Assembly: GCF_024437735.1 (NCBI RefSeq)
Contig: NZ_JANFQO010000001.1
Span: 1-64,000 of the forward strand
Source: Tahibacter harae
Lineage (GTDB): Bacteria > Pseudomonadota > Gammaproteobacteria > Xanthomonadales > Rhodanobacteraceae
Reading direction: 5' to 3'
Length of the DNA stretch: 64,000 nt
In this document: positions 1-64,000 of the stretch, piece after piece
Layout of the letters: every line of letters begins with the position of its first letter
How positions within the stretch are numbered: position 1 is the stretch's first letter
The notes under the pieces: generated by a model
Databases searched by the model: none
Seen by the model: the letters and a program-made list of their open reading frames with translations, nothing else
Told to the model about the DNA's origin: nothing
Made by a program: the position numbers and the translations under genes

Positions 1-95
1 TGATCAGCGATTGGATCCAGTTCTATAACACCCGGCGACCGCATCAGGCGCTGGGCATGAAGACACCCGCTGAGGCGTATCGATTAGCGGCGTGA
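1..95 (+). CDS. IS3-family transposase (integrase core), C-terminal fragment cut by window edge
   Basis: The frame open from the window edge to the TGA at 93-95 reads WIQFYNTRRPHQALGM and then TPAEAY, the standard C-terminal end of the rve-type integrase (OrfB) of IS3-family elements. Only about 30 residues are visible, so the DDE residues lie outside. The element's right inverted repeat should follow closely; the TGACC...GGTCA pair around 93-118 may belong to it, but without the left end this cannot be confirmed. It marks the left edge of the accessory region. Confidence 0.8.
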   Translation, partial: ISDWIQFYNTRRPHQALGMKTPAEAYRLAA

Positions 96-282
96 CCTGT
101 GCAGAAACCGCTGGGTCATTACACTACGGTGGTGGCACACGCTGACAACGGCCAATGCGGTGATGCCACCAGCACTGTATCGCGCGTTGCCAGCCAGGCA
201 GTATCGAATACGCCATTGATCTGCAGGCGGCAAAGGCCCAGCTTGCCCGGGCCCCGTCTGCCGAAATGGCGCGATTCGGTCC

Positions 283-2997
283 TCACGGCTTGCAGCCGGC
301 GTCTCGAATGCGCATCGCTGCCTCTCCCGGCAAATCCATCGCCAAGGGTTGCCGTGCGCCTTCGAGCAATACCGCCGGATGGCTGCCAGATCTTGCGACG
401 CCAACAGCGAGCCGCGTACCCGGCTCCGCGTCCGCCCAGGCACCGGCCCGTTCCTCGCCGCGCGCGCTGACCGTCACGAGCCGCACACGCGGAGCACGCT
501 GCAGGTTCAGCCGCTCGACACGGAAACCGCTGCCATCCGCAGCCGAAGCACGCAGCACGGTTTCCACCACCGAACGGGTTCGCGGCAGTACGGGCAACGT
601 GAACAACGGCGTACCTGCATCGAAGAGCTCCGCGACCGAGTCGCCAGCCGAAGCTTCGCATGCGACGAGCAACGGCTTGCCGTCGCCGTTGCCATCACGA
701 CTGGATCCGACAACGCTACCCGCGCGATCAACGCCAACACCGTCCATGATCGATTCGAAACCGTCCTGGAACAACGCCAGCGCCGTGCTGTCGCCGGCGC
801 TCTGCGCATCGGCGGTGACCGTGTACTCCACGCTGCCGCCCTGCGCATTCATCAGCACCGGCGCAGTCACTTGCCAGCTCAGGCTCGCTCCCGCCGGCAG
901 AAAAACGGTGTTGTCACTGAGCGGCCCCATACCACTGGCAACGCAGGATGCCCCGTTTCCGGCACCCACGCAGGTCCAGCTCATCTGCGCCGCATCCAGC
1001 TGCGGCGGCAGCGCGCCGGTGACGGTGATGGGGCCCGCATCGCCCGTGCCGCTGTTGCTCAGCGTCACCCCGTAGTTCAGCAGTTCGCCGTAGCGGGCGT
1101 AGTCGCGGCCGTCGCTGACGCTCAGACTCAGGTCCGGCAACCCGGCAAACGTTGCCGAGCAGATCGTGGGGCCGTCCACCGTGACCGTGGCGCTCGGCGC
1201 GGTTCCCGCCGCCGCACAATCATCACCCCAGCTGCCAAAGCGGTAACCCGCATCCGCGGTAGCCGTCAGCGTGACGCTGCTGCCGGTGGGCACACTGGTG
1301 GTGCACTGGCCCGCGCTGCAGGCAAAGAAGACGAGGCTGCTGGTCACCAGGCCGTGCGCCGGCGCGGGCGGCAGCGCGAGGGTCAGGCAATCCATGTCCA
1401 CCGCGGTCTGGGTGGCCTGGGTGCCGGCGGTGGCCGCGTCGCCGTCGGTCAGCGCGCTGACGGGCAGGCCGCTGACGGCGCCGTCGGCGTAGATGTTGCC
1501 CTGGTTGGCGATACTCAAATGCACACTGCAGTCGCTGGAATGCTTGACGCGCGCGCGGAACCGCAGCGTGGTCTGCGCGCCGGCAGCGAGCTGCCCGCCC
1601 TGCACGGCGTTCGCGCCCTGGCCAAGGCGGAAAACGAGGCTGTTGCTGGAGAGGACGAACTCGGCCTGGTCATCGCCCTGCGCATCGGTCATTGCGCCGA
1701 CAGTGGCGCCGCCGGTCACTTCCAGCGAACCGGGCACGTATTCCAGCTCCGCCGGCAGCGCATTGGTAAAGCGCAGCGCCTGTGCATCTTCGTCGCCGCT
1801 GTTGGTCACGGTCGCGCTGTACTCCAGCACGTCGCCCGGCCGCACGGCGCCGCCGTCGAGATCGGTCACGCGCAGGCTGCTGGTGCCGAAATCCGCGGCC
1901 GTGGTCGGAATGGCCGTGACCAGGCTGGCCAGCCAGGCCGTATCGGTCGAGGTTTGCGCAGTCAGGCCGGCGGAAGTCTGGCCGGGACTGAGCAGCGCGC
2001 TGACATCGGCCACATCCAGGTCGAGGCCGGACAGGCTGGCGGCCGTGCCGCTGAGCTGTGGGAGGTCGCCGGCCCGACTGACGGCAGCGCCGAGATGGCT
2101 GCGCGTGCTGTTGAAGAAATTGTCCGCGGGATTGAGCGCGTTGCTCAGCGCCGTGCCGTTGAACAGCAACTGGTCGCCGCTGACGCTGTCGCCATCCAGC
2201 GCCACCACGCCCACGCTGCCGCTGTAGCCAGCGGCGGGCACCTGGAAGCCCGCCACCGAAACCGTCGCCGGCGCGCCGTCGGTAATCAGGTCCAGGCCAT
2301 CATGAAGGCTGAGCTGGCGCAGGGGTTCGCTGTCCAGCCGGTACAGCACCACCAGCCACCAGCCCGTGGCCGCAGTGCTGTTGTTCAGATTGACGAGGGA
2401 AATGGTGTCCACGTCGGAAACGCGGTAGATGCCGCTGCCGGCCTGCTCCACCAGCGCGGTCACATCGGCCACGGCCGTGTAGCTGTTCGGCGCGGCGCGG
2501 TACGACTGGACCGCGCTAACCGCTACCGAGAAGGCGCCGGGGCGGTCGAGCGTGACCGCCGTATCCGTGCCGGAGGCCAGGTTGCCGGCCCAGTACAGAT
2601 AGGCCTGCGTGATCTGCGCGCCGGGCGGGATCTGCAGCACGGCCGAGCTGCGCGCCTGGGCCACGGTGATGCTGGCATTGGCCTGGGCCTGACCAGCGGC
2701 GGGCGCATCGGCGCGCCAGAACACATCGGGCGCGCTATCCCCCGTGTTGGTACCGCAGGGGCCAAGGATACCGACCAGCGGCGACGGCATGCCGGGCCCG
2801 CAATCCTGCGCCAGCGTGTTGCCGATCAGCAGGAAATTGCCACGCTGCACGACCTGGGTGCGCAGCGCCGGTGCCGCCTGGGCCACGCCGGTGAGCAGAG
2901 CCAGCAGGAACACCCGCCGCACAAGCCCCGGGCCGCGGCGCGGCCGCTGGCTGGTGTATGGCGTTTCATCACGAAGATGGCAAAAAGCACGCAGCAT
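283..2997 (-). CDS. Large exported DUF11-type repeat protein with internal FE motif
   Basis: About 904 residues. The ATG at 2997 is chosen over an upstream GTG because AGGGGAAC precedes it. A signal peptide ends near AQA/AP (residue 41). A beta-rich domain follows (AYLYWAGN near residue 130), then a DUF11-like Ig-type repeat (about 385-510), a divergent InlB-type repeat with GYRFGSWGDDC (about 545-625), and a second DUF11-like repeat (about 628-735). At 743-748 stands FQDGFE, the motif that ends two other exported proteins in this window; here about 156 residues follow it. Likely a surface or secreted adhesin-like protein, exact role unknown. It lies downstream of the KefB-like gene on the same strand. 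Confidence 0.8.
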   Translation of the reverse strand: MLRAFCHLRDETPYTSQRPRRGPGLVRRVFLLALLTGVAQAAPALRTQVVQRGNFLLIGNTLAQDCGPGMPSPLVGILGPCGTNTGDSAPDVFWRADAPAAGQAQANASITVAQARSSAVLQIPPGAQITQAYLYWAGNLASGTDTAVTLDRPGAFSVAVSAVQSYRAAPNSYTAVADVTALVEQAGSGIYRVSDVDTISLVNLNNSTAATGWWLVVLYRLDSEPLRQLSLHDGLDLITDGAPATVSVAGFQVPAAGYSGSVGVVALDGDSVSGDQLLFNGTALSNALNPADNFFNSTRSHLGAAVSRAGDLPQLSGTAASLSGLDLDVADVSALLSPGQTSAGLTAQTSTDTAWLASLVTAIPTTAADFGTSSLRVTDLDGGAVRPGDVLEYSATVTNSGDEDAQALRFTNALPAELEYVPGSLEVTGGATVGAMTDAQGDDQAEFVLSSNSLVFRLGQGANAVQGGQLAAGAQTTLRFRARVKHSSDCSVHLSIANQGNIYADGAVSGLPVSALTDGDAATAGTQATQTAVDMDCLTLALPPAPAHGLVTSSLVFFACSAGQCTTSVPTGSSVTLTATADAGYRFGSWGDDCAAAGTAPSATVTVDGPTICSATFAGLPDLSLSVSDGRDYARYGELLNYGVTLSNSGTGDAGPITVTGALPPQLDAAQMSWTCVGAGNGASCVASGMGPLSDNTVFLPAGASLSWQVTAPVLMNAQGGSVEYTVTADAQSAGDSTALALFQDGFESIMDGVGVDRAGSVVGSSRDGNGDGKPLLVACEASAGDSVAELFDAGTPLFTLPVLPRTRSVVETVLRASAADGSGFRVERLNLQRAPRVRLVTVSARGEERAGAWADAEPGTRLAVGVARSGSHPAVLLEGARQPLAMDLPGEAAMRIRDAGCKP

Positions 2998-3182
2998 GAA
3001 GGTTCCCCTGTGAACCTGGTGAAGCACGGAATGATGCCGCCGGCTGTGGCGGAAAACATGGCGGTATGCGGCGATCGCCGAACAGCGCGCCTGCCGCGAA
3101 AAGCGGCTCGCACGCGCATTTTTCCGCGCGGGATTCTAAGCGCAAAGCCGCGGCGGAAACTTCGGTTCCGCGACGGCCTGCT

Positions 3183-4949
3183 TCAGTCCGCGCTACCGGG
3201 CTGCTGCTGCGGCTTGCCGCTGAAGAACGCCCTGCCCGCCTGCGGCCCTTCGGCCAGCTCCAGCGCCAGGCGGCGGCGGTCGCGATCGCGCACCTGCGCG
3301 TCGATCTCGGCGATCTCCGCTGCCGTCGCGCCGAGTTTTTCCAGCGCCGCCGCCCCCAGCACCAGGGCGGATTCAAACGTCTCGCGCACCTGCAGATCGG
3401 CGCCGGCGTGGATAAGCTCCAGGCTGTGGCGGCGGTCATTGGCGCGCGCCAGCACGGGCACCTCGGGGAATTCCGCCTTCAGCAGATGGGTGATGCGCGT
3501 GCCGTCCGCCGGCTTGTCCACGCAGACCAGCACCACGCGCGCCCGGCCCGCGCCGGCCGCATGCAGGATATCCAGGCGCGTGCCGTCGCCGTAGTACACA
3601 TCGAAATCGAACTCGCGCGCGGCGTCGATCATCTCCACATCGTTGTCGATGATGGAAATGTCATAGCCGCGCGCAAACAGGAACTGGCTGGCGATCTGCC
3701 CCACTCGCCCGAAGCCGATGACCAGGGCCACGCCCTTCAGGTCCGCCGGCTGCGCATAGCCTTCCGCCGATGGCGTCGCGCCGCGCTGCAACAGGTTCCA
3801 CAGCGCCACCGCCACCGGCGTCAGCGCCATGGACAGAATGATGATGGCGGTGAGCTGGGCATTTTCCTCCGCAGTGATGATGCCGGCATTGCCCGCCGCG
3901 GCGTACAGCACGAAGGCGAACTCGCCGCCCTGGGCCATATACACCGCGCGTCCCAGCGCCTCGCGATGCTGCGAGCGGAACAGCCGCGCCACACCGTAGA
4001 TCACCAGCCCCTTGACCAGCATGTACGCCGCGACAAAGAACAGGATCAGCCGCCAGCTCGATGCCACCACAGAAAGGTTCAGCGACATGCCCACGGCCAG
4101 GAAGAACAGCCCCAGCAACACCCCGCGGAACGGTTCGATATCCACTTCCAGCTGATGGCGGAAACTGGATTCCGACAACAGCACGCCCGCAATGAACGCG
4201 CCCATGGCCATCGACAGCCCGCCCAGCTCCATCACATACGCCGCCCCCAGCACCACCAGCAACGCCGCCGCCGTCATCACTTCCCGCGCCCGCGCGTTGG
4301 CCAGCAGGCCGAACAACGGATTGAGCAGATAGCGCCCCGCCACCACCAGGCCCACGATGGCGCCGGCGCCTATGCCGATTGCCTTCCAGCTCACACCGCC
4401 CTGCGCTGCCGCCCCCGGCGCAATCGGCGCGAGGAAAGCGACCAGCGCCAGCAGCGGCACGATCATCAGGTCTTCCAGCAACAGAATCGCCACGATGCGC
4501 TGGCCGCCTTCGGAGGTCAGCTCACCGCGTTCTTCCAGCATCTGCATCACGATTGCTGTGGAGGTCAGCACGAAGCCGGCGCCTGCGACGATGGATCCCG
4601 CCGCCGGATAGCCTGACGCGATGCCGATGCACGCCAGCAACACCGAACAGACCAGTACCTGCACCAGCCCAAGGCCGAAGATCTGGTTGCGCATGCGCCA
4701 GAGGCGCGAGGGCTGCATCTCCAGGCCGATGATGAAAAGGAACAGGACTACGCCGAGTTCGGCGACGTGGAGCATGGCCGCGGGGTCGGTGAACATGCGT
4801 AGGCCGAAGGGGCCTATGGCGATGCCGCCCGCCAGATAGCCCAGCACCGAGCCCAGGCCCAGGCGCTTGAACAGCGGAGCGCCGATCACGGCTGCGCCGA
4901 GCAGGGTGATTACGGGGAGGAGGTCGATTCCGTGGGGTTCGGCGGACAT
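3183..4949 (-). CDS. KefB/KefC-type monovalent cation:proton antiporter (CPA2) with RCK domain
   Basis: 588 residues. The first about 380 residues form a chain of hydrophobic helices typical of the CPA2 Na+/H+ exchanger fold, opening with a GYLAGGIAIGPFGL segment close to that of KefB/KefC. A TrkA-N/RCK nucleotide-binding domain follows, with the Rossmann loop VIGFGRVGQ and the acidic strand end IIDND. This architecture is known for glutathione-gated K+ efflux proteins and for ligand-gated Na+ or K+/H+ antiporters; the transported ion cannot be read from sequence. No KefF/KefG ancillary gene adjoins it. It acts in the inner membrane. Confidence 0.9.
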   Translation of the reverse strand: MSAEPHGIDLLPVITLLGAAVIGAPLFKRLGLGSVLGYLAGGIAIGPFGLRMFTDPAAMLHVAELGVVLFLFIIGLEMQPSRLWRMRNQIFGLGLVQVLVCSVLLACIGIASGYPAAGSIVAGAGFVLTSTAIVMQMLEERGELTSEGGQRIVAILLLEDLMIVPLLALVAFLAPIAPGAAAQGGVSWKAIGIGAGAIVGLVVAGRYLLNPLFGLLANARAREVMTAAALLVVLGAAYVMELGGLSMAMGAFIAGVLLSESSFRHQLEVDIEPFRGVLLGLFFLAVGMSLNLSVVASSWRLILFFVAAYMLVKGLVIYGVARLFRSQHREALGRAVYMAQGGEFAFVLYAAAGNAGIITAEENAQLTAIIILSMALTPVAVALWNLLQRGATPSAEGYAQPADLKGVALVIGFGRVGQIASQFLFARGYDISIIDNDVEMIDAAREFDFDVYYGDGTRLDILHAAGAGRARVVLVCVDKPADGTRITHLLKAEFPEVPVLARANDRRHSLELIHAGADLQVRETFESALVLGAAALEKLGATAAEIAEIDAQVRDRDRRRLALELAEGPQAGRAFFSGKPQQQPGSAD

Positions 4950-5433
4950 GGGGGCCTTGGGTTGGGCTATTCGAGGGTAATATCAGCCAGAAACGTACTC
5001 AACATTCGAGGCGGCCAGCCAGGGTAGAGATCAATCGTCGCACTCCCCCGCTTGGCATGCGATGGACTCCAAATGTTGTAGAGCCGAAGCCGCGCCAAAA
5101 GGCCGCAGGCCGAAACCGTCAGGATATATCGGACGGCATCTCCTTCGCCTTTGGCAAAACCAGCAACCGCTTGTTGCAACGCACAACGCCAGCCCTGAGA
5201 GGTCGATCACTGTGGCAACAGCGATATACCGGGAACGGCACAGAAAACTGGCCCCCTCCGCTTCGCACTAAACAGCATGACCTCCAGAAGCTAGCCAAAC
5301 CAGCTCTCATCCCAAACGGCAGCTGCTGCGAGGCAGCGCACACAGCGTCCAACTCGGAAAACAATGTCTTACAGTGAATTTTTTGTATTATCGCCGTCAC
5401 GTCATCGGCAGGCCTTAGGGGAGGCGAAACCGA
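4950..5433. other. Intergenic stretch without a convincing gene
   Basis: Between the start of the antiporter and the start of the helicase. On the minus strand two short overlapping frames (4967-5179 and 5119-5400) read as possible tails of a degraded protein, but neither has a good ribosome site or recognisable domain. The last 60 bases are AT-rich, with TATTAT at 5386-5391 as a possible -10 element for the helicase gene and a strong ribosome site (AGGGGAGG) before its ATG. Confidence 0.5.
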
Positions 5434-7233
5434 ATGAATGCTACGACACCACGGCCGTTTGTCTCGTGCTCCTTTGAACAGCTAGAAAACCATTTCAAGA
5501 AAGCCAAGAAAGCCGGTGATACCGCCGTTCTGCGCGACCTTCAGCACGAACTGACTTTCAGGCACAAGAACCGGCATACACCAGGCTTAGCCGCTCAAGT
5601 AGTCGAAGCGCTGAGCTCGCCCCCGCTAACAAACAGAGCGCGAGCGGCAAAAGCTAAACAGTCGCCAGCACTAGAAAAATTAAAGCCGACAGTGCGGATT
5701 AGCGCATCGGCTACCCCACTGCCCCCCTCTCCTACCAAACGAACCACCACCGCCCGAACTCAGAAGCCCCCAAGCCCCATACCACGTGGCCGAGCGGGTT
5801 TGAGGCCAACTGAGGAACAGCAACAGGCGCTGGATGCCTTCGCACGTGGAGGTAGCATGAAAATCAACGCCTACGCGGGCGCAGGCAAGACATCCACTCT
5901 GAAAATGCTGGCCAACAGTACACGACATTGTGGTCAGTACATCGCGTTCAACAAAGCAATCGTCGCAGACACTCAAGGCGGCTTTCCGGCGAACGTCGAT
6001 TGCTCGACGCTGCACAGCTTGGCCTATCGAGCCATTGCGCCCAGCTACCGTGGCCTTACATCAAAGCTCACTGGAAAGATCAATGCGAACGAACTCGCTC
6101 AAGCCTTCGACCTGAAGCAGCAAGCCTTCGGGTCGGATTTGATTCTCGCCCCCCGGTCCCAAGCATTCCTGTTTCTGGATACCGTGCGCAGGTTCGCACA
6201 AAGCGCCGAGACAGCCATCCTTCCCGAGCACGTACCCTCACACGGTGCTCTGCGTGCGGCGTCGCCGGCAATAGTCCGGACCGTCCAGGCCTACGCGATA
6301 GCCGGCGCACAGAAGCTCTGGGACCGCATGGTAAGTCCCACCGACCTGATGCCGCTTGGTCACGATGGCTACCTCAAACTATGGGCGCTCTCGAGACCCC
6401 TCATCGGTGCTGATTTCATACTGCTGGACGAGGCCCAGGACACCAACCCGGTGGTGCTGGGTGTACTGGCGGATCAAGAGGCGCAGATGGTTTACGTAGG
6501 CGACAAGTACCAGCAGATTTATGAGTGGCGCGGGGCTGTCAACGCTATGGACACCATCCAGACCGACGCCACCGTTGAGCTGACAATGTCGTTCCGGTTC
6601 GGGCAAGCCATAGCTGATCTGGCGTCGAAGGTGCTGCGGCAGCTCGGCGCTACCTCGCCCATCCAAGGCAATCCCAAGGTGCGCAGCCACATCGGAGTAG
6701 TGAAGCCGGGCGCTGTGCTAGCTCGATCCAACGCAAGCACAATGAACGCCGTCATCGAAGCCCTGAATTCGGGACAGGCCCCGCATCTAGTTGGCGGCAC
6801 AAATGAGCTAAAGGCGCTGCTGCGCGGAGTTGTATCGCTGAAAGCTGGACAACCTTGTGACGTTCCCGACTTCTTCGGCTTCACAACCTGGGCGGAGGTC
6901 GCAGAATTCGCACGAAGCGAAGAAGGGGCGTACCTACTCACCTTCGTAAACTTGGTCGAATCACTAGGGGAACGTCGGCTCTTGTGGGCTCTGGGCCGCA
7001 CCGTCGATGAAAATCGCGCTGACCTTATGATTTCCACAGGACACAAAGCCAAGGGGCGGGAATGGAAATCCGTACGGCTTATGGATGACTTTATGCGGAG
7101 CAAGCCTACGGCGCTCGATCGGGGGAATTCGGGTCATGACCCAGCTGAGCTTCGGCTGCTCTATGTCGCGCTGACGCGCGCCAAGATTGCGCTGGAAGCG
7201 CCCGCATCGATCCTTTCGCTTATTGGCACATGA
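5434..7233 (+). CDS. UvrD/Rep-like superfamily 1 DNA helicase
   Basis: 599 residues. The first about 120 residues are a helical segment plus a Pro/Thr-rich linker of no known family. The SF1A helicase core then shows TEEQQQALDAF (Q-motif region, 126-136), Walker A AYAGAGKTSTL (146-156), motif Ia-like CSTLHSLAYRA, Walker B LLDEAQD (330-336), motif III GDKYQQIYEWRGA, motif V-like STGHKAKGREW (534-544) and motif VI LLYVALTRAK (575-585). FNKA after Walker A resembles the FBH1/phage-type branch more than UvrD proper. No nuclease domain is fused. A predicted nuclease gene follows at 123 bp on the same strand. GC is lower than in flanking housekeeping genes, suggesting transfer. Confidence 0.88.
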   Translation: MNATTPRPFVSCSFEQLENHFKKAKKAGDTAVLRDLQHELTFRHKNRHTPGLAAQVVEALSSPPLTNRARAAKAKQSPALEKLKPTVRISASATPLPPSPTKRTTTARTQKPPSPIPRGRAGLRPTEEQQQALDAFARGGSMKINAYAGAGKTSTLKMLANSTRHCGQYIAFNKAIVADTQGGFPANVDCSTLHSLAYRAIAPSYRGLTSKLTGKINANELAQAFDLKQQAFGSDLILAPRSQAFLFLDTVRRFAQSAETAILPEHVPSHGALRAASPAIVRTVQAYAIAGAQKLWDRMVSPTDLMPLGHDGYLKLWALSRPLIGADFILLDEAQDTNPVVLGVLADQEAQMVYVGDKYQQIYEWRGAVNAMDTIQTDATVELTMSFRFGQAIADLASKVLRQLGATSPIQGNPKVRSHIGVVKPGAVLARSNASTMNAVIEALNSGQAPHLVGGTNELKALLRGVVSLKAGQPCDVPDFFGFTTWAEVAEFARSEEGAYLLTFVNLVESLGERRLLWALGRTVDENRADLMISTGHKAKGREWKSVRLMDDFMRSKPTALDRGNSGHDPAELRLLYVALTRAKIALEAPASILSLIGT

Positions 7234-7356
7234 GAGGACGCCATTTCAATTTTCGACACATCACTACTTTCTGATTGCTTCCGACCATAAACTACGCCAG
7301 GTAACACTCAGACATAGATGCAAGAGAATCCAACCTGAGCTCACTATTCACCTGCC

Positions 7357-8142
7357 ATGTACGACCCAACTATTGCCAATAAAATCATTGAAAGTAGCGG
7401 AAATTCCCTTCACTCGCGTGTTGCAGCATGGTTTAAAAACAATGACTGGAGTCTACTAGTCAGCCCTTACTACGTCGATCAATCGCAAAACAAGGCGCGC
7501 GAGATCGATCTTATTGTGGAGAAAGCTGTTCCTGTATTAGACAGGTGGAACGAAAGACATAAGGGATACGTCGTAGTTCGACTTTATGTTGAATGCAAGT
7601 ACATTTACTCTCACTCCGTATTCTGGTTTGCCGACAAGGATAAGCTCGCAGCCGAACAGCTTGTGCTTAGCACCGGAGCTTTTGCTGCCGATGGTACTCA
7701 AACAAAAAACCACCACTATCTTTCTACGTGCCCACAAGTCGCCAAGGTTTTTGCGACGGAAGCGAAGTCCCAAGAGCAAGAGCCGTTCTACAAGGCTTTG
7801 AGCCAAGTCCTAGGCGCCCACGTCTCAATGCATAGTCGCCCTTCGTTTGCGCTATCAATTCGCAGGCCAGAGCTCGACGCACCGCGCCGCCTTGACTTTC
7901 CAGTTGTAGTTTGTAGCAATTTCACAAAACTGCACAGAACTGATTTTTTCCTAGAATCTGCGCCGTCTGGCATAGAAGACAATTTTCAGATTGAAGTGCA
8001 GTATGCCTACCCAGATGGCGACCGCAACCGCTCACGTTACTTTCTCATCGACGTAATTGAATTTGACCGACTGAGAGAATTTTGCGATCTAATAATGCAT
8101 GACGCTGCTGTTGCAGCCGAGTTCTTTACATCACAGCGCTGA
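7357..8142 (+). CDS. Predicted PD-(D/E)XK-type nuclease, partner of the helicase
   Basis: 261 residues, not a family I can name. Near the N-terminus SLHSRVAAWFKNNDW is followed by AREIDLIV (D51) and LYVECKY (E79, K81), which fits the D...ExK signature of restriction-endonuclease-like folds: a helix, then a strand with Asp, then a strand with Glu-x-Lys. The C-terminal about 130 residues are mixed and unassigned. No signal peptide. The start ATG lacks a clear Shine-Dalgarno site, so translation may be weak or the start may differ. It is AT-richer than the surroundings and is followed by an AT-rich tract. Co-orientation with the helicase suggests a restriction or anti-phage function; this is inference. 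Confidence 0.6.
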   Translation: MYDPTIANKIIESSGNSLHSRVAAWFKNNDWSLLVSPYYVDQSQNKAREIDLIVEKAVPVLDRWNERHKGYVVVRLYVECKYIYSHSVFWFADKDKLAAEQLVLSTGAFAADGTQTKNHHYLSTCPQVAKVFATEAKSQEQEPFYKALSQVLGAHVSMHSRPSFALSIRRPELDAPRRLDFPVVVCSNFTKLHRTDFFLESAPSGIEDNFQIEVQYAYPDGDRNRSRYFLIDVIEFDRLREFCDLIMHDAAVAAEFFTSQR

Positions 8143-8292
8143 TCGAACTGACACTCATTAAAATTTTTATATAAAATTAATTATGCGTTATATTTATATA
8201 TATAGCGCAAAATCATGCGCACATCAGGGATGACCTGAACAAATCCGACCTAATTACACTGAGATGGCCCCAGCCAAACCAGAGCACGTGCG
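8143..8292. other. Very AT-rich tract ending the helicase/nuclease block
   Basis: Bases 8155-8210 are almost pure A/T in a high-GC genome and contain an imperfect inverted repeat GCGTTATA (8185-8192) / TATAGCGC (8201-8208). It could be a terminator-like structure for the nuclease gene, a promoter, or a relic of the transferred block's edge. No coding potential is evident. Confidence 0.45.
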
Positions 8293-8403
8293 ATGAACCA
8301 AATAAGTTTCGGATAGCGAGTGCGCAAGCGAAAGCGCACACATCGAGAAACGTTTCTGTGGGAAGTCCGGCAGGTGATTCCGTGGGCGACTGCAAAAGCC
8401 GCC
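8293..8403 (+). pseudogene. Relic of an IS5-family transposase N-terminus
   Basis: ATG at 8293 opens MNQISFG, hits an in-frame TAG, and continues in the same frame as RKRKRTHRETFL and QVIPW. This reproduces the start of IS5-family transposases (a KRK-x-TRRE-x-FL block followed by VPW) common in xanthomonads. After about residue 36 the similarity stops, so only a truncated, stop-containing relic remains. The following frame to 8679 does not read as transposase. It sits at the right edge of the helicase/nuclease block. Confidence 0.6.
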
Positions 8404-8830
8404 GAACTGGCACCGCTCAAACGGAACGCCCGATTCAACAACTTTCGATTGCTGGGACAGATCGGCAAAGTTCCGTCGGTAGAAGCTGAAGCTGCCTATT
8501 ATCGACAATTCCACGAGTTCGCCACGGCAGCGTGCCTCACGCCAACGAGCCCACCGAATTGCCGGAGCGGTTCACGCCCCATCAACCATATGCAGCGGCG
8601 AATGGAGCTTATCCAAACTGCATACCTGATGCATCGACCACGCGGATTTCCTCGAGAGCAGACTACAAACGGGACATAACCATACCCTTGACGTGGCTCC
8701 CACCGAAGTAAACAATCCGCATGTTGTCGCCAATTCGGCAACCGGGCTTGGCAGCCCGAATCTACGGTGCACACAGCGCCGCACCGAACATCGGCGTTTT
8801 TTTTCGCCCGAAGTTTGTGCAGCGCCGTCT

Positions 8831-8956
8831 GCCGCTTTCTGGCGGCGGTGTGTGGGGAGCCGCGAGGCTCGCCGGTCCGTAGCCGGTCTGCCAACCCGCA
8901 CACCGTTCGCCACCCTTTTCGCATCCGTCTCGGGTGGCGACTCCATACAAAGGGAG
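8831..8956 (+). ncRNA. Strongly structured RNA candidate upstream of small ORFs
   Basis: By eye the plus strand folds into a compact set of helices. Hairpin 8831-8835/8842-8846 (GCCGC/GCGGC). A 10-pair outer stem 8847-8856/8895-8904 with one G-U. Inside it, directly stacked, hairpin 8857-8861/8866-8870 (GAGCC, GCGA tetraloop, GGCTC) and hairpin 8871-8876/8882-8887, giving a three-way junction. Then a perfect 9-pair stem 8907-8915/8932-8940, and a short stem CTCC/GGAG (8941-8944/8953-8956) that includes the ribosome site of the next ORF. The last stem could gate translation. It could equally be a cis-regulatory leader rather than a free RNA. No known family is assigned. Confidence 0.5.
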
Positions 8957-8962
8957 TTGACC

Positions 8963-9064
8963 ATGGAAGACCGGTACGCACGTTCCCGAGCCACTAGCCA
9001 ACGCTCGGCGCCCTCCTCCGCCCCTGCTGTGGTGTTTGCCTCGGGAGGGCTGCGCCATGTCTGA
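8963..9064 (+). CDS. 33-residue leader-type ORF overlapping the next gene
   Basis: ATG at 8963 follows GGGAG and begins MEDRYARSRATSQRS; the product is basic and Ser/Ala-rich and ends GGLRHV. Its stop TGA (9062-9064) lies inside the start of the next gene (ATGTCTGA, 9057-9064), so the two ORFs overlap by 8 bases in different frames and are probably translationally coupled. The ribosome site of the downstream gene (GGGAGG, about 9043-9048) lies within this ORF. It may act as a leader peptide; no function is known to me. Confidence 0.5.
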   Translation: MEDRYARSRATSQRSAPSSAPAVVFASGGLRHV

Positions 9065-9335
9065 GCACGGCTCGTTCTACCCCATCGCCCGCTTCGTCGA
9101 AAACGCGGATCCGGTGCTGTTCGTCTTCGCCACGGATACGCCGGCCCAGCGCAGAGCCCTGCGTGACGAGATGGTGGCGCGGCTGACGGCCATCGCGGAA
9201 CTCAGCGAGGCGCTGACGTACGCGCAGTTGGAGTCGCCGGACCCGCGCTCGCACTGCGGCTTTCTCGATTGCGTGGCGATCCTGTCGCGCGATGTGCGGG
9301 GCATGCTGGAAGCCAGTTTCCGTACCGGTCCCTGA
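9057..9335 (+). CDS. Small acidic hypothetical protein (possibly DUF3077-like)
   Basis: 92 residues beginning MSEHGSFYPIARFVENADPV; no signal peptide or membrane segment. The pattern, a short strand LFVF, then helix PAQRRALRDEMVARL, then a second helix with a DCVAILSRDVRGML block, recalls small DUF3077-type proteins seen in pseudomonad and xanthomonad accessory regions, but the match is weak. A good GGGAGG ribosome site lies 8 bases upstream inside the leader ORF. With the structured RNA and the 33-codon ORF it forms a compact cassette followed by its own terminator. Confidence 0.7.
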   Translation: MSEHGSFYPIARFVENADPVLFVFATDTPAQRRALRDEMVARLTAIAELSEALTYAQLESPDPRSHCGFLDCVAILSRDVRGMLEASFRTGP

Positions 9336-9345
9336 GTGAGGACGG

Positions 9346-9378
9346 CCGGGGCGGCATCGCGCCGCCCCGGTATTTCTT
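9346..9378 (+). terminator. Rho-independent-type terminator of the small-ORF cassette
   Basis: Perfect 10-pair stem CCGGGGCGGC (9346-9355) / GCCGCCCCGG (9361-9370) with a 5-base loop, followed by TATTTCTT. It lies 10 bases after the stop of the 92-residue gene, between convergent genes. Confidence 0.7.
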
Positions 9379-9448
9379 CGGCGCCGTCGAAAGTGCCACG
9401 GGTTGGCATCTTCCGATGCCGTTCGAATCTGGCCCGGGTGCCGGCCAA

Positions 9449-10738
9449 TCACGGGCTCTCGAAACCACTTGCAAAAATAGTGTCACCCGGAGCGAGAGAC
9501 GCCGCCAGAAAGTAATTCGGAACACCAGATCCGCTGCTGGGATTCGCATACCACGCAACCCTATTGTTCGCCATCCTGGGAAAGCTCCAGCGGCCATTGG
9601 AGCCACTGTAGTTGGTGATCTGTGTGGTGACGCCAGCAATAGCGTCGTAGATGAAGTAATTAGGCAACCCTGTTCCGCTGGTGGGATTGGCGTACCACGC
9701 GACTTTATTGTCCGCAGTTGCCGGATCGCTCCAGCGACCGTTGAAGCCGCTGTAGCTGGTGATTTGCGTGGTAATGCCAGAAACAGCATCATAGATGAAG
9801 TAATTGGGCACGGCTGTTCCGCTGGCGGGATTCGCGTACCAGACCACTTTGTTGCCGGCGATTGCCGGATCGCTCCAGCGGCCGTTGAAGCCACTGTAGT
9901 TTGTGATCTGCTTGGTGACGCCGGAAACGGTGTCATAGATGAAGTAGTTCGGCACTCCCGTTCCGCTGCTTGGGTTCGCGTACCAGACTACTTTGTTACC
10001 CGCAATCGCCGGATCGCTCCAGCGGCCGTTTCCACCGCTATAGTGAGTGATCTGCGTGGTAATACCGGAAGTGACGTCGTAGACGAAGTAGTTGGGCAAC
10101 TGCGTGCTGCTGGTGGGATTGGCGTACCAGACCACTTTATTGCCCGAAATTGCCGGATCGCTCCAACGACCGTTGAAGCCGCTGTAATTGGTGATCTGCG
10201 TCGTGACGCGAGAAATGGCGTCATAGATGAAGTAGTTCGGCACTCCCGTTCCGCTGGTGGGGTTCGCGTACCAAACCACTTTATTGCCCGAAGTCGCCGG
10301 AAGGCTCCAGCGGCCATTGCCGCCGCTGTAGTTGGTGATTTGCCTGGTCACGCCGGAGACGGCGTCATAGATGAAGTAGTTCGGCACTCCACTTCCACTG
10401 GTGGGATTCGCGTACCAGACTACTTTGTTACTCGAAACCACAGGGGCGCCCCAGCGGCCATTGGCGCCGCTGTAGCTAGTGATCTGCGTGGTGGTGCCGG
10501 AAACAGCGTCATAGATGAAGTAGTTGGGCAACCCTATTCCACTGGTGGGATTCGCGTACCAGACCACCTTATTTCCCGCAATTGCAGGATCGCTCCAGCG
10601 ACCATTGCCGCCGCTGTAATTGGTGAGCTGGTGGACTTCAAAACCACCAGCGAATACGTGAGGCCCGAGCAGAAAACCCAGGACAAGTGCCGATTCTGTC
10701 TTCCTCGGCACAGCGAATAAAACGAGTGAGAAAGACAT
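9449..10738 (-). CDS. Exported beta-propeller of eight near-identical blades with FE C-terminal tail
   Basis: 429 residues. A short N-terminal hydrophobic segment ends VFA/GG (about residue 30). From residue 36 it consists of eight tandem 48-residue units built on QITNYSGxNGRW, NKVVWYANPTSG and PNYFIYDAVSG, fitting a TolB/WD-type propeller blade with one unit per blade. The last unit is cut short and runs into the tail DTIFASGFESP. Blade identity is very high, implying recent amplification or gene conversion. Ligand unknown; TolB-type propellers bind proteins or polysaccharides. Not in an operon. The tail matches a motif in two other exported proteins of the window. Confidence 0.8.
   Translation of the reverse strand: MSFSLVLFAVPRKTESALVLGFLLGPHVFAGGFEVHQLTNYSGGNGRWSDPAIAGNKVVWYANPTSGIGLPNYFIYDAVSGTTTQITSYSGANGRWGAPVVSSNKVVWYANPTSGSGVPNYFIYDAVSGVTRQITNYSGGNGRWSLPATSGNKVVWYANPTSGTGVPNYFIYDAISRVTTQITNYSGFNGRWSDPAISGNKVVWYANPTSSTQLPNYFVYDVTSGITTQITHYSGGNGRWSDPAIAGNKVVWYANPSSGTGVPNYFIYDTVSGVTKQITNYSGFNGRWSDPAIAGNKVVWYANPASGTAVPNYFIYDAVSGITTQITSYSGFNGRWSDPATADNKVAWYANPTSGTGLPNYFIYDAIAGVTTQITNYSGSNGRWSFPRMANNRVAWYANPSSGSGVPNYFLAASLAPGDTIFASGFESP
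9509..10633 (-). repeat. Tandem 144-bp repeat array encoding propeller blades
   Basis: Eight units of 144 bp (48 codons), the last about 27 bp shorter, in frame within the propeller gene. Differences fall mainly in the YSGxN position and the 8-codon segment after NGRW. No spacers exist, so this is not a CRISPR array. Confidence 0.9.
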
Positions 10739-11174
10739 CGTGTCGGCTCCCGAACCGAGGCTGGTTTGCCTGTGACTCTAGCCGAGGAGAGTCGCCGGGT
10801 GAAATGGCAGCCCTGTCTGCCAGCCGATCGCAGGTCAGCAGAAGCGGGGACGGCTCGACGCTCTTTTGGATACCTTGAGAAGGTGCCCCTAAGTGCAGGA
10901 AATATGGGCGTGCACCGCATTGCAGCGGTCCAGATTGATTTCAACTGATGCCCCGGCAATGCGGATCACTGATGTCGCCTCCCAGCTACAATGCAATTCC
11001 TGAACGAGCGTATCCAGGCGTGGACTTCAACGTGCGCCGTAACCGGGTTGGCAGTACCACTGTCGAAGTGGATGGACTTGGTCTATCAAACACACCCGAG
11101 TTGATCTCTTTCCCGCTAAAGACGACCGGTTGCATAAGACACGCAGTAAAAGGCCTATCCACCACTTGGCCCAC
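10739..11174. other. Gene-free stretch
   Basis: Short frames on both strands exist but none has a recognisable protein or ribosome site. The propeller gene's promoter should lie in the left part. I see no repeat or strong hairpin. Confidence 0.5.
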
Positions 11175-11867
11175 TCAGCTCGCCAGCTCCGTATCGACGT
11201 ACCCCGGCCCATAAAAGGCCTCGTCCCCGGTACCTGCAGTCCGCACCGCGTTGGCAACCACACGCATGTTCGGTGACCTGAGCATTCCCCGGGCCTCGCC
11301 CGGTGAACAGCGCAGCCAGCGGGCGCGGTCTTCCAGGCGCACCACGACCGGAACGCGCGTGCCGTTGTAGGGGTCGACGGATTTGGTGCGGTAGAACACA
11401 CCGAAGGTAATGACCGCCTTGCCGTTGACGACGACCAAGTTGCACAGGCCAGCGAAGGTGACAGGGGCGGTTTCAGGCTGGAAGGACAGCACCGAGAAGG
11501 AACCGGTCGCGGTCCAGCCGGTGGCGGGGATCAGGCAACGCCGCGGTGGCTGGTCGGCCGCCCATAGCTCGCCGGTAACGCTGGAGCCGGGAACCATCTC
11601 CGCATCCAGCAGCCCGTGGCGCGCGGCCACCTCGCGGCGCTCGCCCGCGGCGGCCCAGCTGGGCACCAATCCCCATACGGCCGGCACGATGTCCACGTCG
11701 GTCATGGTGCGGACCAGGATGCGGGCGCGGCGCAGTGGCCGCACCACCCGGCGGGAAGCGGGCTGCAGGTGGGCGATGACCGCATCCCACAGCCGCACGG
11801 TGCGGGTCGGGTCGTTGGCGGGCGGCGGGTCGATCCAGAAGCTGTCCATGGCGGAGAGTACGTACAT
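11175..11867 (-). CDS. Divergent SRAP (YedK/HMCES)-like protein lacking catalytic residues
   Basis: About 230 residues from ATG 11867; a longer frame exists upstream but is low-complexity and lacks support. Landmarks of the SRAP fold are present in order: AVWGLVPSWA, RRCLIPATGW, VTFAGLCNL, and a strand-rich ITFGVFYRTKS followed by TRVPVVVRLEDRARWL. In YedK/HMCES the protein begins Met-Cys-Gly-Arg and uses Cys2 for a covalent link to abasic sites, with a His in HDRMPV. Here the N-terminus is MYVLS and the His segment reads YNGTRVPV, so Cys and His are missing. It may be a structural or DNA-binding derivative. The start lacks a clear ribosome site, so the N-terminus is uncertain. Confidence 0.6.
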   Translation of the reverse strand: MYVLSAMDSFWIDPPPANDPTRTVRLWDAVIAHLQPASRRVVRPLRRARILVRTMTDVDIVPAVWGLVPSWAAAGERREVAARHGLLDAEMVPGSSVTGELWAADQPPRRCLIPATGWTATGSFSVLSFQPETAPVTFAGLCNLVVVNGKAVITFGVFYRTKSVDPYNGTRVPVVVRLEDRARWLRCSPGEARGMLRSPNMRVVANAVRTAGTGDEAFYGPGYVDTELAS

Positions 11868-12312
11868 TTGTACGGGTCCGTAGGGTACGCCGGCAGGTGG
11901 TACGGGAAACGTTACAAGCTGTTGCGGCACCCGACCGAGGCGCAAGCTGAATGCCCCGCCGGGGAGCGGGCCTGGCGTACGGCGGACGGCCGCGCATTGG
12001 CCCGGCCAGGGCTGCCCACGGGGTCCTGGGCCATCCCACACAGGAGCGGGCGCTTCCGCCCGGACATCCCTTCAGACCCCACCGCCTTCCGACGCGCCCG
12101 GCCGTGGCGGGTGCAGGGCGCTTCCAGCCCGTCATCAGGCGCCCTTGGTGCCGGAGCGTGCCCTACCTCCGTAGCGCCTGCACGCGGTGTCAATAGCACC
12201 TTTGTACATAATGCAACACACTTGCAAAGTCGCTAATTTCCTTACCCGGCGATGCGCAGGAGCGTAAGCCTGAGCTGCGCGGTGCACCGCCGCTACGTCA
12301 ACGGAAGGACTT
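11868..12312. other. Intergenic stretch between divergent genes
   Basis: Separates the SRAP-like gene from the 155-residue gene. A repeated GTAC-containing segment (11864-11920) precedes the SRAP-like gene, and an AT-richer patch with TACATAAT (12205-12212) could hold a promoter for the plus-strand gene. No gene is seen. Confidence 0.4.
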
Positions 12313-12780
12313 ATGGCACAGAACCTGATCTCTCTCACCCTTTCCGACGCCGACCTGGCCGCCATCGATGGCGCGCTGGCCACGCTGGAAGAAAAGTTCG
12401 TACCCCTGATTTCCCTGCAACCCGGCGAAGTTCGCGCCCTGGCCAAGATGGGCGACAAATCCGAAGCCTTTTGCCGGCAGACACTGACCATCCTCGAACA
12501 GAACCCGCAGGTGGTTCCGCCCAGCCTGAACGTGGCCGAGGCCCAGGCCGACCTGCGCGCTGTCGACCAGTTGCGTCCGCGCATGGCGCGCCTGGAACGG
12601 CTGAGCAAACGCGCTGACGACACGGTTATCGCGCTGGGCAGCGACATCCTCACCGCCGCGCTGGAGGGTTACGCCCTGCTCCGCGTCTCCGGCAAAGGAC
12701 AGGGCCTGGAAAGCCTGCGCCAGGGATTGTCGGCACGCTTTGCCAAGAACCGGCGCGCGGCGGATCCTGAGCCGGCCTGA
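12313..12780 (+). CDS. Conserved hypothetical helical protein
   Basis: 155 residues, cytoplasmic, almost wholly helical, starting MAQNLISLTLSDADLAAIDG. I recognise the opening as that of a conserved uncharacterised family found in several Gram-negative groups, but no function is known to me. No motif of an enzyme is visible. AGGAC lies just upstream of the ATG. A clear terminator follows at 12805, so it is probably a single-gene unit. Confidence 0.75.
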   Translation: MAQNLISLTLSDADLAAIDGALATLEEKFVPLISLQPGEVRALAKMGDKSEAFCRQTLTILEQNPQVVPPSLNVAEAQADLRAVDQLRPRMARLERLSKRADDTVIALGSDILTAALEGYALLRVSGKGQGLESLRQGLSARFAKNRRAADPEPA

Positions 12781-12804
12781 TGGCGGTTCATCTGCATCCA
12801 AAAG

Positions 12805-12830
12805 GCCCCGCAATTGCGGGGCTTTCTGTT
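12805..12830 (+). terminator. Terminator after the 155-residue gene
   Basis: Stem GCCCCGC (12805-12811) / GCGGGGC (12816-12822), AATT loop, then TTTCTGTT; A-residues precede the stem. Confidence 0.8.
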
Positions 12831-13245
12831 GCCCGGCCTCCGGAAACGCAATCCACTGACACCCGGGGCACGCGCGTTCGCTGGCGGCGACCGGCGGCAA
12901 ATTGCGCTTCCACGCTTCCGGGTTGGTCGCCCAGGTGGATTCAGGCAGCAACGCCCGAAAACCACGCAGCGACGAGTGCCATTCAGCCATGAATGACTGA
13001 AATTCAGTCTCCGCCCACCCCGATTCAGACGCGCCTGTGCGGCGCAGCTGTCCGCGTTGATTGATTTTCAGCCGCCGGCCGCCTGGCATCACGCAACAGC
13101 GGACAAGCGCCGCTCATCCACGGCTGAATATGGGTCATGCGCGCCTGGAATTCAGCCGCCAGCGGCTGCTACGCCGTGTCGGATGAGTAGTTGGCGCACA
13201 AGGCCCTATCGGCGACACCGCGGCAAACATGCCGCCCCCACGCCG
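12831..13245. other. Gene-free stretch between convergent genes
   Basis: No frame here reads as protein on either strand and no strong hairpin is apparent beyond the terminator at its left edge. It contains several loose copies of ATTCAG but nothing I can assign. Confidence 0.45.
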
Positions 13246-13626
13246 TCAGCTTTCTTCGCCGCCCGGCTTGGACTCCGGCGCAGTACGTTGAGCCAGCGTC
13301 GGCGGCACATCGCCACCGCCGGCGATTCGTCCGCGGAACAGGGATACGCGCGCGAGCACTACCGTCGTCACCGGGACGGTGACGGACAGCAGCAATGGTA
13401 TCAGCAGTGGGTGTAGGGCCAGCCGTTTTTCCAGAAAGGAGTAGTACAGCGCGGCGGCAAGGCCTACGCACCAGCTGCCCAGGGTGTAGGCAAGCGCCGG
13501 TGGATGCATGCGGCCGAAGAAATCGGGCAGCCGCGCAAACCCGATCGCCGAGACCAATACGAAGAGTCCACTGAGGATCAGCAGGCCCGCAGCGAGCGCC
13601 TCGATCCAGAAAGCGCCGGCGCTCAT
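13246..13626 (-). CDS. mnhG: Mrp-type Na+/H+ antiporter subunit G
   Basis: 126 residues; three hydrophobic helices with the family signature GFARLPDFFGRMHPPA. Last gene of the Mrp operon. Its ATG (13626) overlaps the TGA of the F-subunit gene as ATGA. A hydrophilic tail (about residues 98-126) follows the last helix. It is needed for complex assembly in characterised Mrp systems. Confidence 0.9.
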   Translation of the reverse strand: MSAGAFWIEALAAGLLILSGLFVLVSAIGFARLPDFFGRMHPPALAYTLGSWCVGLAAALYYSFLEKRLALHPLLIPLLLSVTVPVTTVVLARVSLFRGRIAGGGDVPPTLAQRTAPESKPGGEES

Positions 13627-13901
13627 TCGATCACCTCGCCGCGCAGGATGAACTTGGCCATGGCCAGGGTGCTGACGAAGCCGAACAAGGTAATGGCCAG
13701 CGCAATCTCGAAATAGTGATCGCTCTGGTGGCTCATTCCGATCACCATTACGACGAGGATGGCGTGGAAATAGAGCAAGTCCAGGGCAAAGACCCGGTCC
13801 TGCGCGCGCGGGCCGCGCACGAGGCGGAACAGGACGAGCACTGACGCCAGCGCGTAGCAGCCGAGTGCGAACGGGATGGCGAAGGAGAGCAGCGTGCTCA
13901 C
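13623..13901 (-). CDS. mnhF: Mrp-type Na+/H+ antiporter subunit F
   Basis: 92 residues from a GTG start (13901) that overlaps the E-subunit stop as GTGA. Three helices with RLVRGPRAQDRVFALDLL, the MnhF/PhaF hallmark, between helices one and two. The mature length equals the family norm. Part of the membrane antiporter complex. Confidence 0.9.
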   Translation of the reverse strand: MSTLLSFAIPFALGCYALASVLVLFRLVRGPRAQDRVFALDLLYFHAILVVMVIGMSHQSDHYFEIALAITLFGFVSTLAMAKFILRGEVIE

Positions 13902-14395
13902 TCGAAGATCTCCCGGAGCGGCTGTTCGTAGCGCGCCTTGAACTGCAGGACGAAATCGCTTTCCTCCTGAACATCCCAGACGTGCAGCAGCAAGGCGCTG
14001 CGGTCGGCCGCGAGTTCCGACCACACCGTGCCCGGCACGATGGTGGTAACCAGCGCCAGGGCGGCCAGGCCGAGCGGGTCGCGCAGGTCCAGCGGTATCA
14101 CGACGAAGCGCGACGCGGGCTTGCGCCAGCGCCAGCGGATGACGTCCCTGGCCACCGCGACGTTGGATACGACTACGTCTCCGGCGACGCGCGCGATGAA
14201 GCGCAGCGCCACCGCAGGCCGGCGCAGGCGGATCCCGCTCAGTTGCAGCTTCGGGAACAGATGCGGAATGCCCAGGGCCAGCAGCAGGCCCAGGCTGAAC
14301 TGGCCGGGCGTCACCGTTCGCGCCAGAACCAGCCACGTACCCAGCAACATGCCGGAAAGCCAGGGCGCGGGAAGCAGGGTGTTCAGCAGCCTCAT
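13898..14395 (-). CDS. mnhE: Mrp-type Na+/H+ antiporter subunit E
   Basis: 165 residues; N-terminal helices, then VVIPLDLRDPLGLAALALVTTIVPGT-type segment (split motif DLRDPLG...TIVPGTVW) and the LHVWDVQEE strand typical of MnhE/PhaE. ATG overlaps the D-subunit stop as ATGA, implying translational coupling. Confidence 0.9.
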   Translation of the reverse strand: MRLLNTLLPAPWLSGMLLGTWLVLARTVTPGQFSLGLLLALGIPHLFPKLQLSGIRLRRPAVALRFIARVAGDVVVSNVAVARDVIRWRWRKPASRFVVIPLDLRDPLGLAALALVTTIVPGTVWSELAADRSALLLHVWDVQEESDFVLQFKARYEQPLREIFE

Positions 14396-16020
14396 GGCGG
14401 CAATGCTCCGCTGGGGTCCGCGGCCGCAGGGCCCGGCCGGGCATGGGCTTGCAGCACCGCGTCAATGTAGAGGCGCGGCGCTTCCAGCGTTGCCGCGGTG
14501 GCGGCGGCGTAGCGCATTACCGGCTCCGCGAACACCGACAGCACGCAGCCCGCGGCGATCATCAGCGCGATGGCGCCGCCTTCCGCGGCGCGCAAATGCG
14601 GCGCGACCTGCCCGCCCCTGGACCAGAAATGCCGGATGCCGGCCCGCGCCAGGGCGATGGTGCTGAACAAGCCCGACAGCAGCAGCAAGGCGATCAGCAC
14701 CCACGCGGCACGGGATATGCCGCCCTCGGTGTCTGCGGCGGCGGACAGCAGGGCGACTTTCGCCAGGAATCCCGACAAGGGCGGCAACCCGGCCACAAGC
14801 AGCGCGCTCGCAATGAAGGCCAGGCCGAGCAAGGCCAGGGAGACCGGGAAAACGCGGCCGATCAGCGGCAGCTGGTCATCGTCGAGATTGTCGTCTTCTT
14901 CCGGCGTCGTATCGGGTTCGGGATCGGGCGCACTGCTCCCGGCGCCGCTGCGCCTGACGAGTTCGACCAGCAGGAAAAGCGCGCTTGCCGAGAGCGTGGC
15001 GCTGACCAGGTAGAACAGCGCGGCCGCGACGAGCGCGGTCGAATGCATGCCGAGGGCGGCCATCAGCACGCCCGCGCTGGCAATCACGGAAAACGCGGCG
15101 ATCCGCTCCAGGCGGATCGACGCCACCAGCCCGGCGCTGCCGAGGGCGAGCGTCAACAGCCCGCCCGCCAGCAGTACGCCGCCGCCGAAGTACGCGGAAG
15201 CCCCGGCGTCGGCGGAAAACAGCAGGGTCCACAGCCGCAACACGGCGTAGAAGCCGACCTTGGTCATCAGCACGAACAGCGCCGCGACCGGCGCGCCGGC
15301 CGCGGTATAGGCGGGAACCAGCCATGCATTCAACGGCCAGATGGCGCCCTTGATCAGGAACGCCACGGCCAGGATGGCGGCGCTGGCGTGCAGCAATCCG
15401 CGATCCCGTTCCGGCACCAGCGGCAGCTTGTCGGCGATGTCGGCCATGGAAAGCGTGCCCATGACACCGTACAGAACGGCCAGGCCGATCAGGAAAAGGG
15501 ACGAAGCCAGCAGGTTCACCGCAATGTAGTGCATGCCCGAACGCACCCGGGTCCAGCCGGATCCGTGCAGCTGCAGCCCGTACGACGCCGCGAGCAGCAC
15601 TTCGAAAAACACAAACAGGTTGAACAGGTCGCCGGTGAGGAACGCACCGTTGAGGCCGAGCAGCTGCATCTGGAACAGCGGATGGAAATAGCTGCCGGCG
15701 CGGGACCATCCGGCTTCGGCGTACAGCGCCGCGCCGGTGCTGACCAGGCCAACCAGCACGAGCATCAGCACGGAAAGCCGGTCCGCGACCAGTACGATGC
15801 CGAACGGCGCCTGCCAGTTCGAGGCCAGGTATACCGCGACGCCGCCGGATTCGACCTCACGCAGCAGCAAGGCCGCGACGATCAGGCCCGCGCCGGTGGC
15901 CGCCACGTTGATCAGCGAACGCAACCGGCCCCGCTTTCCGCCGATCAGCAGCAGGACTGCCGCCGATACCAGCGGCAGGAGCACGGGCGCGATCATCAAG
16001 GCGGGCATGAGCGTCGTCAC
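14392..16020 (-). CDS. mnhD: Mrp-type Na+/H+ antiporter subunit D (NuoN/NuoM-like)
   Basis: 542 residues with about 14 membrane helices of the proton-translocating NuoM/NuoN family, including a FLIKGAIWPLNAWLVPAY segment that carries the conserved Lys of the channel. Starts at a GTG (16020) overlapping the C-subunit stop as GTGA. An unusual acidic insert with DPEPDTTPEEDDNLDDD lies at about residues 363-380, in a cytoplasmic or periplasmic loop; its role is unknown. Confidence 0.92.
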   Translation of the reverse strand: MTTLMPALMIAPVLLPLVSAAVLLLIGGKRGRLRSLINVAATGAGLIVAALLLREVESGGVAVYLASNWQAPFGIVLVADRLSVLMLVLVGLVSTGAALYAEAGWSRAGSYFHPLFQMQLLGLNGAFLTGDLFNLFVFFEVLLAASYGLQLHGSGWTRVRSGMHYIAVNLLASSLFLIGLAVLYGVMGTLSMADIADKLPLVPERDRGLLHASAAILAVAFLIKGAIWPLNAWLVPAYTAAGAPVAALFVLMTKVGFYAVLRLWTLLFSADAGASAYFGGGVLLAGGLLTLALGSAGLVASIRLERIAAFSVIASAGVLMAALGMHSTALVAAALFYLVSATLSASALFLLVELVRRSGAGSSAPDPEPDTTPEEDDNLDDDQLPLIGRVFPVSLALLGLAFIASALLVAGLPPLSGFLAKVALLSAAADTEGGISRAAWVLIALLLLSGLFSTIALARAGIRHFWSRGGQVAPHLRAAEGGAIALMIAAGCVLSVFAEPVMRYAAATAATLEAPRLYIDAVLQAHARPGPAAADPSGALPP

Positions 16021-16361
16021 GGCGTGTCCTGTTCGCCGTCGACATGGTCGGTTCCGCTGAGGCCGCGCGCGGCCAGCAGCACGACCAGGAACAAGGCCGT
16101 TGTCGCAAACCCGATCACGATCGCTGTCAACACCAGCGATTGGGGCATGGGATCGGTGTAGTGCTCAAGATTGGCCGGCAGGCCGGGCACGACCAGGGGC
16201 GGCTTGTCGATGACCAGGCTGCCCATGCTGAAAATGAAAAGGTTCACGGCGTAGGACAGCAGCGCCAGCCCGAGCACGACCTGGAACGTCCGCGGTCGCA
16301 GCACCAGCCAGATGCCGGAACCGGCGAGCACACCGATGACCAGGGCGAGCAGGACTTCCAT
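16017..16361 (-). CDS. mnhC: Mrp-type Na+/H+ antiporter subunit C (NuoK-like)
   Basis: 114 residues, three helices; NuoK-like with LALLSYAVNLFIF and DPMPQSLVLTAIVIGFA, the family signature that precedes the last helix. Its ATG overlaps the TGA of the upstream subunit by one base (TGATG). Confidence 0.92.
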   Translation of the reverse strand: MEVLLALVIGVLAGSGIWLVLRPRTFQVVLGLALLSYAVNLFIFSMGSLVIDKPPLVVPGLPANLEHYTDPMPQSLVLTAIVIGFATTALFLVVLLAARGLSGTDHVDGEQDTP

Positions 16362-19258
16362 CAGCGGGCCTCCGTCATGGGTGCCGCGGGTTTGCGGTGA
16401 CCGCGAATGGACTGGTGGGCGAGCGCGATCAGGATCAGCAGCGTGGCACCCACTACGACGGCGAGCACACCCAGATCGAAGAATGTCGCACTCGGCAGAT
16501 GGACTTCGCCCAGCCACGGCAGGTTCATGTGCAGGCTGTGGGTGGTCAGGAACGGATAGCCGAGCACGACGGCGCCCAACCCTGTGGCCGCGGCGAGCAG
16601 CAGGCCCACGGCGATCCAGCGCGCCGGCCGCAGCCCCGTGCGGGCTTCCACCCAGCGCGTTCCGGACACCAGGTATTGCAGCAGCAGCGTGATCGCCACG
16701 ATCAGGCCAGCCACGAAACCGCCGCCGGGTTCGTTGTGCCCGCGCAGGAAGAAATGCGCTGCGACCAGCAGACCCAGCGGCAGCAGCAGGCGCGCGATTA
16801 CCGCGGGCACCAGCAGATAGCCGCCGGCATCTTCATCGCGGCTCGGCGGCATCAGGTCGGGGTCGCGGTCGGCGGAAACGGCGCGCTGCTGCTGGGGCTG
16901 GGCGACGCTTTCCGGCGATGGCCGGAAACGGCGCAGCAGCGCGTAGACGGTCAGCGCGACGGCACCCAGAACGGTGATTTCACCGAGCGTATCCAGGGCG
17001 CGGAAATCCACCAGCATGACGTTGACCACATTGGTGCCGCCGCCGTCGGGCAGCGCGCGGTCGAGGAAGAACGGCGAGATGCTGTTCGGCGCGGGCCGGG
17101 TCAGCAGGGCGAACGACAGCGCGGCCAGACCACTGCCGCCCAGCACCGCCAGGAGCAAGTCCCGGCCGCGCCGGGTGCGGTCCTTCCAGCCTATGCGGTC
17201 TGGCTGTTGCTGGTTGCGCATGGGCATCCAGCGCAGACCAAGCAGCAGCAGCGTGGTGGTGACTACTTCCACCACGATCTGGGTCAAGGCCAGATCAGGT
17301 GCCGAAAACCATGCGAAGGTCAGGCAGGTCACCAGGCCTGCGCCGCCCATCAGGGTAGTGGCGACGAGCCGGTGGTATTTCGCCATGGACGCCGCGCCGA
17401 TCGCGCACACCATGCCGATGATCCACAGCAGCACGAACGGGTGCGACGGCGGCAACCGCGCGCGGTCGCCCCACTCCAGCGGCACCGTGCGCACGGCGAG
17501 CACGGCCAGAACCAATGCGGTGGCAATCACCACGAACAACTGTGGCTGCAGACGCTGGGTGCTGGCCACGCGAAGCAGCGCGCGCGCCCCGCGGGTCACG
17601 CCCAGCAGCGCGCGCTCGAACAGGCGATGGCCGTCAAAGCGGGAAACGATGGGCGCGTTCTGCAAGCGGCCTCGCGCCTGCTGCGCGCGCAGCCAGAAAT
17701 AACCCGCGACACCGCCGACCACCGCCACGACGCTCATGACCAGCGGCAGGGAAAAGCCATGCCACACGGCCAGGCTGTACTCGGGCAGCACTCCGCCGAC
17801 CACCGGCCGTGCCGCCGCCGCGAGCGATGGTCCTATCGAAATCGCCGGAACGATGCCGACAATGAGGCAGATCAGCACCAGGAACTGCACCGGCACGCGC
17901 ATCCAGCGCGGCGCCTCTTCCGGCTCCCGCGGCAGATCCGTCGATAACTCCCCGAAAAATATGTCGTAGCCGAAGCGGAGCGAGTAGACGACCGCAAAAA
18001 TCGCCGCGACCATGGCCAGCACGGGCAGGACCCATCCCACCGATGGCTGTGCGGACAGGAACACCGTTTCCGCGAAGAACATTTCCTTCGACAGGAACCC
18101 GTTGAGAAGCGGCACGCCGGCCATGGCGCCGGTGGCCACGAGCGCGAGCACGCCGGTGCGCGGCATCACCTTGATCAGACCGTTGAGGCGGCGGATATCG
18201 CGCGTACCCGTCTCGTGATCGACGATGCCGGCCGCCATGAAGAGCGAGGCCTTGAAGGTCGCGTGATTGATGATGTGGAAGACGCCGGCCACGGCCGCGA
18301 GCGGGCTGTTGAGGCCGAACAGCAAGGTGATCAGACCCAGGTGGCTGATCGTCGAATAGGCCAGGAGCCGCTTGAGGTCGTGCTGGAACATGGCCGTGTA
18401 GGCGCCGAGCACCAAGGTCACGGCGCCGGTGCCGCCGACGAGCCAGAACCATAGCTCGGTACCCGACAGCACCGGCCAGAACCGCGCCAGCAGGAAGACG
18501 CCTGCCTTGACCATGGTGGCCGAATGCAGATAGGCCGATACCGGCGTCGGCGCGGCCATGGCGCGCGGCAGCCAGAAATGGAAGGGGAACTGCGCACTCT
18601 TGGTGAATGCACCGAGCAGGATCAGGACCAGCGTCAGCGGATACAGTGCATGAGCGCGGATGCGATCGCCCGCCGCAAGCACCGCGTCGAGATCGAAACT
18701 GCCGGCGATTTCCCCGAGCAGAATCACGCCGGCCAGCAGGCACAGCCCGCCCGAACCGGTGACAATGAGCGCCATGCGCGCCCCACGCTGCGCATCGGTG
18801 CGGTGATGCCAGTAGCCGATCAGAAGGAACGACACCAGACTGGTCAGCTCCCAGAACACCACGAGCTGCACCAGGTTGCCCGACAGCACGACGCCGAGCA
18901 TCGCGCCCATGAATGCCAGGAACAGCGCGTAGAAGCGCGCCACCGGATCATCCGGCGACATGTAGTAGCGGGCGTACAGACATACCAGCACGCCGATCAC
19001 GGCGACAATGACAGCGAACATCCAGGCGAACCCGTCCAGGCGCAGGACGAGGTCGATACCCAATGATGGAACCCAGGCCAGCGTCTGCCGGATGACACCG
19101 CCATCCCGCACCTGGGGAAACAGGGCGATGACCCAGGCCGCGGTAGCCGCCGCTACGGCCCCCGCCGTGCCGGCAAGCACGGTGCGGGCGCGCGTCGGCA
19201 GAAACACCGTGAGCAGGCTGCCGAGGAAAGGCAGTAGCAGCAGCAGGAAGAGTGTCAT
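16361..19258 (-). CDS. mnhA: Mrp-type Na+/H+ antiporter, fused subunits A and B
   Basis: 965 residues. Residues 1 to about 770 are the NuoL-like A subunit with DDPVARFYALFLAFMGAM and LGAFTKSAQFPFHFWLPRAM (channel Lys). The C-terminal about 160 residues form a B domain with LRGHNEPGGGFVAGL, a signature of MnhB. The fusion is typical of PhaAB/group 2 Mrp systems of Proteobacteria. It heads the operon AB-C-D-E-F-G; GAGG lies upstream of the ATG. The complex exchanges Na+ (or K+) for H+ and supports alkali and salt tolerance. No regulator gene adjoins. Confidence 0.93.
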   Translation of the reverse strand: MTLFLLLLLPFLGSLLTVFLPTRARTVLAGTAGAVAAATAAWVIALFPQVRDGGVIRQTLAWVPSLGIDLVLRLDGFAWMFAVIVAVIGVLVCLYARYYMSPDDPVARFYALFLAFMGAMLGVVLSGNLVQLVVFWELTSLVSFLLIGYWHHRTDAQRGARMALIVTGSGGLCLLAGVILLGEIAGSFDLDAVLAAGDRIRAHALYPLTLVLILLGAFTKSAQFPFHFWLPRAMAAPTPVSAYLHSATMVKAGVFLLARFWPVLSGTELWFWLVGGTGAVTLVLGAYTAMFQHDLKRLLAYSTISHLGLITLLFGLNSPLAAVAGVFHIINHATFKASLFMAAGIVDHETGTRDIRRLNGLIKVMPRTGVLALVATGAMAGVPLLNGFLSKEMFFAETVFLSAQPSVGWVLPVLAMVAAIFAVVYSLRFGYDIFFGELSTDLPREPEEAPRWMRVPVQFLVLICLIVGIVPAISIGPSLAAAARPVVGGVLPEYSLAVWHGFSLPLVMSVVAVVGGVAGYFWLRAQQARGRLQNAPIVSRFDGHRLFERALLGVTRGARALLRVASTQRLQPQLFVVIATALVLAVLAVRTVPLEWGDRARLPPSHPFVLLWIIGMVCAIGAASMAKYHRLVATTLMGGAGLVTCLTFAWFSAPDLALTQIVVEVVTTTLLLLGLRWMPMRNQQQPDRIGWKDRTRRGRDLLLAVLGGSGLAALSFALLTRPAPNSISPFFLDRALPDGGGTNVVNVMLVDFRALDTLGEITVLGAVALTVYALLRRFRPSPESVAQPQQQRAVSADRDPDLMPPSRDEDAGGYLLVPAVIARLLLPLGLLVAAHFFLRGHNEPGGGFVAGLIVAITLLLQYLVSGTRWVEARTGLRPARWIAVGLLLAAATGLGAVVLGYPFLTTHSLHMNLPWLGEVHLPSATFFDLGVLAVVVGATLLILIALAHQSIRGHRKPAAPMTEAR

Positions 19259-19383
19259 GACCTCACTTTAGCCAAGTGCTTCGCCATGGACAAACCAGGG
19301 AGCGTGCACCCGCCGCCGATGCACGCCGGCAACCTGCACACAGCTTGCTGAATCCACCGTTCCCGCAGAAGCGGTGGCCGGGC

Positions 19384-20301
19384 TTACTTATCTTTTGCGA
19401 CAAAAGGTGCGGGAGAAGGAACGGCAGCCCGAACCATCAGTACGTCCGTGGGGACCGCATCGACAATCCGGCGCGAGTTCCCTATGAAGGCGTCGAAAAG
19501 AACCCCACGCGGATGCGCACCGATGACGGCGAGATCCGCGTCCTGCTCCAGAACGTAACGGCGCAGCATCGCGTTCGCGGGGCCGGCCTCGGCGGCGATG
19601 CGGATCGCCGCCTTGCGCTCGGCAGGAAGCTGCGCCGCATCGACCTGTTCACGCAGTCTATCCAGATCCCGCGCGGCCCAGCCGTGCGCTTCGGGCGTTG
19701 AATCGAGCAGCGAAGCGTAAGGCATCGAGTACGCGTGCATGAGCGTGATGGATGCTTCGCGGAAAAGGCGGGCCGAAAAAACCAGGGCCTGTTGAGCTTC
19801 GTCGGTAAAATCCGTGCCGACCAGCAGATGCCGGTACGGACGCCGGGGCCGACTGCGCACCACCAGTACCGATACCGGGGATTTGCGCACCACCTGTTCG
19901 ACCGTGCTTTCGATGATGGGCCCCAGCAATCGCCGATGCGATTCACCCAGTACGATCAATTCGCAGCGTTCCCGCTCGGCCACGGCAAGAATGGCCGGTG
20001 CAGGCGCCAGATATTCTTCGACGTGAACCGTCGCACCCAATTCATCGGTGCCCAGCTCGCGCCGCATGACGCGCAGCACTTCATCGCGGGCAGGCGGATA
20101 GCGCTGCAGATAGTCGACGGGATTGACCCCGGCAGGCACCGCGGGGGGCGCGGCATTCACCGCATGGAGGATATGCAGGTGCGCATGCCATTCCTGGGCC
20201 AGCTGGACGGCGCGGTCCAGCGCGCGATCTCCCTGACTGGTGAGATCAGTAGCCAGCAAGATGCGCCCAGGTACGGGTGCGATTTCTGGATGATCCATCA
20301 T
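19384..20301 (-). CDS. Tandem universal stress protein
   Basis: 305 residues made of two Usp domains. Domain 1 starts RILLATDLTSQGDRALDRA and ends with LGESHRRLLGPIIEST...SPVSVLVV, close to the ATP-binding G-2x-G-9x-G-(S/T) pattern. Domain 2 starts HLLVGTDFTDEAQQALVFS and ends VIGAHPRGVLFDAFIGNSRR...TDVLMV. Soluble, cytoplasmic. Upstream of the Mrp operon on the same strand with a 125-bp gap, so co-regulation is possible but unproven. Confidence 0.9.
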   Translation of the reverse strand: MMDHPEIAPVPGRILLATDLTSQGDRALDRAVQLAQEWHAHLHILHAVNAAPPAVPAGVNPVDYLQRYPPARDEVLRVMRRELGTDELGATVHVEEYLAPAPAILAVAERERCELIVLGESHRRLLGPIIESTVEQVVRKSPVSVLVVRSRPRRPYRHLLVGTDFTDEAQQALVFSARLFREASITLMHAYSMPYASLLDSTPEAHGWAARDLDRLREQVDAAQLPAERKAAIRIAAEAGPANAMLRRYVLEQDADLAVIGAHPRGVLFDAFIGNSRRIVDAVPTDVLMVRAAVPSPAPFVAKDK

Positions 20302-20397
20302 GACCGTTCCATGCTACACAGGACGGGTACGGGAAGCCACCCTGAAACGAGGATTATTTGTTGAAACGAGGTGAATGCCGCGCCCGGGGCGCTGTGG

Positions 20398-20772
20398 TCA
20401 TAGAAGATTGATCTCTTCAACGTAGAGTGTCCTGCTTCCGCAGCCGCCGGATTCTATACGGCGATCTTTTATGTCGTACCAAGCGTCCTCCGGCGCGCTC
20501 GGACGCGAAAAAATCTCGCCAGACACTCCTATTTTTCTACCATTCCATTTCTTGCGTTCATTGAATATGTGATTCGGCAGCGCAAGATCCAAGCAGCCAC
20601 CAGGAGTCTCAAGCGACGCTCCACCATACCCACCAATCGCAACGATCAGTCGCCCGGATCCATGGCAAATTTTCCCCTCGCACTTGATGTAGTTACTATC
20701 GTGCGCTTTGTTGGTTGAGCAAGAGCAACACGAGACAAGAACCAGACTGGCCAGCACCTCCTTGAACTGCAT
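20398..20772 (-). CDS. Small lipoprotein, paralogue of the gene at 21677
   Basis: About 124 residues from ATG 20772, preceded by TACGGGAGAAG. The N-terminus MQFKEVLASLVLVSCCSCS is a short lipoprotein signal with a Cys-rich box. The mature part shares GGCLDLALP, an F...K-WNGRKI block, and a final C-rich VEEI segment with the protein encoded at 21677-22072. A single-domain exported protein of unknown function, perhaps an OB-fold-like barrel given its short strands. GC is below the local norm. Confidence 0.7.
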   Translation of the reverse strand: MQFKEVLASLVLVSCCSCSTNKAHDSNYIKCEGKICHGSGRLIVAIGGYGGASLETPGGCLDLALPNHIFNERKKWNGRKIGVSGEIFSRPSAPEDAWYDIKDRRIESGGCGSRTLYVEEINLL

Positions 20773-21098
20773 GACGCTTCTCCCGTACAAGAGTTGACAC
20801 CGAAGCGCTCTTTCTGGCCTTTAAAAGCCATCCAAGCCGGAGGACTTTGGCTCAAAAACCGTTCTCTATATCTATCGAAAGGTCTGACCGGCTGCCACCG
20901 GCCATCCGCGCCGCGACATCTCCTGATTCGACGCGGTCGGACGGCAGGTGTACCTGCAGCACAGGATGAAGTTTGGGGGTAAGGCGCTTTGAGGCAACGA
21001 GGGCAGCCGGTTTTCCGCCGAGATAACCGACTACTCAAACAACAACGACCTGCGCCTAAAAACACCCCCAAGCCTTTCGCTCCATATCCTGTCCGCAC
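20773..21098. other. Gene-free stretch between the two small exported proteins
   Basis: No convincing frame on either strand; I see no strong hairpin or repeat. It may hold the promoter of the downstream lipoprotein gene. Confidence 0.4.
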
Positions 21099-21581
21099 CT
21101 ACGTTCCCGCCGGAAGAATCGAGTCAAACTCTTTTACCAGAACCCAAGCTGTTAAATATTCAACACCATCTATTTTTGTCGTGTTGAATGAACCTGGTGA
21201 CATATAGCGATAAACAGAGGCGCCGAACCTGCTGAAAATGGCGTCTCTTTCCACGATCCTGTCACATCGTGATTTCTCCGCCTGCGCATCCACGGCGTCG
21301 GCAAAGAATACATACTTGAATCCAATGCTTAGCGGAGCAGAGGAACAGAAGCTCGCTCTCTCCCCCTCTATACGACCTTTGTATATCTTGTTTACATGAA
21401 CCGTCACTTCGGAAAAGCAGCCACCCTTGCCACATTCGGCCTTAATCCCGACGACCCTGCCTTCGAACACAGACGCAGCCTCTTCAAGGACAAGCTTGAC
21501 GTCGCGATCGACAAAAGAGGTAGCAGGCAACCTTGGAGAAAAAGCAAGCAACAAAATTGGTACAAGCGCGCAAAATTTCAT
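21099..21581 (-). CDS. Exported protein with NTR/TIMP-like strand pattern
   Basis: 160 residues. Signal peptide MKFCALVPILLLAFSPRLPA. The mature part reads VFEGRVVGIKA, then FSEVTVHVNKIYKG, a paired Cys (SFCSSAP) and FKYVFFADA, which resembles the netrin/TIMP-like fold of bacterial exported proteins (VF-x-G-x-V, strand, YKG, Cys, Y-x-FF). Five Cys in the mature part. Function unknown. It lies between two paralogous small lipoprotein genes on the same strand. Confidence 0.7.
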   Translation of the reverse strand: MKFCALVPILLLAFSPRLPATSFVDRDVKLVLEEAASVFEGRVVGIKAECGKGGCFSEVTVHVNKIYKGRIEGERASFCSSAPLSIGFKYVFFADAVDAQAEKSRCDRIVERDAIFSRFGASVYRYMSPGSFNTTKIDGVEYLTAWVLVKEFDSILPAGT

Positions 21582-21676
21582 GGATCACCATCCTGCCTGA
21601 ATATTCAGCCAATCCCGGAACAATTAATCGGACTTTTGGCCATCCTCAGTTGTGGCAGCCTGTCAATCTAAACCAG

Positions 21677-22072
21677 TCATTGCTTAGCGGTCTTTTTCCA
21701 CACCTCGCCGGAACTCGTAATGATTTCCTCAACAATCATTACCTGGTCGCAGAGATTTATGTTCACGCGCATGCCATCGATTTCGTAGGAATAGGAAAAA
21801 GTTCCGGGAAGGTCATTTGGTTGTGTAGAAATCAGCCCCGTTATCCGAGCTTTTTTCTGATTGAAATCCGACTTATCTCGAAAAAAATTTTCAGGGGCAG
21901 CGAGCGCAATACACCCGCCCTTTCTGGCTAAACTTGCTTGCCAAAGCGATTCCATTTCCAAAATCCCAGATACCGTACATCGATCCCCTACCTGGCACAC
22001 GTTCTTGCCCTGCTGGCCTGCACAAGCAGAAACAAGTGTCACTGCGAAAACCATCAGCAACCTGGCGTGCAT
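21677..22072 (-). CDS. Small lipoprotein, paralogue of the gene at 20398
   Basis: About 131 residues from ATG 22072, chosen because GGGAGG stands 7 bases upstream. Lipobox LVSAC (residues about 13-17) in MHARLLMVFAVTLVSACAG. The mature part shares GGCIALAAP, a DFNQKKARI block and a late Cys with MIVEEI with its neighbour. The sequence before both start codons is also similar (GTACGGGAG), so duplication included the upstream region. Confidence 0.7.
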   Translation of the reverse strand: MHARLLMVFAVTLVSACAGQQGKNVCQVGDRCTVSGILEMESLWQASLARKGGCIALAAPENFFRDKSDFNQKKARITGLISTQPNDLPGTFSYSYEIDGMRVNINLCDQVMIVEEIITSSGEVWKKTAKQ

Positions 22073-22378
22073 TGTGCGCCTCCCGTACCTTGATTTGAAT
22101 TCCAAGTTTCAATCAGACGCGTGCAGCAGGATCGCTGCTGCGGAAACGAAGCAGGAACACAGCCGTTCTGTCGCTTCGCTGCCGATCCTCTCAGCCGCGC
22201 ACTCACTCGCCGCCCCCACGCGCACGCGAATTGCAAGCCTTGCAAAGACGCCATCACCTCGACAATAGCGCCGCATCCGCCCGGATGTCATGACAGGTCC
22301 ACCCTCCCCTTTGCGCAAGGCAATCCACGCCGACAAGCCGCGCGGGGCGGCTTGCTGCGCACAGCGAGGCAAGCCGCC
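22073..22378. other. Intergenic stretch between divergent genes
   Basis: Between the lipoprotein gene (minus) and the 187-residue gene (plus). Frames run through it in the plus direction but with no protein-like content. Promoters for both genes should be here; none is clear by eye. Confidence 0.4.
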
Positions 22379-22942
22379 ATGGGCGACAACGTCTATCCCT
22401 ACGTTGGTTCCGACTACATCAACCTGATTTCGGGCACCCATGACGACAATCAGGTGAAATGCCTGGGCCTGAGCCGGGTCGACCACGTCAGCCTGGTCAT
22501 AGACACTTTCGACGCCGCCGACGCCTGGCAGCAATGGCTGGTGGTCCGCAGCCAGAATGCGATCGCGCTATGGCATATGGATACCGGCTCGAAACTGGTC
22601 TGCGCGCAGGACGGAACGCTGTCGCTGCGATTCGGCCCCGGCGGGCCGGCCAATGTCGACGAATATGCCGAGGACGAGCTGTGGAACATGGTCGCCGTAA
22701 GCCCGCCTTCGCACGGCATCTGGGACTGGGTCAAGGCGACATTCACCGACCTGCTCGTCGATATGACGCGGTACTACGAAAACGGCTTTGCCGTGCGTCC
22801 GCTGTTTGATGACAACCGCAATCTCAACGTACTCGGCAACGGCCCCTATCCCGCCAACAGCATCGTCGCCGCGTGGGACGGCTGGGGCGGCGGTGATGCC
22901 AATGAAGTGTGGCTGCCCAGGCTGGTAGCCGGGCAGCAGTGA
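22379..22942 (+). CDS. Hypothetical protein, possibly a beta-trefoil-type lectin-like domain
   Basis: 187 residues from ATG 22379; the upstream open frame looks non-coding. No signal peptide. The end FDDNRNLNVLG...GWGGGDANEVW resembles a beta-trefoil repeat (NLNVLG...G...N-x-x-W), and YVGSDYINLIS and the IALWHMDTGSKL segment could be the other lobes. This is only a pattern impression. Many aromatic and acidic residues. No operon partner; a strong perfect palindrome follows. Confidence 0.55.
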   Translation: MGDNVYPYVGSDYINLISGTHDDNQVKCLGLSRVDHVSLVIDTFDAADAWQQWLVVRSQNAIALWHMDTGSKLVCAQDGTLSLRFGPGGPANVDEYAEDELWNMVAVSPPSHGIWDWVKATFTDLLVDMTRYYENGFAVRPLFDDNRNLNVLGNGPYPANSIVAAWDGWGGGDANEVWLPRLVAGQQ

Positions 22943-22992
22943 CGAGAATGCTGTCAGGGCGACGCTCCGGCATCCGCCAGTCGGCCTGACAA

Positions 22993-23027
22993 GGATGCAC
23001 GGCGAGCGTGTCGCTCGCCGTGCATCC
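22993..23027. terminator. Perfect 16-bp palindrome between convergent genes
   Basis: GGATGCACGGCGAGCG (22993-23008) and its exact complement (23012-23027) flank a 3-base loop. It lies between the stops of converging genes and can act as a terminator hairpin on both strands, although no long T-run follows on either side. Confidence 0.65.
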
Positions 23028-23032
23028 GCCGA

Positions 23033-24595
23033 TCACGCCGCGCGGTAGTTATCCACCTCGCGGTAATTCCTCGCATACAAGCCGAATATCAACGCCGCAA
23101 TCAGCGCAAACGCCGCAAAGAAGAACATCTGGAACGCGGTAACGCTGAAGCCGGTGGAGCTGATCGAATCGGTCACCGCCTGGTTGCGCACGGCGAAGTT
23201 GGCCAGCAGTACCCAGAGGTTGCCAATGGTGGTGGTGAGGTTCCAGAAGCTCATGACCACGCCCTTCATCGCGGCGGGGGCCTGGCTGTAGGCAAATTCC
23301 AGGCCGGTGGCCGAGACCAGCACTTCGCCGAAGGTGAGCAGTGCGTACGGCAGTACCTGCCAGACGATGGACATGGGGCTGCCGCCGTCCATGATGACCT
23401 GCAGGGTGCCAATCGCGATCCACGCCAGGCCGCTGAAGGCGATGCCGGCGGTCATGCGGCGCAGCGCGGTGGGTTCCATGCCGTAGCGGCGCAGGGCCGG
23501 GTACAGCACCAGGTTGTTGAACGGAATGAGGATCATGACCAGCAGCGGGTTCAGCGCCTGCATCTGCGAGGACACGAACCATTCCGGCTTGGTCATGGCA
23601 TTGCCCTGGATCACCCAGGTGGAAGCCTTCTGGTCGAACAGCGAGAAGAACGGCGTGACCAGGGCGAAGATGATGAGGATGCGCAGCACGCTGCGCACGC
23701 CGTCCACGGCGGCATCGGCATGCAGGCCGCGGGCGCGTTCCAGCTGCAGCGAGGCGCCGCCGCCGACGCCGGCCAGCAGTGCGACCAGGGCCAGGCAGAT
23801 GGCGATGACCACGCCGAGCTTGCCGGCATACAGGATGGCCGCCAGCGCGGCCAGCGCACCGACAATGGCCACGATCAGGCCCGGCCTGCCCTCGCCCGCG
23901 CGCTGCGCCAGCAGCGCGGTGCGCACCACGCGGAAGAACGAATCCGGATCCGCCGTATCGGCCGGCGGCACCATCACGTACTGGCGCCGGCCCAGCCACA
24001 GCACGATGGTCGCAATCAGCATCAGTACGCCGGGAATGCCGAAGGCCACCTGCGGGCCATAGTTCTTCAGGAACAGCGGCATCAGCAGCGAAGCGAACAG
24101 CGAGCCGAAATTGATGATCCAGTAGAAGCCATCGAAGACGATCTTGGCCAGGTGCTTATTGGACTGGGTGAACTGGTCGCCGACGAAAGAAGCCACCAGC
24201 GGCTTGATGCCGCCGGAGCCCAGCGCGATCAGGCCCAGGCCGATGAAGAAGCCGAGCTGGTTGTCGACGAAGGCGGCCAGACTGAACTGGCCTGCGCAGT
24301 AGATCAGGCTGAACCAGAGGATGGTGTTGTACTTGCCGAAGAAACGGTCGGCGAGATAACCGCCCAGCAGCGGGAAGAAATACACACCGATCATGAAGGT
24401 GTGCATCAGGTCCTTGGCGGCCAGTTCGCGCTCCGGCCCGGCGGCGATGTGCTGCAGCAGGATCGAGGTGATCAGGAACTGCACCAGGATGTTGCGCATG
24501 CCATAGAAGCTGAAGCGCTCGCAGCCTTCGTTGCCGATGATGTAGGGAATCTGCCGCGGCATTTTCGCGGCGGGCTGCGTGGGGTTGGCTTGCAT
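23033..24595 (-). CDS. POT-family proton-dependent oligopeptide transporter
   Basis: 520 residues, about 14 helices, MFS fold. The N-terminal helix carries the POT signature GNEGCERFSFYGMRNILV (ExxERFxYYG type); a PTR2-type block around GSGGIKPLVASFVGDQF follows. Such proteins import di- and tripeptides with protons (DtpA/DtpB type). It is the last gene of a minus-strand run; 27 bp separate it from the YhhQ-like gene. Confidence 0.92.
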   Translation of the reverse strand: MQANPTQPAAKMPRQIPYIIGNEGCERFSFYGMRNILVQFLITSILLQHIAAGPERELAAKDLMHTFMIGVYFFPLLGGYLADRFFGKYNTILWFSLIYCAGQFSLAAFVDNQLGFFIGLGLIALGSGGIKPLVASFVGDQFTQSNKHLAKIVFDGFYWIINFGSLFASLLMPLFLKNYGPQVAFGIPGVLMLIATIVLWLGRRQYVMVPPADTADPDSFFRVVRTALLAQRAGEGRPGLIVAIVGALAALAAILYAGKLGVVIAICLALVALLAGVGGGASLQLERARGLHADAAVDGVRSVLRILIIFALVTPFFSLFDQKASTWVIQGNAMTKPEWFVSSQMQALNPLLVMILIPFNNLVLYPALRRYGMEPTALRRMTAGIAFSGLAWIAIGTLQVIMDGGSPMSIVWQVLPYALLTFGEVLVSATGLEFAYSQAPAAMKGVVMSFWNLTTTIGNLWVLLANFAVRNQAVTDSISSTGFSVTAFQMFFFAAFALIAALIFGLYARNYREVDNYRAA

Positions 24596-24622
24596 GGATG
24601 GTTCCGTGCCGGGTTGAGGGAA

Positions 24623-25387
24623 TCAGGCCGCAGCGGCCTTGGATTTGAGCTCGTCGCTGAGTGGCTTGCCCAGCCAGCTGTCGAGCAGGCGCCGCAGCAG
24701 ATAGATCAGCGGCGTCAGCGCGATCGCTGCGCAGACCTTATAGATGTAGTTGACCGAGGCCACCGCCAGCCACAGGCTGATCGACCATTTCTGTGGGCCG
24801 ATGACGAAGGCGATATAGAGCACGATCAGGCTGTCGAAGGCTTGTGAAATGACGGTGGAGCCGGTCGCGCGCAGCCAGATATGCTTGCCGCCGGTACGCT
24901 TGCGTATCCAGTGGAAGATGCCGACGTCGACCAGCTGGCCGATCAGGAACGCGGTCACCGAGCCGGCAATGGTCCACAGGCCCTGGCCGAATATCTGCGC
25001 AAACGCGGCCTGCATATCTGGCACGCCCTGCTTCTCGCCCACCGTGACCCACCAGCCGGCCGGCGCCAGCGCGATCGCGGCAAAAGCGAACGCGAAGGCG
25101 TAGATGATCAGAAACACCGCCAGCCAGGAAATCATGCGCACGCCGCGGCGGCCGAAGTATTCGTTGATGACGTCGGTCATCACGAACACGATGGGCCAGA
25201 GCAAGGTGCCGGCGGTGAAGCTCAGCGAGCCGGTCTGGCCGAACAGGTTCCAGTTGAACGGCGCCACGCCCAGGGTGTCTTCCAGCGCGAAGATCTTCAC
25301 GCCGATGAGTTCCGCCAGGATGGCATTGGCCACGAACACGGCGGTGAGGATCAGGAACAGCTTTTGCCCCTTGTTGCTGAATTCCAC
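24623..25387 (-). CDS. yhhQ: YhhQ-type (VUT/DUF165) queuosine precursor transporter
   Basis: 254 residues with 6-7 helices; motifs AELIGVKIFAL near the N-terminus, DVINEYFGRRGVR, and the SQAFDSLIV segment fit the VUT_1 family. E. coli YhhQ imports queuine-type precursors (preQ0/preQ1). Start is GTG at 25387 with a GGGGGAA ribosome site. The 34-bp upstream gap is too short for a preQ1 riboswitch. Part of the run from mutL to the POT gene. Confidence 0.85.
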   Translation of the reverse strand: MEFSNKGQKLFLILTAVFVANAILAELIGVKIFALEDTLGVAPFNWNLFGQTGSLSFTAGTLLWPIVFVMTDVINEYFGRRGVRMISWLAVFLIIYAFAFAFAAIALAPAGWWVTVGEKQGVPDMQAAFAQIFGQGLWTIAGSVTAFLIGQLVDVGIFHWIRKRTGGKHIWLRATGSTVISQAFDSLIVLYIAFVIGPQKWSISLWLAVASVNYIYKVCAAIALTPLIYLLRRLLDSWLGKPLSDELKSKAAAA

Positions 25388-25421
25388 GTTTTATTCCCCC
25401 AAAGGAATCGCCTGGCGCTGT

Positions 25422-25928
25422 TCAGGCCTGAAAGCCATCGCTGTGACGCACTGCCTGCACCTGCCAGCTGCGCTCACTGGCCTGCAGCAGCAGGCAGCTG
25501 GGACCGCCGTTGGTGCGGGCGCGGCCGGCGGCGCCGGGATTGAGTATCCAGGGCAGCGCGTCCTGATCCAGCGCGAGCTGGTGACTGTGCCCATATACCA
25601 CCGCGCGGGCGGCCGGAAATGCACGCCGCAGCGCGGCATGGCGCCCGGCTGCGGGCCAGCGGTCGCCGTGGACGACGACAAGACGGCCGCCCGGCAGCTC
25701 CAGGCCTGCTTCGGCCGGCAGTGCGGCGAGGCGGTCGTGCTCGCCGGCCGCCCATTTCGCCGTCACGTCGTTGTTGCCGCGCACGGCGACGACCTGCGCT
25801 CCCAGCGCCTCCAGCACAGCCGCGGCGCCGACATCGCCGGCATGCGCGACCGCATCGCAGTCGCGCGCCAGCGCGGCTATGCGCGCGTCGATGCGGCCGT
25901 GCGTGTCGGAGACCAGCAGCACGCGCAC
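25422..25928 (-). CDS. YfcE/MJ0936-type metallophosphoesterase
   Basis: 168 residues. Calcineurin-like phosphoesterase motifs: LLVSDTHGR (metal-binding Asp and His), HAGDV, VRGNNDV, VVHGD and YGHSH. The protein fits the short cytoplasmic YfcE phosphodiesterase group. Start GTG at 25928; no strong ribosome site. 10 bp after the DUF1684 gene, suggesting co-transcription. Confidence 0.88.
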   Translation of the reverse strand: MRVLLVSDTHGRIDARIAALARDCDAVAHAGDVGAAAVLEALGAQVVAVRGNNDVTAKWAAGEHDRLAALPAEAGLELPGGRLVVVHGDRWPAAGRHAALRRAFPAARAVVYGHSHQLALDQDALPWILNPGAAGRARTNGGPSCLLLQASERSWQVQAVRHSDGFQA

Positions 25929-25938
25929 GGCGCGGCGG

Positions 25939-26841
25939 TCAGTGCGCGGCGCCGCGGTATTTCTTCTCGCCGGCTTCCACGCGCACCTTCAGCTTGTTCT
26001 CCGGCGGCGCCAGCGGGCAGGTCGCGTACGGCGTGAAGGCGCAGGGCGGGTTGTAGGCACGGTTGAAGTCCAGCACGATCTTGCCGTCCTTGGGCAGGTC
26101 GGCGTAGAGGAAACGGCCGGCGCCGTAGGTTTCCTTGCCGCTGGTCTTGTCGGCGAAGATCAGGAACAGTTCCTTGGCGTCGGCCGTTTCCAGCACCGGC
26201 TGCACCTCGTATTCCTTGCCGTCACGCTTGAACACGGCCTTGCCGGGAACCTTGTACTTCTCCACATTGCCAAGAACGTTCGGCACCTCCAGCACCTTGG
26301 GCGGATCGAACGCCTCCCACTTGGCCTCGACGCGCCAGCTCGCATTGGTGGGGAAGTAGTCGATGCCGAGGAAGTTCTTGCGCGTGGCCGCGGCGCTGTC
26401 CTTGACCCGCAGCGCCTTCTTGCCGTCGCGGTCGATCACGTAGAACTGGGCGGTGCCGAAGGAGACGATGGTCGGGCGCGGACTGGAATCGTCGCGCAGC
26501 ACGCCGGAGGTAGCCTTTTCGCTGCCGCCGAGGGAGCCCACCGCAGCGGATTCCAGCGCGAAGGAGACCTGGCCGCCGCTCAGCGTGGCCTTGCCCAGCT
26601 TGGCCGGGCCTACGGCGAGCACGATGTCGTTATCCTTGGCGCTGCCGACAGTGTTCACGCCTTCCTTGAGCCAGTGCAGGCCGACCAGGCTGAGCCAGCC
26701 GTAGGGCTCCTGCAGCCGCGCGACGCGCTGGGCGCGCCAGTTATCCACTTCCACCGCGCGCTCGTCGTCGATGGTCATGGACTTCAGATCCACTCCCGCG
26801 GCCATCAGGCCGGCCATGGCGGCGCAAAACATCAGTGACAT
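25939..26841 (-). CDS. DUF1684 protein
   Basis: 300 residues from ATG 26841, preferred to an ATG 9 codons upstream because GAGG stands just before it. A short hydrophobic N-terminus (MSLMFCAAMAGLMAAG) could be a signal peptide. Family hallmarks: WRAQRVARLQEPYGWLSLVG, LHWLKEGVNTVGS and NDIVL; later NPPCAFTPYATCPLAPPEN near the C-terminus. The family is widespread and structurally beta-rich with no proven activity. Its start lies 23 bp after mutL's stop. Confidence 0.88.
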   Translation of the reverse strand: MSLMFCAAMAGLMAAGVDLKSMTIDDERAVEVDNWRAQRVARLQEPYGWLSLVGLHWLKEGVNTVGSAKDNDIVLAVGPAKLGKATLSGGQVSFALESAAVGSLGGSEKATSGVLRDDSSPRPTIVSFGTAQFYVIDRDGKKALRVKDSAAATRKNFLGIDYFPTNASWRVEAKWEAFDPPKVLEVPNVLGNVEKYKVPGKAVFKRDGKEYEVQPVLETADAKELFLIFADKTSGKETYGAGRFLYADLPKDGKIVLDFNRAYNPPCAFTPYATCPLAPPENKLKVRVEAGEKKYRGAAH

Positions 26842-26864
26842 CGTTGTTTCCTCTGGTGGGTTCG

Positions 26865-28703
26865 TCAACGGCCGCGCAGGAACAGGCGGTCCAGTTCAGG
26901 GATGGAAAGTTGTACCCAGGTGGGACGGCCGTGGTTGCACTGACCGGAGCGTTCGGTCGCTTCCATGTCGCGCAGCAGCGCGTTCATCTCGGGCAGGCTC
27001 AGGCGCCGGTTCGCGCGCACGGAGCCATGGCAGGCCATGGTCGCCAGCACATCGTTGCCGGCTTCCTCGATGCGGCGCGAATTGCCCTGGGCGAGCAGGT
27101 CGCCGATCACGTCGCGGATCAGGCCGGCCGCGTCGGCGCCGTCGAGCAGGGTCGGCAGGCGCTTCACCAGCACGCTCTGCGGGCCGCTGCGCTGCAGCTC
27201 GAAACCCAGTTCGGCGAAGCGTTCGGCCTGGTCTTCGACACAGGCCGCCTCGCGTTCGCTCAGCGAGATCGACAGCGGCACCAGCAGCATCTGCGCGCGT
27301 ATGCCCTGCCCCGCATGGGCGGTCTTGAGGCGTTCGTAGGTGATGCGTTCGTGCGCGGCGTGCATGTCGACGAGCACCAGGCCCTGGGCGTTCTGCGCCA
27401 GCACGTAGATGCCGTGCAGCTGGGCCAGCGCATAGCCCAGCGGCGGTGCATCGCCGGATTCTTCCGCCGCGGCACAGGCGGCGGCGAAAGCAGCGGGATC
27501 GGCGGCCTGCGCCAGCGGCAGCGCCGGTGCGGCAGCAGCGCCGCCGCCGCCGAGCAAGGCGGCATAGTCGGCCAGCGGCTCGCGCACGGCGTTGCCCAGG
27601 CCCAGCGAATTCTGCCCGCGCCAAGGGGTGGCATAGGCTGCGCCGTTGCCGCCGAAGGCCGGCTGCGGCAGCGGCGCTGCCGCGACCGAGGGTGCCGTGC
27701 CGGCGCGGGTCTCGGCCAGCGCGTCGTTCAAGGTGCGGTAGAGGAAATCGTGGACCAGGCGCGATTCGCGGAAACGCACCTCGTGCTTGGCCGGATGCAC
27801 GTTCACATCCACGCCCAGCGGATCCAGTTCCAGGAACAGCACGAAGGCCGGATGGCGGCCGTGGAACAGTACGTCGGCATAGGCCTGGCGCACGGCGTGG
27901 GCGACGACCTTGTCGCGCACCAGGCGGCCGTTGACATAGAAATACTGCTGGTCGGCCTGGGCGCGCGAGGCCGTGGGCAGGCCCACCCAGCCGCTCAGGC
28001 GCAGGCCGGCGGCGGCGTGGTCCAGACGCAGGCTCTGGGCCAGGAAATCCTCGCCGAGCAGGTCGCCGACGCGGGTCGCCAGCGTCGCCGCGTCGCCGGC
28101 CTGGCGCAGCAGGCGCACCGGCTTGCCGTTGTGGCTGAGGCGGAACTCCACGGCGCTGCGCACCAGGGCGAGCGAGGCAATCAGTTCGTCGATACGGCCG
28201 AATTCCGTACGTTCGGCACGCAGGAACTTGCGCCGCGCCGGCACGTTGTAGAACAGGTCGCGCACTTCGATGGTGGTGCCTGGCGGATGCTGCGCGGGCC
28301 GCGGCGGCTGCGGCCGGCCGCCGTCGACCTCGATCCGCAGCGCATGCGCCTGGGCGGCGGGGCGCGAGGTCAGCGCAAAGCGCGAGATGGAGGCAATGCT
28401 GGGCAGGGCCTCGCCGCGGAACCCCAGGGTGGCGACGCGCTCCAGGTCGTCGAAGCTGGCGATCTTGCTGGTGGCATGGGCGCTGATCGCCAGGGGCAGG
28501 TCGTCGGGATCGATGCCGCCGCCGTCGTCGCGCACGCGGATCAGGCGTGCACCGCCTTCCTCGACATCGATCTCGATGCGGCCGGCGCCGGCGTCAAGGC
28601 TGTTCTCGACCAGTTCCTTCACCACCGAGGCCGGGCGTTCGATGACTTCGCCGGCGGCGATCTGATTGACGAGTTCGACGGGGAGCTGGTGGATTCGGCG
28701 CAT
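26865..28703 (-). CDS. mutL: DNA mismatch repair protein MutL, endonuclease type
   Basis: 612 residues from ATG 28703. N-terminal GHKL ATPase: E30[10 protein letters not shown] (30-40), DDGGGID (59-65), GFRGEAL (94-100). The C-terminal dimer domain carries [12 protein letters not shown] (446-457), matching the DQHA-x2-E-x4-E metal motif, plus [15 protein letters not shown] (C589) and a C-terminal FLRGR. These mark MutL proteins that nick DNA themselves, unlike E. coli MutL, which needs MutH. First gene of the run mutL, DUF1684, yfcE-like, yhhQ, POT; the upstream rluC is separated by 129 bp containing a dispersed repeat. Confidence 0.95.
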
Positions 28704-28754
28704 AAGCGGCCGATCATACCGGCAAGCCGGCGCGGGCCGGGAGTGACCGGGGCT

Positions 28755-28792
28755 TACTTCCAAATGCCGGGATTGGGGATTCGGAATTGGGG
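28755..28792. repeat. Dispersed GGGATT-type repeat copy
   Basis: The plus strand here has GGGATTGGGGATTCGG followed by AATTGGGG. Related GGATT/GAATCC units occur at 36780-36830 and 37000-37020. Such short intergenic GGGATTNGGGATTC repeats are common in xanthomonads. Confidence 0.55.
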
Positions 28793-28832
28793 AGCGCGGC
28801 GCCGGGGCGGCCGAGGACCGGCCGGCGCGGGA

Positions 28833-29798
28833 TCAGCGTTTGGCCGGCGGCAGCTTGTCCAGCACGGCGGCCAGGTCTTCGGCCAGGGGCGCCGAGAAGG
28901 CATAGGTCCGGCCGCCCAGCTCAAAGCCGAAATGCTTGGCATGCAGGAACAGGCGGCGCAGGCCGTAGGGCTTGAGCGACTTGTTGAACTCCGCATCGCC
29001 GTATTTCTCGTCGCCGGCGATGGGATGGCCCAGGTGCTGGCTGTGCACGCGGATCTGGTGGGTGCGGCCGGTTTCCAGCGTGGCCTCGACCAGGCTGGCC
29101 GGGGCGTACAGCTCTATGGTCTTGAAATGGGTCAGCGAGGGTTTGCCTTCGCTGTCCACCCGCACCATGCGCTCGCCGCCCTGCAGTATGGATTTGCGCA
29201 GCGGCTGGTTCACGCTGATTGCCGCCCGCGGCAGCTTGCCCTGCAGCAGGCAGAGGTACTGCTTGGTGGTGCGATTCTCGCGGATCAGCTCCTGCAGCCC
29301 GGTCAGGGCCGCGCGGCGCCGGGCCAGTACCAGTACGCCGCTGGTGTCGCGGTCCAGGCGGTGCACCAGTTCTATCGTGTCGCCGGGGCGAAGCGCTCTC
29401 AGCAGTTCGATGGCGCCATGGCTGACGCCCGAGCCGCCGTGGGCGGCGATGCCGGCGGGCTTGGACAGGACCAGGAAATCCTTGTCCTCATGGATGATGG
29501 CATTGCCTATGCGCTCGGTCAGGCCGCGCGAGGGCGCTGCGCCCTCCTCTTTTTCTGCCACGCGCACCGGCGGAATGCGCACCTCGTCGCCGCCCGCGAG
29601 GCGGGTATCCGGCTTGGCGCGCTTGCCGTTCACGCGCACCTGGCCGGTGCGCAAGATGCGGTAGATCAGGCTCTTGGGCACGCCCTTGAGCTGGCCGGCG
29701 AGGAAATTGTCGATGCGCTGGCCTTCGCGGTCGTCGGCCACGCGGACCAGTCGCACGCCTGCCCCGGCGTCTGGGGAATTGCCCGAAGTTCGCGTCAC
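28833..29798 (-). CDS. rluC: 23S rRNA pseudouridine synthase RluC
   Basis: 321 residues. S4-type RNA-binding domain (about 25-85, RIDNFLAGQLKGVPKSLIYR), then the RluA-type catalytic domain with HRLDRDTSG, catalytic Asp149, and GRTHQIRVH. Length and domain order fit RluC, which modifies U955, U2504 and U2580 of 23S rRNA in E. coli. Head-to-head with rne, as in enterobacteria. Start is GTG at 29798, without a clear ribosome site, so the start is provisional. Confidence 0.9.
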   Translation of the reverse strand: MTRTSGNSPDAGAGVRLVRVADDREGQRIDNFLAGQLKGVPKSLIYRILRTGQVRVNGKRAKPDTRLAGGDEVRIPPVRVAEKEEGAAPSRGLTERIGNAIIHEDKDFLVLSKPAGIAAHGGSGVSHGAIELLRALRPGDTIELVHRLDRDTSGVLVLARRRAALTGLQELIRENRTTKQYLCLLQGKLPRAAISVNQPLRKSILQGGERMVRVDSEGKPSLTHFKTIELYAPASLVEATLETGRTHQIRVHSQHLGHPIAGDEKYGDAEFNKSLKPYGLRRLFLHAKHFGFELGGRTYAFSAPLAEDLAAVLDKLPPAKR

Positions 29799-30262
29799 GA
29801 TTGAAGAAATCTGCTGTCAGCTGGTAGACTTGGGCCGCACTTCGCGTCAAGGAACGAGGTATTCGACCATCGTTTCGCGATGCACCTACCCGTTGACTGT
29901 GTTGCCGTCCCCTGCGGATTCCTGACCGGAACCGCCGTGGTGACCGGCCGCATCGTAACGGATCGGGTCGGAGATTGCCCGTAGCGCGGCAAGCGCCGCG
30001 GGGGTCTGCGGTAGGGCAAGGCACCACTTAACGTACCTGTGCGATGCGAGTCGCGCCGGACCAGAACAACACCGCGCTCCCGACGACGTCGTGAGAGTGC
30101 GCAGCCAGGACGGCGCCGGACCGGCGCATTGCGCCACCGTCGTCCGCCGACCGGCTCCGCCGGTCTTTCCGTACGCAGCTGCCGCTGCGTAGCGCAGGGT
30201 TAAACCTGCGAGGTATGCGCCTCCGCGCCGCCGGCGGTAGAGCGCATTACGGAATCACTACA
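29799..30262 (+). promoter_or_regulatory. rluC-rne divergent region with presumed long rne leader
   Basis: A 464-bp gap without a gene between divergent rluC and rne. In E. coli rne has a 361-nt structured 5' leader through which RNase E controls its own mRNA, and rluC is likewise divergent. Conservation of position and gap size suggests the same here; several GC-rich inverted segments are present (for example 30112-30160), but I cannot match the E. coli hairpins by eye. Confidence 0.5.
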
Positions 30263-33200
30263 ATGAAACGCATGTTGATCAACGCGACTCAGCGTGAAGA
30301 GTTGCGTGTGGCCATCGTGGACGGCCAGAACCTGTTCGACCTCGATATCGAGATCCCCTCCAAGGAACAGAAGAAAGCCAACATCTACAAGGGCCGCATC
30401 ACCCGGGTCGAGCCCTCGCTGGAGGCCTGCTTCGTCGAATACGGCGGCGAACGCCATGGCTTCCTGCCGCTGAAGGAAATCGCCCGCGAATACTTCACTC
30501 CGGGCGTGGACCACAACCGCGCCGGCATCCGCGAGCTGCTGAAGGAAGGCCAGGAAATCGTCGTCCAGGTCGAGAAAGAGGAGCGCGGCAACAAGGGCGC
30601 CGCCCTGACCACGTTCATCTCCCTGGCCGGCCGCTACATGGTGCTGATGCCCAATAACCCGCGCGCCGGCGGCGTATCGCGGCGCATCGAGGGCGAGGAC
30701 CGGGCCAACCTCAAAGAGGTGATGGACCAGCTCAACTGCCCCGACGACATGGGCCTGATCATCCGCACCGCCGGCATGGGCCGCGACGCGGAAGAGCTGC
30801 AATGGGACCTGGACTACCTGCTGCAACTGTGGAAGGCCATCTCCGAGGCCGCCACCTCGCGCCCCAGCCCGTTCCTGATCTACCAGGAATCCAAGCTCAT
30901 CATCCGCGCCCTGCGCGACTACCTGCGCAATGACGTCGGCGAAATCCTCATCGACAACGAGGACCTGTACCAGGACGCGCGCGACTTCGTGCAGCAGGTG
31001 ATGCCGAACAACCTGCGCAAGCTCAAGCTGTACAAGGACACCACCCCGCTGTTCTCGCGCTTCCAGATCGAGACCCAGATCGAGAACGCCTTCGAGCGCA
31101 CGGTGCGCCTGCCCTCCGGCGGTTCCATCGTCATCGACCAGACCGAAGCCCTGACCGCCATCGACATCAACTCGGCCAAGGCGACCAAGGGCGGCGACAT
31201 CGAGGAAACCGCGTTCAACACCAATCGCGAAGCCGCGATCGAGATTGCGCGCCAGCTGCGCATCCGCGACGCCGGCGGCCTCATCGTGATCGACTTCATC
31301 GACATGGACAGCCCGCGCCACCAGCGCGAGGTCGAGGAAACGCTGAAGGAAGCGCTGAAACTGGACCGCGCCCGCGTCCAGCTCGGCCGCATCTCGCGCT
31401 TCGGCCTGATGGAAATGTCGCGCCAGCGCCTGCGTCCCAGCCTGGGCGAATCCACCCAGATCGTATGCCCGCGGTGCAGCGGCCACGGCCGCATCCGCAG
31501 CATCGAATCGCTGTCGCTGTCGGCCCTGCGCCTGGTCGAGGAACACGCGATGAAGGACAACACCGGCCAGGTGCTGGTGCAGGCCCCGTCGGACGTGGCC
31601 AACTTCCTGCTCAACGAGAAGCGCCGCCAGGTCAGCGAGATCGAGCAGCGCCACGACGTGGCCGTAATCATCGTCGCGGACGAGAAGCTGGAAACGCCGC
31701 ATCTGGAAATCCAGCGCATCAAGAGCGCCGACATCGGCGACAGCCCGCGTCCCAGCTATGACCGCCTGACCCCGGTCGTGGTCACCCCGCCGCCGCAGGT
31801 GGCCCAGCCCAGCGCCGAGCCGGAACAGCCCGCGGTCAGCCGCGTGGTGCCGGCCAGCCCGGCGCCGCTGCGTCCGGAAACCGAGGAAGCACCGGCGCCG
31901 GTCGCCGTGGCGGCCCCGGCGGCACGCCCGGCCGTGGCCAGCGCGGGCTTCTGGGCCCGGGTGAAGCAGTTCTTCACCGGCGAACCCACGCCGGCGGCCA
32001 CGCCCGCAGCACCGGCTCCGGCAGCAAGGCCGGCCGGCCGTTCCGGCCAGTCCCAGCCGGGCCGCGGCGAGCGCGACCAGCGCCGCGGCGGCCGCGACCA
32101 GCGCGGCAACCGCAATGAACAGGCCGGCCAGCGCGGCGGCCGCAACGAACAGCGCAGCGACGCCAAGCCTGCACGCACCGAGGCCGCCCAGGGCCAGCAG
32201 CCCAAGCAGGGCGGCCAGCAGCCGCGCCAGGACAAGGAGCAGCGCGGCCCGCAGCAGGGCCAGCAACCGCGGCAGGACAAGCAGCGCGGCGAACAGCGTC
32301 AGGGCGAGCCGCGCCAGCAGGGCGAAGCGCGCCAGAACGAGCCGCGCCCGCAGGGCGAGGCACGCCAGGGCGAGCAGCGTCCGCAAGGCGAGCAGCGCCA
32401 GGCCCAGCCGGCCGGCACGCCGCGTGCGCCGGGCGAAGGCCGTGCCCCGGGCGAAGGCCGCCAGCCGGAAGTCGTGCGCATGGCCGATGCGATGCGGCTT
32501 TCCTCCGACAAGTCGGGCGAGCCGCGCGACGCCGCCAAGGCCGGCGAAGGCCGTCCGGCCGCCGCCGACAACCGCGCCGAAGCGCGCCCGGCCACGCCAG
32601 CTGCTGCGGCCGAAGTGCAGCCGGTGACTGTCATCGTGGATGCGGGCGATACCGCCGGCCAGGCGCCGGGCGAAGTCGCTCCGGGTATCGCCGCCGACGA
32701 CAGCGGCCGTGAAGGCGGCCGCCGCCGCCGCGGCCGTCGCGGCGGCCGCCGCCGCCGTCGCAATGAAGCCGGCACCGAGTCCGCCGACTCCGCCAACGAG
32801 GCGGATTTCGACGACGAGGACGAGGACGGCACCAGCACAGACGGCAATGTCGCGACTGCAGAAAATGCGGCAAACCGCGCTGCCGGTGCGGAAAAGCCGC
32901 GCGAAGGTCAGCGCGAAGGCCGTCCGCGTGACGCGCAGCCGCGGGACAACCGCGACAACCAGCCGCGCGAGAGTCGCGATGGCCAGCCGCGCGAGACCCG
33001 TGACGGTCGCGATGGCCAGCCGCGCCGCCAGCCGGCGGAAAGCGCCGCTGACGAAAACGCGGCCAGCTCCGGTCCGGTAGCTCCCACGCCGTCCGCCGTG
33101 GCCCAACCGGCCGCAACCGCGCAGGCCACTGCACCGGAAGCCGCCGCGCCGGTGGCGCCGACGCCGGCCGTGGCTTCAGCCGCGAAGCATCCGGAAACGG

Positions 33201-34261
33201 CAGCCGCGTCGATTCCGGCGGCCTCGATGCCTGCGAGTACGGCGCAAGAGGCTCCGGTCCAGGCGGCTCCCACTCCGGCCTCGGCTGTGTCGGCCCCGGC
33301 GGCTTCGGCTGCGGCTCAGACTGCTCCGGCGGGTCCGGCGACGACGACGCCGGTCGCGCCAGCTTCGGCTCCCGTGAACCCGGTTCCTGCGGCGGCTCCT
33401 GCAGCTTCCGCCTCGCCGGCATCGACGACTCCGGCGGTCCTGGCTCCGACAAACCCGGCTCCGGCCGCTTCGGCACCAGGCATTCCGTCTCCGGCCGTTG
33501 CGGCTCCCGCGGCGCCGGCTTCGACGGCAGGCCCTGCCGCACCGGCGGCCTCGACTGCGGCCGCCGCTGCAAGCACGGTTCCGGCGCCGAAGGCCCCGTC
33601 CGCGATGCCTGCGGACAGCGCAGCGGCGGCGAACACCTCGCCGGCCGCGGCTCCGACGCCCTCCGCCGCAATGCCCAAGCCGCAGGCCGAAGCCAAGCCG
33701 GCAACGGCCATCCCCGCTCCGGTAGCGTCCGCCCCGATCCCGGCCCCGCGCGCCGAGCCCGCGCCGCGTCCGGCCCCGGTGGCCGCACCGGCCGCCGAGC
33801 AGCCGCGGCCCGCACCGGCCAAGCCGGTGATCGACCCGAGCGTGCCGGTCCCGGTCGCCTCGGCGCCGATCCCGATGACGCCGCCGCGTCCCGCCGTGCC
33901 GACGCCCGCTGCAGCCGCGCCGGCACCGCAGCCGCCCAAGCCCAGCGAAGCGCCCAAGCCTTCGGCCACGCCGCCGATTCCGGCTCCGCTGGCTTCGGCG
34001 CCGATCCCGGGCGCGCGTCCGGCCGGCACGGAAAGCGCCAGCCGCGCACCGGCCGCCCAGCTTTCGCTGGGCATGCCGGAACCGCAGGCCGAAGCGCCGC
34101 TGCCGCCCGCCGGCAGCGTGCGCCAGGCCGTCGCCAGTGCCCTGCGTGCGCCGCCAGTCAACCCGGCGCCGCCAGCCGCCGACGACAAGCCGGCGGCCTC
34201 CGCGGACAACAAGCCGGCGGCAGGTGACACGACGGAAAAGCGCGACGACAGCGCCAGCTGA
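30263..34261 (+). CDS. rne: Ribonuclease E with very long low-complexity C-terminal region
   Basis: 1332 residues from ATG 30263 ([17 protein letters not shown]). N-terminal half: S1 domain (about 37-125), 5'-sensor region, DNase-like catalytic domain with Asp301 ([12 protein letters not shown]) and Asp344 ([11 protein letters not shown]), and the Zn-link CPRC (Cys402, Cys405) used for tetramer formation. From about residue 520 the sequence is disordered: an Arg/Gln/Gly-rich part with [14 protein letters not shown], expected to bind RNA, then about 400 residues dominated by Ala and Pro with three ASAPIP copies. E. coli RNase E has 1061 residues, so this tail is longer. It is expected to scaffold a degradosome; the binding sites cannot be named from sequence. 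Confidence 0.96.
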
Positions 34262-34292
34262 ACCCGGCCGGCGCCTCGCGCGCCGGCACTTT

Positions 34293-34335
34293 GCGGCCCC
34301 GCCGGAACAGGCTTCCGTGCGGGGCCGCTGCATTT
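34293..34335 (+). terminator. rne terminator hairpin
   Basis: Perfect 10-pair stem GCGGCCCCGC (34293-34302) / GCGGGGCCGC (34319-34328), 16-base loop, then TGCATTTTC. It lies 32 bp after the rne stop; a GCCGGCGC/GCGCCGGC hairpin precedes it. Confidence 0.7.
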
Positions 34336-34447
34336 TCGCCTTGTGCAAATCGCGGCAAAGGCGCCCTGCCTTACGCAAGGCGAGTGCATGCGCGAAGCGG
34401 GCAGCCCGATGAAATGCTCGTCAAGCGGACAAGCGGACAGCCCTCCC

Positions 34448-35125
34448 TCAGCGCCTGCGCCGCCTTCCGCCGCTTGCGCTCTCCAGCGCACTGCCCAGAT
34501 CCAGTACCCCGTGCAGGCTGGCCATGTGCGCCAACGCGACCACGTTGTCGATATCCAGCTTGGCGAAGATGTTCGACTTGTGCGTGGAAATGGTCTTGTC
34601 GCTGATGCTGAGGAAGCGCGACAAGCTCTGCGCGTCGTCGCCCTGGGCCAGGCGTATCGCGATCTCCAGCTCGCGCGCGGTCAGCCGGTCGAACGGCGAA
34701 CCGCTGCCGTCGAGCGCCTCCATCGCCAGTTGCTGCGCCACCGCCGGCGCCAGGTAGCGCCGGCCATCGGCGACCTGTTGCAGCGCCTGCAGGAATTCTT
34801 CCGCCGGGCAGGCCTTGGTCAGATAACCCATCGCGCCGGCCTCCAGCAGGCGGCGCGGAAACGGCGCCTCGCCGGCCATGGTGACGATCACCACCCGCGT
34901 GCGCAGATTGCCGCGGCGCACCCGCTCGGTGACCTCTACACCGGTCAGCTTGGGCATATGCAGGTCCAGCACCGCCAGATCCGGCTCCAGCCGGCGAATC
35001 AGGGCCAGGCCGGCCTCGCCGTCGTCGGCCTCGCCAACCACCGAAAACTCCGGGCGCCGCTCCAGCATGGCCCGGTAACCGCTGCGCACCAACACGTGAT
35101 CGTCGATCAGAACGACGCTAATCAT
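34448..35125 (-). CDS. NarL/FixJ-type response regulator, GacA/UvrY-like
   Basis: 225 residues. Receiver domain with acidic pair D8/D9 and phosphoacceptor Asp54 (LAVLDLHMP), conserved Thr (VIVTMAG) and Lys (GYLTKACP). C-terminal LuxR-type HTH at about 148-205 (LTARELEIAIRLAQG...ISDKTISTHKSNIFAKLDI). The order of residues and PFDRLTARELEI linker resemble UvrY/GacA, which control Csr small RNAs; no histidine kinase gene is next to it. The tail ends in a run of Arg. Faces rne tail to tail. Confidence 0.88.
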   Translation of the reverse strand: MISVVLIDDHVLVRSGYRAMLERRPEFSVVGEADDGEAGLALIRRLEPDLAVLDLHMPKLTGVEVTERVRRGNLRTRVVIVTMAGEAPFPRRLLEAGAMGYLTKACPAEEFLQALQQVADGRRYLAPAVAQQLAMEALDGSGSPFDRLTARELEIAIRLAQGDDAQSLSRFLSISDKTISTHKSNIFAKLDIDNVVALAHMASLHGVLDLGSALESASGGRRRRR

Positions 35126-35318
35126 CGCGGCCTCTCCCTATTGCAGCAGCCGAAACGCTACGTGACGAAGTCAAAGGAAACAATCCCTTAGGAAATGTTT
35201 CCATTTACACCGGACATGGTCGCATGTGTGGCATGGAGCTTGCGAGCCAGTTTCGCTATGCTCGCGGACTGGCGAAAGCCACCACCCGGCGCCCGACGCG
35301 GCCCGGGGCGGACAATCC

Positions 35319-35410
35319 GGAGAGATGGCCGAGCGGTTTAAGGCAGCAGTCTTGAAAACTGCCGTGGGTTCATCCCCACCGTGGGTTCGAATCCCACTCT
35401 CTCCGCCAGA
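35319..35410 (+). tRNA. tRNA-Ser (anticodon TGA)
   Basis: Acceptor GGAGAGA pairs with TCTCTCC and is followed by G and encoded CCA. The anticodon stem GCAGT/ACTGC holds loop CTTGAAA, giving anticodon TGA (35353-35355). A long variable arm (GTGGG...CCCAC) typical of class II tRNA-Ser precedes the T-arm GTGGGTTCGAATCCCAC. Confidence 0.97.
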
Positions 35411-36227
35411 TTTCAATAGGTTTCAGCGCTTTGCGGACCCCTTCCAGGAGCTGTCCGCCATCCCGTCCGCCATCAAGTACCGCAGCAACAGGGCAGGGTT
35501 TCCGCTGCCGTTGCCTTGCAATTTGGAGCCTTCGTGGGCGTCATGAATTCGTCGGGACATGATTGACGACGCGCGGCCTCCGATCGCATGCACGGCTCGA
35601 AATTGAACCAGCAACGTTGGCATTGAGATGCCGATTGAGAGACAGCTCAGCCCTGCGACCGGCCGCTGCCAATGAAACCTGCACCGTCGAGGAACGGCCG
35701 TCCTGTGGCAGCCATCGAACGTCTCCTTGTTCGGGAAGCGAACTGCCGGGAATCCCGGAAACTCGTCCGTGCCAGTCACGCCGCCAAGCGAACGCGTGGA
35801 ATGCCGATAGCAGGCTGTTTCAGTTTGCTGGCGGAATGTGAGCGATCGACCCCGGCAACCAGGTGCGATTGAACCAGTCGACCCATTCGAGCGTTGCCGG
35901 CTCGACCGCTTCGCGGTTGGCACCGGAAAGCCGATGATCAAAAGTGGCAAGCCGGAAAACCACGCTATCCAGGGACTGCCCGATACGCTTCAAGGCCGGA
36001 CCTTATTCCATAATTTAAAAATTAAACAAATTATTTCGCGAACCAGAGACATCCGCTGGCGCCCGGCCAGGCGTGATCCGAGTCCCGCTCCGGGACAGCG
36101 AGTTCCACACGAGCAAAATCAACTTCGGCACCTTCACGCGCCAGCAGCGGCTCTCCGCCCTGCCCGGCTGCACTGAATTGCGGCGGCTGCGGTTAAACTT
36201 GAGGCTTACCCAGCGGAGAGTCTCCCC
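35411..36227. other. Gene-poor stretch beside tRNA-Ser
   Basis: About 0.8 kb with lower GC than the neighbours and no protein-like frame on either strand. Its position directly after a tRNA gene is a classical integration site, but I find no second copy of the tRNA 3' end and no integrase, so only decayed DNA is visible. An AT-rich patch stands at 36008-36035. The right edge holds the PEBP gene's promoter region. Confidence 0.5.
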
Positions 36228-36773
36228 ATGAAGTCCTCGCTCGTATTCGCCGCACTGCTGTCCCTCGCCGGCACCGCCCAGGCCGCCGAATTCCGCCTCA
36301 CCAGCACCGACATCGCCGAAGGCAAGGCGCTGACCAACAAGCAGGTGTTCAAGGGGTTCGGCTGCGAGGGCGAGAACATCTCGCCGCAACTGAGCTGGAG
36401 CGGTGCGCCGGAAGGCACCAAGAGCTTCGCCATCAGCGTCTACGACCCGGATGCGCCCACCGGCAGCGGCTGGTGGCACTGGACCGTGGTCAATCTGCCC
36501 GCGGCAACGACCTCGCTGCCGAGCGGCGCGGGCAATCCCGGCGGCAAGCTGCCGGCGGGCGCCGTGCAGGGGCGCACGGATTTCGGCCAGGCTGGTTTCG
36601 GCGGTGCGTGCCCGCCCGTAGGCGACAAGCCGCACCGCTATCACTTCGTGGTCTGGGCGCTGAAAGTGGACAAGCTGCCGCTGGACGAGAACGCCAGCGG
36701 CGCCATGGTCGGCTACATGCTCAATGCCAATGCGCTGGGCAAGGCGCAGTTGACCGCTACTTACGGGCGGTAA
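36228..36773 (+). CDS. Exported YbhB/YbcL-type PEBP (Raf kinase inhibitor-like) protein
   Basis: 181 residues. Signal peptide MKSSLVFAALLSLAGTAQA/AEF. Family motifs: FGCEGENISPQLSWSGAPEG, VYDPDAPTGSGWWHWTVVNLP and later PPVGDKPHRYHFVVWAL. It is the bacterial phosphatidylethanolamine-binding-like fold; periplasmic, ligand unknown. GGAGAG ribosome site precedes the ATG. Single-gene unit. Confidence 0.92.
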   Translation: MKSSLVFAALLSLAGTAQAAEFRLTSTDIAEGKALTNKQVFKGFGCEGENISPQLSWSGAPEGTKSFAISVYDPDAPTGSGWWHWTVVNLPAATTSLPSGAGNPGGKLPAGAVQGRTDFGQAGFGGACPPVGDKPHRYHFVVWALKVDKLPLDENASGAMVGYMLNANALGKAQLTATYGR

Positions 36774-37114
36774 GCGGACTCGGGATCCGGGATTGGCAGC
36801 GGCGCTCCGCGAATCCCGGATTCGGCCACACCTGCGGAGACTCAGGGCTGGCATCGCCATCATTTTGCGGGCTCCAGTCGCGCGATTGAGCCGCAGCACG
36901 GCGCACGGCTGCGCCAGGGAAATCGCCATTTCCGAATCTCACGCCGCATTGCAGCTCCACCGGGAGCTGCTGCCCGCGACAGCGCCGCGCTTTTTTGCGA
37001 ATCCCCAATTCCACTCCGCGAACCGCGCGCCATATCGCGGCGCTCATCCCGCTCTTGGGTTAGCATGCGGACCCTTTTCTGCGACGGCGCCCTGACCGCC
37101 CGCCCCGGCCCCTG
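36774..37114. repeat. Gene-free stretch with REP-like GGGATT palindromes
   Basis: Starting just after the PEBP stop, CGGGATCCGGGATTGGC (about 36781) and GCGAATCCCGGATTCGG (about 36809) form an imperfect inverted repeat of about 17 bp around a 9-base spacer. A further inverted unit GCGAATCCCCAATTCC is at 36998-37013. The units match the copy at 28755. No gene is visible. Confidence 0.55.
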
Positions 37115-38539
37115 ATGCTGCTGATTCCGACTACGCCGCGCACAACGCCGTCGCCGCGCTACTGGCTGCTGCTGGCCCTGGCGCTGGGCGCGCTCAAGCT
37201 GGGCCTGATCGTGTTCGATCCCACCCAGCGCTTTTTCCTCGGCGATTCGGAAAGCTATCTGCATTCGGCGCTGACCGGCTGGATCCCGCCGGACCGCTCC
37301 TTCCTCTACGGCTATTTCATCCGCTACACCGCCGTGATCTGCGGCTGGCTGCCGGCGCTGCTGATCGCGCAGTCGCTGTGCGGCGTGCTCAGCGGCCTGC
37401 TCTGCGCACGCATCGCCAGCGCCGGCCTGGGGCTGGACCGGCGCATCGCCGCGGCCCTGGCCGTGCTGCTGGCACTGGAACCGGCGCAGTTGTTCTACGA
37501 ACGCATGATGATGGCCGAAAGCCTGGGCACGCTGTGCCTGCTGAGCATGTTCGCCTGCGGCTTCGCCTATCTGCGCCGGCACAGGTGGCCGTGGCTGCTG
37601 GGCATGGCGCTGGCGGGCACGGCGACCGTGGCCCTGCGTATGAGCCTGCTGCCGGTGGTGCTGGGCTTCGCTCTGCTGCCGCCGCTGGCGGCGCTGGCGC
37701 TGCGCGAAGGCCGCGCGGCCTGGCTGCGCGTCGCCGCGCATGCCGTCGTTGCCGTGCTGGCGACAGCGGCCCTGCACAAGGCGTATCAGCAGCTGTACGG
37801 CCATCTGTTCCAGGGCCCGGCAACGTATCTGCAGGCCAGCGGCACCTTCCGCCTGGGCCTGGTCGCGCCGCTGGTCAAGCCCGGACATCTGCAGCAGGCC
37901 GGGCTGGCGCCGGAACTGCTGCAATCGGTGAAGCCGCCGCTGGCCGATCCGCGGGCGCGCGAGTCGCAGCTGTGGGCGCCCGACGGCCTGATCGCCGTGC
38001 TGCGCCAGGCGTCGAACGGGGACATGCTGGCCACCGAGCGCTATGCGCGCAAGATCGCCTCGCGCGCGCTGCGCGACGATATTCCGGGTTTCCTGCATCT
38101 TGCCGTGGTGACCACGGCGGATTATTTCGACCCGGTGCAGACCTACCAGCGCATGGAAGACGACCTGGGCACGCGCGCGCTGGCCCCGCCCATGCAGGAC
38201 GCCCTGCGCGAACAGTTGCGCTACGACGCCAGCCGCGTGCACGAGCGGCGCAATCCGCTGACCCGTTATTTCGAGGCCAGCGGCAACTGGCTGATCTTCT
38301 GCCTGTTCTCGCTGGCGCCGCTGGCGCTGATGGCGCTGCTGCGCAACTGGAACCAGCGCCGCGAAGCCGCGCTGCTGTTGTGCCTGACGGCGCTGGGTCT
38401 GGTCGCGGGACAGCTGCTGTTCTCGCATATCGTGTCCTTCCGCTATCTGCATCCGTTCCCGGCCCTGGTGCTGCTCTGCCTGGCCGCGACCCTGGCCGCG
38501 CCCACGGCGCGGCGCAACGGCGAACGTCAGCGCATCTGA
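37115..38539 (+). CDS. Polytopic membrane protein, GT-C glycosyltransferase-like
   Basis: 474 residues with about 9-11 helices. After the first helix comes GDSESYLHSALTGW, where an Asp in the first periplasmic loop recalls the catalytic site of GT-C (PMT/ArnT-like) enzymes; later LALEPAQLFYERMMMAESLG resembles their second conserved acidic loop. A long hydrophilic region (about 245-390) precedes three C-terminal helices ending KxxFRYLHP-like SFRYLHPFPA. Likely uses a lipid-linked sugar. Substrate unknown; no sugar-operon context on this side. Confidence 0.65.
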   Translation: MLLIPTTPRTTPSPRYWLLLALALGALKLGLIVFDPTQRFFLGDSESYLHSALTGWIPPDRSFLYGYFIRYTAVICGWLPALLIAQSLCGVLSGLLCARIASAGLGLDRRIAAALAVLLALEPAQLFYERMMMAESLGTLCLLSMFACGFAYLRRHRWPWLLGMALAGTATVALRMSLLPVVLGFALLPPLAALALREGRAAWLRVAAHAVVAVLATAALHKAYQQLYGHLFQGPATYLQASGTFRLGLVAPLVKPGHLQQAGLAPELLQSVKPPLADPRARESQLWAPDGLIAVLRQASNGDMLATERYARKIASRALRDDIPGFLHLAVVTTADYFDPVQTYQRMEDDLGTRALAPPMQDALREQLRYDASRVHERRNPLTRYFEASGNWLIFCLFSLAPLALMALLRNWNQRREAALLLCLTALGLVAGQLLFSHIVSFRYLHPFPALVLLCLAATLAAPTARRNGERQRI

Positions 38540-38634
38540 GGCACGTCCGGCCGCAAAGCGGCTGCGCCGGAGCGGCACAACGGCGCAGTTCGTTCTAGAG
38601 TGCGGGAAACCCCACACGCCGCAGGGCCGCCGCG

Positions 38635-39261
38635 ATGCAACGACGCACCTTCCTGCTGTTGCCGCTGCTGGCCCTGCCGGCCGCAGCAATCGGCCGCGAG
38701 AAAATCGTCGGCCTGCCCTGCGAAGGCTGCGATGCGGTGTTCGTCGGGCAGCCGGCGCAGATTCCGGGCCTGGCCCGCATCGCCCCGGCCGGCGAACCGG
38801 GCGAGCCGCTGCAATTGCGCGGACAGGTGCTGGATGCGGCAGGCAAGCCCGCCGCAGGCATCATCGTCTATGCCTACCACACCGATGCCGCCGGCGATTA
38901 CCCACCGCTGGCCGCGACCCGCGGCACGCCCGCGCAAGCCCACGGCCGTCTGCGCAGCTGGGCACGCACGGACGCCGACGGCCGCTACGGCTTCGACAGC
39001 ATCCGCCCCGGCGGCTATCCGGGACGCAAGGATCCGCAGCATATCCATCTGCATGTGATCGAACCCGGCCTGCGCACGTACTACATCGACGATGCGGTGT
39101 TCGAGGACGACCCGCGCATGGCCGATCCGGCGATCCGCAGCCAACTGCAGCATGCCGCCAACCGCGGCGGCAGCGGCATCACCCGGCCGCAGCGCGCTGC
39201 GGCCGGTGTGTGGCGGGTGCAGCGGGATATACGGCTGGGGATGAATATTCCCGGCTACTGA
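38635..39261 (+). CDS. Exported intradiol ring-cleavage dioxygenase-like protein
   Basis: 208 residues. N-terminal signal MQRRTFLLLPLLALPAAA with a basic RR pair (Sec or Tat). The core has VYAYHTDAAGDYP, GYPGR and DPQHIHLHV, supplying Fe(III) ligands Tyr89, Tyr128, His136 and His138 as in catechol/protocatechuate dioxygenases. The protein is short and exported, unlike cytoplasmic PcaGH, so the substrate is probably not a central catechol intermediate. Its last codons are partly duplicated downstream (39335-39390). Confidence 0.85.
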   Translation: MQRRTFLLLPLLALPAAAIGREKIVGLPCEGCDAVFVGQPAQIPGLARIAPAGEPGEPLQLRGQVLDAAGKPAAGIIVYAYHTDAAGDYPPLAATRGTPAQAHGRLRSWARTDADGRYGFDSIRPGGYPGRKDPQHIHLHVIEPGLRTYYIDDAVFEDDPRMADPAIRSQLQHAANRGGSGITRPQRAAAGVWRVQRDIRLGMNIPGY

Positions 39262-39400
39262 GCTGCGCGGGGCGCAGCGGGAAGCCGCGGTGCGCTGCCG
39301 GGCAGCGCACTGGAACGATCACAGGCGGCGATGGATGAATATTCGCGGCTGTCGACCATGCATCAGGACGGCGGCGCGCAGCGGGAAGCCGTGGCGCGCC
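39241..39400. repeat. Degenerate duplication of the dioxygenase 3' end
   Basis: ATGAATATTC followed by CGGCT at 39241 (last codons of the gene) recurs at 39335, and CGCAGCGGGAAGCC at 39273 recurs at 39377. The offset grows from 94 to 104 bases, so the second copy carries small insertions. The remainder of the gap to gtrA (39401-39542) is non-coding. Confidence 0.55.
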
Positions 39401-39542
39401 GCCGTACAGCACAGGAAAACGCCGCCAGGAAAACCGGCAGAACGCTGGAAACCGCGCCGGACCGAGTTCGCCTCGGCACCGCCCGGCAGGCACGATCGCA
39501 GGAACCGGTGCGGCTACAGTCCACCCGTTCCTGCGCGGCGCT

Positions 39543-39950
39543 TCACTCTGCCTTCTCCACCCGCTTCTCGCTGCGATAGATCCACCAGCGCGAGGAAACA
39601 TAGTTCACCGCCAGCCCCGCGACCGAACCCGCAGCCACGGCGAGTTCCGGCCAGGTGCGCGCCGGTGCAAAAAACGTATAGACCGCCGCATAGGCCGCAT
39701 AGTTGACGGCAAAACCGCCGCTCATGGCGAGCAGGTAGCGCAGCCACTCGCCGAACAGGCCGTAGCGGCGCGTGCCGCGGAAGGTCTGGCTGCGGTTCCA
39801 CAGCCAGGTCGCGGTCGCCGCGCAGAGGAAGGAGAACAGCCGCGCCACATAGGCGTTCGCGCCCAGGCCGCTGACCAGCAGGCGCAGCACGCCGGCGTCG
39901 ACGACGAAACCGATCACGCCGCCTATGCAGAACAGCAGGAACTGCGGCAT
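39543..39950 (-). CDS. GtrA-family membrane protein
   Basis: 135 residues, four helices. FCIGGVIGFVVDAGVLRLL and, at the C-terminus, AVNYVSSRWWIYRS are GtrA-type motifs (NF-x-x-x-x-x-WVF type). GtrA-like proteins help flip polyprenyl-linked sugars or polymer intermediates. The upstream GT2 gene ends 4 bp away, an arrangement like gtrA-gtrB. Confidence 0.88.
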   Translation of the reverse strand: MPQFLLFCIGGVIGFVVDAGVLRLLVSGLGANAYVARLFSFLCAATATWLWNRSQTFRGTRRYGLFGEWLRYLLAMSGGFAVNYAAYAAVYTFFAPARTWPELAVAAGSVAGLAVNYVSSRWWIYRSEKRVEKAE

Positions 39951-39954
39951 GGCC

Positions 39955-40891
39955 TCACTCCGGCGCGGGATGGCCGAGATAGGCCAGCATCTTCAGCTCG
40001 CGCCGGCCGCGCGTGACCGTGTCCAGCACCAGCCCGGCGAAGAAGGCCAGGGCCGCCAGCAGCATCAGCCCGGTGGACAGGATCGCCGTGGGAAAGCGCG
40101 GCACCAGGCCGGTTTCCGCATAGGTCACGAACAGCGGCACGGCCAGCAGCACCGACAGCAGGGCCAGTGCCGCGGCAATCAGCGAATAGAAGGCCAGCGG
40201 CCGTTCCGCACCGAACAGGCGCACCATGGTGACGACAATGCGTATGCCGTCGCGTACCGTGGACAGCTTGCTGTGCGAGCCCTCGGGCCGTTCCTTGAAC
40301 GGCGTGGTGACTTCGGCCACGGCCATCTTCAGTTCCAGCGCATGCACGGTGAGTTCGGTCTCGATCTCGAAGCCCTGGCTCAGCACCGGAAACGACTTGG
40401 CGAAGCGGCGCGAGAACACGCGGTAGCCGGAAAGAATGTCGGAACAGTTGCGCCCGAACAGGCGGCTCAGGAAACCGGTCAGCATGCGGTTGCCGAAGGC
40501 GTGGCCGGGCCGGTGCACATCGGCGTGGACGGGCTCGCGCACGCCGACGACCATGTCCAGGTTCTCCTGGAACAGGCGCGCCAGCAGCGCCGGCGCGCTG
40601 GCCGCGTCATAGGTATCGTCGCCATCGACCATCACATACGCATCGGCCTCGATGTCGGCGAACATGCGCCGCACCACATGGCCCTTGCCCTGCAGCTTCA
40701 CGCTGTGCACAACGGCGCCGGCGCGGGCGGCGACTTCCGCCGTGCCGTCGCTGGAGTTGTTGTCGAACACGTGGATGGCCGCATCCGGCAGGGCGCGGCG
40801 GAAATCGTTCACCACCGCGGTGATGGCGATGGCTTCGTTGTAGCAGGGAATCAGCACGGCCACGCGCCGCGGCCGCTGGGCGATGGCGGTA

Positions 40892-40899
<8 letters not shown>
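39955..40899 (-). CDS. GT2 glycosyltransferase of the DPM/GtrB type
   Basis: 314 residues. Cytoplasmic GT2 domain: [27 protein letters not shown], metal-binding MVDGDDTYD, then [14 protein letters not shown] and two C-terminal helices (about 235-300) that anchor it to the membrane. It likely transfers a sugar to polyprenyl phosphate. Start overlaps mtnA's stop by 8 bases; gtrA-like gene follows at 4 bp. Confidence 0.9.
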
Positions 40900-41908
<1,009 letters not shown>

Positions 41909-42041
41909 GGGCGGGACTCGGCTGAGGCAACGCGCAAGGATAGCGCATGCGGGCGGACAACCCGATGAAATCGCGCGCAATTCGCGCCGGCCGGGCGGGA
42001 CGCCGGGCGCTCCGCCCGCCCCCCGCGGCGCGGCGCAGGTT

Positions 42042-43829
42042 TCAGTTCCCGTCCACGCCGCCGGTCTGCACCCGCCACAGCGCCGCATAGCTGCCGCCGC
42101 GGGCGATCAGCTGCGCATGCGTGCCCAGCTCCGTGACGCGGCCGTTCTCCATCACGGCGATCTGGTCGGCGTGCACGATGGTGGAAAGGCGGTGCGCAAT
42201 CACGATCACCGTGCGCTGGTGCGCCAGGCGCGCGAGGGAACGCTGGATGGCGGCTTCGGTCTCGTTGTCGACCGCGCTGGTGGCCTCGTCCAGCAGCAGC
42301 ACCGGCGGATCCTTGAGCAGGGCGCGGGCGATGGACAGGCGCTGGCGCTGGCCGCCGGACAGCTTCACGCCGCGCTCGCCCACCGCGGTGTCGTAGCCCT
42401 GCGGCAGGCGCAGGATGAATTCATGTGCCTCGGCCGCGACGGCGGCGGCGATGACGTCCGCCTCGGTCGCATCCGGCCGGCCGTAGAGGATGTTCTCGCG
42501 CACGCTGCCCTCGAACAGGAACACGTCCTGGGCGACCCAGCCGATCTGGCTGCGCAGCCAGCTCAGCGGATAGGCCGTCAGCGGCCGGCCGTCCAGGCGG
42601 ATCTCGCCGCGGGTGGGCTCGTAGAAGCGCAGCAGCAGCTTGATCAGCGAACTCTTGCCGCCGCCGGTGGCGCCGACCAGGGCCAGGGTACGGCCGGCCG
42701 GCACGTGCAGGTCCACGCCGTGCAGCACTGCGCTGCCGTTGGCATAGGCGAAATGCACGTCGCGCAGGACGATCTCGCCGCGGGCCGGGTGATCCGGCAT
42801 GGTCTGCTCGCTGTCGCGAATGGTGATCGGCGTCGCCAGCAGGCCGAGGATGCGCCGGGTCGAGGCCATGGCGCGCTCGAACAGGTCCACGGTCTCGGCC
42901 AGGCGGGTCAGCGGCCACAGCAGGCGCTGGGTCAGGAATACCAGCACAGCGTAGAAGCCCGCCTGCAACTGCCCTTCCAGCACCAGCTTGCCGCCGAGCA
43001 CAAAGGTGCACAGGAAACCGAACAGGATGGCCATGCGGATCAGCGGCACGAAGGCCGCGCTGAGCCGGATCGCCCGCCGGTTGGCCGCGACATAGGCGCT
43101 GCTCTCGCTGCCCAGGCGCTGCAGCTCGCGCTGTTCCGCGGCAAAGCTGCGGATGGTGGCGATGCCGGCCAGGTTGTTGGCCAGCCGGCCCGACAGTGCC
43201 GCGACCTTTTCCCGCACCACGTCGTAGCGCGGCCCGGCCTTGCCCTGGAAATAGAACGCGCCCCACAGGATGACCGGAATCGGCGTGAACGCGAACAGCG
43301 CGATCTGCGGCGAAATGGCGAAGAACACCGCGCCGCAGGCCAGCACCGTGACGACGACCTGGATCAGGTCGCTGGCACCGCCGTTGAGAAAGCGTTCCAG
43401 CTGATTGACGTCATCGTTGAGGATGGCGACCAGGCCGCCGCTGGAGCGATCCTCGAAATAGGCCAGGTCCAGGTTCTGTACGTGAGCGTACGCCGAGGTG
43501 CGCAGTTCGTGCTGCAGGTCCTGGGCCAGATTGCGCCACAGCACCAGGTAGGCGAATTCAAAGATGGACTCGAACACCCAGATCGCCAACGTCAACGCGC
43601 CCAGCAGGTAGACTTGGGAAATCGGGTCGGAGACACCAAAACCAGCGACGAAGGAGTCCTGGCCGCGCACGACCACGTCGATGGCCACGCCGATCAGGAT
43701 TTCCGGCGCGACATCGAACAATTTGTTCGCCACCGAGCACAGCCCGGCGGCGATGAAACGGGCGCGGTACGGACGCGCATGACGGATGAGCTGCCAGAGT
43801 GCAGCAAACGACGAGGTGGAAGATGGCAT
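42042..43829 (-). CDS. MsbA-like ABC exporter (permease-ATPase fusion)
   Basis: 595 residues. Six-helix exporter domain (about 1-330) followed by an ATPase domain with Walker [11 protein letters not shown]-loop [16 protein letters not shown], signature [16 protein letters not shown], Walker [13 protein letters not shown] and the H-loop IAHRLST. It is a type IV half-exporter of the MsbA/HlyB class; substrate unknown. Its start codon overlaps that of the divergent gene at 43823. Confidence 0.93.
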
Positions 43830-44719
43830 CGCGAAAGCCTAGCACGGAGATTCCCGCCAAACGCGCCGCAGCCTCGCGCCAGGACGACCGCGACGAGCAA
43901 TTCCACGTCCTGCTGCGCACCGCCTGCATCAAGGCCGCCGGCGTGGGCGCGCTGTCGGCCCTGGTCGGGGCGATCCCCGGCGCCGGCGTGCTGCTGCGCT
44001 TCACCCTGGGCGAGCTGGTCGACGTGGCCGCGGTGACGGCGATCCAGGAACAGTTGATCGAAGACACCCTGACCCTGTACGAACTGCCCCTGCCCGATGC
44101 CCTGCGCAAGCCGCTGATCGTGCAGATCAGCAGCCTCGGCGCCGGTGCCAGCATCGGCGTGGACGCGCTGGGCCGCACCCTGCTCGGCCGCTTCGGCAGC
44201 AAGCTGGGCGGCCCGGTGTTCGGCCGCGTCGTTCCCCTCATCGGCGTGATGACCAGCGCCATCGGCAACGCCGCCACCACCTACGCCATAGGCCGCCGCG
44301 CCGAAGCCTTCGCCAAGATGGGCGCCGCGCCGGCCGACACCCTGGCCGACGTGTTCCGCGCCTTCACCGGCGTGGACGAACGCCGCATCTGGGAATGGTC
44401 GCTGGCTGCGACCAAGGAAGCCCTGTCCACCGTCGGCCGCGTCACGGCCAAGGTCAAGGGCATGAATCCGTTCGCCCGCTTCGACGAGGAGGCCGCGCCG
44501 GCCGGAGCCGGGCCGGCAACGCAAGAAAAAAACAAAAAATCCACAAAATCCGAAAAGGCCGGCACACCGCGCAAGCCGCGCGCGGCGGCGAAGAAATCCG
44601 CCGCCGGCCCGGCCGGCAGGAAAACCGCGGCGCGGAAGGCGCCGGCGAAGAAGCCCGCAACAGCCAAGACCGCCGCCAAGTCCCGCCCCGCGGCCAGGAA
44701 GAAAAAGCCGGCGGAATAA
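43823..44719 (+). CDS. EcsC/DUF697-like helical protein with histone-like basic tail
   Basis: 298 residues from ATG 43823, preceded by GAGGTGGA. The core (about 25-215) alternates Gly-rich helices: GVGALSALVGAIPGAGVLL, then VDVAAVTAIQEQLIEDTLTLYEL, then SSLGAGASIGVDALG, reminiscent of EcsC or DUF697 membrane-interacting proteins; I cannot assign the family firmly. The last about 60 residues are Lys/Ala/Pro-rich (AAKKSAAGPAGRKTAARKAP and KKPATAKTAAKS), like histone H1 or AlgP tails, implying nucleic acid or polyanion binding. The start codon overlaps head to head with the ABC exporter's. Confidence 0.65.
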   Translation: MASRKPSTEIPAKRAAASRQDDRDEQFHVLLRTACIKAAGVGALSALVGAIPGAGVLLRFTLGELVDVAAVTAIQEQLIEDTLTLYELPLPDALRKPLIVQISSLGAGASIGVDALGRTLLGRFGSKLGGPVFGRVVPLIGVMTSAIGNAATTYAIGRRAEAFAKMGAAPADTLADVFRAFTGVDERRIWEWSLAATKEALSTVGRVTAKVKGMNPFARFDEEAAPAGAGPATQEKNKKSTKSEKAGTPRKPRAAAKKSAAGPAGRKTAARKAPAKKPATAKTAAKSRPAARKKKPAE

Positions 44720-44735
44720 GACCCGGAATGCCGAC

Positions 44736-44776
44736 CGCCCCGGCCATCCTGGCGGGGCGTAGCACATTGTTTTTTC
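44736..44776 (+). terminator. Probable terminator
   Basis: Stem CGCCCCG (44736-44742) / CGGGGCG (44753-44759) followed, after 10 bases, by TTTTTT at 44769-44776. Lies 17 bp after the preceding stop. Confidence 0.5.
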
Positions 44777-44836
44777 GAGGGCGCACTGTCAGAGTCAGCC
44801 GTTATTCAACAGCCGGTAAGTTCAGGGGACTTTCCG

Positions 44837-45901
44837 ATGGAATTCAGCGGTAACGAATTGCGCAAGCTCTTGCCGGGCGTGCCATTGGTCGAATCACCGT
44901 TTTTCGATGCCATTCTTCCCACCGCCGGCCTCGATCCAGAGACCGAGCGCGTCGCCCGGGACCTCAACCGCGACGGTTTTGCGGTAATCCGTTTCCAGGA
45001 CGCGGAGTTCGACCAGCGCGCCGAACGCATCAAGGAATACCTGGGGCGCCAGTTCGACGCGGCGGCATGGCGCGAGCAGGAATGGCCGCGCGGCCACGGC
45101 CGGCGCTACTTCGACTACTGGAAAGAAAACGCCGACATCCGCGCCATCGCCGCCAACGAACAGGTGCTGAAACTGCTGGGCGATCTCTACGGCCGCAAGG
45201 CATTCCCGTTCCAGACGCTGAACTTCCCGGTCGGCACCCAGCAGCACTACCACTCCGACTCGATCCACTTCTCGTCCATCCCGGAGCGCTTCATGTGCGG
45301 CGTATGGCTGGCGCTGGAGGACATCCACGAAGACGCCGGGCCGCTGGTCTACTACCCCGGCTCGCACCGCTGGCCGATCATCTACAACGACCAGATAGGC
45401 ACCCGGATCACCGGCACCACGGATACGCGCGACCAGTCGATGTACGAACCGTACTGGCGCGCAATGGTGGAGACCAGCAATCTCAAGCCGCAGCACTTCC
45501 TGCCGAAGAAAGGCGAGGCGCTGATCTGGATGGCCAACCTTCTGCACGGCGGCGCGCGCCAGAACGACCCTTATCGCAGCCGCTGGTCGCAGGTGACGCA
45601 CTATTTCTTCGCCGACTGCTGCTATACCACGCCCATGCTGTCGGACTATTCCGTCGGCCGCCCGTTCGTGCGCGAGATGATCGACATTGCCAGCGGCGCG
45701 CCTGTGCCGAACATCTATGTGGATGTGCCGCTGGCCGACCTGGACTATCTGGCAAAGAACCCACGCCCGCCGACGGATTTCGACAGCGAACGCTATCTCG
45801 CGCTGAATCCGGACGTGGCCGCCGCCGTTGCGCAGGGGAAGACCTCGGCCATCGAACACTTCCGCCATTGGGGCGCCAAGGAAGGCCGGCGCTATCGCTG
45901 A
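44837..45901 (+). CDS. Phytanoyl-CoA dioxygenase-type Fe(II)/2OG oxygenase with C-terminal NPDV repeat
   Basis: 354 residues. Double-stranded beta-helix core with QQHYHSDSIHF (His139, Asp141), distal His237 (LLHGGARQNDP) and an Arg nearby (SRWSQVTHYF) for 2-oxoglutarate. The last about 40 residues, SERYLALNPDVAAAV...HFRHWGAKEGRRY, are the short helical YL-x-x-NPDV-x-x-A unit usually found in tandem in glycosyltransferases and surface-polysaccharide proteins. Substrate unknown; the tail hints at carbohydrate or cell-surface work. Confidence 0.85.
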   Translation: MEFSGNELRKLLPGVPLVESPFFDAILPTAGLDPETERVARDLNRDGFAVIRFQDAEFDQRAERIKEYLGRQFDAAAWREQEWPRGHGRRYFDYWKENADIRAIAANEQVLKLLGDLYGRKAFPFQTLNFPVGTQQHYHSDSIHFSSIPERFMCGVWLALEDIHEDAGPLVYYPGSHRWPIIYNDQIGTRITGTTDTRDQSMYEPYWRAMVETSNLKPQHFLPKKGEALIWMANLLHGGARQNDPYRSRWSQVTHYFFADCCYTTPMLSDYSVGRPFVREMIDIASGAPVPNIYVDVPLADLDYLAKNPRPPTDFDSERYLALNPDVAAAVAQGKTSAIEHFRHWGAKEGRRYR

Positions 45902-45975
45902 TCCGGCCCGGGCGGCAGCGGCGGTCAAATGCCGCCGGCGCCGGCTTCCGGGGCCGGCGGCAAAGCACAAACACG

Positions 45976-46003
45976 ATGGCCCGCAGCGAGCGCTGCGGGC
46001 CAT
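45976..46003. terminator. Bidirectional terminator between convergent genes
   Basis: Perfect 12-pair stem ATGGCCCGCAGC (45976-45987) / GCTGCGGGCCAT (45992-46003), loop GAGC. A second perfect 9-pair hairpin stands at 45931-45939/45953-45961. Together they separate the oxygenase gene from phaC. Confidence 0.65.
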
Positions 46004-46034
46004 GTCCGGCATCAGGCTGCAGGAGCAGCCACTG

Positions 46035-47099
46035 TCATGAACGCTTGGCCAGCCAGTCGTGGATTGCCGGCGGCACTTCGCGCTGGGCACGGCTGGACAC
46101 GTAGATGCCGATGTGGCCGCCCTTGAACGCGATCTGCGAATAGTCGGGACTGCCGACCGCATCTTTGAGCGCGCGCGAGGCTGCCGGCGGCACCAGGTGA
46201 TCCTGCTCGGCGAAGATGTTGAGCACGGGTGAGCTGATGTTCTTCAGATCGACTTTCTTTTCGCCGATCTGCAGGCCGCCCTTGAGCAGCTTGTTGCCCT
46301 GGTAGAAATCCTTGATGAACTGGCGGAACGCTTCGCCGGCCTGATCGGGCGAATCGAAGATCCACTTTTCCATGCGCAGGAAATTTTCCAGCTCGGTCTT
46401 GTTGTCGAGGATATCGACCAGACCGACATACTTCTGCTGGTTCAGGCGCAGCGGCTTGAGCGTGAGATAGCAGTAGTTCATCAGGTCGGCCGGGATATTG
46501 CCCAGCGTGTCGACGAACAGGTCCACGTCCAGCTCGCGCACCCAGTGCGACAGCATGTTGTCCGGAGTGTGGAAATCCACCGGCGTCACCATGGTGACCA
46601 GGTTCTTCACCTTTTCCGGATAGATCGCGCTGAAGCACAGCGAGAACGCGCCGCCCTGGCAGATGCCGAGCAGGTTGATCGCCTCCACGCCGTGGGACTT
46701 GCGCAGGAAATCCACGCAGCGGCGCAGGTAGCCGTTGATGTAGTCGTCCAGGGTCAGATACTTGTCCGAGCCGTCCGGATAGCCCCAGTCGATCAGATAG
46801 ACGTCCTGGCCCTGGGCGAGCAGGTTCTTCACCAGCGAGCGGTCGTCCTGCAGGTCGACCATGTAAGGCGTGTTGACCAGCGCGTAGCAGATCAGCAGCG
46901 GCGTCTTCTGCGTCGGCGCGCGCTCGCCGCGGAATCGGTACAAGGTTACTTTGTCATCCTTGTATACGGCCTCCTTGGCGGTGACGCCGAAGGTCACTGG
47001 ATCCAGGCTGCGCAGGGTCTGCGCGCCGGCGGAGAGTTTCTGCTGCAGCTTCAGCGCCTCGTCCAACGCCTTCTGCGGTTCGATACGGATCGGGCCCAT
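46035..47099 (-). CDS. phaC: Class III poly(3-hydroxyalkanoate) synthase, catalytic subunit PhaC
   Basis: 354 residues, the short class III length. Lipase-like box GICQGG with nucleophile Cys147, Asp300 (FAEQDHLVPP) and His329 (GGHIGIYV) complete the triad. Polymerises hydroxyacyl-CoA at granules. It follows phaE by 12 bp on the same strand, an operon phaE-phaC. No phaA/phaB genes are in the window. Confidence 0.95.
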   Translation of the reverse strand: MGPIRIEPQKALDEALKLQQKLSAGAQTLRSLDPVTFGVTAKEAVYKDDKVTLYRFRGERAPTQKTPLLICYALVNTPYMVDLQDDRSLVKNLLAQGQDVYLIDWGYPDGSDKYLTLDDYINGYLRRCVDFLRKSHGVEAINLLGICQGGAFSLCFSAIYPEKVKNLVTMVTPVDFHTPDNMLSHWVRELDVDLFVDTLGNIPADLMNYCYLTLKPLRLNQQKYVGLVDILDNKTELENFLRMEKWIFDSPDQAGEAFRQFIKDFYQGNKLLKGGLQIGEKKVDLKNISSPVLNIFAEQDHLVPPAASRALKDAVGSPDYSQIAFKGGHIGIYVSSRAQREVPPAIHDWLAKRS

Positions 47100-47111
47100 G
47101 GCAGTCGTTCC

Positions 47112-48182
47112 TCAGCGCTTGGTCTTCTTGGCGGGAGCCGCGGCGGCGGACTTGTCCGCGGCGGGTTTTTCCGGCGCGGCCTTGGCCGGCTGCGTATCGG
47201 CGGCGGCCAGCTGACGCTTGAGCGCGGCCACTTCGGCGCGCAGCGCGGCGATCTCGCCGGCCAGCTCGGAGCCGCCGTTGTCCTGGTTGTTCCTGAAAGT
47301 GCGGCGCAGTTCCTGCACCGACTTCTGCACCCCCTGCAGCTCGCTGCGCGTGGGCATGCCGAGCTGGCGCGTCTGCTGTTCGATCTCGCCCTGGATCAGC
47401 GAGCGCACGCGCATCTGCGCGTTGACCATGGCGCCGTAGACCTTGCGGAACTCGTCCGACAGGGCGATCTCGGCATAGGCTTCCTCGGCCGCGTCTATCC
47501 ACAGGTCGTAGACCGCGCGCACCGATTCCAGCTGCCGGCCCGGTTCCTCGCGCTCGGCCAGCTTGGACTGGAAGCGTTCGAAGCCCTGCTGGCTGGACTT
47601 GAGGATCAGCGCGTTGTAGCGGTTGGTCTGCTCCTGGTAATCGACCAGGGCCGCGCCCAGCGCCTGCCAGCGTTCCTGGTGCTCGCGCGCCAGGCCGAAG
47701 GCCGGCATGCCCAGGGTGGAGAGAATTTCCTGCTTGAACGGGCCGCCGGCGCGGCCGAATTCGGCCATCAGCTGCTCGAAGCCCTTGGCGCCCTGGCCCG
47801 CCATATCGCGGAAATTGGCGCCGAGTGGATTATTCCACAAGGCTGGATCCATGCCCGGAATGTTGAAGCCGTTGCGCAGCGCCTCGGTCCAGGCCGCCGC
47901 ACCGGCGTCGCCGCCCTGCCCCAGCGAACTGTTGAGCATGGATTGCATCAATGCCACGTAGGACTTGGCATTGGCAGTGACGCGGTCGACCAGGTCGCTC
48001 TGCTGTTGGCTCTTGCCGAAGAGCTGCGCCCACTGATCCAGCGCCGCCTGCCAGGGAGCATTGGCATCCGCCCTGCCGAAACCCGCCGGCGGCACTACGC
48101 CCTGCGACTTCCAGCCATCCCAATAGCGCTGCGCCAGCGCCTGCCATTGGTTCATCCAGTCTTGCGCTGAATTCGACGACAT
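47112..48182 (-). CDS. phaE: Class III PHA synthase subunit PhaE
   Basis: 356 residues, helical, beginning MSSNSAQDWMNQWQALAQRYWDGW, the PhaE N-terminal pattern. Contains the family's LAREHQERWQALGAALVDYQ region and a C-terminal predicted coiled coil (about 285-325, ELAGEIAALRAEVAALKRQL) followed by a low-complexity Lys/Ala tail. It forms a complex with PhaC and activates it. Confidence 0.9.
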   Translation of the reverse strand: MSSNSAQDWMNQWQALAQRYWDGWKSQGVVPPAGFGRADANAPWQAALDQWAQLFGKSQQQSDLVDRVTANAKSYVALMQSMLNSSLGQGGDAGAAAWTEALRNGFNIPGMDPALWNNPLGANFRDMAGQGAKGFEQLMAEFGRAGGPFKQEILSTLGMPAFGLAREHQERWQALGAALVDYQEQTNRYNALILKSSQQGFERFQSKLAEREEPGRQLESVRAVYDLWIDAAEEAYAEIALSDEFRKVYGAMVNAQMRVRSLIQGEIEQQTRQLGMPTRSELQGVQKSVQELRRTFRNNQDNGGSELAGEIAALRAEVAALKRQLAAADTQPAKAAPEKPAADKSAAAAPAKKTKR

Positions 48183-48570
48183 AAGCCCTCTCCAAAGTGC
48201 GGCCGGATGCTACACCGGCGACATGCTGCGCCGCAACAAAAGCGGTCGGATCCAAGAGACTAACTTATCTGGGGCCGATGCGATCGAGGATGGTAGTGTT
48301 TTATGTCGTGCGTGCTGCCGGGAGAGCGCTGCCGATGAACACTGGAACATGAATGCCGTGACCCAGAATATCCGCTCCCGGTGCGGATATTCCGCGCTGA
48401 TGAAGCCGACGGCGACAACGGTCGCGGAGGCGTCACGGCCGCGGCCGCACACCGAAGGCCGCATCACTGCATGTTTCGCCGTGGCAATACCGCGCAGCAA
48501 AGAATGCCGGAGCGCGCAACGCGAAGCGGGCGGCGACCATCCGAGCCGCCGCCTGCACCATCTCATTCAC
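48183..48570. other. Intergenic region upstream of phaE with a perfect inverted repeat
   Basis: No gene seen. A perfect 10-bp inverted repeat GAATATCCGC (48366-48375) / GCGGATATTC (48383-48392) with a 7-base spacer lies 184 bp upstream of the phaE start and 179 bp past the stop of the next gene. It has the size of a dimeric repressor operator, but could be a terminator stem without T-run. Confidence 0.5.
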
Positions 48571-49878
48571 CTACTTTTTGCGGATCTCCTCGAACCGCAG
48601 CCCCAGCACGAAACGCTGCCGGTCGGTCTCGTCCAGGCTGCTCACCATTTTAGCATCGACGTTCTTGAAGCCGCGTGCAAACGCCTCGACCTGGGCGCGG
48701 CTTGTACTTATCACGCGGCCCAGCAATATCCGCTCCAAGGTGTCGCTGACAATACGCTGCTTTATCATGCGCGGCGCTATATTCAGCCTCAAGCTGTCGA
48801 TAGCTTGTTTCCTTTCGTTGGCGTCCAGCAACCTTATGACCTCAGCACCGTCATCACCTGTCTTGCGAATGTACTCGACGACGGCTTGCTCCACTTTTTT
48901 ACGTCCGGCCTTTCCCAGCAGCCAATTCGCCACATTGATCGCGTACTGCTCAATATGCAGCCAGGCCGGAGTGAAACGCAGACGCAGCGCGTTCTGGTCG
49001 GTCCAGTGGTGGAAGGTCGAGTCGACTACGATATTGCCCCAGAGAGATTCTTCCGCCGCCTCGTAGGCAGACACAACCGGATACGAAACGCAGTTGTACG
49101 GATTGTCCGCGTCGTCGAACAAGGAGCGGACCGAACGCGCAACGATCTGCGGAAATGGTCCCTCCTTGTATTCCGTCACCAGCGCGGCCGCCTCGTTGCT
49201 GAGTGGCTTTTCGGCGTAGTCGTGGAGCTTGCCTTCGTGCATATGGTCCGGCAAAAACCGGATCGCCGTCTTGCGGACGCCCCGTACAGGCAGCTGCATC
49301 AGTTCATGCGGCGACTCTTTCGACAGATGCAGGACCCACACGGGTTTGGGCAACACATCGAAGTCGTCGGGCTCATCCCGATTGCTGTCGCCTGCAAGCT
49401 CGGGCCTGAACACGTCCTGGTCCGGCGAGCGGATGGTTGATTCATAGCTCCACGGACGATCTTCGCTGGGTGCACCAGCATCGCCCCAGTTGCGCATGTT
49501 GGCCACTCGCGGCGGCAGATGCCCACAAAGCCCCCACCCAACAGCTTCGTGATCACCGGTCGCAAATACGCCGACGCCTTCGTTCATACGTTTCTGGATC
49601 AGCGCGATCTCATCCGGTGTCAGCTTCAGCGCTTCTTCCGGCTTTTCGCACAACTCGGTTCCAAAGAACCAGAGCTCATCCGCGTTGCCAATCACCTCCT
49701 CGGTGATCGAGCCTTCCTTATGCGGATGCTCGATGATTTCGAAGCGGTAGCCGAAACCACGCCAATTGCGCACCGCGTTCAACAGCGCATTGAACGAATG
49801 CGCCCCCTCTGCCACGTTCTGTTCGATGATGACGACAATGCTTACCGTCGCCAGGTTTTCAGCAGGGAAAAAAGCCAT
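48571..49878 (-). CDS. Uncharacterised protein with amidotransferase-like N-terminal fold, third gene of the CHAT set
   Basis: 435 residues from ATG 49878 (GGAGG at 7 bases). No signal peptide. The N-terminal about 130 residues alternate strands and helices (VSIVVIIEQN, FEIIEHP, ADELWFFG, IQKRMNEGVGVFATGDH), which resembles class I glutamine amidotransferase-like or ThuA-like domains; no Cys nucleophile elbow is obvious. The middle has paired aromatic segments, and the C-terminal about 110 residues are helical and charged. Unknown function. It follows the 111-residue gene by 62 bp and probably shares its transcript. Confidence 0.6.
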   Translation of the reverse strand: MAFFPAENLATVSIVVIIEQNVAEGAHSFNALLNAVRNWRGFGYRFEIIEHPHKEGSITEEVIGNADELWFFGTELCEKPEEALKLTPDEIALIQKRMNEGVGVFATGDHEAVGWGLCGHLPPRVANMRNWGDAGAPSEDRPWSYESTIRSPDQDVFRPELAGDSNRDEPDDFDVLPKPVWVLHLSKESPHELMQLPVRGVRKTAIRFLPDHMHEGKLHDYAEKPLSNEAAALVTEYKEGPFPQIVARSVRSLFDDADNPYNCVSYPVVSAYEAAEESLWGNIVVDSTFHHWTDQNALRLRFTPAWLHIEQYAINVANWLLGKAGRKKVEQAVVEYIRKTGDDGAEVIRLLDANERKQAIDSLRLNIAPRMIKQRIVSDTLERILLGRVISTSRAQVEAFARGFKNVDAKMVSSLDETDRQRFVLGLRFEEIRKK

Positions 49879-49940
49879 TACATGCCTCCGGAAACAGAAA
49901 TCAGAGATTCGGCAATCTGACAGCGAATCCGCTGGCTGCC

Positions 49941-50276
49941 TTATTTCCGGTTGCCGTCCCATTCACCGCCACTCTCGGCAGCGGGCTTCTTGCTCCACGT
50001 TTCCCCGGAGATCGCATCGACGCCGGTGGTCTTGGCTTTGACTACGTAGTCAACTCCGTCATCTTCGAACGCACCAGAGATCTGGCTGCCCGAAGCATCA
50101 AGATCGACAGTGCCGCTGAACTCGGCCATACCCCCGCGAATACAGGTGAATCGCGCCTTGCGCTGCCCACCTACCGGGGCAAGCTCCCGGATATCGATCA
50201 CATCATTTTTTCTGACCACGACTTCATTTTTCAGCACAACCACTTTGATGATATCCCACTGGCCGATGATGCTCAT
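49941..50276 (-). CDS. Small beta-rich hypothetical protein, second gene of the CHAT set
   Basis: 111 residues, no signal peptide, beginning MSIIGQWDIIKVVVLKNEVV. Strand-rich and polar, with one Cys (FTCIRGG) and a Gly/Ser/Asn-rich hydrophilic tail. It suggests a small barrel (lipocalin-like opening IIGQWDI) but cannot be assigned. Lies 74 bp after the CHAT gene and 62 bp before the 435-residue gene. Confidence 0.6.
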   Translation of the reverse strand: MSIIGQWDIIKVVVLKNEVVVRKNDVIDIRELAPVGGQRKARFTCIRGGMAEFSGTVDLDASGSQISGAFEDDGVDYVVKAKTTGVDAISGETWSKKPAAESGGEWDGNRK

Positions 50277-50350
50277 GGTTCATCTCCATCTTTTTTGGTA
50301 GCGCCGCACTGTTGCGGCAGTACCTCAGTGCGTGAAGCACGCTCTTTCTC

Positions 50351-53300
50351 TCACCGTTCGTCGCGAATCACCGAATACCCCGCCCAATGGCGCCAGCTGC
50401 GCGCACCGCCGACACGCAACGATTCACGTTGCGCCCGCGCAAGAGCGGCGGCGATATCTGCAGGAGCATGATCGAGTTCGGTATAAACCCGCTCCGCAAA
50501 GCGTGCAGCGCGACTGTCTTCGACGGGCCAGGCAGCAGCGACTACAACTTCGGCACCGGCCTGCAGGAAGCGGCGCGCCAACGAGGACGGCGGCTGGGAT
50601 TCGAACAAGCGTCCGGAAAAACCCTCACACACATTGACGAAGACGATACGTGGTGGTCGGGCCCCCAGACGCAAAGCCTGGCCACTGACGAAAGCGAAGC
50701 CATCGCCACCATCAGGATCCGGCAGCGCAAGCGCCGCGGCGTACGGATGATTGCGGCTGGCCAGGCCATGTCCCGCCACATGCAATACCCAGCGCTCGGC
50801 ACCCGCGGGAGCAGCGACCGTACGCGGATCGCCGTTGCTGACGCGGCGCGCACCAAGTACCTGTTTCATCAGCCGCAGTTCGGCCGACACGGACGGCAGC
50901 TCGACCGTAGCTACGCCAGAACGATAGGCCGGGGCACTCTCCGCCTGCGCAACGGCATTGCTGTCAGGCATGTCTCTAGCACCCCAGACGACCACAGGAA
51001 AGCCCTGCGTCAATGCGGCTGGACGCAACTGTTCCGGGGTCGACGGCGGCCTGGCCAACAGTTCAATGCTGCTATGTTCGATCCAGTATTCGCCGTCGGG
51101 CTTGCGCAACGCGGCGTAGGGAGCCAGGTGCGAAGGTCCGTCCGCGACAATCATCACACGCTTCGCCGAACCTGCTGCCGCGACCAGTGGCGCGAGCTGA
51201 TCCGACAGTTTTTCCAGCGCACCGGTGTCCTGCTGCTGCAGCATCGCCTCTATGGAACTGAGCAGCGTGGCCCGCGCCGGCAATGCAATCCACCGCGTAC
51301 CTTGCGCGGTAGTGATCCAGGCACCGCTGGCGCGCATGCCCAGATTCAGACTGATAAGCGCGTCTGCCGGTTGCAGCGCCGCCTCCACCGCTGGCAAGTC
51401 CAGCACGGTGACCGAGGTCGTTGCTTTTCCGGCGCGGCGTATATCCAGCTGCGACTCGATCTCGTCTACCCGCTTGGCAATTCCAGCCAGCACATCCGGC
51501 GGCGGCCGAGACGCAGAAACACCTGGCGTCTGGGCTCCCGTCAGCAACATCACTTTCACGCGCAGCTCGTCGAGTAGCGCGTGCTCTTCCGCGTCGACGG
51601 GCGCTGGCGCCGGTGAGTCCGGCGCACGGGCGAATTTCCATTTGATTGACCAGGCCTTGGCCATCGCCGTGGTATCTAGCGTGGCGCCACCAAGCAGGAT
51701 GTCCATCGCTTCGTCCAGTAAAGCGATGCGCCGGTCGTACAAATTCGCCACCAGCACCGGACTGCCGGGCAGATGTTCGCCGCGCTGCAGCTCTTCCAGT
51801 GCTCGCTCTATTTCCTCCAAGGCCTTGGCTCCCTCGCCACTCCGGCGATCGATGCGTGCCTTGAGCAATCGCGCGGCGCTCAGGCCATCGATCTCGTGTG
51901 TTTGGAGGCTCCAATCTATCGCCTGCTGCGCGTAGCGACGCGCCTTGGTCAGTTCACCGGCACGCAATGCAACGGCACTACGTAACAGTGCCGCCCGTGC
52001 CTTGTAGGAGCGGCTACCATTGGTTTCCAGCAGTTTCTCGCAAGCTTGCAACGCGGCATCGCGACCAGCTGTATCGCCAAGCGCGTCGAGGCGCTCGGCC
52101 AGCATCATCCATTCCTGGCTGGCCAAGCCATCACGCCCAGTCTGCACAAGGTATGCGGCCACTTCCCGGTGCGCCGCTGCGGCTGCCACGGCATTGGTCT
52201 CCATCTGTGCCAACGCCGACCGGGTAAGAGCGATCGCGCCGGGATCCTTGCTGTCCCGGGCGACGCGCAGCGCCTGTTCCAGATAGTCGCGCGCGCGCGC
52301 CGGTTCGCGTAGCTCGCCGTAGATTCGACCACGCAGATTGAGGGTATAGACCGTGCGCAATTTGTCGCCCAGAGCCTCGAACAACCGCTGCGCTTCCAGG
52401 CTGTGTTCCAACGCATCCGGCCAAGCGCCGATCTGCGATTCGTAGTTGGCGAGATTGAGCAGTACGAGGCCCAGGCTGCGGCGATTCTTGCCCGCGCGGC
52501 GCAGCTCCAACGCCGCACGATAGTTCTTCAGCGCCAGCGCCGGCTCGCCCAGCGTGTCGGCGGCTGCCGCGAGGTTCAGCATCGGCACAGGGACCTGATC
52601 GGGCGCAACCTCTTGGTAGTACGGAATCACTGCGGCATAGCAGTCCCGCGCCGCAGCCAGCTTGCCGTAGCCATGCAGGATCAGACAGCGGTTGTTCTTG
52701 GCCGAGACCCATTCATAGGCATCGCGCCGGTCGGCCCCGTGGCGCACAGCATCGGCGAAGGCCTGGTCCGCCTCGTCGAAACGATCGAGTTCGCGCAGCG
52801 CAAGTCCTTTGCCATTATTCGCGCGCGTCAGCCATTCACTGTGGCGCTGCGGATCGAGCGTGCGTATGAAGGCGTCGAACGCGGCGACGGCCTCTGCCCG
52901 CTTGCCGGTGCGCAACAGCAGATGCGCATTGCCCAGCCGCAGGAAACGCAGATCCTCGCCTTCGCCACGCGCAGCAACCACGCGTTCCACTTCGCGCAGC
53001 TTGGCCAACGCACCACTCATGGCCGCCAGATCTTCCGCACCGTTTTCGTAATGCGCCTGCGACCACAGCTCCCAGGTCGGCCGCTGCCAGCGCCGGCCTT
53101 CGGGGCTGTCGAAGGTGAAAGCGCGGGCCCGGTAGCTCAGCGCAGGCGCACCGACGCTACGCGCGCGCAGGCTGAGCAGGCAGCGGACCGGCACGACCAG
53201 GACTTCAGACGACCAAGGGCCCGACGGCGAGTTGCGCGCATGCGCCTCGTTGTCGCAGCGCGGCAGCAGATCGACGCCCAACTGCTCGACCACCACCACT

Positions 53301-53515
53301 AACGGCCCCGCCGAAGCATCGATCAGCAGCTGGTCTTCCCCGTCACCGACGATCGTTCGCGCGACCTGCGAACCTGCGACGAGTACCGGCTCTGCGGCAG
53401 CAGCAGCGGGATCGGCTAGCAGCGCGACAACCGTGACAAGCAGCGCTGCCAGGCTGTCGGAAAACGGAAATTGCCAACGCCTATACCGGCGCCACGGGTA
53501 TCCGACCATACTCAT
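50351..53515 (-). CDS. CHAT-domain cysteine protease with TPR repeats and signal peptide
   Basis: About 1054 residues from ATG 53515 (AAGGGGGCGGCG upstream); a GTG 11 codons earlier is less likely. The N-terminus has a basic region WRRYRRWQF, a hydrophobic stretch SLAALLVTVVALLA and a cleavage-like AAAA/EP near residue 41, so it is probably exported. A beta domain follows, then TPR-like helical repeats (about 135-560), a linker, and a C-terminal caspase-like CHAT domain with His916 (LHVAGHG) and Cys963 (VNVCEGF). CHAT proteases act in programmed cleavage of partner proteins. First gene of a three-gene set. An exported CHAT-TPR protein is notable since most act in the cytoplasm. Confidence 0.85.
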   Translation of the reverse strand: MSMVGYPWRRYRRWQFPFSDSLAALLVTVVALLADPAAAAAEPVLVAGSQVARTIVGDGEDQLLIDASAGPLVVVVEQLGVDLLPRCDNEAHARNSPSGPWSSEVLVVPVRCLLSLRARSVGAPALSYRARAFTFDSPEGRRWQRPTWELWSQAHYENGAEDLAAMSGALAKLREVERVVAARGEGEDLRFLRLGNAHLLLRTGKRAEAVAAFDAFIRTLDPQRHSEWLTRANNGKGLALRELDRFDEADQAFADAVRHGADRRDAYEWVSAKNNRCLILHGYGKLAAARDCYAAVIPYYQEVAPDQVPVPMLNLAAAADTLGEPALALKNYRAALELRRAGKNRRSLGLVLLNLANYESQIGAWPDALEHSLEAQRLFEALGDKLRTVYTLNLRGRIYGELREPARARDYLEQALRVARDSKDPGAIALTRSALAQMETNAVAAAAAHREVAAYLVQTGRDGLASQEWMMLAERLDALGDTAGRDAALQACEKLLETNGSRSYKARAALLRSAVALRAGELTKARRYAQQAIDWSLQTHEIDGLSAARLLKARIDRRSGEGAKALEEIERALEELQRGEHLPGSPVLVANLYDRRIALLDEAMDILLGGATLDTTAMAKAWSIKWKFARAPDSPAPAPVDAEEHALLDELRVKVMLLTGAQTPGVSASRPPPDVLAGIAKRVDEIESQLDIRRAGKATTSVTVLDLPAVEAALQPADALISLNLGMRASGAWITTAQGTRWIALPARATLLSSIEAMLQQQDTGALEKLSDQLAPLVAAAGSAKRVMIVADGPSHLAPYAALRKPDGEYWIEHSSIELLARPPSTPEQLRPAALTQGFPVVVWGARDMPDSNAVAQAESAPAYRSGVATVELPSVSAELRLMKQVLGARRVSNGDPRTVAAPAGAERWVLHVAGHGLASRNHPYAAALALPDPDGGDGFAFVSGQALRLGARPPRIVFVNVCEGFSGRLFESQPPSSLARRFLQAGAEVVVAAAWPVEDSRAARFAERVYTELDHAPADIAAALARAQRESLRVGGARSWRHWAGYSVIRDER

Positions 53516-54004
53516 CGCCGCCCCCTTGCGCGCCTGCGACAAATCCACCGTCCCTTGGAGCTACTTTGACACAAGTCGCGTTCGCCAGCGCAACGGCGGG
53601 CAGTGCTTTGCTTGAAAAGCCGGGCCTCGCCTGCAGCACTGACATAAGGAAATCGGCACGATCCGGTACAGCTTCCGTGCGTGCGGGAACAGCGTTTCTG
53701 CCGACAAGCCGGTCATTCACCCCAGAACAGCACACCCGGCCAAACCACAACTGACCGGCACAGCCCCCGATACGTGCGTGCAACGCGGTACGGCTACCCT
53801 TGCAGCGTTCCTGCAGCCGTACACGCAGCAGCCGACTCGCTCTCGCCACGCATCATCGCCCAAAGGACAGCCCATGACGCGCCCGGCCGCCAGCCTCTCA
53901 CGCTGCCCGCCGTTCGTCGCATTGCTGGCGCAGCATCCACGCCGCCGACTGCAATCCCGTACACTGCGACGCACCAGGCCTCTATGCCAGCCGGCCGCTG
54001 CATG
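53516..54004. other. Gene-free stretch upstream of the CHAT gene
   Basis: Contains the CHAT promoter region. Plus-strand frames to the right may be remnants of the N-terminal half of the serine hydrolase pseudogene that follows, but no motif is recognisable before about 54100. Confidence 0.4.
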
Positions 54005-54737
54005 AAGTTTTCACGTTGCCGACCGCACCGGGTACACTGAACGACCGGGCTTTCGACGCAACCACCGCAGTGCGGCGGAAAATCTCGCCATTGCGCGCCG
54101 CCACGGTGCGATGTTCTGCGCCGGGGCGAACTGGCACTGACCCAACACCGGCTGTGACGCTCGGCGAAATCGTGCGTAAAGTGGACGGCCGTACCCTCGA
54201 CCAAGCCATCACTGCGCGCACCATCGACAAATTGGCGCCCAGGACACCCGGACGCTGGTGCCCGAGAGCGGCATTGCAGGCATCTCGCCGCTACAATCCG
54301 CCAGGAAAAGGCTGATCGGTCCGCGCTGGCCGCAGGCGGCCGGTGCGATCGCCGGATGCCGGCAACATGGTGCGCTTTCTCGCTGCGCTGCTGAACGGTG
54401 AATGCTTCGTGTCGTCACCGTCGCGGAAATGTCGGCGACGTTGTATCCCGTATCCGATCCCGGCACCTATTACGGCCTGGGCCTGATGGTGTTCGATATC
54501 GACGACGCTGGCCGATGCAATCTGTGGCTGGGCGACGCCGGCGGCACGCCGGGTGCTGGCGTGCTGGTGATCTATTCGCCCGAGGACGAAGCTTTCGTCG
54601 TCGTGGCCCTGACCGGCGACGGGCCAGCGCCCGCAGCGGTGAATGCCTTGCTCAAGGCTACTACCGCGGAAAACCCTGACAGACCAGCCCGGCAGCTCCG
54701 GGCATTCACCGCGAAAGCAACACACCGCGCACATTGA
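54005..54737 (+). pseudogene. Decayed serine beta-lactamase-family (class C-like) hydrolase
   Basis: Three frames each carry a piece of one protein in the right order. LGEIVRKVDGRTLDQAI (about 54160-54210) matches the helix after the YxN region of class C-like enzymes; DAGNMVRFLAALLNGE (about 54355-54400) matches their STAGDMARF-like helix; YGLGLMVF and GDAGGTPGAGVLVIYSP (about 54470-54590) match the terminal KTG-equivalent GH-G-G-TPG strand. Frame changes occur near 54230 and 54400. The catalytic SxxK region is not visible. The annotated 111-residue frame from 54402 is only this C-terminal piece. Confidence 0.7.
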
Positions 54738-54821
54738 CAGGGCAGCGCGAGCTAGGCTTGCGCGCATGTCCGCAACCGCCAGTCCGATGCGAAATCCTGC
54801 GTCTCAAACCAGCTTTTGCCC

Positions 54822-56042
54822 ATGGACTCCCTGATCGCCGCCGCCGGCCGCGCCCTGGCAGCCGGCGACGCCCTGAGTGCGCTCAGGCACGTGGCCCTGC
54901 GCGACGATGCGCCGGCGCTGGCGCTGCGCGGCATTGCCCTGGCCCAGTTGGGCGAATACCCGCGGGCGCACGAGCTGCTGCGTCAGGCGGCGCGCCGTTT
55001 CGGTGCGCGCGAGGCGCTGGCGCGGGCGCGCTGCGTGGTGGCCGAGGCCGAGGTCGCCCTGGTCCTGCGCGAGCTGGGCGGTTCGCCGCGCATGCTGGCG
55101 GAAGCGGCAGCACTGCTGCGCGCGCGCGGCGACAACGCCAATGCGCTGCAGGCCGGGCTGATCGCCGCGCGCCGCCTGTTGCTGCTGGGCCGGCTTGCCG
55201 AAGCCGCATCCGCGCTGGATGCGCTGGACAGTCGCAGCCTGGCGCCTCCACTGGCCGCCGTCGCGGCGCTGGTCGCCGCCGAGATCGCGCTGCGTTCGCT
55301 GGACACGTGCGCCGCGGAAGCGGCGCTGGCGCGCGCCGGCGCAGCGGCGCGGCGCGCGCGTATTCCGGCGCTGCTGGCCGAAGTGGAGGAGGCGCACGCC
55401 CTGCTCGACCGCTGCGCCGCCCGCCTCGTCCATGCCGGTCACGAGCAGCCGCTGCGGCTGCGCGAAGTGGAAAACCTGCTGGCCTCCGGCAATCTGGTCG
55501 TCGACGCCTGCCGCCGCGGCCTGCGCAGCGGCGGGCACTGGGTGCCGCTGGCGCGCCGGCCGGTACTGTTCGCCCTGCTGCGCGCGCTGGCGCAGAGCTG
55601 GCCGGGCGATGCCGGGCGCGCGGCGCTCATCGCCCAGGTGTTCCGCAGCCGCGATCCGGACGAAACGCTGCGCGCGCGGCTGCGTGTGGAAATCGGCCGC
55701 CTGCGCGCGCTGGTCGCGCCGTTCGCGGCGATACGGGCCAGCGCGCGCGGCTTTGCGCTGGCGCCGCGGGGCGAACGCAGCGTCGCCTTGCTGATGCCGC
55801 CCATCGACGGCGAACAGGCTGCGCTGCTGGCCCTGCTCGGCGACGGCGCGGCGTGGTCCACCTCGGCGCTGGCGCTGGCGCTGGGCGACAGCCAGCGCAC
55901 GGTACAGCGCGCGCTGGCCGAACTTGAGGCCGCCGGCCAGGTGCGTGCAGTCGGCCGCGCCCGTGCGCAGCGCTGGCTGGCGCCCTCGCTGGCCGGATTC
56001 ACGACGATCTTGTTACTCCCGGCCGCGCCGCCGGCCGGATAG
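54822..56042 (+). CDS. Transcriptional regulator with helical repeats and two HTH-like segments
   Basis: 406 residues from ATG 54822. Residues 1 to about 215 are Ala/Leu-rich helical pairs (TPR-like). About 220-320 is an OmpR/PhoB-type winged helix: NLVVDACRRGLRSGGHWVPL, RRPVLFALLRAL and ARLRVEIGRLRALV with the terminal ASARGFAL strand. The last about 75 residues show another HTH, WSTSALALALGDSQRTVQRA followed by LEAAGQVRAVG. A nearby gene for a propeller protein follows at 123 bp. Likely a DNA-binding activator; signal unknown. Confidence 0.7.
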   Translation: MDSLIAAAGRALAAGDALSALRHVALRDDAPALALRGIALAQLGEYPRAHELLRQAARRFGAREALARARCVVAEAEVALVLRELGGSPRMLAEAAALLRARGDNANALQAGLIAARRLLLLGRLAEAASALDALDSRSLAPPLAAVAALVAAEIALRSLDTCAAEAALARAGAAARRARIPALLAEVEEAHALLDRCAARLVHAGHEQPLRLREVENLLASGNLVVDACRRGLRSGGHWVPLARRPVLFALLRALAQSWPGDAGRAALIAQVFRSRDPDETLRARLRVEIGRLRALVAPFAAIRASARGFALAPRGERSVALLMPPIDGEQAALLALLGDGAAWSTSALALALGDSQRTVQRALAELEAAGQVRAVGRARAQRWLAPSLAGFTTILLLPAAPPAG

Positions 56043-56165
56043 ATTGACGTCACGGCGCCGATCCGGTGCCGCGCAAGCCGAGCCACAAGCGGCGGGATCC
56101 GCCCCGGAACACACCGCCGGATGGATCGACACCACGACGCCGCCCGGCGCAGCAGGAGCCCGAAC

Positions 56166-56831
56166 ATGAGCAGCGAGACATCCAACCGAGCAATTAGCGC
56201 CGCCGAAATCGTGCGCGAGTACGGCCCCTTGGACGGCGCCGCCGCCGTGCATGGCGTCAGCCACGACGGCCGTCAGGTCTGGGCCGCGACCGGCGCGCAG
56301 TTGGTCGCCTTCGATCCGGCCAGCGGCGAAATCACCCGCACCCTGGCCCGCGCCGGCGATGCCGGCACCGCCTTCGACGGAACCTATCTTTACCAGATCG
56401 CCGCGGCGCGCATTCACAAGATCGACCCGGCCAGCGGCGCCATCGTCGCGGATATTCCCGCGCCGGGAGCGGGCCGCGATTCGGGCCTGGCCTGGGCCGA
56501 AGGCAGCCTCTGGGTAGGCCAGTATCGCGAACGCAAGATCCACCAGATCGACCCCGACACCGGCGCGATCCGTCGCACCCTCGATTCCAACCGCTTCGTC
56601 ACCGGCGTGACCTGGGTCGACGGCGAGCTGTGGCACGGCACCTGGGAAGGCGACGAGAGCGAACTGCGTCATATCGATCCCGCCGACGGCAGCGTGCTCG
56701 AAAGCCTGGCCCTGCCGGCAGGCGTCGGCGTGAGCGGGCTCGAATCCGACGGCGCCGGACTGTTCTACTGTGGCGGCGGCAACAGCGGCAAGGTGCGTGC
56801 GGTGCGCAAACCGAAAACGGCGGCGCGCTAG
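56166..56831 (+). CDS. Beta-propeller protein (PQQ/NHL-like, glutaminyl-cyclase-type repeats)
   Basis: 221 residues from ATG 56166 (AGGAG at 8 bases). No signal peptide. Repeats of the form W-x-A-x-G-x-x-L-x-x-x-DP-x-SG-x-I occur four times: LVAFDPASGEI, IHKIDPASGAI, IHQIDPDTGAI and LRHIDPADGSV. This fits a small propeller or half-propeller. Probably co-transcribed with the regulator upstream, for which it might be a ligand sensor; inference. Confidence 0.7.
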   Translation: MSSETSNRAISAAEIVREYGPLDGAAAVHGVSHDGRQVWAATGAQLVAFDPASGEITRTLARAGDAGTAFDGTYLYQIAAARIHKIDPASGAIVADIPAPGAGRDSGLAWAEGSLWVGQYRERKIHQIDPDTGAIRRTLDSNRFVTGVTWVDGELWHGTWEGDESELRHIDPADGSVLESLALPAGVGVSGLESDGAGLFYCGGGNSGKVRAVRKPKTAAR

Positions 56832-57188
56832 CGTCCGTTTCCGCCGGCGTCACGAACATCCGCGGCCTTCGCGGCTGGAGCGGCTGCCATCGCGAACAAT
56901 CGCCGCGTGGCGGGCGGCGGCAAGACGCGCCGCAGGGAAGACGACGCCGTCGCCCGCCGGCAGTCTGCGGCCCAGGACACGGGATCGCGCGCGCCTTGAT
57001 GCCGCTGCGCAGCACGACCTGAGAGCTTCGGACCGGCCGCCTGCATGAAAAATGCCGCCGCGCATGCGCGGCGCATAAAAACTACTTTTTCACTATTCCC
57101 ACTTCCGGAATCCAGCCGGAAACGGACGCGGCTTGCCGCAATACAGCGGCGCTCCGCCCCATCCCAACGCAATCCAGCGAGGAACCGC
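56832..57188. other. Gene-free stretch with a hairpin
   Basis: No protein-like frame. A palindrome CCGCCGCGCATGCGCGGCG region (core stem 57056-57063/57066-57073) is followed by ATAAAAAC and CTTTTTC, and could end the upstream unit. The right edge holds the promoter of the DUF899 gene. Confidence 0.4.
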
Positions 57189-57974
57189 ATGAATACCGCC
57201 ATCGCCACAACCGATACCGCCAGCCATCCCGTCGTCGCGCGCGAGCGCTGGCTCGCTGCACGCAAGGCCCTGCTCGCACGCGAAAAGGAACTCACCCGCC
57301 TGCACGACCAGATCGCCCGCGAACGCCGCGCCCTGCCCTGGGTGCGGGTCGAGAAGGACTATGTCTTCGACACGCCGCAGGGGCAGCGCCGCCTCGCCGA
57401 TCTGTTCGACGGCCGCAGCCAGCTGCTGGTGCAGCACTTCATGTTCGCACCAGGCTGGGAACAGGGCTGCAAGAGCTGCTCCTACATGGCCGACCACAAC
57501 GACTGCGCCGCGCTCCATCTTGCCCAGCGCGACGTGACCTTGCTGGTGGTGTCGCGCGCGCCGCTGGCCGCCATCGAAGCATTCCGCCAGCGCATGGGCT
57601 GGCGCTTTGCCTGGGCTTCCTCGCACGGCAGCGATTTCAACCACGACTTCGGCGTCAACTTCAGCCAGGAAGAAATGTCTGCCGGCAAGGTCGATTACAA
57701 CTATACGCGCCAGCCTTTCCCGCACGAGGAAGCGCCCGGCATCAGCGTGTTCTGCCGCGATGCGGCCGGCCAGGTGTTCCACGCCTATTCGCGCTACGGC
57801 CGCGGCGTGGAAGTGATGATGCACACCTACAGCCTGCTGGATCTCACGCCCAAGGGCCGCGACGAGGATACGCTGGACTATCCCATGGCCTGGGTGCGCC
57901 ACCACGACCGCTACGCGGAGACGGCGCCCAAGCCTGCCCGCGGCGCAGCGTCCTGCTGCGGCGCGACGCCCTGA
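57189..57974 (+). CDS. DUF899 thioredoxin-fold protein
   Basis: 261 residues from ATG 57189 (GAGG upstream). Family landmarks: WLAARKALLAREKELTRLHD, RALPWVRVEKDYVFDTP, LLVQHFMFAPGWEQGCKSCS, FAWASSHGSDFNHDFGV and a C-terminal DLTPKGRDE. The fold is thioredoxin/AhpC-like with Cys in GCKSCS. The C-terminus ends SCCGATP. A membrane protein gene follows 22 bp later. Confidence 0.92.
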   Translation: MNTAIATTDTASHPVVARERWLAARKALLAREKELTRLHDQIARERRALPWVRVEKDYVFDTPQGQRRLADLFDGRSQLLVQHFMFAPGWEQGCKSCSYMADHNDCAALHLAQRDVTLLVVSRAPLAAIEAFRQRMGWRFAWASSHGSDFNHDFGVNFSQEEMSAGKVDYNYTRQPFPHEEAPGISVFCRDAAGQVFHAYSRYGRGVEVMMHTYSLLDLTPKGRDEDTLDYPMAWVRHHDRYAETAPKPARGAASCCGATP

Positions 57975-57996
57975 TCCGCGCAGAAAGGAATTCTTC

Positions 57997-58785
57997 ATGG
58001 CGCAGCTCTGGCCCTGGCTGTTCCTCGCCGGACTCGGCGCCCTGCACGGCCTGAGTCCGGCCAACGGCTGGCTGTTCGCCGCCGCCTGCGGCGTGCGGGC
58101 GCGCGATGGTGCGGCGGCGCGCCGCGCGCTGCTCCCGGTTGCGCTGGGACATGGCCTGTCGGTGGCGCTGGCGGTCTTCGCCGTACTGCAAGGCGTGCTG
58201 ATCGGCGCAGACACCTTGCGCAGGATTGCAGGCGGCGGCCTGATCCTGCTCGCCATCGGCCGTTGGCTGCGCGACGCGGCGGGCTGCTGGAATAACGGCA
58301 CGGTGCGGCTGCGATGGCTTGGGCGTGTCCGGGCCGATCCGGCCGCGGCCCGTTCCAACGCGGCCGGCGTCGGATCTGCGAGTACACGTTCCCGCGCGCT
58401 GCGCACGGCAATCGCGGCAACCAATCCCGGCGCCGCAGCCGCCATGCCGGCGGGCGCGAAAACCTTCGCCGCCCATGCCGGCATCGCGCTCTGGTCCTGC
58501 CTGATGGCCACGGTCCACGGCGCCGGCCTGATGCTGGTGCCGGCGCTGGTGCCGCTGTGTTTGTCGGATTCGCCAGCGCGCGCGATCACCGCATCCGGCT
58601 CCCTGCCGCTGGCGCTGGCTGCCATCGGCGTACATCTGGCAGCGATGCTGCTGACGGCCGGACTGATCGCCGCCGGCGTCTGCCGCGGCATGGCACGGCT
58701 GCCGGCCCTGCCCGCCGGCGCGTTGCGTCAGGCCTGGACGGCGGCGCTGGGCGCGACGGGCGGCCTGCTGCTGGCATCGATGTAG
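57997..58785 (+). CDS. Membrane protein, NicO/HupE-like permease
   Basis: 262 residues with about six helices. GLGALHGLSPANGWLFA and PVALGHGLSVALAVFA hold His-rich helix motifs (HG-x-x-P, GHG) as seen in NicO/RcnA/HupE-type metal or small solute permeases; a third His (ATVHGAGLML) occurs in helix four. A long loop (about 108-155) is Ala/Arg-rich. Follows DUF899 in the same direction. Substrate unknown. Confidence 0.65.
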   Translation: MAQLWPWLFLAGLGALHGLSPANGWLFAAACGVRARDGAAARRALLPVALGHGLSVALAVFAVLQGVLIGADTLRRIAGGGLILLAIGRWLRDAAGCWNNGTVRLRWLGRVRADPAAARSNAAGVGSASTRSRALRTAIAATNPGAAAAMPAGAKTFAAHAGIALWSCLMATVHGAGLMLVPALVPLCLSDSPARAITASGSLPLALAAIGVHLAAMLLTAGLIAAGVCRGMARLPALPAGALRQAWTAALGATGGLLLASM

Positions 58786-59064
58786 CAGCACAGCGCCGCA
58801 GACAATAGAAAAATAACGAGATTTTTCAACAAAGCGGCACCGGACAGCAGCGTCTGCAGCACCGCACGCCGGCGCACGGATCCCGCCGGCCGGATCGCGC
58901 CCCGTCGGCACAGGAACAGCGCGTACGCTCCGGCGGCGTACCGTCGAGGCGGCGTCCATTTCCGCCACTGAACAATCCGCCGCAACTGTGTCTTGCCGGC
59001 TGCGGGATGCAGGCTCACCATTTCCCGCTGCCGGCGCGTGCCGGCATTCGGCGGGGACAGGCTC

Positions 59065-60408
59065 ATGGGCGTCAGGCGCAGGCTGGCAGCGGTGATCCCG
59101 CTGGCCGTGGCGGAGATCGTCGCGACGGTATCGGCTCACGCCCGCGGTACCGGCTCGCCGGACGCCGAAACGGTCTACATCGTCACTGCCCGCCAGACCT
59201 ATGATGCAGCCGGCCTGCTGGCCCGCGAAGCGACCGCCTGGAAAGACAGCCTGGGCCGCGAGCTGGTCATTGCACAGCTGGACCCGCTCCAGATCGGTGC
59301 GCTCAGCCGCCACGTCCACGAACGCGAGCAACGCTGCGGCGGCTTTTTCGCCTTCGCCAGCCGGCCGGAAGCCGAAGCCTTCATCGTGCGCGACCGCACT
59401 GCCGAAGCCATCGCGCTGCCGCTGGGCGGTCTCTATACCATCGACAACCAGGCCACGGTCGGCCCCTGGCTGGCGCAGGTGAGCGAGGCGAACATCCACG
59501 CCACCATCACTACCCTGTCCGCGTTCCGCAACCGCTACTACGCCTCGCCGTACGGCCGCCAGGCGGCCGAATGGATACGCGACAGCTGGCAGGCGCTTGC
59601 GGCGGAGCGCGACGACGCCACGGTGGAACTGTTCCAAGGCTGCAGCAACTGCTCCACCCAGCCTTCGGTAATCCTCACCGTGCGCGGTGCGGAATTGCCG
59701 GACGAGGTGGTCGTACTCGGCGGCCATCTGGATTCGATCACCAGCGCCTTCTCCGTCCCCGTTCCCGACCTGGAACAGCCCGCGCCCGGCGCCGATGACG
59801 ATGCTTCCGGCATCGCCACCCTCACCGAGATCATCCGCATCAGCCTGGCCAGCGGCTGGAAACCCCGGCGCACCGTGAAATTCATGGGCTACGCGGCCGA
59901 GGAAGTCGGCCTGCGCGGCTCCGCGGCCATCGCCAACCGCTTCCGCGACGACGGCATCAACGTCATCGGCGTGCTGCAGCTGGACATGACCAATTATCGC
60001 CAGAACGTGGGCCGGGACCTGCGCATCGTCAGTGATTTTTCCAACACGGCGCTGACCACTTACTTCGCCGAACTGTTCGACGCCTATCTGGTGCCGCTGG
60101 GCGGAGTGCGCTCGGCACTGGCCTGCAACTATGGCTGTTCCGACCATGCCTCGTGGACATCGGCCGGCTTCCCCGCAGGCATGGTGTTCGAGGCCGGCCG
60201 GCCGCAGAACCCGAACAATCCCTGGGATCTGGGCGCCTTCCAGAGCATACACAGCACCGCCGACACGCTGGCCAACATGGGCAACTCCGCCAGCAACAGC
60301 GTGCGCTTCGCCCAGTTCGGACTGGCCTTCGCCGGCGAGCTGGGCAAGACCTACGACGGGGCTGAGGACGCGATTTTCAGTGATGACTTCGAGGTGGTGG
60401 TGGACTGA
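59065..60408 (+). CDS. Exported M28 aminopeptidase with FE C-terminal tail
   Basis: 447 residues from ATG 59065. Signal peptide ending SAHA/RG (about 26). A pro-like domain (about 30-125) precedes the M28 catalytic domain with zinc ligands His221 (GGHLDS), Asp (GADDDASG, 242-249), Glu279/Glu280 (YAAEEVG), Asp307 (QLDMTN) and His396 (QSIHSTAD), as in Vibrio/Aeromonas leucyl aminopeptidase. The C-terminal about 30 residues end DAIFSDDFEVVVD, with the FE motif found also at 9449 and 743-748 of the first protein. Confidence 0.92.
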   Translation: MGVRRRLAAVIPLAVAEIVATVSAHARGTGSPDAETVYIVTARQTYDAAGLLAREATAWKDSLGRELVIAQLDPLQIGALSRHVHEREQRCGGFFAFASRPEAEAFIVRDRTAEAIALPLGGLYTIDNQATVGPWLAQVSEANIHATITTLSAFRNRYYASPYGRQAAEWIRDSWQALAAERDDATVELFQGCSNCSTQPSVILTVRGAELPDEVVVLGGHLDSITSAFSVPVPDLEQPAPGADDDASGIATLTEIIRISLASGWKPRRTVKFMGYAAEEVGLRGSAAIANRFRDDGINVIGVLQLDMTNYRQNVGRDLRIVSDFSNTALTTYFAELFDAYLVPLGGVRSALACNYGCSDHASWTSAGFPAGMVFEAGRPQNPNNPWDLGAFQSIHSTADTLANMGNSASNSVRFAQFGLAFAGELGKTYDGAEDAIFSDDFEVVVD

Positions 60409-60489
60409 AAGCCAGAGGCAAAAACCTCGGCAAAAAGCTCGCCTCTCCGATTCAGGCTGCCCTGTTCGCACCCGCCGTGCGCAGGTCGC

Positions 60490-61071
60490 TCAGCCTGCGT
60501 ATCCATGCGAGGCTTCTATGCCCTGATCGCCGGCAGCATCCAGAAACGCGCGCATGTCCGGCAGGACTTCCGGCCACCGGCTCTTGCCGCTGGACTGCCT
60601 GATGGCAATTCTGGCGTGTTCGGTCACGGCGAATGCAGTACTTCCACGCAAGTCGATCCGCTCCAGTAACGCGCCGCGGCCACTTTCGCCAGCCCGTACG
60701 TCGATGAATAGCGTACCGGGGCCGGCGTGGATGGTTCCGCGGTTTTCTCCGAGCGGAAAATCGCTCCGGCTTCGCTTCAGCCAGGTTTTGTCAGCCGGCA
60801 TGCGGTAAGCGTAGTCGTGACAAAGGAAGTCGGCATGGTGGCTGACGGCTCGCGCGAATCCGTGGACCGCTGCCCGCAACTGTGCACCGTCTCTGCCGCT
60901 CCACGCCCCGACGTCCTGGCCTTTTGCGACCGAGTAGTTCGCATAGACGCTAAGCGCATGCAGCAGCGCGTTTCCTTAGGGCCACTGCCCGCTGTGGAGG
61001 ATCTCCAGATCGCGCTTGAAGTAGCCGAAATGCCGCACCGCCGCGCCGCAACGCAGGCTGATCCTGAACAT
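60490..61071 (-). pseudogene. Hypothetical gene interrupted by an in-frame TAA
   Basis: From ATG 61071, with an excellent ribosome site (GGAGGA at 7 bases), one frame runs 193 residues to a TGA at 60490, broken by a single TAA at 60976-60978 after 31 residues. Before the stop it reads MFRISLRCGAAVRHFGYFKR; after it GNALLHALSVYANYSVAKGQ and then HHADFLCHDYAYR and TLFIDVRAGESGRGALLER. Both halves look protein-like. A nonsense mutation, a sequencing error or programmed readthrough are all possible. No known family. Convergent with the M28 gene. Confidence 0.55.
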
Positions 61072-61103
61072 CGCCGTTTCCTCCGTGGACAATTCCGCCA
61101 ATG

Positions 61104-61129
61104 AAAAAAGCCGGCACATGGCCGGCTTT
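61104..61129 (-). terminator. pnp terminator
   Basis: Perfect 9-pair stem 61107-61115/61121-61129 with a 5-base loop; on the minus strand it is followed by six T (61109-61104). It lies 26 bp past the pnp stop. Confidence 0.85.
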
Positions 61130-61154
61130 CTTCATTCTTTTGCAGAACCAGGGA

Positions 61155-63269
61155 TCAGGCCGAAGCCTGCGCCTCGTCTTCCAGCACTGCCTTCATCGAC
61201 AGGCGGATGCGGCCCTGCTTGTCGACTTCCAGCACCTTGACGCGCACGGTGTCGCCTTCCTTGAGCTTGTCGGAGACTTTCTCGACGCGCTCGTTGGAGA
61301 TCTGCGAGACGTGGACCAGGCCGTCCTTGCCGGGCAGGATGGTGACGAAGGCGCCGAAGTCCATGAGCTTGGCGACCTTGCCTTCGTAGATGCGGCCCGG
61401 CTCGACGTCGGAGACGATCATCTCGATGCGCTTCTTGGCTTCGTCCGCGGCGGCGCGGTTGACCGAGGCGATGACGATGCTGCCGTCGTCCTGGATGTCG
61501 ATGGTGGTGCCGGTTTCCTCGGTGATGGCGCGGATGACCGAACCGCCCTTGCCGATGACTTCGCGGATCTTGTCCGGGTGGATGCGCATGGTCAGCAGGC
61601 GCGGCGCGAATTCGCTCATTTCCGAGCGCGCCGAGGTGATGACCTTGTTCATTTCGCCGAGGATGTGCAGACGGCCGCGCTTGGCCTGTTCCAGCGCCAC
61701 GCGCATGATCTCTTCGGTGATGCCGTCGATCTTGATGTCCATCTGCAGGGCGGAGATACCGTCCTGGGTACCGGCCACCTTGAAGTCCATGTCGCCGAGG
61801 TGGTCTTCGTCGCCGAGGATGTCGGACAGCACGACGAATTCGTCGCCTTCCTTGACCAGACCCATGGCGATGCCGGCCACCGGGGCGGTCAGCGGCACGC
61901 CGGCGTCCATCATGGCCAGCGAGGAACCGCACACCGAGGCCATCGACGAGGAGCCGTTGGATTCGGTGATTTCCGACACCACGCGCAGCACGTACGGGAA
62001 GGCTTCCATGCTCGGCTTGACCGCCTGCACGCCGCGCTTGGCGAGACGGCCGTGGCCGATTTCACGGCGCTTGGGGCCGGCCATGCGGCCGCATTCGCCG
62101 ACCGAGAACGGCGGGAAGTTGTAGTGGAACAGGAACGTGTCCTTCGACTCGCCTTCCGGCGCATCGATGATCTGCGAGTCCTTGGTGGTGCCCAGGGTCA
62201 CGGTGACCAGGGCCTGGGTCTCGCCGCGAGTGAACAAGGCGGAACCATGGGTGCGCGGCAGCACGCCGACACGGATGTCGATGTTGCGCACGGTGTCCAG
62301 CGCGCGGCCGTCGATGCGGACCTTGGTCTTGAGCACGCCGTCGCGCAGGGCGCGGTATTCGATATCGCCGAGGGCGAAGCCGATCTCGCTGTCGGTCCAC
62401 TTGTTGGCGGCGGCCTGCTCGGCGATGGCGGCCTTCACTTCGCTCTTGAGCGCGGACTGCGCATCGCGGCGGGCCAGCTTGTCGCGGATCTGGAAGGTCT
62501 CGGCCATGCGGTTGCCGATCTGCGCCTCCAGGGCGGCGAACAGGGCGTCGTTGCGCGGCGGAGCGGTCCAGTTGAAGGTCTTGCGGCCGGCTTCGGCGGC
62601 GAAGGCTTCGATCGCGGCGATGGCGCTCTTGAGGGCGTTGTGGCCGAAGGTCACGGCGCCCAGCATCACTTCCTCGCTGAGCAGCTTGGCTTCGGATTCC
62701 ACCATCAGCACGGCGTTGCTGGTGCCGGCGACGACGAGTTCCAGATCGGAATTCTTCAGGTCACTGACGCTGGGGTTGAGCACGTAGTGGCCGTTGATCA
62801 CGCCGACCTTGGCGGCGCCGATCGGGCCCTTGAACGGCACGCCGGCCAGGACCAGGGCGGCGGAGGCGCCGATCAGCGCCGGGATGTCGCCGTCGACTTC
62901 CGGATTCAGCGACATGACCGTCGCGATGATCTGGATTTCGTTGCGGAACTCTTCCGGGAACAGCGGACGGATCGGACGGTCGATCAGGCGCGAGGTCAGC
63001 GTTTCCTTTTCGGTCGGACGGCCTTCGCGCTTGAAGAAGCCGCCGGGGATGCGCCCGGCGGAGTAGAACTTTTCCTGATAGTCGACGGTGAGCGGGAAGA
63101 AATCCTGCCCTTCGCGTGCCTTGCCGGCCGCCACCGCCGTGACCAGCACGACGGTTCCGCCCATGCTGACCATGACCGCGCCGCTAGCCTGGCGGGCGAT
63201 TTCGCCCGTTTCCAGCGTGACTTCGTGATTACCGTACTGGAACGACTTGGTTACTTTCGCCACTGCCAT
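61155..63269 (-). CDS. pnp: Polynucleotide phosphorylase
   Basis: 704 residues. Two RNase PH domains with [18 protein letters not shown] and later [15 protein letters not shown], then a second PH core at about 310-540, a KH domain (about 555-615, [12 protein letters not shown]-type) and an S1 domain (about 625-692). 3'-5' exonuclease of the degradosome with RNase E. The ATG at 63269 abuts the ribosome site GAGGAG; the GTG two codons later (63263) has ideal spacing and matches the VAKVTK/MAKITK start of xanthomonad homologues, so it may be the true start. Downstream of rpsO by 18 bp. Confidence 0.97.
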
Positions 63270-63287
63270 CTCCTCGGTCTGGTGCGC

Positions 63288-63554
63288 TTAGCGGCGGATG
63301 CCGAGGCGGTCGATCAGGGTCTTGTAGCGGTTGGCGTCCTTGGCCTTGAGGTAGGCCAGCAGGCGGCGGCGCTGGTTGACCATCTTGAGCAGGCCGCGGC
63401 GGGAATGATGATCCTTGGCGTGCTTGGCGAAGTGGCTGGAGAGGCTGTCGATGCGGGCGGACAGCAGGGCAACCTGGACTTCCGGGGAACCGGTGTCGTT
63501 CGGCACGCGGCCGAAATCGGCGAGGATCTTCTGGGTTTGTTCGACGTTCAACAT
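63288..63554 (-). CDS. rpsO: 30S ribosomal protein S15
   Basis: 88 residues from ATG 63554 ([16 protein letters not shown]). Hallmarks: [33 protein letters not shown] and [10 protein letters not shown]. Binds 16S rRNA helix 20-22. Order truB-rpsO-pnp is the classical one. A strong leader hairpin precedes it. Confidence 0.97.
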
Positions 63555-63581
63555 TTTTTCGTGACCTTGAAAGCTAGACGA

Positions 63582-63637
63582 GGCTTGTGCAGCGCGACCG
63601 ACCGGAGCGATGGCGCTGCACAAGCCCCGCGTGGGGT
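63582..63637 (-). promoter_or_regulatory. rpsO leader hairpins, possible S15 autoregulatory element
   Basis: On the minus strand, a CCCC/GGGG hairpin (63625-63636) precedes a perfect 14-pair stem 63582-63595/63613-63626 with a 17-base loop; it ends 28 bp before the rpsO start. No T-run follows, so it is not a typical terminator. S15 controls its own mRNA through leader structures of many forms in bacteria, so this is a candidate for such an element. Confidence 0.55.
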
Positions 63638-63844
63638 GAATTGTCAAGAGAGCCGCGGGATTTTAACGCCAGACGCCGCGGCGCAACAAGTCTGAAAGAA
63701 TAATCGCTGGATGATCCGGCCGGGGCGGACGCGGCGCAGCGGCGCCGGCCCGCGGTACGCCCTGCCCCGCGGCCCGGGCTGGCACCAGCCCTGTCCACCG
63801 CCGCGGCTGGCGCGACCGGACCGCGTACCGCAAGCCGGCACCGC

Positions 63845-64000
63845 TCAGTCCGGCAGATTCAATCCACGCCGCACGCGCAGCAGGCCGGTTTCGTCGATCT
63901 CGCCCAGGGCGAGCAGGCGGCCGCCGGGGCCGTGTACGCGGCACAGGCCAGGCGCCACGCCCAGCCCGGTCAACATCTGCCCCTGGACCAGGCGCTGGGC
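63845..64000 (-). CDS. truB: tRNA pseudouridine synthase B, C-terminal fragment cut by window edge
   Basis: The minus frame entering from the window edge reads AQRLVQGQMLTGLGVAPGLC and RLLALGEIDETGLLRVRRGL, ending in TGA at 63845. This is the C-terminal (PUA-like) end of TruB, consistent with the gene order truB-rpsO-pnp. The catalytic domain is outside the window. Confidence 0.9.
   Translation of the reverse strand, partial: AQRLVQGQMLTGLGVAPGLCRVHGPGGRLLALGEIDETGLLRVRRGLNLPD

Follow-up and report, generated by a model that had tools for sequence, protein, structure and literature searches.

Three proteins encoded in the window, by which we mean the whole stretch of 64,000 nucleotides that was analysed, carry a short motif that the preliminary description took for a tail shared by exported proteins with otherwise unrelated domains. 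The question that this locus raises is whether the motif is a genuine tag and, if so, which machinery reads it.

The first of the three is an exported, beta-propeller-like protein of 429 amino acids (9452-10738 on the minus strand; 9449-10738 for the open reading frame with its stop), whose translation, read against the consensus given below, has the C-terminal tag D-T-I-F-A-S-G-F-E followed by S-P at 9452-9484 (minus strand), with the stop codon at 9449-9451; the ending TIFASGFESP initially claimed for it was confirmed by minus-strand translation of 9449-9481, stop included. A profile search with TIGR04275 recovers the propeller repeats (E 1.5e-21; 75.9 bits vs a cut-off of 85). Pfam also returns an RbcX match for this protein (9452-10738, minus strand; E 1.6e-6) in which no single stretch passes and which is probably an artefact of the repeats, and a second motif, FAGGFE, at 10637-10654, overlapping the end of the signal peptide, is probably a coincidence. 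The second protein is an exported M28 (LapA-like) aminopeptidase (58993-60405 on the plus strand, or 58993-60408 with the stop; PF04389, E 1.8e-28), with a match to NF045908 LapA at E 2.5e-55 that falls under the cut-off of that model. Its translation and its alignment with four other tagged proteins place the tag D-A-I-F-S-D-D-F-E, followed by V-V-V-D, at 60367-60405 (plus strand); the C-terminal end of the protein is AIFSDDFEVVVD, with the motif at 60376-60393 (plus strand), and the tail reported earlier for it, DAIFSDDFEVVVD, is indeed how it ends. With D instead of G, this form of the tag falls outside the strict pattern F-x-[DNSTAG]-G-F-E. The third is a DUF11-repeat protein (286-3027 on the minus strand; 283-3027 with the stop; PF01345, E 8e-15), which carries L-F-Q-D-G-F-E at 754-774 (core 754-771; minus strand). 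The motif had been described as standing at or near the end of all three proteins, and this holds for the propeller and the M28 peptidase, but not for the DUF11-type protein, where LFQDGFESI is present 156 residues before the stop, so that two examples, not three, are genuine tails. Neither Pfam nor NCBIfam has a match that covers the tag in any of the three window proteins. In the DUF11-type proteins, namely, that of the window (286-3027, minus strand) and those of loci L016 and L031, the motif is followed by a last segment of 128-156 residues, and the last segments of L016 and L031 are weakly alike (14 of 45 positions identical).

Across the 5.99 Mb genome, the pattern F-x-[DNSTAG]-G-F-E (TTYNNNRVYGGNTTYGAR) has 49 matches vs none for the reversed-pattern control, which, with the varied synonymous codons and the conserved flanks that the search pattern did not fix, removes chance recurrence as an account of the motif; the 49 matches represent 44 distinct DNA sequences and use all four glycine codons. 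No more than 11 residues separate 39 of them from an in-frame stop, one of these 39 (L037) lying in a short open reading frame that is probably no real gene, and the remaining 10 are found 36 to more than 500 residues from such a stop. By eye, these 10 comprise four in which an aliphatic residue stands ahead of the Phe and 128 to 498 residues follow (L001, L016, L031 and L042), a doubled tail (L025), one motif directly after a signal peptide (L012), one close to a signal peptide with a poor fit to the consensus (L028), the second motif of the propeller, at the end of its signal peptide (L002), and two that look like chance matches (L005 and L023). In L012 (C5, near 122354), VFRDGFE opens the mature part of a putative DUF1800 protein. 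The tagged protein at locus L100 ends with two tags in tandem, FFADGFEGSDDLFSDGFE, an arrangement similar to the doubling in L025.

The motif was initially written as F-x-x-(G/D)-F-E; it is real, but its core, D-x-[ILV]-F-x-[DN]-G-F-E, is longer, at some nine residues, and anything from none to about 11 more come after it. In a set of 32 tagged proteins of this genome, which was limited to eight residues after the tag and was not biased for the stop, the residue at -1 is I or L in all 32 and that at -3 is D in 23; the first Phe is followed by a residue that varies (it is A, K or V in 23), by D or N in 26, and then by G, F and E. From 0 to 7 residues come after the Glu in this set, one being the commonest number (12 of 32). 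The 55 tagged proteins taken from relatives have D at -3 in 31 cases and I, L or V at -1 in 54; the logo of these 55 is biased at D/N, G, F, E and the stop because the search pattern fixed these positions. The Asp/Asn-Gly pair could form a tight turn.

The tag is associated with signal peptides. These, called by a simple rule of our own against a baseline of open reading frames that includes spurious calls, were found in 23 of 28 tagged genes of this genome vs 64 of 186 other called frames in the same stretches (p 2e-6) and in 34 of 43 tagged genes of relatives vs 55 of 153 other frames (p 6e-7), which is the enrichment that had been proposed as a check. All five genes missed by the rule in this genome show a signal-peptide-like stretch by eye, either behind a later start or within the start as listed, as do seven of the nine missed in relatives (L086 and L100 being the other two), bringing the proteins with an N-terminal export signal to 28 of 28 and 41 of 43, respectively, the baseline being by rule alone. 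Of 80 loci, 48 were kept by eye to count signal peptides and to make up the tag set and the logo; the others were apparent chance matches in other groups or had no tag in a likely gene.

What precedes the tag is highly diverse. In a set of 87 tagged proteins, mean column identity is 7%, and no column is invariant except those of the tag's two Phe, in agreement with the original notion of a short tail shared by exported proteins that are otherwise unrelated in their domains. Among the matches listed for NCBIfam (E up to 0.001, not judged by model cut-offs; the 25 commonest of 75 families) are choice-of-anchor Q (12 proteins), J (3) and D (2), myxosortase-dependent M36 (7), rhombosortase-dependent M36 (5), LapA (4), ExeM-GG (2), rhombotarget A (2) and MtsC (2), and the Pfam matches (the 25 commonest of 93 families) include beta-helix, Kelch, M28, P-domain, cadherin-like and other domains; no tail model is found among the 25 commonest families. 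Most of these families take their names from sorting tails, and LapA and ExeM are known cargo of type II secretion. As judged from these family matches, the tag is shown to occupy the slot where homologues elsewhere carry GlyGly-CTERM, MYXO-CTERM or other anchors. Propellers and M28, M36-like and beta-helix proteins, among others, all have the tail behind them. It is therefore not the final strand of any single domain, and the ending of a known domain, raised at the outset as a possible explanation, does not account for it.

The genes adjacent to the tagged ones were considered as a clue to the reader and set aside: the most recurrent neighbour, a kinase-like family present in seven loci (L040, L093, L103, L111, L120, L129 and L141), looks regulatory. 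In L093 and L103, the kinase-like gene comes with a short ECF-sigma-like partner, both names being read from the sequence.

In 299 genomes of Lysobacterales/Xanthomonadales, motif counts range from background to 147 (control 2). Families f3, f4, f5 and f12 have at least 20 matches in every genome listed, and f9 mostly so, except for g55 and G019; in f10, several genera have high counts but g31 has low ones, f8 is a mixture, f1, the family of the window, is high in genera g1, g3, g12 and g14 and low in the others, and f2 is low except for g60 and g78. The named carriers include Chiayiivirga flava, Pseudofulvimonas gallinarii, Tahibacter soli and Marinicella meishanensis. Outside the order, 324 genomes (329 searched minus five that belong to it) mostly have background counts, the highest being 35 vs a control of 6 in G622, with no stop-adjacent tag; the stop-adjacent pattern also admits TGG (Trp), for example, in G019 and G492. 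The tag, then, is largely confined to one order. In three haloarchaeal loci (L110, L118 and L125), apparently of one protein family, the endings FEDGFE, FENGFE or FEDDFE are probably a coincidence within that family. The tag itself is established: it is real and marks the C-terminal end of exported proteins across much of the order.

What might such a tag do? We consider it highly probable that it is a linear sorting tag, and we infer that it is read after export. The tagged proteins would cross the inner membrane via an ordinary signal peptide and fold in the periplasm, where recognition of the exposed tag would direct them either through the outer membrane or onto it. The likeliest reader would be the type II secretion system in which GspC carries HR and PDZ domains, a system often encoded near rhlB, the PDZ domain of GspC being a natural candidate for binding a C-terminal peptide. 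Taken as a whole, this proposal, a sorting tag that is read after export, most likely by the type II system with a PDZ-type GspC, comes close to an even chance. Type II secretion as the reader is a tentative assignment, with somewhat less than even chances, and the GspC PDZ domain as the actual binding site is unlikely.

The PDZ-type GspC had been set down as the candidate reader before the search. In a panel of 80 genomes hand-picked for high and low counts, in which tag-rich denotes an excess of at least 20 motif matches over the control, GspC with a PDZ domain (a TIGR01713 match reaching the PDZ end) was found in all 37 tag-rich genomes but in 5 of the 43 tag-poor ones, with G089 matching in two pieces of one frame and the degenerate genes of G061 and G249 taken as absent. 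GspD-family matches are present in all 80 genomes, in 79 of them over the cut-off, so the tag does not track type II secretion in general. A second, deliberately harder set drew 35 genomes from the intermediate and contradictory members of the order; a full GspC was present in 8 of the 11 that were tag-rich and in 14 of the 24 that were tag-poor (p 0.48; the partial GspC of G114 counted as without). When these genomes were divided by at least two stop-adjacent tags, a threshold picked afterwards, GspC was present in 13 of 17 vs 9 of 18 (p 0.16; G212, 60% complete, counted among those without GspC). Pooling of both sets, whose members are relatives and not independent, gives a PDZ-type GspC in 45 of 48 tag-rich vs 19 of 67 tag-poor genomes; this contingency leaves out nine genomes outside the order (G622, G492, G613, G367, G508, G403, G405, G514 and G412), which have no clear joint trend of GspC and motif counts. 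Exosortase (PF09721), too, is commoner in tag-rich panel genomes (18 of 37 vs 6 of 43), and co-occurrence alone is therefore weak evidence. The search for a co-occurring processing enzyme that had been suggested yielded no candidate: exosortase as a required reader was rejected, with no PF09721 match in 19 of the 37 tag-rich panel genomes.

No PDZ-type GspC was found, even with a tuned profile, in G063 and G097, which have 3 and 8 stop-adjacent tags, respectively, and one GspD over the cut-off each; a missed gene is possible because these assemblies are 97-98% complete and in many contigs. Conversely, seven genomes of genus g31 in f10 have GspC and a single stop-adjacent match among them all, and G176, G156 and G127 have GspC and no stop-adjacent tags. 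Given carriers in which no PDZ-type GspC was found and GspC genomes with almost no tags, most carriers may need the system, yet it is not sufficient. Furthermore, nothing in the co-occurrence singles out the PDZ domain because GspC travels with other type II genes.

The PDZ-type gspC adjoins gspD and, where checked, gspE, and G004 has gspCDEF. In 11 of the 15 tag-rich gspC loci within L222-L241, a motif of rhlB, trx or rho falls inside the 20 kb examined, at a distance of 10 kb in L229; none were seen in L223, L226, L237 and L241. Inside 20 GspC loci of 17-20 kb, there is one tagged gene (in G110, divergent from gspC), which we do not count as evidence. A profile of 15 GspC proteins matches the structures of OutC, PulC and EpsC; in an AlphaFold model of GspC (mean pLDDT 69.8, pTM 0.34), confident parts are accompanied by a disordered linker, and the two confident parts appear to fit the HR and PDZ domains. 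No PDZ feature separating tag-bearing from tag-less GspC was seen by eye. In Vibrio, the PDZ domain of EpsC is required for VesB secretion (PMC12369372), and XpsC of Xanthomonas has a single helix instead of the PDZ (PMC11981180). For classical C-terminal PDZ binding, the one to seven residues that follow the Glu in 27 of the 32 tagged proteins are awkward, and motifs that are internal or right behind a signal peptide likewise count against PDZ reading.

A reader other than the PDZ-type type II system is about as likely. The tag could be a surface-retention or processing tag that is read by another outer-membrane receptor or enzyme, the co-occurrence with GspC reflecting shared ancestry and losses, and this is a serious contender, even if it, too, stays below an even chance. 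It accords with the presence of the tag in the same protein slot as anchors, with the tags of G063 and G097 in genomes without a detectable PDZ-type system, with the lack of significance of the GspC association in the hard follow-up set, and with the internal placements of the motif, including the one directly behind a signal peptide, but no candidate enzyme was found, exosortase not being required, and the phylogeny is against it. When 60 genomes are placed on a GspD tree, five changes of the tag are required: three coincide with a change in GspC (as read from the tree, in the main f1 clade, in G053 and in the main f2 clade), two come with no GspC difference, and none runs the opposite way (p 0.25). 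The three concordant changes are independent losses of the tag together with GspC.

There is a slight probability that the tag is a quality-control or degradation handle bound by periplasmic PDZ proteases of the DegP, DegQ, Prc or DegS type. On general grounds, such proteases recognise C-terminal ends, and this tail has an acidic, aromatic character; however, PDZ-only matches of other proteins occur in many tag-poor genomes, so that the presence of such PDZ proteins does not follow that of the tag. Moreover, enzymes and adhesin-like proteins would make odd clients for degradation, and the slot of the tag is the slot of sorting signals. Finally, that the tag is the end of a known domain or a chance recurrence has a probability close to nil, being already contradicted by the counts, the many unrelated domains ahead of the tag, the varied synonymous codons and the conserved flanking positions that were not selected for, although short motifs do recur, and L005, L023 and L037 are by eye chance matches or probably non-genic.

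If the motif is a sorting tag, as we believe, one short pattern would aid the annotation of the surface and secreted proteome in much of an order and would provide a compact tool for display. If it is a type II signal, a pathway that, according to the authors of PMC12369372, lacks a linear universal signal would turn out to have a simple code at the sequence level. What type II secretion recognises and what purpose the PDZ domain of GspC serves is a long-open question, and if this system reads the tag, both its recognition and the role of the PDZ domain become testable. That the tag is a linear, portable type II signal on dozens of proteins per genome, recognised by the PDZ-bearing GspC system of Lysobacterales, is in itself rather unlikely.

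Among the matches listed in our literature search, which covered mostly open literature and in which one query drowned in unrelated words, no description of the tag was found; as far as this literature goes, it is undescribed. The T9SS C-terminal domain of Bacteroidota resembles the tag in being a C-terminal secretion signal without a membrane helix, but it is a folded domain with its own machinery, whereas the present tag is a peptide. With PEP-CTERM and exosortase (PMC3237569), the tag shares the many substrates per genome, the lineage restriction and the C-terminal position. However, the PEP-CTERM and IPTL-CTERM signals have a helix and a basic cluster, and the tag is without both: 84 of the 87 tagged proteins have no hydrophobic stretch (a 17-residue window with a mean hydropathy of at least 1.6) in the last 45 residues, and 86 have no basic cluster (at least three K/R in the last eight), so the initial distinction from PEP-CTERM stands. 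GlyGly-CTERM, the partner of rhombosortase, is likewise a short C-terminal region on exported proteins otherwise unlike each other, with overlapping cargo families (M36, ExeM and RbtA); in Vibrio, this cargo exits by type II secretion, and GlyGly-CTERM requires a second secretion signal for crossing the outer membrane (both PMC13393428). Yet GlyGly-CTERM, as defined in PMC3237569, consists of a motif, a membrane helix and a basic cluster, and the present tag lacks the latter two. Cargo families are shared with MYXO-CTERM and myxosortase as well (myxosortase-dependent M36 and MtsC), but the tripartite MYXO-CTERM signal has an invariant Cys (PMC11980579), and the present consensus has no Cys. 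Among the determinants of type II secretion, loop 3 of PelI is a nine-residue exposed loop that is described in PMC7949064 as a signal interacting with domains of GspC and GspD. Such determinants, namely, PelI loop 3 and the VesB Ig fold, are structural and substrate-specific, whereas the tag described here is one linear sequence carried by dozens of unrelated proteins.
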